This document shows positions 1-22,412 of a stretch of DNA of 22,412 nucleotides, one piece after another (the first letter of the stretch is position 1; the number at the start of each line of letters is the position of its first letter). The stretch covers positions 1 to 22,412 of IMG/VR virus record IMGVR_UViG_3300025889_009991. One strand, given 5' to 3'. The stretch comes from a virus. The translations under genes were made by a program, and so were the position numbers. Below the pieces are notes generated by a model, which saw nothing but the letters and a program-made list of their open reading frames with translations, was not told the DNA's origin and made no database searches.

Positions 1-64
1 GCTAAACCCCCCTGATGATAGTACCCCCACCACAAGAAGCTTTAAAACGAGAGGCGGAAGGCCG

Positions 65-1891
65 ATGGACATTTTGACCATAGATTTTGAGACGTACTAT
101 GCCAAAGATTTTGGTCTCAAGAAGTACACCACTGAAGAATATATACGCGACAAGCAGTTCGAGGTTATCGGGGTTGCTGTTAAGAAGAACAATGAAGAGA
201 CTAAATTTATAACGGGGCCCAAAAGTAAGATAAAGAAGTTTCTAGATGACTACGACTGGAGTACTTCAGTGGCAGTAGCGCACAATGCTAGGTTCGACGC
301 CGCTATCCTGAGTTGGCACTTCGACATACGCCCCAAGAAGATTGCTGACACCCTTTGCATGGCGCGAGCTATACACACTATAGAAGTAGGCGGTAGCCTA
401 TCGGCGTTAGTTAAGCACTATAACCTTGGGGTCAAAGGCACAGAGGTACTGGACGCGTTAGGCAAGAGGCGGTTGGACTTCACCCCAGAAGAAATGGAGG
501 CGTACGCAGGGTACTGTATAAACGACGTAGAGCTTACCTATGCGCTCTTCAAGGTGCTTATAAAGGGGTTCCCCCGCCTAGAGCTAGACCTGATTGACCT
601 GACTCTCAGGATGTTCACTGAGCCTGTATTAGAGGTAGACCGAGACCTGCTGACGGGGCACCTGACTAAGATACGGGATACCAAGGAAAAGCTACTGACC
701 AAGGCCAAGGTAGACCGCAAGCAGATAATGAGCAACCCTCAGTTCGCTGAGCTGCTCACAAGGTGCGGAGTACAACCCCCCAAGAAGGTTAGCCTCACGA
801 CAGGCAAAGAGACGTACGCCTTCGCTAAGACTGACGAGGGGTTCAAGGCGCTACAGGAACACAGCAACCCACTGGTGCAGGTGCTAGTGGCTACCCGCAT
901 GGGGGTAAAGTCCACGATTGACGAGACTCGCACGGAACGGCTTATTGCGATAGGCGAAAGGGGCAAGCTACCCATACCACTGAAGTACTACGCTGCACAT
1001 ACAGGCAGGTGGGGTGGGGACGACAAGGTGAACATGCAGAACCTACCTCGAGGCTCCATACTTAAGAAAGCTATATGCGCACCAGAGGGCTACCAGTTCG
1101 TAGACTGTGACTTATCTCAGATCGAAGCCCGCACCCTTGCTTGGTTAGCTGAGCAGGACGACCTAGTGGAAGCCTTCGACAGGGGGGACGATGTATACAA
1201 AATCATGGCCTCGGCCATCTACAACAAGCCCAAGGAAGAGATAACCAAAGACGAGCGGTTTGTGGGTAAGACTACGATCCTTGGAGCGGGCTACGGCATG
1301 GGAGCCAGCAAGTTCAAAGCTCAGTTAGCTACCTTCGGGGTCGACCTCAGCCAAGAAGAGTGCGACAGGATTATCCGTGTATATAGAGAGACTTACCCAA
1401 ATATACCTAAGCTATGGCGAGCCGCAGGTAACGCGCTTGAAGGGCTGATGCAAGGACGGGCGCAGGATATAGGCAAGGTAGGGATACTCGTGGTCGATGC
1501 CGAGACGGGGATCAAATTACCTAATGGTCTACATATTAAGTACCCCAATCTAAGGAAGGAAGTTAACGAAGAAGACGGGCGCAAGGAGCTTGTTTACGAC
1601 ACTAAGCGCGGGCGAGCTACCATACCCAACAGGATATACGGGGGTAAGGTTATTGAGAACGTTTGTCAGGCATTGGCTCGTATTGTGATCGGTGAGCAGT
1701 TGCTCAGAGTTGCCAAGCGCTATAAAGTTGTAATGACCGTGCACGATGCGATAGGCTGTATAGCCCCCCTAGCGGAGATAGAACGCGCTATGGAATACGT
1801 AGAGTACTGCATGAGAATACGCCCCGAGTGGGCACCAGACTTACCTTTAGATTGTGAAGGTGGATACGCTAACTCCTACGGTGAGTGTTAA
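65..1891 (+). CDS. Family A DNA polymerase with 3'-5' exonuclease (phage type)
   Basis: Template-directed DNA polymerase that should copy the phage genome. The 608-residue protein shows the DEDDy proofreading domain first: D7 and E9 (DFETYY), N74/D78 (HNARFD), and Y150/D154 (YCIND). The polymerase domain follows: motif A DLSQIEAR with D349, motif B R398/K402 leading into GYGMG, and motif C TVHDA with H560 and D561. Where E. coli Pol I has HDE, this protein has HDA; I believe this is shared by other phage-type enzymes but could not check. There is no 5'-nuclease domain, as usual for phage enzymes. The start lies six residues before the first catalytic Asp, and a purine-rich GAGAGGCGGAAGG lies upstream. 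The frame stays open back to base 2, but without a start codon there. It is the first gene of the + strand block. Confidence 0.95.
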   Translation: MDILTIDFETYYAKDFGLKKYTTEEYIRDKQFEVIGVAVKKNNEETKFITGPKSKIKKFLDDYDWSTSVAVAHNARFDAAILSWHFDIRPKKIADTLCMARAIHTIEVGGSLSALVKHYNLGVKGTEVLDALGKRRLDFTPEEMEAYAGYCINDVELTYALFKVLIKGFPRLELDLIDLTLRMFTEPVLEVDRDLLTGHLTKIRDTKEKLLTKAKVDRKQIMSNPQFAELLTRCGVQPPKKVSLTTGKETYAFAKTDEGFKALQEHSNPLVQVLVATRMGVKSTIDETRTERLIAIGERGKLPIPLKYYAAHTGRWGGDDKVNMQNLPRGSILKKAICAPEGYQFVDCDLSQIEARTLAWLAEQDDLVEAFDRGDDVYKIMASAIYNKPKEEITKDERFVGKTTILGAGYGMGASKFKAQLATFGVDLSQEECDRIIRVYRETYPNIPKLWRAAGNALEGLMQGRAQDIGKVGILVVDAETGIKLPNGLHIKYPNLRKEVNEEDGRKELVYDTKRGRATIPNRIYGGKVIENVCQALARIVIGEQLLRVAKRYKVVMTVHDAIGCIAPLAEIERAMEYVEYCMRIRPEWAPDLPLDCEGGYANSYGEC

Positions 1892-2045
1892 GTAATACCC
1901 CAGCGGGCGGTGGGTAAGCTGCACGGCTACAACACCCGCAGTGTATAACAAGTCAATTGTTCCTCCCTTCGCACAGAAAGGGTCGTTCTCCAGCTTGTGT
2001 GTACACCGGCTAGCCCACGCTACGGGCCCTTACAAGGAGAACACT
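1892..2045 (+). other. Intergenic leader with several inverted repeats
   Basis: This is the longest gap between genes in the + strand block. It holds nested arms GCGGG (1903-1907) with CCCGC (1935-1939), enclosing GTAAGC (1914-1919) with GCTAC (1926-1930). It also holds AACAA/TTGTT arms (1947-1951, 1957-1961), the palindrome GTGTACAC (1999-2006) and GCCC/GGGC arms (2013-2016, 2024-2027). It may contain an RNA structure, a terminator for the polymerase gene, or operators for the downstream HTH regulator. No T-run and no convincing sigma-70 promoter was seen, so the role is unknown. Confidence 0.3.
2034..2040 (+). promoter_or_regulatory. Ribosome binding site deciding the start of the HTH-sigma gene
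   Basis: AAGGAGA lies five bases before the ATG at 2046. It selects that start over an in-frame upstream GTG at 1941, whose extra 35 codons run through the structured leader and look non-coding. Confidence 0.8.
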
Positions 2046-2783
2046 ATGAAAGATTATAGACTAGAAATAAAAATAAAAAATAACTACTTGTTTACTAAGA
2101 TGAAGGAATACGGGATTGAAAATGCTGCGCAGTTAGCTAGAGCTATAGGTTCACACCCCTCTGCCGTAGGATATTATTTAAACCTAACTAGCCCCCCATA
2201 TACAAAGAAGGGGGAGCTAAAGGAATTAGCTAAGAAACTATGCGACTTCTTTTATTGCGACATTGAAGACCTATTTCCAGCAGAGCATTTAGAAAACGCG
2301 CTAGACAAAAACATTGTAGTCACGGAAAAGAACAAACACGAGCTATTACCTTCGAGGATGTTAGAGACAGATGATCCTTCTGTGGCTCTTATAGAACAAG
2401 AAGTTATGCAAGGTGTGAGGCAAGCCATAGCTAAGTCTTTAAGCGAAAGAGAACAAAAGGTACTGGCTTTACGTTTTGGATTAGAAGATGAAAAACCACA
2501 CACACTAGATCAAGTAGGAGAATTGTTTGGAGTTACGCCTAGCAGAATTCGGCAAATAGAAGCCAAGGCGCTTAGAAAATTAAGAAACCCCCGCAATCAA
2601 GATTTACTCTACCCCTTTTTAGAGGATAAGCACCTTGCGGCGGTTAGAGAACGCAAGCAACAAGAACTTAAACGTGCGGCAGACGAGAACGAACGCCTTT
2701 TGAATGGGTTAGAGATACTGTACCAGACAATGCAAGAACTTGAATCAGAGAAACTTAAACTGGAGAACTTTAATGACTACTAG
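2046..2783 (+). CDS. Cro/CI-type HTH fused to sigma-70 region 4
   Basis: Predicted 245-residue transcription factor. Residues about 14-78 look like a complete XRE/Cro-CI helix-turn-helix domain, ending in the typical IEDLFP. Residues about 125-183 closely resemble region 4 of RpoD-type sigma factors: SEREQKVLALRFGLED, then the region 4.2 helix with GVTPSRIRQIEAKALRKLR. Regions 1-3, including the -10-recognising region 2, are absent. A charged tail (about 195-245) is probably coiled coil. From family knowledge, region 4 contacts the RNA polymerase beta flap and the -35 element. The inference is a factor that binds its own operator and engages host RNA polymerase, as activator or as anti-host factor. 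It is probably autoregulated through the preceding gap. Its stop overlaps the next gene by 11 bases. Confidence 0.85.
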   Translation: MKDYRLEIKIKNNYLFTKMKEYGIENAAQLARAIGSHPSAVGYYLNLTSPPYTKKGELKELAKKLCDFFYCDIEDLFPAEHLENALDKNIVVTEKNKHELLPSRMLETDDPSVALIEQEVMQGVRQAIAKSLSEREQKVLALRFGLEDEKPHTLDQVGELFGVTPSRIRQIEAKALRKLRNPRNQDLLYPFLEDKHLAAVRERKQQELKRAADENERLLNGLEILYQTMQELESEKLKLENFNDY

Positions 2784-3054
2784 GGCAGAAGTACTAAAAA
2801 TAATAGAAAAGATTGAACTAGACCTTGCCGAGACTTTGAAGCGCCCCACAGTTATGCAACGGCTAAAATTCTTTTTATCAAAAAAGACGGTGGCCTCTTG
2901 GAGGGCAGACGTAGCCAAGATGAAAGCAGCGCGTAAAGAAAAGATTAAAAACTTGCAGACTAGAAAGAAAAACCTACTAAAAGCTCTAAAAATTTGGCTA
3001 GATGCGGGAGATGTTATTGGTAAGTACGAAACTAAAAAGGAAGCACATGACTAA
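2773..3054 (+). CDS. Small basic hypothetical protein
   Basis: Predicted 93-residue, Lys/Arg-rich and largely helical protein; I do not recognise a family. It has two likely helices (about 5-20 and 45-80) with heptad-like spacing, so a short coiled coil is plausible, and no membrane segment. The ATG at 2773 is preferred over an in-frame ATG at 2740 because GGAGA sits about seven bases upstream and gives an 11-base overlap with the preceding HTH-sigma gene, which suggests translational coupling. Its stop in turn overlaps the start of the next small gene. Position suggests an accessory early protein; nothing more can be supported. Confidence 0.7.
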   Translation: MTTRAEVLKIIEKIELDLAETLKRPTVMQRLKFFLSKKTVASWRADVAKMKAARKEKIKNLQTRKKNLLKALKIWLDAGDVIGKYETKKEAHD

Positions 3055-3163
3055 CAAAGAAATCAGAGCGGCGTTAAAGTTGTTTGCTTGCCAGTTAGAA
3101 ATAGCGGCCGAACTTAAACAAATTCGAGAGGCGAAAAATGAGTGGAAAAGGCAGCAGACGTAG
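3047..3163 (+). CDS. Very small hypothetical protein (38 aa)
   Basis: Unrecognised 38-residue protein, short enough to be missed by length filters. It begins MTNKEIRAAL and is predicted to be one amphipathic helix with alternating Ala/Leu and Lys/Glu/Arg. AAGGAAG lies just upstream of the ATG at a sensible distance. The start overlaps the stop of the preceding gene by eight bases, and the end overlaps the next gene (start 3138) by 26 bases. Coupling on both sides and the good ribosome binding site argue that it is real. Function unknown. Confidence 0.55.
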   Translation: MTNKEIRAALKLFACQLEIAAELKQIREAKNEWKRQQT

Positions 3164-3329
3164 GCCCTTACTTATCCCTGCTAAAGACTTCGGGGAGAAC
3201 TGGGCAAAAATCTTTGAGAAACCAAAACAGAAGGAAGAAGAGAATGATATACGCACAAATGGCGAAGCCAACCGACCCATTACCGAAGGAGACACCCCTA
3301 CAGAAACAGACGGGCGGGACGCATTATAA
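3138..3329 (+). CDS. Small KGSRRRP/NWxxIF phage protein
   Basis: Predicted 63-residue protein. The N-terminal half has the pattern KGSRRRP (residues 4-10), then a gap, then NWAKIF (21-26). I recognise this from small uncharacterised phage proteins that often sit beside DUF3310 genes. GAGAGG precedes the ATG. The acidic, Thr-rich C-terminal half overlaps the DUF3310 gene in another frame for 86 bases. The conserved part lies outside the overlap, so the tail may be free to vary. Biochemical role unknown; the basic N-terminus would allow nucleic acid binding, but that is inference. Confidence 0.65.
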   Translation: MSGKGSRRRPLLIPAKDFGENWAKIFEKPKQKEEENDIRTNGEANRPITEGDTPTETDGRDAL

Positions 3330-3501
3330 GAACATGGCTATCCAACCAGCGGAGTACGCCGAGAAGAATGGCTTGTCGCTGCTAGAAGGTAACGTAGTGA
3401 AGTATATAACTAGGTGGAAGTTGAAGGGGCAACCCTTGTCGGACTTAGAGAAAGCTAAACACTGCATTGACTTGCTAATCGAGATACACAACGTCAAATG
3501 A
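3244..3501 (+). CDS. DUF3310 family protein
   Basis: Predicted 85-residue protein of the DUF3310 (SaV-like) family, common in phages and sometimes annotated as nucleotide kinase-like after T7 gene 1.7, which is not proof of activity here. Visible family features are GGTHY (24-28), the Ile-Gln-Pro-x-Glu-Tyr segment, GNVVKYITRW (49-58), and the final segment with DLEKAKHCIDLL. The ATG at 3244 is chosen because GGAAGAAGAG lies directly upstream. A longer in-frame form from 3142 would only add basic sequence that reads like an out-of-frame shadow of the previous gene. The stop overlaps the ATG of the next small gene (ATGA). Confidence 0.88.
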   Translation: MIYAQMAKPTDPLPKETPLQKQTGGTHYKNMAIQPAEYAEKNGLSLLEGNVVKYITRWKLKGQPLSDLEKAKHCIDLLIEIHNVK

Positions 3502-3626
3502 AAATAACAATAGAAGTAGATGGTGCGGACGCCGAAAAGATTATGGCTTTGTTACAGCGGGCCAGTGAAGCAGTAGAAAAGTTAGAAGCCATACTTCAGG
3601 AGTTTGAGGATGCTGATAAAGTGTAA
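3498..3626 (+). CDS. Very small acidic hypothetical protein (42 aa)
   Basis: Unrecognised 42-residue protein beginning MKITIEVDGAD: a short beta-strand-like start followed by one long acidic amphipathic helix with heptad-like Leu/Ile/Val spacing, so it may dimerise. Its ATG overlaps the DUF3310 stop as ATGA, which argues for coupled translation. The end overlaps the next gene by 17 bases and supplies that gene's ribosome binding site. Too short to assign a function. Confidence 0.6.
   Translation: MKITIEVDGADAEKIMALLQRASEAVEKLEAILQEFEDADKV
3598..3602 (+). promoter_or_regulatory. Ribosome binding site selecting ATG 3610
   Basis: AGGAG is seven bases before the ATG at 3610 but only one base before the in-frame TTG at 3604, so it favours the ATG. 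Confidence 0.7.
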
Positions 3627-4125
3627 CGCCGCAGACCACCTGTATTTAATAGAAGATGACCCCGTACGTGGAGGGTTGTTTAAGGACAACGCAGACAGGT
3701 TTGATGCCCCTTTCCATGTGTATGCAGAGGTAAACGACGAGACGGGAGAAATAGCCGCAGTTGTTTGTGTGGTCATATGTAAGTTCGTACCGCAAGACGA
3801 AGTGCAATTAAAGTTTATCGCCGCAGGGAAACTTACCGATATAGAAGAAGCGCTCGAAGAAAGAGAGGCTATGCACGGGGCACTTGGTACGGTACTGTGC
3901 CCCTACTCAATATGGTCATACCAAAAAGGGCACGGAAGAAAGCTGATTAGTAACTTACTAGAAGCAACGCCCATAATGCACCCAGAGGTAGATGCGGTAA
4001 TAACTATGTCTCCACACACTCATACCGCTATGAAGTTTCATTTAAGCAACGGTGCAGGACTATTCTCTACTAACGAGGAAACCGTTAACTACGAATACGA
4101 GGTGGAAGATGTCGTACTTCACTGA
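3610..4125 (+). CDS. GNAT-like acyltransferase-fold protein
   Basis: Predicted 171-residue protein that reads like a GNAT-fold N-acyltransferase. An N-terminal strand-rich half (DETGEIAAVVCVVIC) is followed by a GHGRKLISNLLE segment, where GNAT enzymes bind the acyl-CoA pyrophosphate. A later segment, MKFHLSNGAGLF, recalls the conserved FHLxNGA stretch of malonyl-CoA decarboxylase, also GNAT-folded. The canonical Q/R-x-x-G-x-G motif is imperfect: Tyr occupies the Gln/Arg position. No signal peptide or membrane segment is visible. Phage GNAT proteins can acetylate host or phage proteins, but no substrate can be proposed from sequence. The gene sits in the run of small early genes, with its start inside the preceding gene and its end overlapping the next by 17 bases. 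Confidence 0.55.
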   Translation: MLIKCNAADHLYLIEDDPVRGGLFKDNADRFDAPFHVYAEVNDETGEIAAVVCVVICKFVPQDEVQLKFIAAGKLTDIEEALEEREAMHGALGTVLCPYSIWSYQKGHGRKLISNLLEATPIMHPEVDAVITMSPHTHTAMKFHLSNGAGLFSTNEETVNYEYEVEDVVLH

Positions 4126-4345
4126 TCCAATGGCGGCTATAGAAGAGGCGCAGTTTGTGGCTAACGCCACGCAACAAAAAATGTTTGTAGTAGAAACGGA
4201 ACCAAACCGAATAGAAGTGCTTACTCCTGAAGAAGCCTATCATGCAGACGGGTTAGTAATAGAAAAAATATCGCCCGTCCTTGAGAAAGAGGAAACAATC
4301 TATGATTACTCCGTTAGTATGCGTCGCAGCGGCCGTCTATTTTGA
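4109..4345 (+). CDS. Small hypothetical protein
   Basis: Unrecognised 78-residue protein. The segment AAIEEAQFVANATQQKMFVVE, followed by EVLTPEEAYHADG, suggests a helix then a short beta hairpin and another helix. It looks soluble and acidic. The ATG at 4109 is preferred because GGTGGAAG stands immediately before it; an in-frame ATG at 4052 would add 19 codons lying inside the GNAT-like gene. The gene overlaps the upstream gene by 17 bases and the lysin gene by 44 bases, so it is probably translated as part of the same coupled run. Confidence 0.6.
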   Translation: MSYFTDPMAAIEEAQFVANATQQKMFVVETEPNRIEVLTPEEAYHADGLVIEKISPVLEKEETIYDYSVSMRRSGRLF

Positions 4346-4706
4346 AGCGAGGGGTGAACCAACAGCAGGGCAGCTTGCTGTAGCCCATGTAATCCAAAAC
4401 AGAATCAAAGACCCACGTTACCCAGACAATGCGTGTGACGTGGTTAAGCAGGGGTACTACTGGAATGGAGTACCTATTCGTAACAAGTGCCAGTTTAGTT
4501 TTTATTGTGACGGTAAGTCGGACGATCCGAAGAACAAACAGGCATGGTTTAACGCGTTGTACATTGCAGAGTTGAGTGGTTATATCCCTGACACTACAAA
4601 CGGTGCGACTCATTATCATAATACAAAGGTGTTCCCTGAATGGGCTTACACTGGAGAAGTTACAACCAAGATACATCAGCATGTGTTTTATACAGGTATA
4701 AAATAG
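4302..4706 (+). CDS. SleB-type cell wall hydrolase (putative endolysin)
   Basis: Predicted 134-residue peptidoglycan hydrolase of the SleB/Hydrolase_2 family, named after spore cortex-lytic transglycosylases. The catalytic glutamate is probably E15 in YFEARGEP. It is followed by QLAVAHVIQNR, a YPDNACDVV stretch, CQFSFYCDGKSD and the terminal GATHYHN with FPEWAYT, covering the whole family domain with little extra. There is no clear cleavable signal peptide and no wall-binding domain, so release would need a holin or similar; none is visible nearby. The ATG at 4302 has AGAGGA about nine bases upstream, and a TTG at 4281 is the alternative. The stop overlaps the GTG of the next gene by one base. 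Role inferred: host lysis, though virion-associated wall degradation is possible. Confidence 0.85.
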   Translation: MITPLVCVAAAVYFEARGEPTAGQLAVAHVIQNRIKDPRYPDNACDVVKQGYYWNGVPIRNKCQFSFYCDGKSDDPKNKQAWFNALYIAELSGYIPDTTNGATHYHNTKVFPEWAYTGEVTTKIHQHVFYTGIK

Positions 4707-4963
4707 TGACCACGACAAAAATTAATGTACTGACCCCCCAAGAACGCGAGCGACTACGCAAAGAATTGCAACGGCAAGTTGAAGAGTTTGAGGCTAAAGG
4801 CGGGAAGATAACCCAGTTACCCCGCAATGCTTACACCGAAACCGACGTGGAAGGCAGGAACAAGCGCAAGCATGGAATAAGTTTTTCGTCCGACTCGTTA
4901 ACTGACCCAATAAAAAGACAGCTAGGAGGGTTCATCCTGCATAAAAAAGGGAGTAAAGACTAG
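4706..4963 (+). CDS. Conserved-looking small protein, GGKIxQLPR type, GTG start
   Basis: Predicted 85-residue protein. A charged helix (TPQERERLRKELQRQVEEF) is followed by KGGKITQLPRNAY, a pattern I have seen in small uncharacterised phage and plasmid proteins that may be DNA-binding. I cannot name the family. The C-terminal half is basic. The GTG at 4706 overlaps the last base of the lysin stop and has CAGG about nine bases upstream. Start sites further upstream would lie inside the lysin gene. The stop is immediately followed by the ATG of the nuclease gene. Confidence 0.65.
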   Translation: MTTTKINVLTPQERERLRKELQRQVEEFEAKGGKITQLPRNAYTETDVEGRNKRKHGISFSSDSLTDPIKRQLGGFILHKKGSKD

Positions 4964-5371
4964 ATGTATGAATATAACTGTAAGATTGTTCGTGTTGTTG
5001 ATGGAGATACAGTAGATGTTGATATTGATCTTGGCTTTAATCATTGGATTCATGGTGAGCGTATCCGTCTTTTTGGCGTGGATTGCCCCGAGTGTCGTAG
5101 CAGAGACAAGGATGAAAAAGCAGCGGGACTTGCCGCAAAGGATTTCGTCAAGGGATTGCTACACGATGGCGGGACTTACACTCTCACCACAAAAGAAAAA
5201 GGAAAGTTCGGACGCTACTTAGGTGTTATAATGTTGAGCGACAAAACTTCAGTTAACGCCGCACTAGTAAGTGAACACTTAGCTGTACCGTACTACGGGC
5301 AAAGCAAACAAGAAATAGAAGATGCGCACGTGGCTAACTATGAAATTCTAAAAGAGAAAGGTCTCCTATGA
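4964..5371 (+). CDS. Staphylococcal nuclease-like (SNase/TNase) protein
   Basis: Predicted 135-residue nuclease of the thermonuclease family, which cuts DNA or RNA using calcium. The hallmark residues are in order: VDGDTVDVD (D13, D15), IRLFGVDCPE (R35, D40, E43) and GKFGRYLG (R84, matching the second catalytic Arg of staphylococcal nuclease). C41 stands where the reference enzyme has Thr. No signal peptide precedes the fold, so it should act inside the host cell, unlike secreted homologues. Likely roles are host DNA breakdown or nucleotide scavenging (inference). The ATG directly follows the preceding TAG, with AGGGAG about ten bases upstream. The stop overlaps the next ATG (ATGA), coupling it to the Cas4/RecB-like gene. 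Confidence 0.88.
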   Translation: MYEYNCKIVRVVDGDTVDVDIDLGFNHWIHGERIRLFGVDCPECRSRDKDEKAAGLAAKDFVKGLLHDGGTYTLTTKEKGKFGRYLGVIMLSDKTSVNAALVSEHLAVPYYGQSKQEIEDAHVANYEILKEKGLL

Positions 5372-6039
5372 CAGCTTGGTCTTATAGCAGTTTAAGTACG
5401 TTCAAACAGTGCCCTAAAAAGTACTACCATTTACGCATAGCCAAGGATGTTAAAGACGTTTCTACCCAAGCCCTGCGCTACGGTAATGAAGTTCATAAAG
5501 CTGCAGAGTTATACATACGCGATGGAGTACCCATACCTAAGAAGTTTGACTTCATCCTCAAGTCTTTAGACGCATTGAATAAGATAGAGGGCGACAAACA
5601 CTGCGAGCTTAAGTTTGGTGTTTCTTACGACGGGGCAGAGTACAGCCCTTGTAAGTTTTTCGATAAAGAAAAAGAAGTTTGGTGGCGAGGCATTGCTGAC
5701 TTGGTAATAGTTAACGGGGATAAAGCTTACCTTGTGGATTACAAGACTGGCAAAAATGCGAAGTACGCGGATACTGCGCAGTTGGACGCTTTAGCAGCAG
5801 CGACCTTTCTGCATTTCCCTGAAGTACAAACTATAAAATCTGCATTGCTTTATGTAGTTAGTAACGAGTTTATCCGCAAAGAACATAATCGAGAGTTCAT
5901 TAAGTCTTACTTTGCGGGCTTTCACCCGGACTTAGATCGGCTAGCTGTAGCGGAGGAGTCCAATGTTTGGAACGCAGTAAGCGGGCCCCTCTGTGCGTAC
6001 TGTCCGGTTACTAAATGCCCCCACAATAGGAGAAACTAA
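5368..6039 (+). CDS. PD-(D/E)XK nuclease, Cas4/RecB/AddB-like with iron-sulfur cysteines
   Basis: Predicted 223-residue exonuclease of the PDDEXK_1 superfamily. The N-terminus SYSSLSTFKQCPKKYY carries C15; then come the HxxxE helix (EVHKAAE), WRGIADLVIV with the metal-binding Asp, and LVDYKTGK with the Asp-x-Lys pair. Three cysteines close the protein (C209, C212, C217). This one-plus-three spacing matches the iron-sulfur staple of AddB/Cas4-type nucleases, so a 4Fe-4S cluster is likely. Family roles include DNA end resection and recombination; in phages such genes accompany replication modules. There is no Cas1 or Cas2 here, so a CRISPR role is not suggested. ATGA coupling links it to the nuclease upstream. 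Confidence 0.87.
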   Translation: MTAWSYSSLSTFKQCPKKYYHLRIAKDVKDVSTQALRYGNEVHKAAELYIRDGVPIPKKFDFILKSLDALNKIEGDKHCELKFGVSYDGAEYSPCKFFDKEKEVWWRGIADLVIVNGDKAYLVDYKTGKNAKYADTAQLDALAAATFLHFPEVQTIKSALLYVVSNEFIRKEHNREFIKSYFAGFHPDLDRLAVAEESNVWNAVSGPLCAYCPVTKCPHNRRN

Positions 6040-6040
6040 T

Positions 6041-6436
6041 ATGGTTAACGAACCTATGTTAAGTATCGAAGAATACATAACTGACGAAGAGGCGGAGTTT
6101 AATTGGAGGTATGATTCTACCTACGGACTCAGCATGAAATTACGCCTTAACGCTTCAGATGAATCGAAGTACCGTTCTAAATTTGCCCTAGAGTTTGAAA
6201 ATACTGCGGGCTATGAAATGCAAGCATTACCGATGACTTGGAGACGCAGGAAAGATGGCACGACTGAAATATTGCCCGCATCTGTACCGCCACCCACAGA
6301 AAGAATGTTGTTGTTTTTTGAAGGGGAGCATGAGAAAGATGACTTTGTGCAGGGTATTTTACGGTTAGCTCTATTTTTTAAACTCCACGGATATAAATTT
6401 ACTGAAACTCAGGACCCCCAAAATGACCAAGAGTAA
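6041..6436 (+). CDS. Hypothetical protein
   Basis: Unrecognised 131-residue acidic protein with alternating strand-like segments (YGLSMKLRLN, KFALEFENTAG) and a C-terminal helix (FVQGILRLALFFKLHGY) that is amphipathic rather than membrane-spanning. The ATG at 6041 has AGGAGA upstream at good spacing and follows the preceding stop by one base; an earlier in-frame ATG at 5993 lies inside the nuclease gene and lacks such a site. The end overlaps the Lys-rich gene by 14 bases. Position between nuclease and helicase suggests a replication accessory role, which is only context. Confidence 0.7.
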   Translation: MVNEPMLSIEEYITDEEAEFNWRYDSTYGLSMKLRLNASDESKYRSKFALEFENTAGYEMQALPMTWRRRKDGTTEILPASVPPPTERMLLFFEGEHEKDDFVQGILRLALFFKLHGYKFTETQDPQNDQE

Positions 6437-6728
6437 ACGAGACTACAAAGCTGAATACGCTAAGTACCAAGGCACCGAAGAGCAAAAGAAAAAACGCGCT
6501 GAGCGCAACGCTGCCCGCCGCAAAGCCGAACGAGAAGGTAAGGTAAGCAAGGGTGACGGCAAGGACGTAGCGCATAAGAAGGCTATGGACAAAGGCGGCA
6601 AGAACTCTGACGGCACTAAGGTAGAGACAGCAAGCCGCAACCGTTCATTCAAACGAGATTCAAAAGGCAACCTCGTATCTGAAACCAGCACTCGTGAGCG
6701 CAAGAAAAAGAAGACCTCTAAAGCATGA
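6423..6728 (+). CDS. Lys/Arg-rich HNH-like small phage protein
   Basis: Predicted 101-residue, strongly basic protein. The core GDGKDVAHKKAMDKGGKN (residues 44-61), followed by TASRNRSFKRD, matches a widespread small phage family of the pattern GKDVxH...KGG.N....S.NRSF. The pattern resembles an HNH fold (His at 51, Gly-Gly, Asn), but a full set of HNH catalytic residues is not evident and the residue before H51 is Ala, where I recall Asp in relatives. It may be a degenerate HNH nuclease or simply a DNA-binding protein. The start overlaps the previous gene by 14 bases; the end overlaps the helicase as ATGA. Confidence 0.7.
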   Translation: MTKSKRDYKAEYAKYQGTEEQKKKRAERNAARRKAEREGKVSKGDGKDVAHKKAMDKGGKNSDGTKVETASRNRSFKRDSKGNLVSETSTRERKKKKTSKA

Positions 6729-8284
6729 AGATAATCGAAGATAAACTAATTGTTTTTAAGACTAAGAAGCCTCACCTCATTGCCGAAAAGGTAGACAAGT
6801 ATAAGGTCATTAGCGAAAAAGATGGCATATACAAAGTGGCCATTGAGTGGCAACTAAAAGAAGCGCAAGTGCTGACGGAATTGAAAGCCAAAGACGTACC
6901 GTCTCCGATAAAAAGAGACTACTCGTGGACAGGTAAGTTAACTCCTTTTGCACACCAGAAAGAAACAGCAGCTTTCCTCACTCTTAATAAGAAAGCTTTC
7001 TGCTTCAACGAGCAAGGCACTGGTAAGACTGCATCTGTTATATGGGCTACGGATTACTTGATGAAGCTTGGCCTCATAAAGCGTGTCTTGGTTATTTGCC
7101 CTCTGTCGATTATGAAGTCTGCATGGCAGCAAGACCTGTTTAAGTTCGCCATGCACCGGAGTTGTTCTGTAGCGCATGGCTCGTCTACTACTCGACGTAA
7201 GATTATTGCCGAAGGGTGCGAGTTTGTAATCATAAACTTTGATGGTGTAGAAGTTATCAAAGAGGAAATTAAGCAAGCCAACTTCGACATGATCGTGGTA
7301 GATGAAGCCAGTGCTTATAAGAACTCGCAGACTAACCGTTGGAAAACTCTGAAATCTATAGCCGACAATGTAGAGTGGCTGTGGATGCTTACGGGTACTC
7401 CAGCTGCGCAGTCTCCAGTGGATGCGTTTGGCCTAGCTAGATTAGTAGCTCCCGATAATGTCCCTCGTTACTTTGGGCAATTCCGAGACAAGGTAATGTA
7501 CAAGGCTACCCAGTATATATGGCGCCCCAAATCTGATGCGGACCAGACGGTGCATAAAGCTTTGCAACCTGCCATACGTTTCGAGAAAGACCAATGCCTT
7601 GATTTGCCTAGCGTTACTTATGTAGAACGTGAGGCTCCGCTAACAAAACAGCAAGCACAGTACTACGAAATACTTAAAAAGCAGATGATGCTAGAAGCTG
7701 ACGGGGAGCAAGTAACTTCCGTAAACGCAGCGACACAGCTCAATAAACTTTTGCAAATTTCTGGCGGCGCAGTCTACACCGACGAGAAAGAAGTACTAGA
7801 GTTTGACGTTAGTAATCGACTTAAAATTATTCTTGAGGTAATTCAAGAGTCTACGCACAAAGTGCTAGTGTTCGTTCCGTTTACGCACACCATAGACCTG
7901 CTTCATAGTTTCCTAGAGAAGAACAAGATAACTAATTCAATTATCTCGGGTAAAGTTTCTCTTAATAAAAGAAGCGAGATCATCAAAGACTTCCAAGAAA
8001 AATCTGACCCTAGGGTTTTAGTTATTCAACCCCAAGCAGCGTCTCACGGTCTTACGCTTACAGCGGCCAACACCATTATTTGGTACGCCCCTGTAACTAG
8101 CGTAGAGACATACCTGCAAGCTAACGCTCGTATCGACAGACCGGGCCAACACAACCCAATGACCGTGGTACATATTGAAGGCAGCGAGGTGGAAAGAAAG
8201 CTGTACACCATGCTCCAAAACAATATAACCAACCACAGTAAAATTATTGACCTTTACCGCCAAGAACTAAACATTAACTCTTGA
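6725..8284 (+). CDS. SNF2-type DNA helicase/translocase
   Basis: Predicted 519-residue superfamily 2 ATPase of the SNF2 group common in phages. Motifs in order: a Q-like segment at LTPFAHQKETAAF; Walker A EQGTGKT (96-102); VLVICP; Walker B VVDEAS (191-196, DEAS in place of DEAH); motif III LTGTP (222-226); motif V region ASHGLTLTAANTIIWY; and motif VI QANARIDRPGQ (465-475) with the arginine fingers. Length is right for a minimal two-lobe SNF2 core with a short N-terminal extension. Likely role is remodelling or unwinding during phage replication or recombination. ATGA overlap couples it to the preceding gene. Its stop codon lies inside the -35 box of the next promoter. Confidence 0.93.
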   Translation: MKIIEDKLIVFKTKKPHLIAEKVDKYKVISEKDGIYKVAIEWQLKEAQVLTELKAKDVPSPIKRDYSWTGKLTPFAHQKETAAFLTLNKKAFCFNEQGTGKTASVIWATDYLMKLGLIKRVLVICPLSIMKSAWQQDLFKFAMHRSCSVAHGSSTTRRKIIAEGCEFVIINFDGVEVIKEEIKQANFDMIVVDEASAYKNSQTNRWKTLKSIADNVEWLWMLTGTPAAQSPVDAFGLARLVAPDNVPRYFGQFRDKVMYKATQYIWRPKSDADQTVHKALQPAIRFEKDQCLDLPSVTYVEREAPLTKQQAQYYEILKKQMMLEADGEQVTSVNAATQLNKLLQISGGAVYTDEKEVLEFDVSNRLKIILEVIQESTHKVLVFVPFTHTIDLLHSFLEKNKITNSIISGKVSLNKRSEIIKDFQEKSDPRVLVIQPQAASHGLTLTAANTIIWYAPVTSVETYLQANARIDRPGQHNPMTVVHIEGSEVERKLYTMLQNNITNHSKIIDLYRQELNINS

Positions 8285-8308
8285 CAATGTAAATAACAGG
8301 TCTATACT
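8281..8308 (+). promoter_or_regulatory. Strong sigma-70-type promoter
   Basis: TTGACA (8281-8286) is a perfect -35 box; after a 16-base spacer comes TATACT (8303-8308), one mismatch from the -10 consensus. Transcription should begin near 8315, about 20 bases before the next gene. It overlaps the helicase stop (TGA at 8282-8284). It is the only convincing promoter in the + strand block and should drive the operon from 8338 to 12992 using host RNA polymerase. Confidence 0.85.
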
Positions 8309-8325
8309 AGCCTTCCCACTACTAA

Positions 8326-8334
8326 AGGAGGAGG
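8326..8334 (+). promoter_or_regulatory. Strong ribosome binding site
   Basis: AGGAGGAGG is a near-perfect Shine-Dalgarno sequence. It lies three bases before the ATG at 8338 if read to its end, or about six bases from the first AGGAGG, and predicts strong translation of the first gene of the operon. Confidence 0.8.
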
Positions 8335-8337
8335 GTG

Positions 8338-8727
8338 ATGGCCGAACCAACTGCCGATAAATTAGTTGCCATTTACATAAAGATGCGCAACGCAATTAAA
8401 GAAAAAGAAGACGAGATAAAGCTCATAAAAGAGCAGCAAGAAAAAGTCTCCGATAAGCTTCTTTCCCTTTGCAACGACCAGAACGCGGATAGTCTCAAGA
8501 CACCCGAAGGCACTGTTAGCCGCAGGGTTTACTCCAGCTACTGGACTAGCGATTGGGAATCTATGTACAAGTTTATTCAAGAGAACGATGCCTTTCATCT
8601 GCTAGAGAAGCGCATTCATAACGGCAACTTAAAAGAATTTCTATCGGACAATCCAGACCTATGCCCGATGGGACTGCAGTCAAACAAGAAGTACGTAATT
8701 TCAGTAAGAAAACCAACCTCTAAATAG
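8338..8727 (+). CDS. Coiled-coil phage protein upstream of putative SSB
   Basis: Predicted 129-residue protein. The N-terminal third (about 15-45) is a highly charged helix typical of a coiled coil; the rest is compact, with TPEGTVSRRV, YWTSDWESMYKFI, LLEKRI, and a final strand YVISVRK. I recall similar uncharacterised proteins in other phages beside replication genes but cannot name a family. It is the first gene behind the strong promoter and ribosome binding site, so it is probably abundant. ATG 8338 is preferred over the adjoining GTG at 8335. A DNA-metabolism role is inferred from context only. Confidence 0.75.
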   Translation: MAEPTADKLVAIYIKMRNAIKEKEDEIKLIKEQQEKVSDKLLSLCNDQNADSLKTPEGTVSRRVYSSYWTSDWESMYKFIQENDAFHLLEKRIHNGNLKEFLSDNPDLCPMGLQSNKKYVISVRKPTSK

Positions 8728-8736
8728 GAGATAAAC

Positions 8737-9657
8737 ATGTCTAACGACGTATCAATATTCACAAGCAACACACAAGTTGCGAAGTCATCCCCCCGAGTAA
8801 CTGGCCTTAGCACTCAACTAAAAGAAAAGCGCACGGTCAACAACAGACGCATACAAGCCAACATCAACGGCACCTTTAAGAAGGTAGTCAACGGTGACCA
8901 AGTGGGTGAAGTTATCCGTGGTGAGTTCAACGCAATTATCGTAGATATGCTGCCCGGCATTTCTCGTATCTTCTACAAGGAGAAGTTCGATCCTAAGAAA
9001 GAAGCTACGCTGCCCAACTGCTGGTCTAACGAAGGTAACAAGCCAGAAGCACAAGCAGAAGACCCGCAGCATGCTAACTGTGCGGACTGCCCACAGAATG
9101 TAAAAGGTTCAGGCGATACTGGTGGTAAAGCTTGTCGCTATCAACGTCGCGTTGCTTTGATTCTAGAGGGTGACCCCAGTGGTACGATTTACCAGTTCAA
9201 TATCCCTGCTAAGTCTTTGTTTGGTAAGGGCGTTGGTAATCAGCACCCGTTTGAGAGCTACGTTAACTTCTTAGTTAGCAACGATCTTTCTCCTGACACG
9301 GTAGTAACTACGATTGCTTTTAACACTAATGCTGAAACTATGGAGCTTGTATTCTCTCCACTGCGTGAGCTTAGCGACGAAGAGTTTGAAGTTGTACTGA
9401 AGGCTCAGCAAGACCCAATGGCTAAGCGCTACACTCGCCTGACGGTTGCAGAAGCGGACAAAGTTACTGTTAAGCCCGCCGCCGTTGCTGCTCCAAAGCC
9501 CGCCCCCGTAGTTGAAGAGCCAGTGGTCGAGGAAGCAATCGTAGAAGAAGTCGTTGAAGAGCCTAAGAAGCGCGCATCTAAGAAAGAAGAAGCGGTTGTA
9601 GACGAAGATGACGACATGGCTGCACTCATTGGCGAATGGGGAGGCGACGAGAGCTAA
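8737..9657 (+). CDS. Putative ssDNA-binding protein with four-Cys motif and acidic tail
   Basis: Predicted 306-residue protein. The centre carries four cysteines in a zinc-finger-like arrangement: C95 (PNCW), C115 and C118 (CADCP) and C133 (KACRYQRR). Basic and aromatic residues surround them. The last third is low-complexity: Ala/Pro-rich, then repeated Val-Glu-Glu, then Lys-rich, ending in a very acidic tail (DEDDDMAALIGEWGGDES). Acidic C-terminal tails that recruit replication proteins are typical of phage ssDNA-binding proteins such as T7 gp2.5 and T4 gp32; T4 gp32 also has a zinc site. Strong promoter upstream and primase-helicase downstream fit this. No sequence-level match to a named SSB is claimed. 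GGAG upstream supports the start; the stop overlaps the next ATG by one base. Confidence 0.6.
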   Translation: MSNDVSIFTSNTQVAKSSPRVTGLSTQLKEKRTVNNRRIQANINGTFKKVVNGDQVGEVIRGEFNAIIVDMLPGISRIFYKEKFDPKKEATLPNCWSNEGNKPEAQAEDPQHANCADCPQNVKGSGDTGGKACRYQRRVALILEGDPSGTIYQFNIPAKSLFGKGVGNQHPFESYVNFLVSNDLSPDTVVTTIAFNTNAETMELVFSPLRELSDEEFEVVLKAQQDPMAKRYTRLTVAEADKVTVKPAAVAAPKPAPVVEEPVVEEAIVEEVVEEPKKRASKKEEAVVDEDDDMAALIGEWGGDES

Positions 9658-9884
9658 TGAGTTACGGCTATACCGCAAGGTTAATTCAGAAAAACAAAGA
9701 GGCAAGTGGCCGCTCCTTGGGCGTAAAGCTTGGGCGGCTCTGCATAAAGCACGACTTGTCTGTTTCGGAAGTAGCGAATACCTTGGGTGTAAGTAGACAA
9801 GCGGTTTATAACTGGTTTACGGGGGTTAACACCCCCAAGCCTCCGCTTACTGACCTCATAGAAGAGCTAATCTCCGAACTATAA
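9657..9884 (+). CDS. Small helix-turn-helix protein
   Basis: Predicted 75-residue DNA-binding protein. The segment LSVSEVANTLGVSRQAVYNWFTG (about 34-56) is a clear XRE/YdaS-like helix-turn-helix; residues 1-30 form a basic helical lead. It is a single-domain protein with no dimerisation domain beyond a short C-terminal helix. It may regulate its own operon or assist origin recognition for the adjacent primase; both are inference. The ATG at 9657 shares a base with the preceding stop and has a GAGGCGACGAGAG purine run upstream. An in-frame start at 9636 would lie within the previous gene. Confidence 0.8.
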   Translation: MSYGYTARLIQKNKEASGRSLGVKLGRLCIKHDLSVSEVANTLGVSRQAVYNWFTGVNTPKPPLTDLIEELISEL

Positions 9885-9901
9885 CAAGCAAGAGACTACT
9901 A

Positions 9902-12826
9902 ATGACTAACTTTGACCTTCTAGATTACGTGCAGCCCAGTGATGGGTTCTTCTGCGTACTCGGTATAAAGGGACCAAAGGACGTTAAACAGAAAGTTGTA
10001 GCTACCAGAGCAGAGCTAGACGGCTGGACTAAAAAGTTCGTCCAAGAAAAGCGCAATGTGTTCTATAACGTGGCTAAGTTACAAACAATCGACGGGGGCC
10101 GAGTAAAGGAAAACGTATCTGCGTTAAAATCTTTCTGGCTTGATATTGATTGCGGCCCTACAAAAGCTGAGGTAAACGAAAAGACTAACCGCCCCGACGG
10201 TTATATATCTCAGGCGGAAGGCTTACGCGCATTAAAAACGTTCTGTGATTTCGTAGGGTTACCCCTACCTACCATAGTCGATTCAGGGCGCGGTATACAC
10301 GCATACTGGGTGCTTACTGAAGAAGTCTCTAGGGAAGATTGGGAGCCCGTAGCTGCTAGGCTGCGCAATGTCTGTCTTACCCAGAACTTTTATGTAGACC
10401 CCGTTGTATTTGAAGTCTCCCGTATTCTTAGGGTTCCTGAAACTTATAACTTTAAAGACGATCCTCCCAAAAAAGTACAAGTACGCAAGGTAACTGAAGC
10501 TATTACTTTCGATGAGTTCAAGGAAATACTTGGCGTCGAAGAGATAGAACAGATAGCAGCCCGCTCACGTCCAAAGCGTAAGTTGACTGCGATAGGTCAG
10601 GCAATAGCGGACAACATGGATTCTTCTTTCGCTAAGATTATGCTGCGGCAGAAGACTAAGACTAGTTGCCAACAACTGATTGCTTGTTACCAAGAAAGAG
10701 ACACGCTGTCTGAACCTCGTTGGTTTGACGCGTTATCTGTAGCTAAGTTTTGTTCCGACAAGGGCGAAGCTATACACAAGTTATCCGCAGGGCATCCAGA
10801 CTATGACCCTGATGTAGTAGAAAAAAAGATAGAGCACATATTAGGACCACACAGTTGTGAAGTTTTCGAGCGAAATAATCCGGGCGGGTGCGATGGTTGT
10901 CCTCACAGGGGAGCGATAACAAGTCCTATATCTCTGGGGAAGGGCATACTAAGGGCGTCAGCAGAAGACAACCTAGTAAGCATTGCGCCCGCATCCGAGG
11001 AATCCAAAGAGGTAGAACTAGATGTAGAGCAAGAGCTTGCAGACCCTGTCCAAGTGCGCATACCAGAGTATCCGGCTCCTTTCTTTAGGGGCAAGAACGG
11101 CGGTATTTATTTGGAGTTATCTGGGGATGACGACGATGGGCCTAAGCTAGTTTATGAGAATGACCTATACGTTGAAAAACGTATGACCGACCCCGAGCTT
11201 GGAGATGTTGCGGTCTTTAAACTGCACACACCCAAAGACGGGCTCAGAGAGTTTGTGATTCCCAATGCAAAAATAACTGAACTTAGAGAACTGCGCAAAG
11301 AGCTTTCTAAGTATGGAGTAATGGCACCGGAGCCACAGTTTAAATTGATACTACAGTTCGTAATCAGTTCGATTAAGGAGCTGCAACATAAAAGGAAGGC
11401 GGAGGTTATGAGAGTCCAATTCGGTTGGGCCGACAACGACAGCAAGTTTATTGTCGGAAACAAAGAGATAACTAGAGACGGTACGTACCACACGCCCCCA
11501 GCCAGTGTTACTCAGGGGGTAGTGGAGCATCTGCACAGCAGCGGTACTTTAGAGAAGTGGAAGGAAGTATTCGCACTGTACGACCGGCCCGGACTTGAGG
11601 TGCAAGCCTTTGCTGCGCTCAGCGGCTTTGGGGCACCTTTGCTTAAGTTCACAGGTCAGAAAGGCGCGATCATCAACATGATTCACCGGTTTGCAGGTAC
11701 GGGTAAGACCACCGTGCTTAGAATGGCGAACAGCATATGTGGGCACCCAGAACATTTGTTAGGTACTCCTGATGACACAAGCGTGGGTAGGGTTATCAAG
11801 CTTGGACTGCTAAATAACATCGTTAATACTTTTGACGAGATTACCAACATGAAAGCAGAAGCTTTCTCAGAGTACGCCTACGCCGCATCTCAAGGACGGG
11901 GTAAGGACAAAGCAGAAGCAAGCACTAACAAGCTGCGGGTCAATAACACCACGTGGAGGACTATTACACTAGCTAGTGCTAACTCTTCTTTCTACCAAAA
12001 GCTTACGGCTTTAAAAGATTCTCCTGATGGCGAAATGATGCGCTTGCTTGAGTTTAGGATAGACTACCCAGAGAAAAATATAATTACTACACAAGAGGGT
12101 AAAGACATGTTTGACCACCAGTTAAACCAGAACTACGGCGTTGCAATCGAACCGTATGCTAGGTATTTGGTTGGCAACTTAGAGGACTGCAAACAGTTAG
12201 TGCGTGAGGTGCAAGCCAAGATAGACGCTAAGCTCGAGCTTACGCAGCGGGAACGTAATTGGTCTGCCGTGATAGCAGCGAACATAGCTGGTGGTATAAT
12301 TGCTCGTCGCCTTGGGCTCATCTCTTGGGACATAGGGCGCATACTTAATAAGATAACTCCGGTGATAAAAGATATGAGAGCAGAAACTAAAGCACCCGTT
12401 AGCCCCGCTAGTTCTATTGTTGGTGACTATGTTAACCGCTGGTTAGGTCATATGTTGATCGTGGATGACGGTGTAGACAAGCGAACTAACAAGCCTAAGT
12501 TCCCTATTATGGAGCCAAAAGGTGGGGGCGGTTTGAAGCAGAGATACGAGCCTGATACCAAGAAGCTCTTTATCCCAGTGAACTACTTCAGAAAACACTG
12601 TGTAGATGCGCAGATAGACTACCAAGAAGTTACTAAGGAACTGCAAGAAACAGGGATATACTTGGAGACTATTAACAAGCGCCTGTCTAAAGGCATGGGC
12701 ATAACATCGAAGGGCGTACGCTGCCTTGTACTGGACTGCTCTAATCCAGACTTCATAGAGATGGATTCCTTAGCGGAATCAGAAGACGACATTGATGATA
12801 GTAGAGAAGGTGACGTACGAGATTAA
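9902..12826 (+). CDS. Primase-helicase: AEP (PrimPol) domain fused to DUF927 helicase
   Basis: Predicted 974-residue fusion that should both prime and unwind phage DNA. The N-terminal archaeo-eukaryotic primase domain shows the metal-binding DxD (D81, D83 in FWLDIDC), the SGRGIH motif (128-133) and the third acidic motif D166 with R174/R177 and the RVPETYNFK strand. A linker follows (about 250-345) with C319, C330 and C333 (GGCDGCP), a possible zinc site. The C-terminal DUF927-type ATPase holds Walker A AGTGKTT (598-604, K602) and Walker B NTFDEI (642-647). The tail (about 830-974) may bind partners. Length suits such fusions. It is preceded by the small HTH gene at 17 bases with AAGAGACTACT before the ATG, and overlaps the next gene by 32 bases. 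Confidence 0.9.
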   Translation: MTNFDLLDYVQPSDGFFCVLGIKGPKDVKQKVVATRAELDGWTKKFVQEKRNVFYNVAKLQTIDGGRVKENVSALKSFWLDIDCGPTKAEVNEKTNRPDGYISQAEGLRALKTFCDFVGLPLPTIVDSGRGIHAYWVLTEEVSREDWEPVAARLRNVCLTQNFYVDPVVFEVSRILRVPETYNFKDDPPKKVQVRKVTEAITFDEFKEILGVEEIEQIAARSRPKRKLTAIGQAIADNMDSSFAKIMLRQKTKTSCQQLIACYQERDTLSEPRWFDALSVAKFCSDKGEAIHKLSAGHPDYDPDVVEKKIEHILGPHSCEVFERNNPGGCDGCPHRGAITSPISLGKGILRASAEDNLVSIAPASEESKEVELDVEQELADPVQVRIPEYPAPFFRGKNGGIYLELSGDDDDGPKLVYENDLYVEKRMTDPELGDVAVFKLHTPKDGLREFVIPNAKITELRELRKELSKYGVMAPEPQFKLILQFVISSIKELQHKRKAEVMRVQFGWADNDSKFIVGNKEITRDGTYHTPPASVTQGVVEHLHSSGTLEKWKEVFALYDRPGLEVQAFAALSGFGAPLLKFTGQKGAIINMIHRFAGTGKTTVLRMANSICGHPEHLLGTPDDTSVGRVIKLGLLNNIVNTFDEITNMKAEAFSEYAYAASQGRGKDKAEASTNKLRVNNTTWRTITLASANSSFYQKLTALKDSPDGEMMRLLEFRIDYPEKNIITTQEGKDMFDHQLNQNYGVAIEPYARYLVGNLEDCKQLVREVQAKIDAKLELTQRERNWSAVIAANIAGGIIARRLGLISWDIGRILNKITPVIKDMRAETKAPVSPASSIVGDYVNRWLGHMLIVDDGVDKRTNKPKFPIMEPKGGGGLKQRYEPDTKKLFIPVNYFRKHCVDAQIDYQEVTKELQETGIYLETINKRLSKGMGITSKGVRCLVLDCSNPDFIEMDSLAESEDDIDDSREGDVRD

Positions 12827-12992
12827 CTGGGCCAAGTTTAAGGTGGGGTCTTCTTTCTTTATACCCTGCCTTAACCCCAGAAAATCTCGCAAAGACATCG
12901 TGAATGTGACCAAGCGCCTCGCCTACAAAACAGCTACCAAAGTAGTGATTGAAGACGGGGTGCGAGGCATTCGCATATGGCGAATAGCTTAG
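12795..12992 (+). CDS. Small conserved-looking protein ending the left block
   Basis: Predicted 65-residue basic protein containing INWAKFKVGSSFFIPCL, a Lys/Arg-rich helix, then VVIEDGVRGIRIWRI. This strand-helix-strand pattern is familiar from small uncharacterised phage proteins, but I cannot name a function. Two starts are plausible: ATG 12795 (ribosome binding site weak) or GTG 12810, which follows GTAGAGAAG. Either way it overlaps the primase-helicase gene. Its stop overlaps the stop of the giant gene on the opposite strand by four bases. A 6-base-pair hairpin falls inside its last codons. Confidence 0.65.
   Translation: MIVEKVTYEINWAKFKVGSSFFIPCLNPRKSRKDIVNVTKRLAYKTATKVVIEDGVRGIRIWRIA
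12969..12985. other. Perfect 6-bp inverted repeat at the convergent junction
   Basis: ATTCGC and GCGAAT flank the 5-base loop ATATG. It lies inside the last codons of the small + strand gene and just beyond the stop of the - strand giant gene. Its position would suit a bidirectional terminator, but no T-run follows on either strand and the stem is short, so this is only a candidate. Confidence 0.25.
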
Positions 12993-15900
12993 GGGTTACG
13001 TATCTTTTCTTTCAGCGTCAGGATAACTGGCTGCAGTTTCTTGTCTACATACAACCCTTCAAATGAAGCACCCCTTCTTTCCGCCCTACCTTTTAACGAC
13101 CGCTCCATAGTATCTATATCTATGTAAGTCCAAGGATTTCTTAAGTTGTGCTGCGTGATTTCATCCATAACTTTTAGGATTGCATCATACGATTTGTCGC
13201 TTAAAGAGTTTTCGTAGTTAGTTACGGCGTCGTCTAAGTCATCAAGCAGTGCTCCTTTTTCTTGTTTCAGCTCGTTAACAAGCCCCATAACTAAGAAGTT
13301 GGAGTTTTGTATCTCTGCTACTTCGGTGTCGCTAAAGCCTAGAGTTTGACCCACTAGTTTAAATGCAGTGTAGTACTCCTCTGGTTTAACTTCCGCACCT
13401 TGCCGCGTTAGGTTGCCTTCCTCATAGAAACGTAAAGCCTTAACAGGGTTTCTAAAGAAGGCAGGTAGAAGCCCTTCCATTGCTCTCTGGTATTTACCGT
13501 CGCGTATATCGTCGTATGCGCGACTACCACTTCTTATTAAGCTACCAAATGGACCTGTACCAGTATTATAAAACCAATTAACTAGCTCTTCTTCCGTGCT
13601 CTCTCTGGGTATATCGTCTCGGAACCACAATCCATCTAGAGAAGTGGACGCACCAATATTCAACCCAGTTAAAGCCGATATAGGACCTAGCTCTACCCCA
13701 CGTTGGAGTAAGTCAGCCGTTTCGTCGCTTAGACCCAAAGACTTAGCAATACTGCTATCTTTTCCAAAATACTGTGGCAGGAAAGACTCTCGGAACCAAA
13801 GGTCTAAGTTTCGTTTACCTAGGGGGTTACCATAGTCGTCCTCATCATACCAAGGATCATCGTCTTCACCTTCAGGTCGCATAGCCTCTCGAATACCTTC
13901 CATAAGCGCCATCATAGACGTGTACAAAGGTAAACCCGTAGCGCCAGCGAACATAAAAGTCATGCCCATAGTGCCAAAGAACTGCGTAGCTGCTTGTTTC
14001 TTTTCTGCAAACGACTTGTGCATACTAAGCATGTTAAAGAAGTTACGCACCATGTAAGACGTCATTTGCATGGGGAAGGTCAAGAATTGCGTAGCTATGC
14101 GCCCTACGGCTGTCGACTTCATTAGTCTAGGCTTGTTGTAGTTGCTGTAGTTAAACAGGCCCCTATAAGTCAGGTCCATAGCCCGTTGCTGGGCTTCCTG
14201 TTGTGCAGCTTTCCCTGTTAAACCTCGCTTCTTAGCGTCAGCATAAGCAAGTTCAAAAGAAGACATGTACATAATTTCACGGTTAATGCGTTCCGTATGG
14301 TGGAATAAACCACTCATCATATTAGCTGTGCCCCTAAATATTCTAGTAGGCAACGCGCCATGCGACCTAGACGGTATCTGCCCACGCGCGGTTAAGTCCG
14401 CAGCATAGGTAGACATAAATAAGTCTCTATCGTTTGCGTAGCTCCAAGCCTCTTGCAGTGCCCTAGACAGTTCTCTGTCGGGGTTTTCTAACACGTAAGA
14501 GCTTTTGTTCATCGACGGCTCACTGAACCGCGTTTGCAAAACGCCTTCATCATCGAACTTAGAAGTGCCCAGCTTGTTGAAAGGTAAAGTAGCCATGTAC
14601 CGCGCGGCAATCTTATGTGCATTCACTCCGCCAAACTCCGCAGCAAGCACTGGTAGGCCAACAATAGGTAGTTGAGTAAGCTGGATTATCGCAGACTTAG
14701 GCGCAGAAAGAAGCCAGTAGAAGACAACTTTATTGCCAAAGCTCGCCATGCTGTCCCAGTTTACACCTTCAGCCAGCTTAGGAGGACTAGCCTCATCAAG
14801 TGCCCGTCCGGCTACTTCGTCTACTACGATCTTTAACCTAGCAGCATCAGGTCGGCCCTTTAGCTCGGCGTACGCCTGTGCAATACCATTACGTATGTCT
14901 TCAGAGAACTGTAAACGTGCAAGTTGGTTGGCACTTGTATGCTGTGAAGTCACGAAGTTACGCAGTACATCTGTGCTAAAGCCCGCAACACCCTTACGAT
15001 GGACGAACCTTCTGCGCATATCTTGGCCGGAAAGCGTCATCAAATACATTTGGTACACGCTGTCTTTAATATCCGGTGTGTTGGCACTGGGGCTCTCGTC
15101 TAGTAGCTCAAAGACTTTTTTCAACGTAGCACTAGAGTCGTTGATTTCTTTTCGGAACTCATTTGTTTGAGAGTTCTGCCCTATCTGAATGTCTTCTGAT
15201 TCAAGGGCGTCTTCGTAATTTTGACCCCGCTCTTCGGCCCGCTTACGCGCAAAGTCATTTCGAGCCACTTCAGACTCAAACATATAAAACTCACGCTGCT
15301 GCCCTTTACCTACACGCAGCCACCAATCACCGTAGCGCATAAGTGGGAAGTAAACTTCTAACCTTTTAGCTTCTTGGAAGTTCTTTGTTATTTCTGCGAG
15401 TACTACTTTCTTAGCCTCATCTGGCAGGTTAGACCTAGCTACTTTCTGTTGCAGTATAAACTGGTGCTCTTGCAAAGTGTCTTTATAAGAATCGCGCGCC
15501 ATCTTGTATATTTCAACACCGCGTTGGCCGCCATTCTCTTCCTTCTGCAGATTATTCCAACCTGCGTAGACATCGCCATCTACAGTAGCGCCTTCGTAAA
15601 CTTCTCGAATTTGATTTTCTCTACGGGTAACCGCAGCTCGAGCAGAAACTTTTTGGCCCTTAGACATTAGAGGGTTGGCTGCAACCTGTTGCTGTTTTCT
15701 ACGTAGGGCAACTAACTGGGCGTCGTTCTTCAGAGCCGTTGCTAAGTCTTTATGCTTCGCAGGGTCAAAGTTATGCAGCGTAGCCAAGTGCATAACGTCT
15801 GCAAGAATAATGGCTCCTTGCTGAAACTTCGCATTAAACTCTGCCCACTTAGGAACTTTCTCGGATAAAGCCCGTAGCATACGACCACGATAGATAGCCA

Positions 15901-18900
15901 TATCTTGTACGACGTCATTTGTAACTTTGAGATTAAGTATGGCGTCCCCAAAACTCCTAACAATACCGTCGCTAGTAAAAGTACCAAGCACGGCACGGAG
16001 CGCTTTAGCATCAATAGCTTGGTATATACTCTTTAAAAGTCTCGACGCATCAGCCCCACTACGAACCGCAGCGACTAACTCACCTAGGCTACTGACCATT
16101 GCCTCTGGTCTAGCACTTTTAGCTAGTTTATTAGCTTGCGCGCTTCCACGCTTCGCTTGCTTTTTAGCTTGGGCTACTACACTGGGGTTTAGGTTTTTAA
16201 AGGTTTTGTTTTCTTCTATGACCGTGTCAGTTAAGTCCATGAGCGACAAGAACGCATTGTCTTGGTTTCTAGGGATATTAAATAAGCTTCTAACCGCATC
16301 AAGGAATCTGCTAAGCCCACTACGTTCAACGGGGGTAACAACCGTTAAAAACTCTTGGAACTCAGGCTGTGTAAGACCATAAGACACAAACTCATACAGA
16401 TCGCTGAACACATCCAATCCTGCTTCTCTGTCAGCAAGGGCGTCGAGCGCGCGTGAAGTGAGGCCCGCTTCTTTGCGCTTATAATAAACAGTCTCTGCAA
16501 CGACCATTAGTTCCATGATCTGCTGCACTGCTTCTTGTGCTTTCGGTGATAGCAGCTCGGGGTTTCTTACATAAGCTTCCATTACTCCTACAGTAGCAGC
16601 GTGTACAGCCTCATGCAGGAATACTCTATTGTTAAGCCCCGAATCGAGTGCATCTTGAGTGGTGTTGTTTAGGTATATGGTGTTACTGGGCCCATCATAC
16701 AGCCCTTTAGAATTATAAAAATCTTGCTGCACATCCGCAGGGACATCAATAGCGACGTCGTTAACAATTACAAGCCTAGTCCCCTCAAGGAATGGCTTTA
16801 ACCTACGCGCTAACAGCTTTTCGAACGGCGTACCGTTTTGCATTACTGCATCAAACAAAGACGCAGGCTGCGGTGCATTCGCATACTCTGGGCGTAACTG
16901 ACTAGATGTCGCCTCTTCAAAACTCTCAGCTCGACGAGGTTTCTTTGATGCTGCCTGCGCTTTCGCTAATTCACGCTCTTGAGGACTAATGTCTTCTCGA
17001 GCAATAAACTTATCTATATTGGCAAGTGCGCGCCCATTGCCACGGTACTGCGGATCATTTCTAAGTTCATACAGCTTAGCCAGTTTGTCTATACGCTGCT
17101 TTTGGTATTTACCCAGTTGCTTGATTAACGCGTTGTAGTTCTTAACTCGCTTATTGCGCTCAACTAAGGCTTTCTTTTGCTCAGCAGTTTGCTTTGGCTC
17201 CGCCACCTGCTCTGGTTTTGGCGCAGCACGGGCTATTCTTTCCAATCGGCTAAGACCTGCCTCTTCCTCTATTTCAACGGGCGCAGCGGCTTCTCTTTGT
17301 GGAGTGGGATCAAATGCTTGGACTTCTTCTAAAGTCTCGAACCCATATTTTTTAAGCAGGGTGGTAAGCTTTTCGGGCTTAATAACTGTAGACGCACTAG
17401 ACACCGCTCGAGATAGAGTCTGAGTGCGTGCTTTACTTTCCGCCGTGTTTTGTGCGACCTGCGCTATTCGTGCTTCAGTTTGCTCAAGTGGCGGCCTACC
17501 CCGAGTCTTTTTAGTTCCTTTGGGTTGTAACCCAGTAACAGGGTTAACTTCAGGTCCAAGGTCTAGCTCAGGCTGCTCAAGCTCTATGGGTTCTGCTTTG
17601 GTAGGCTCTTCGAAACCCAGCTCTGGCGCACGGCGGTCGTCTTGAAGTTCTGCATCAGTTATTTCACCTATCGCAGGCCCTGCGACGGAAGGCGCTTCCT
17701 CTGGGCGCTTAGCATCTATTAGCGCACGTGCTTCACTTTCGTATAGAGCGGCTGCTTCAGGTCCCATGCTTTCCAGCACAGCGGCTTTGTTCTGGCTCAT
17801 TACTTCGTTAAATTCTGTTGCTTCTGCGGCATCCTCCCGCGCCATAGCGGAAATGCCTTCTTTCTCTTGTTGAGGCAGCTCTATAGTTTCATCTACTTCA
17901 GCAACAGGTTCTGCGGCTATTTTTTCTTGGGCTTCAATAGCGTCCGTTTCTGCTTGTGCAGAAGCTTCTTCGACTGCTCCGATGTCACCAGTAATAGTTT
18001 CCTGCCCCGCTAGCTTAACGGCTTCTTCTTCGCTCTTACCTTCTCGCATGTGCTGGTCTACACGGGCACCAAACTCCATTAGCTCCTGCTCAGTCATCTG
18101 AGTTAGATTATCGGCACGGGCTTGAGTAGATAAGATTCGCGCTATGGCATCACGCTTTGCGTTCTGGTACGCCTGACGACCAGTGGAGGTAGTTATGTTT
18201 ATGCCACTACCACCAATACTTCCCGCCGCTTCTGCAGCCGCTGCGTCTATTACAGCCTTAATGTTTTCAGAGCTTAGTATGTCTCCCGCTTGCTCACCAG
18301 TTACGCGCTTACCGGCGATTTGAGTTACTTCCTGCAAGCCACCAGTAATACCTTCTTCCAGCATTTCTTTAGGTGCGCGCCTAACGGCGGCTTTGAATGC
18401 CTCACCGGTTGTGCGGTCAACAACTTCTTCGCCTAAGTCTTTAGCCAAGCGTCTTCTTAGTATACTTCCAACAGGACCGGCAAGGTCTAACGCACCAGAA
18501 GCAAGAGACACCATAGCCGTAGTGTCGCCCGTCTTTTCTAAGTACTCAGCGATTGCCGTAGCTTGTTCTTCAGGAGGGAGGTCTTTAACTATATCTTGGA
18601 CAAAACTTAAGCGGTTACCAATAGTTTCTCCAGCAGCAAGCGAAGTACCCACGGCTAACGCACCGGGAGCCCCACCAATAACCGCAGCGCCCATGACAGG
18701 AATTATCTGCTTACTTCCTGCGCCTATGGAATAACCCAACCAATCTCTAAAGTCTGCTAAACTTTTTACGTCGGTTATTCCGGGTACAGCAGGAGCAAAT
18801 TCTTGGGTGCGGGCTTCAGACTCAGCAAGGGTGCTAAGGCGTTCCCTAGTACGAGCCATCGCTCTTTCGCTAGTTGTTTCGCTGAACTCACGGAGTTGTT

Positions 18901-19306
18901 GGCGCTCTTCTTCGCTTCCTTGTTGGTATCGTCTTAACTGGTCTAAATCAAGCGTACCCCCCGAACCTTCGGCTAGTTGCTCTGGAGTAGCCCCCTCCTC
19001 TAATTGAGTGTAAGCACCAAGATACTGACGTGCCTTGGCAATAATAGGAGAGTCAACTTGTAGGCCAATTTTAGGAACAACTGTACCGAACTCAAACCCT
19101 TGAAAGCCTTTACCCATCTGAGAAAAGAACCCACGGTCCTCGGGCTCAGGAGCACTTACATACTGTAAAAACGGATTGTCTTCAGCGGCAGGTTCTACGT
19201 ATTGTAAAAACGGGTTTTCCTCTTGAATAGTAAGACCCGAATCGCCTGTAGCAGGCGTAACGTATTGTAGGAAAGGATTTTCTTCCCCTAACTTTTGCTC
19301 CGCCAT
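12989..19306 (-). CDS. Giant polyvalent virion protein with HExxH motif and LPD38-like C-terminus
   Basis: Predicted 2105-residue protein, likely packaged and ejected with the DNA. Order: three NPFLQYV repeats (10-16, 31-37, 44-50); charged helices; a Gly/Ala-rich hydrophobic stretch (about 201-227) that could insert in a membrane; another Gly/Ala segment near 350-370; a long acidic low-complexity and coiled-coil region (about 430-800); FLHEAVHAATV with H898, E899 and H902 plus E972 in DLYEFVSYG, fitting a zinc metallopeptidase with a third ligand; helical regions; and a C-terminal portion (about 1520-1930) with hydrophobic segments and NPVKALRFYEEG resembling large polyvalent protein domain 38. 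AAGGGAGTAGTC precedes the ATG. By analogy with T7 gp16-type proteins it may form an ejection conduit; protease activity is inferred. Confidence 0.8.
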   Translation of the reverse strand: MAEQKLGEENPFLQYVTPATGDSGLTIQEENPFLQYVEPAAEDNPFLQYVSAPEPEDRGFFSQMGKGFQGFEFGTVVPKIGLQVDSPIIAKARQYLGAYTQLEEGATPEQLAEGSGGTLDLDQLRRYQQGSEEERQQLREFSETTSERAMARTRERLSTLAESEARTQEFAPAVPGITDVKSLADFRDWLGYSIGAGSKQIIPVMGAAVIGGAPGALAVGTSLAAGETIGNRLSFVQDIVKDLPPEEQATAIAEYLEKTGDTTAMVSLASGALDLAGPVGSILRRRLAKDLGEEVVDRTTGEAFKAAVRRAPKEMLEEGITGGLQEVTQIAGKRVTGEQAGDILSSENIKAVIDAAAAEAAGSIGGSGINITTSTGRQAYQNAKRDAIARILSTQARADNLTQMTEQELMEFGARVDQHMREGKSEEEAVKLAGQETITGDIGAVEEASAQAETDAIEAQEKIAAEPVAEVDETIELPQQEKEGISAMAREDAAEATEFNEVMSQNKAAVLESMGPEAAALYESEARALIDAKRPEEAPSVAGPAIGEITDAELQDDRRAPELGFEEPTKAEPIELEQPELDLGPEVNPVTGLQPKGTKKTRGRPPLEQTEARIAQVAQNTAESKARTQTLSRAVSSASTVIKPEKLTTLLKKYGFETLEEVQAFDPTPQREAAAPVEIEEEAGLSRLERIARAAPKPEQVAEPKQTAEQKKALVERNKRVKNYNALIKQLGKYQKQRIDKLAKLYELRNDPQYRGNGRALANIDKFIAREDISPQERELAKAQAASKKPRRAESFEEATSSQLRPEYANAPQPASLFDAVMQNGTPFEKLLARRLKPFLEGTRLVIVNDVAIDVPADVQQDFYNSKGLYDGPSNTIYLNNTTQDALDSGLNNRVFLHEAVHAATVGVMEAYVRNPELLSPKAQEAVQQIMELMVVAETVYYKRKEAGLTSRALDALADREAGLDVFSDLYEFVSYGLTQPEFQEFLTVVTPVERSGLSRFLDAVRSLFNIPRNQDNAFLSLMDLTDTVIEENKTFKNLNPSVVAQAKKQAKRGSAQANKLAKSARPEAMVSSLGELVAAVRSGADASRLLKSIYQAIDAKALRAVLGTFTSDGIVRSFGDAILNLKVTNDVVQDMAIYRGRMLRALSEKVPKWAEFNAKFQQGAIILADVMHLATLHNFDPAKHKDLATALKNDAQLVALRRKQQQVAANPLMSKGQKVSARAAVTRRENQIREVYEGATVDGDVYAGWNNLQKEENGGQRGVEIYKMARDSYKDTLQEHQFILQQKVARSNLPDEAKKVVLAEITKNFQEAKRLEVYFPLMRYGDWWLRVGKGQQREFYMFESEVARNDFARKRAEERGQNYEDALESEDIQIGQNSQTNEFRKEINDSSATLKKVFELLDESPSANTPDIKDSVYQMYLMTLSGQDMRRRFVHRKGVAGFSTDVLRNFVTSQHTSANQLARLQFSEDIRNGIAQAYAELKGRPDAARLKIVVDEVAGRALDEASPPKLAEGVNWDSMASFGNKVVFYWLLSAPKSAIIQLTQLPIVGLPVLAAEFGGVNAHKIAARYMATLPFNKLGTSKFDDEGVLQTRFSEPSMNKSSYVLENPDRELSRALQEAWSYANDRDLFMSTYAADLTARGQIPSRSHGALPTRIFRGTANMMSGLFHHTERINREIMYMSSFELAYADAKKRGLTGKAAQQEAQQRAMDLTYRGLFNYSNYNKPRLMKSTAVGRIATQFLTFPMQMTSYMVRNFFNMLSMHKSFAEKKQAATQFFGTMGMTFMFAGATGLPLYTSMMALMEGIREAMRPEGEDDDPWYDEDDYGNPLGKRNLDLWFRESFLPQYFGKDSSIAKSLGLSDETADLLQRGVELGPISALTGLNIGASTSLDGLWFRDDIPRESTEEELVNWFYNTGTGPFGSLIRSGSRAYDDIRDGKYQRAMEGLLPAFFRNPVKALRFYEEGNLTRQGAEVKPEEYYTAFKLVGQTLGFSDTEVAEIQNSNFLVMGLVNELKQEKGALLDDLDDAVTNYENSLSDKSYDAILKVMDEITQHNLRNPWTYIDIDTMERSLKGRAERRGASFEGLYVDKKLQPVILTLKEKIRNP
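19157..19279 (-). repeat. Three coding repeats of NPFLQYV
   Basis: The copies lie at 19259-19279, 19196-19216 and 19157-19177, in the first 50 codons of the giant polyvalent gene. All three encode the same seven residues, preceded by Glu or Asp, yet they differ at most third codon positions. That shows constraint on the peptide, not recent DNA duplication. Linkers are Pro/Glu/Ala-rich and of unequal length (14 and 6 residues). Confidence 0.9.
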
Positions 19307-19316
19307 GACTACTCCC

Positions 19317-21266
19317 TTATTGGCCTAAGACCGCCGCTGCACTACCCACTCCAAATGCTTGGTCAAAAAACGCTCTATTCTGCGCAGTGGGGTTATCTCT
19401 AAGGTTCTGAATAGCAGTGGGGTTTATGCTACTAACATCTACACTTTGAGTCGCCGTGCTGGCAGAAGCGCCTAATGGTGGCAACCCTAAAGCCGCGCGC
19501 TCTTGGTTTATTATGTTATTTAAGAACTCTTCGCCTCTACCTTCGTTCTGCGCTTGTCTATAAGCCGCGCCGTCTGGGCCTATAATACCTATTCGTTCCA
19601 TTGCTCGCTCTCGAGCATCGTTGGCGGCATCTTGTTCAGCCGCTACACCACGCTGTAGAACCCCTTGCATCGAAGCCTGCATACCGAAGTACTGACGTAA
19701 AGCTTCCGCTTCGCTTATAGGCTTACCAGCTGCTTCAGCTTCATCCATAAGTGCTTTAACGCCCCTATCTTGGGCGCTTGTTCGTTTCAAACCTTGGTCC
19801 GCAACATACCTTTGAGTTCTAGCTGTTATATCCTGCCCGCGTCTTTCGACATCACGTCCTTCTGCTGCGTCTGCCGCTTGGCGTCTAGCAGTTGTCACTG
19901 CTTGAGCTACAGACATACCGTCTCTTACATTCGACTCTACAGTATTACGCGCTTCTTTCTCAGCTTCAAACTGGCTCAAGCCAAGCTCACGTAGCTCGCC
20001 AATTAACTTGTCCATATCGGCAACAGAGGCTTCTGCAGCGGAGAGTTTTTCACCCGCAATTCGTTCTTCTTCAGCCGTATAGCCTGCGCCAAAACCACCT
20101 AGACCCTGTTCCGCGCCCTTGGCAAGTGCGGCTCTGAGTTTACGGCGACGCTCCATTTCGGGGTTAAACCTAGCTTCGCGTTGAGCTTGAAGAGCTTCTT
20201 GAGCTGTTTTTCGCTCTGCCATTAAATCTTCGGCCCCAGTTAGCTCTCTTAGTCTTTCACCGGCAGCAAGAGACTCTGCTCCCACATCGCGCGCCATTTG
20301 CTCTCTTGCAAAACGAAGTATGTCTTCGTCTGGCTCTTCCACTTGGGTAGGGGCGTAAAGATTAGGGTCGCTCATATAATCGTACTCAACTAGCTCACCT
20401 TCTGCGTAGCCTTTAACCTGACCACCCATAGCCATACCAGCACGGGCGCGGGCTGCATCTGCCTCGATGTTGCGCACCATGTTAGAGTAAGACGCTAATT
20501 CTTGTTCAATTCGACGGAGTTCTTCTTTTTCCGCACCGGCAGCTTTACGGGCTTCGTATAAGTCTTGAAGCTCCATAAATCGCTTTAACTGCTCAGCCAT
20601 CGGGTCTTTTTCTTTTGGCTTATCGAGCTGACTTTCGTAGCCAGTAAGCTTCTGCAACGCACCTGCTATACCGGTGTCATACATGATGTTCATAGCTGAG
20701 TTGTAGGGGTCTGCAAGGACATTATAGTCGCTCATGCGGCGCCCCCGTGCCATACGCTCGTTTTGAGCTGCATCGGCGGCTTGGTTAAGCTTGGTATCCA
20801 TCCCTTTTATTTTGCCTAAGAAACCACCTTCGTTGTACCCAATAAGACCACCACTAGCCGCGAATCGCATATTAGGAGCAGGTTGTGTAGGTAGCCCACC
20901 CATCATTTGACGAGCTTGTGATTGCTGTACTTGTCGGCCACGTTGTTGCATGCCGGGGCTTAAACTTTGCAGTATTCCAGCAATACCTTCCATTGTTTGC
21001 ATTTGACGCTGGCCTTCAATAGTAGGGGGCATGGGTTGTGGCGCGCTCATAGCTAATTCATTTTGAGCAGACTGTATAAGATCAAAAGCTTCTTGTGTCT
21101 TAAGTAGCGCCTTGGTGCGCGGATCAAGGTCTAATTTATCTAGATCGTTGTCCACTACGTCCATAGCCGCAGCCATTTGCGGATTGTTTTGTGCTGGCAT
21201 CGCAGGTGCTTGCGTAGGTTGTGGTGACGTAGGAGCACCCTGCATTAAAGATTGTATTCCGTTCAT
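19317..21266 (-). CDS. Coiled-coil-rich putative internal virion protein
   Basis: Predicted 649-residue protein, rich in Ala, Gln, Glu and Arg. The first 130 residues are Pro/Gln/Met-rich and probably disordered. Two short Gly-rich motifs stand out: ASGGLIGYNEGG (137-148) and AMGGQVKGYAEG (279-290); similar GGxVxGYxEGG strings recur in marine podovirus structural proteins I remember. Long helical stretches (about 222-275 and 305-540) should form coiled coils. There is no membrane segment and no enzyme motif. Position between two other virion-type genes suggests an internal core or ejection protein; a structural role is inference. AGGAGCATAA precedes the ATG, nine bases after the upstream stop. 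Its stop is ten bases before the giant gene's ATG, so these are probably one operon. Confidence 0.7.
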   Translation of the reverse strand: MNGIQSLMQGAPTSPQPTQAPAMPAQNNPQMAAAMDVVDNDLDKLDLDPRTKALLKTQEAFDLIQSAQNELAMSAPQPMPPTIEGQRQMQTMEGIAGILQSLSPGMQQRGRQVQQSQARQMMGGLPTQPAPNMRFAASGGLIGYNEGGFLGKIKGMDTKLNQAADAAQNERMARGRRMSDYNVLADPYNSAMNIMYDTGIAGALQKLTGYESQLDKPKEKDPMAEQLKRFMELQDLYEARKAAGAEKEELRRIEQELASYSNMVRNIEADAARARAGMAMGGQVKGYAEGELVEYDYMSDPNLYAPTQVEEPDEDILRFAREQMARDVGAESLAAGERLRELTGAEDLMAERKTAQEALQAQREARFNPEMERRRKLRAALAKGAEQGLGGFGAGYTAEEERIAGEKLSAAEASVADMDKLIGELRELGLSQFEAEKEARNTVESNVRDGMSVAQAVTTARRQAADAAEGRDVERRGQDITARTQRYVADQGLKRTSAQDRGVKALMDEAEAAGKPISEAEALRQYFGMQASMQGVLQRGVAAEQDAANDARERAMERIGIIGPDGAAYRQAQNEGRGEEFLNNIINQERAALGLPPLGASASTATQSVDVSSINPTAIQNLRDNPTAQNRAFFDQAFGVGSAAAVLGQ

Positions 21267-21275
21267 TTTATGCTC

Positions 21276-22157
21276 CTATGATTTACCAGACAGCAGGTCG
21301 AGTATGCTCAAAATATCACTTCCCGCCCCTTGCAAACTTTGAAGTCCGCTAGGCTCATAGTACGAGTAACTTTGAGTTTCCAGTGGTAGCCCCTGCAACA
21401 ATGACTGCATGAACTGTACGTTTTTAAGCGGATAGTCTCGCTCTTGCTCGAACTGCGCTATGTCCGCTCCAATACCCTGCTGCTCGATAGCACGTTGTCC
21501 TGCACCCGCGTCTTGAAGGGCTTTTGCAACATCAAACCCATAACGATTAGTAAGCTCTTGCGCTTGCATTTGTCGACGCGCTTCTTCGTTAAACTGGTTT
21601 TGGGCTTGTTCAAACGCTTGTTGATAACCCGTACCTGTAATACCCGCCATGCGGTCTAGTAAACCACGCTGCAATTCAGCTTCTGCAACACCTTGACGTG
21701 AACCACCGTAGGCACCTGCTTTACCGTACTGGCTTTGAAGGTTTTGGGCTGCTATTTCAGCTTGACGGCGTGCCGCATCGTATTGAGGCTGAAGTGCACC
21801 CTGTAGGTAGGGTGTCATATACTGCTGTAGTACATTGCCAGAAGCCGGAGTATAAGTACCTGTTTCACCCGCCGCCGCTTGAGCTGCTGTTGGTGCAGCG
21901 TAACCTGCCCCTGTAAAACTACCCCCAGCACCAATAGCCCCCATGTTGCTAGTGGGCATTTGAAGCGCACCAAGTCCTTGATATGCTTGAGTTTGAAGTG
22001 CAGACTCGCCCGCAGTCAAAGGACCCATGTACGCCTGATACGGCAGTCCCGCCAGTGCTTGGCCTCGACCTAGCATCTCAGTTACGTAAGGACCCGCCCA
22101 ACTAGATAGCGAGGACTCTTCTGCGTTTAAAATATTTGGTCCGACTTGAGTAGCCAT
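21276..22157 (-). CDS. Ala/Gln-rich putative internal virion protein
   Basis: Predicted 293-residue protein. A Gly/Ala/Thr-rich N-terminal half (GAGGSFTGAGYAA) leads into YMTPYLQGALQPQYDAARRQAEI, a long helix with AQNLQSQYGKAGAYGGSRQGVAEAELQ and further Gln/Arg-rich helices to about residue 235. The last 50 residues are again Gly/Ser-rich. The YGKAGAYGGSRQ pattern recurs in my recollection of uncharacterised aquatic phage virion proteins. The composition matches small internal core/ejection proteins that accompany giant ones. No enzyme, signal peptide or membrane segment is visible. AGGT lies upstream of the ATG, ten bases from the preceding stop. Confidence 0.7.
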   Translation of the reverse strand: MATQVGPNILNAEESSLSSWAGPYVTEMLGRGQALAGLPYQAYMGPLTAGESALQTQAYQGLGALQMPTSNMGAIGAGGSFTGAGYAAPTAAQAAAGETGTYTPASGNVLQQYMTPYLQGALQPQYDAARRQAEIAAQNLQSQYGKAGAYGGSRQGVAEAELQRGLLDRMAGITGTGYQQAFEQAQNQFNEEARRQMQAQELTNRYGFDVAKALQDAGAGQRAIEQQGIGADIAQFEQERDYPLKNVQFMQSLLQGLPLETQSYSYYEPSGLQSLQGAGSDILSILDLLSGKS

Positions 22158-22167
22158 TGTCTTTTAC

Positions 22168-22412
22168 CTACGCTAAGTATTTGTTAGGGTCAATTTGCTT
22201 GCCCTGTTTGGGGTTGCCGGTGCGGTCTCTGCGCACCCTTTCCATCATGCTGTACAGGTTTTGTGCCCCTGCATCTGAATTACCGTTACCAAGATGGCTT
22301 ACTACATCAGCGGGTATTACGAACTCACCGTCGCTTAGCGCAGCGGGCTGCATGTTGTTGATTGTAGCAGGAATTTGATCCGCCATACCATCTGTAGGAC
22401 CGCCTAAGTAGT
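22168..22412 (-). CDS. C-terminal part of a virion protein cut by the window edge
   Basis: Eighty residues are visible and the frame is open to the window edge, so the gene starts outside; the internal ATG at 22386 is unlikely to be the start. The segment GGPTDGMADQIPATINN, followed by AALSDGEFVIPADVVSHLGNG, DAGAQNLYSMMERVR and a Lys/Gly-rich tail ending NKYLA, matches a conserved C-terminal region I recognise from uncharacterised structural proteins of aquatic phages. The exact role is unknown. Gene order (just upstream of the ejection-type proteins, same strand) supports a virion function. Confidence 0.75.
   Translation of the reverse strand, partial: YLGGPTDGMADQIPATINNMQPAALSDGEFVIPADVVSHLGNGNSDAGAQNLYSMMERVRRDRTGNPKQGKQIDPNKYLA

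Follow-up and report, generated by a model that had tools for sequence, protein, structure and literature searches.

This locus raises the question of what a 2,105-residue phage protein does and which of its parts is most informative about that role. We examined a window consisting of the whole 22,412 nucleotides of a virus record (IMG/VR record IMGVR_UViG_3300025889_009991, positions 1 to 22,412); the record is a 22.4-kb fragment, and homologous contigs reach 60–65 kb. A protease-like zincin was already known in proteins of this kind, and the newer result is a pairing between the N-terminal tag and a C-terminal module of the protein encoded upstream. Of all parts of the 2,105-residue protein, the tags proved the most informative. 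Taken as a whole, it is likely that this is the third and largest ejection protein, that its tag docks on the C-module of the preceding protein, that such pairs are swapped as cassettes, and that a mid-chain zincin acts after ejection.

Gene order and position of the giant gene

The open reading frame described in the original prediction is present on the minus strand at 12989–19306 and encodes 2,105 residues with no internal stop. Its gene closes a run of three on the minus strand, which encode 293, 649 and 2,105 residues in that order. The 293-residue protein (21276–22157) occupies the gp7 position and has a weak match to the DNA ejection protein family phrog_4287 (4.7e-6). The 649-residue protein (19317–21266) is without any family match, and we assign it to the preceding ejection protein position (gp20/gp15) by its location and by the pairing described below; 10 nt separate its gene from the giant gene downstream. 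Gene order in the window and in homologues, together with phrog_4287 for the first gene, identifies a gp7-gp20-gp16-like cassette with the large protein last. The giant polyvalent protein holds the position of the last and largest ejection protein (P22 gp16, T7 gp16, N4 gp50), as its homologues also indicate, and it is probably the last protein that a short-tailed phage ejects into its host.

A replication block on the plus strand fills the remainder of the window and converges with the minus-strand virion block at about 12830–12990, where the GC skew changes sign. This block includes a gene (2043–2783, plus strand) whose product combines a Cro/C1-type HTH with sigma-70 region 4 (E 1.8e-16) and may be a sigma-like factor of the phage. 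It also includes a cell wall hydrolase gene (4281–4706, plus strand; Hydrolase_2, E 1.5e-23), likely a lysis gene set apart from the virion genes.

A conserved zincin domain in the middle of the chain

A putative zincin (MPTase) domain spans residues 820–1066 (16109–16849, minus strand). It contains the sole HExxH of the protein, H898-E899-A-V-H902 (16601–16615), and residue 972 is glutamate (16391–16393), the predicted third zinc ligand, within a conserved E-F-V-x-Y-G-L-T. The original prediction had called this glutamate conserved-looking and had named frequent loss of HExxH among homologues as evidence against a peptidase. For an unbiased view of motif loss, we used loci recruited by C-terminal or scattered peptide patterns without HExxH, chiefly YFPLMRY and RINREIM. 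Among these, H898, E899 and H902 were identical in 55/55 covered homologues, and E972, Y976 and Q984 were each identical in 56/56, so the motif is retained beyond what chance would give. Nine sequences at 23%–72% identity kept H898, E899, H902, T905, E972, G977, Q984, L987 and F1001. Five longer exceptions fall outside the conserved set. In two of them (L124 and L125), which keep the same LPD39/PLxRFG half, another zincin with HELGH/HEMGH and FSEWYAD or FNEWYAD stands at this place; L131 has HEAMH, L144 has HEASH, and L153 is without HExxH at the zincin site.

An AlphaFold2 model of the domain, built with 70 sequences (pLDDT 89.8, pTM 0.84), has a helix at 8–21, strands at 25–29, 49–52 and 57–61, and then helices. 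HExxH lies in model helix 74–95 and E153 (E972 of the protein) in helix 151–160, which is the zincin order. At the level of helices, the structure prediction suggested by the original prediction sets the motif and the glutamate on two canonical zincin helices, in the arrangement described for the MPTase by Iyer et al. 2017 (PMC5512222), and not in the scattered fold named there as evidence against a peptidase. Viral Foldseek matches of the model were LPD proteins, internal core proteins and virion RNA polymerases (vRNAPs), with E values down to 1.8e-7; against the PDB there were weak zincin matches, lethal-factor entries first (best E 0.14).

Sequence searches gave similar relatives. By tblastn, residues 890–1031 matched internal virion proteins of the LUZ19/phiKMV gp37 type and, less strongly, N4-like vRNAPs that carry the same zincin signature. 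LUZ19 gp37, which has HEAVH at 423, matched the vRNAP family phrog_2206 within the zincin domain. Among solved virion proteins, a profile search returned 9sfn_G (E=1.4e-68), a match that was expected because the profile included LUZ19 gp37, and PhiM1 gp48 (8vb2_A, E=1.3e-5). No Pfam model covered the HExxH region, 0/70 zincin members matched a credible peptidase family, and a single-sequence scan with the zincin gave no match. Based on these comparisons and the predicted fold, we identify the domain as the zincin MPTase of Iyer et al. 2017, common to N4-like vRNAPs and phiKMV-type ejection proteins.

The proposal of an injected zinc metallopeptidase therefore stood in part: homology and the model support a zincin-type domain in a polyvalent protein of the virion-injected type, whereas the accompanying LPD38 assignment did not hold. 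The domain is a putative protease, for which we rank cutting of its own chain slightly ahead of cutting of a host protein. Maturation of its own chain had also been suggested; as self-maturation within the virion this is less likely, because the virion model of PhiM1 gp48 retains its zincin-homologous domain (PMC11440229) and N4 vRNAP reportedly enters the virion unprocessed (PMC5512222). The intact zincin at mid-chain most likely acts after ejection, when it would either free the chain from the LPD39/PLxRFG part or cut a host protein.

It is possible, though we think somewhat doubtful, that once injected the zincin serves as an effector, cutting a host protein and leaving its own chain alone. 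Iyer et al. list host-protein cleavage as an option (PMC5512222), and the domain is found in injected proteins of several phage groups; against this, such an effector has no known substrate, and the zincin appears to have other domains on both sides, a common setting for autoproteases. A catalytically dead domain with a structural role in the ejectosome is unlikely. The domain does belong to the ordered PhiM1 ejectosome core (PMC11440229), but none of the 55–56 covered homologues departs from the H, E, H and E, and L124 and L125 replace the domain with another zincin at the same site.

Domains outside the zincin

The C-terminal half carries an LPD39 domain (PF18858; residues 1104–1320, 15347–15997, minus strand), matched at 2.8e-10 with 40.6 bits against a curated cut-off of 27 and detected in 45/45 homologues. 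It is followed by a PLxRFG "tail-700" helical region (NCBIfam NF032893; residues 1317–1824, 13835–15358, minus strand; 4e-100, 336 bits against a curated cut-off of 100). This region lies inside a match to the DarB-like antirestriction family PHROG 10089 over residues 1158–2093. The C-terminus had been described as LPD38-like; LPD38 (PF18857) had no Pfam match in the protein or in 45 homologues, and the Pfam and NCBIfam searches recast this end as LPD39 plus PLxRFG. Hydrophobic Gly/Ala-rich stretches, also listed in the original prediction, occur at about residues 195–290.

We make no claim of homology between the C-terminal half and the N4 vRNAP CTD (hhalign probability 0.3%), and a model of this half compared with the PDB by Foldseek matched no solved fold. 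The giant protein of Xanthomonas phage SAC (L010, 2289–9314) has two HExxH motifs (926 HEVLH, 1128 HEMGH) and an LPD22 N-terminus.

N-terminal tags are swappable cassettes

The protein begins with predicted tandem docking tags, NPFLQYV at residues 10–16, 31–37 and 44–50 (19157–19279, minus strand). These are the repeat tags of the original prediction, which gave them no role. Repetition at this end is common among homologues and exceeds chance: 53/78 distinct N-termini showed a self-repeat at p<=0.01, compared with 12/312 internal control windows. The repeated unit itself is entirely different among homologues. Proteins with closely similar bodies, such as L152 and L159 (91% identical) or L040 and L106 (84%), nevertheless have unrelated first 50 residues, and close-body pairs with unlike tags, L152/L159 among them, are also unlike in the C-terminus of the upstream protein. 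The same tag was found on essentially no other genes of the same loci. Across homologues the tag thus behaves as an exchangeable cassette, and this extends to proteins whose bodies are 91% identical.

Covariation of tags with the C-terminus of the preceding ejection protein

Tags covary with the last ~25–40 residues of the preceding ejection protein. Pairs include NPFxQF with an upstream xxLxxNPxxxxxFDxxFGxGAAAxxLG, FSFEEA with GxxYxTxRGPAxWDGxxF, WTPPSDAV with WxxLKPGQTLVGPDGxTYTKK, and GRDLSAELF with RTxQEVMDALKAxGYTxK; several further pairs exist. A short repeated N-terminal motif usually faces an upstream mini-domain of about 30–35 residues, and a reversed format also occurs, in which an N-terminal mini-domain (YEYxGQxYDI, RFPDGT) faces a short upstream peptide. 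In the window, the predicted partner of the NPFLQYV tags is the C-terminal module of the 649-residue protein, INPTAIQNLRDNPTAQNRAFFDQAFGVGSAAAVLGQ (19320–19427, minus strand).

We note that the pairing data come mostly from metagenomic contigs. In a partial Mantel test controlled for similarity of both protein bodies, tag and upstream C-terminus remained associated (r=0.62, p=0.0005 for 69 proteins; r=0.66, p=0.0002 for 34 non-redundant proteins). Among close pairs, C-terminus similarity was 0.56 when the tag was the same (n=27) and 0.13 when it differed (n=21), against a distant-pair background of 0.11. Upstream C-termini were similar in 27 pairs, none of which had different tags. When 100 distinct N-termini were tabulated by tag type and upstream module type (6×6), 95 fell on the diagonal and 0 off it; this table is partly circular because pairs already observed served to define the six module regexes, a concern that applies less to the Mantel test and to the single-motif scans.

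These scans retrieved sequences by one motif at a time. With NPFAQFA alone, the predicted FDxFGxGAA module ended the preceding gene in 62/66 N-terminal cases, although the tagged proteins were mostly unrelated 645-residue P22-type gp16s. Conversely, the FDxFGxGAA module ended 69/3181 ORFs, and an NPF-type tag came next in 68 of the 69. Exceptions to the NPFAQFA pairing were L194/L272/L292 and Kosakonia phage Kc259 (L177, 5001–8117), in which a lytic transglycosylase begins with one NPFAQFA and the preceding gene is without the expected module. RGPAxWDG alone gave 20 C-terminal cases, of which 18 were testable, as L317 and L327 stop at a contig edge. The next gene had an FSFEEA-type tag in 13/18 by strict regex and the variant SFTLSDL in 1/18. 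In L305, L334 and L335, the tagged gene lay 0.8–1.6 kb off, with other reading frames between; the remaining case, L341, has the module sequence of L334 and is grouped with these three on that resemblance. The WTPPSDA scan showed pairing in 26/36 cases by strict regex and 32/36 by eye, the other four being single chance occurrences.

Three independent arrangements thus break the adjacency of tag and module that most genomes keep. In one of these loci, L335, the C-module gene and the tagged gene flank a gene for a 115-residue, secreted-looking protein (4031–4375, minus strand) that ends in PTFSYEDAFGLPAKN. It is a third tag carrier and may be another cargo. Genome contigs scanned for RGPAxWDG gave chance matches only, a tblastn of two C-modules in named phages found DSL-LC05 alone, for the NPF type, and phiKMV-type and N4-type relatives had no obvious tag type.

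The P22 and Sf6 group shows a coupled swap

Pairing of this form was also visible in the P22 group, in which we inspected eight phages. Many relatives of P22 gp20 aligned by tblastn over residues 1–427 of 471 only. In P22 and BTP1, gp20 ends SGI(K/Q)FTVE and gp16 starts MKVTANGKTFxFPxGTSTEDIG; in SI5, Bp96115, Gally, Brookers, CUS-3 and Sf6, gp20 ends SSLWGD and gp16 starts MAK(A/P)WK(D/E)VIAS. The gp20 bodies of P22 and SI5 agree at 406/421 residues, and BTP1 and Bp96115 share 182/190 residues of gp16 60–260, yet in each comparison both terminal segments differ.

These segments can be set beside published hybrids. In the passages of Leavitt et al. consulted here (PMC10883804), P22 carrying Sf6 gp16 alone or Sf6 gp20 alone formed no plaques (<1e4 PFU/mL), and the two together restored growth (5e10 PFU/mL). 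Sf6 gp16 alone was still packaged into P22 virions, without function, and P22 gp20 lacking its last 33 residues was non-functional. The authors inferred a gp16/gp20 interaction, without mapping it in those passages. Since Sf6 gp16 is packaged but non-functional without its partner, the matched pair appears to be needed after assembly. Tag/module pairing could explain why P22 and Sf6 ejection proteins fail with each other. For N4, a published model has gp50-NTD associating with gp51 (PMC12633501).

A docking model and its alternatives

From the covariation and the published P22/Sf6 hybrids, we infer that successive ejection proteins dock as a pair, through direct binding and with a role at the conduit end. 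The NPFLQYV ×3 front end would dock on a module of roughly 36 residues at the extreme C-terminus of the preceding ejection protein. If tag binds module, the giant protein would be tied to the end of the DNA conduit, delivered there, and would follow the conduit protein into the cell. Peptide/module pairs of this kind exist in many mutually exclusive types, and phages swap them as cassettes reaching across the gene junction.

Linkage alone could carry tag and module together, because both are adjacent in most genomes: the junction would be a recombination hot spot, and both termini would travel together without touching. Tag and module usually fit within about 300 nt (with the 10-nt gap between the genes in the window), and the flanking genes show separate divergence levels. 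We nevertheless consider this explanation improbable. Matched pairs persist across 0.8–1.6 kb and other reading frames in three arrangements, and the same pair occurs on unrelated bodies, 645-residue P22-like gp16s and polyvalents of 2,000+ residues. Moreover, within a pair a short motif usually faces a mini-domain, and published P22/Sf6 hybrids require both proteins matched (PMC10883804). We give equally little credence to a role of the tags in virion loading, in which tag and upstream C-terminus would both bind a third protein, scaffold for example: the P22 scaffold N-loop facilitates gp16 incorporation (PMC12005531, PMC4992974) and L335 has a small third protein with a tag, but Sf6 gp16 enters P22 virions without its gp20 partner and is non-functional there, which weakens a scaffold-loading role (PMC10883804).

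The pairing between successive ejection proteins probably serves delivery rather than loading, because P22 packaging needs no match. More generally, short-tailed phages probably use a modular docking code, in which more than 10 mutually exclusive peptide/mini-domain pairs fix which cargo follows the conduit. The cassettes would be exchanged among unrelated cargo bodies, and the code may recruit further tagged proteins, as in L335. This bears on how different ejection proteins stay in register and enter the cell in order. P22 and Sf6 gp16 and gp20 work as a pair and are incompatible singly, and our analysis points to two short terminal segments as a candidate cause that can be tested directly. 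For unannotated phages, the pairing also provides a means of identifying injected cargo and cognate ejection proteins.

Comparison with known systems

In modular polyketide synthases, C-terminal/N-terminal pairs of docking motif and domain order successive giant proteins. The likeness to the pair in the window is one of analogy only, as other proteins and another process are involved.

The polyvalent proteins of Iyer et al. 2017 resemble the window protein in being giant phage proteins with an HExxH..E zincin, LPD39 and a late-gene position, and the starting point of that study, the MPTase of N4 vRNAP, is homologous to the window zincin (PMC5512222). The window protein differs from them in being without an RNA polymerase or methylase domain and in having LPD39, not LPD38. 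The searched text of Iyer et al. describes no terminal tags or pairing (PMC5512222).

The phiKMV-type tetrameric ejection proteins (LUZ19 gp37, PhiM1 gp48; PDB 8vb2, 9sfn) have a homologous zincin and are the same type of ejection protein, but their bodies beyond the zincin have no detectable similarity to the window protein, and they have no tandem tags. Residues 268–528 of PhiM1 gp48 were labelled endolysin/exotransglycosidase-like by the authors (PMC11440229), and our profile puts the zincin at 377–514. LUZ19 gp37 had no Pfam lysozyme match, and the PHROG named "endolysin" matches it from profile position 168 onward only. For large ejection proteins of the phiKMV type (L008 gp37, PHROG 342, PhiM1 gp48), the endolysin/exotransglycosidase label seems to have been carried over from relatives that have an SLT domain at the N-terminus; the region so labelled matches a zincin, and we suggest that "endolysin domain" hides a metallopeptidase domain in these proteins.

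P22 gp20/gp16 and Sf6 gp12/gp13 differ from the window in docking type (FTVE with VTANGKTFxFPxGTS; SSLWGD with MAKAWKDVIAS), and, as far as tested, their gp16 bodies have no relation to the window protein. They are like it in gene order, in the coupled swap of upstream C-terminus and downstream N-terminus, and in a published need for matched pairs.
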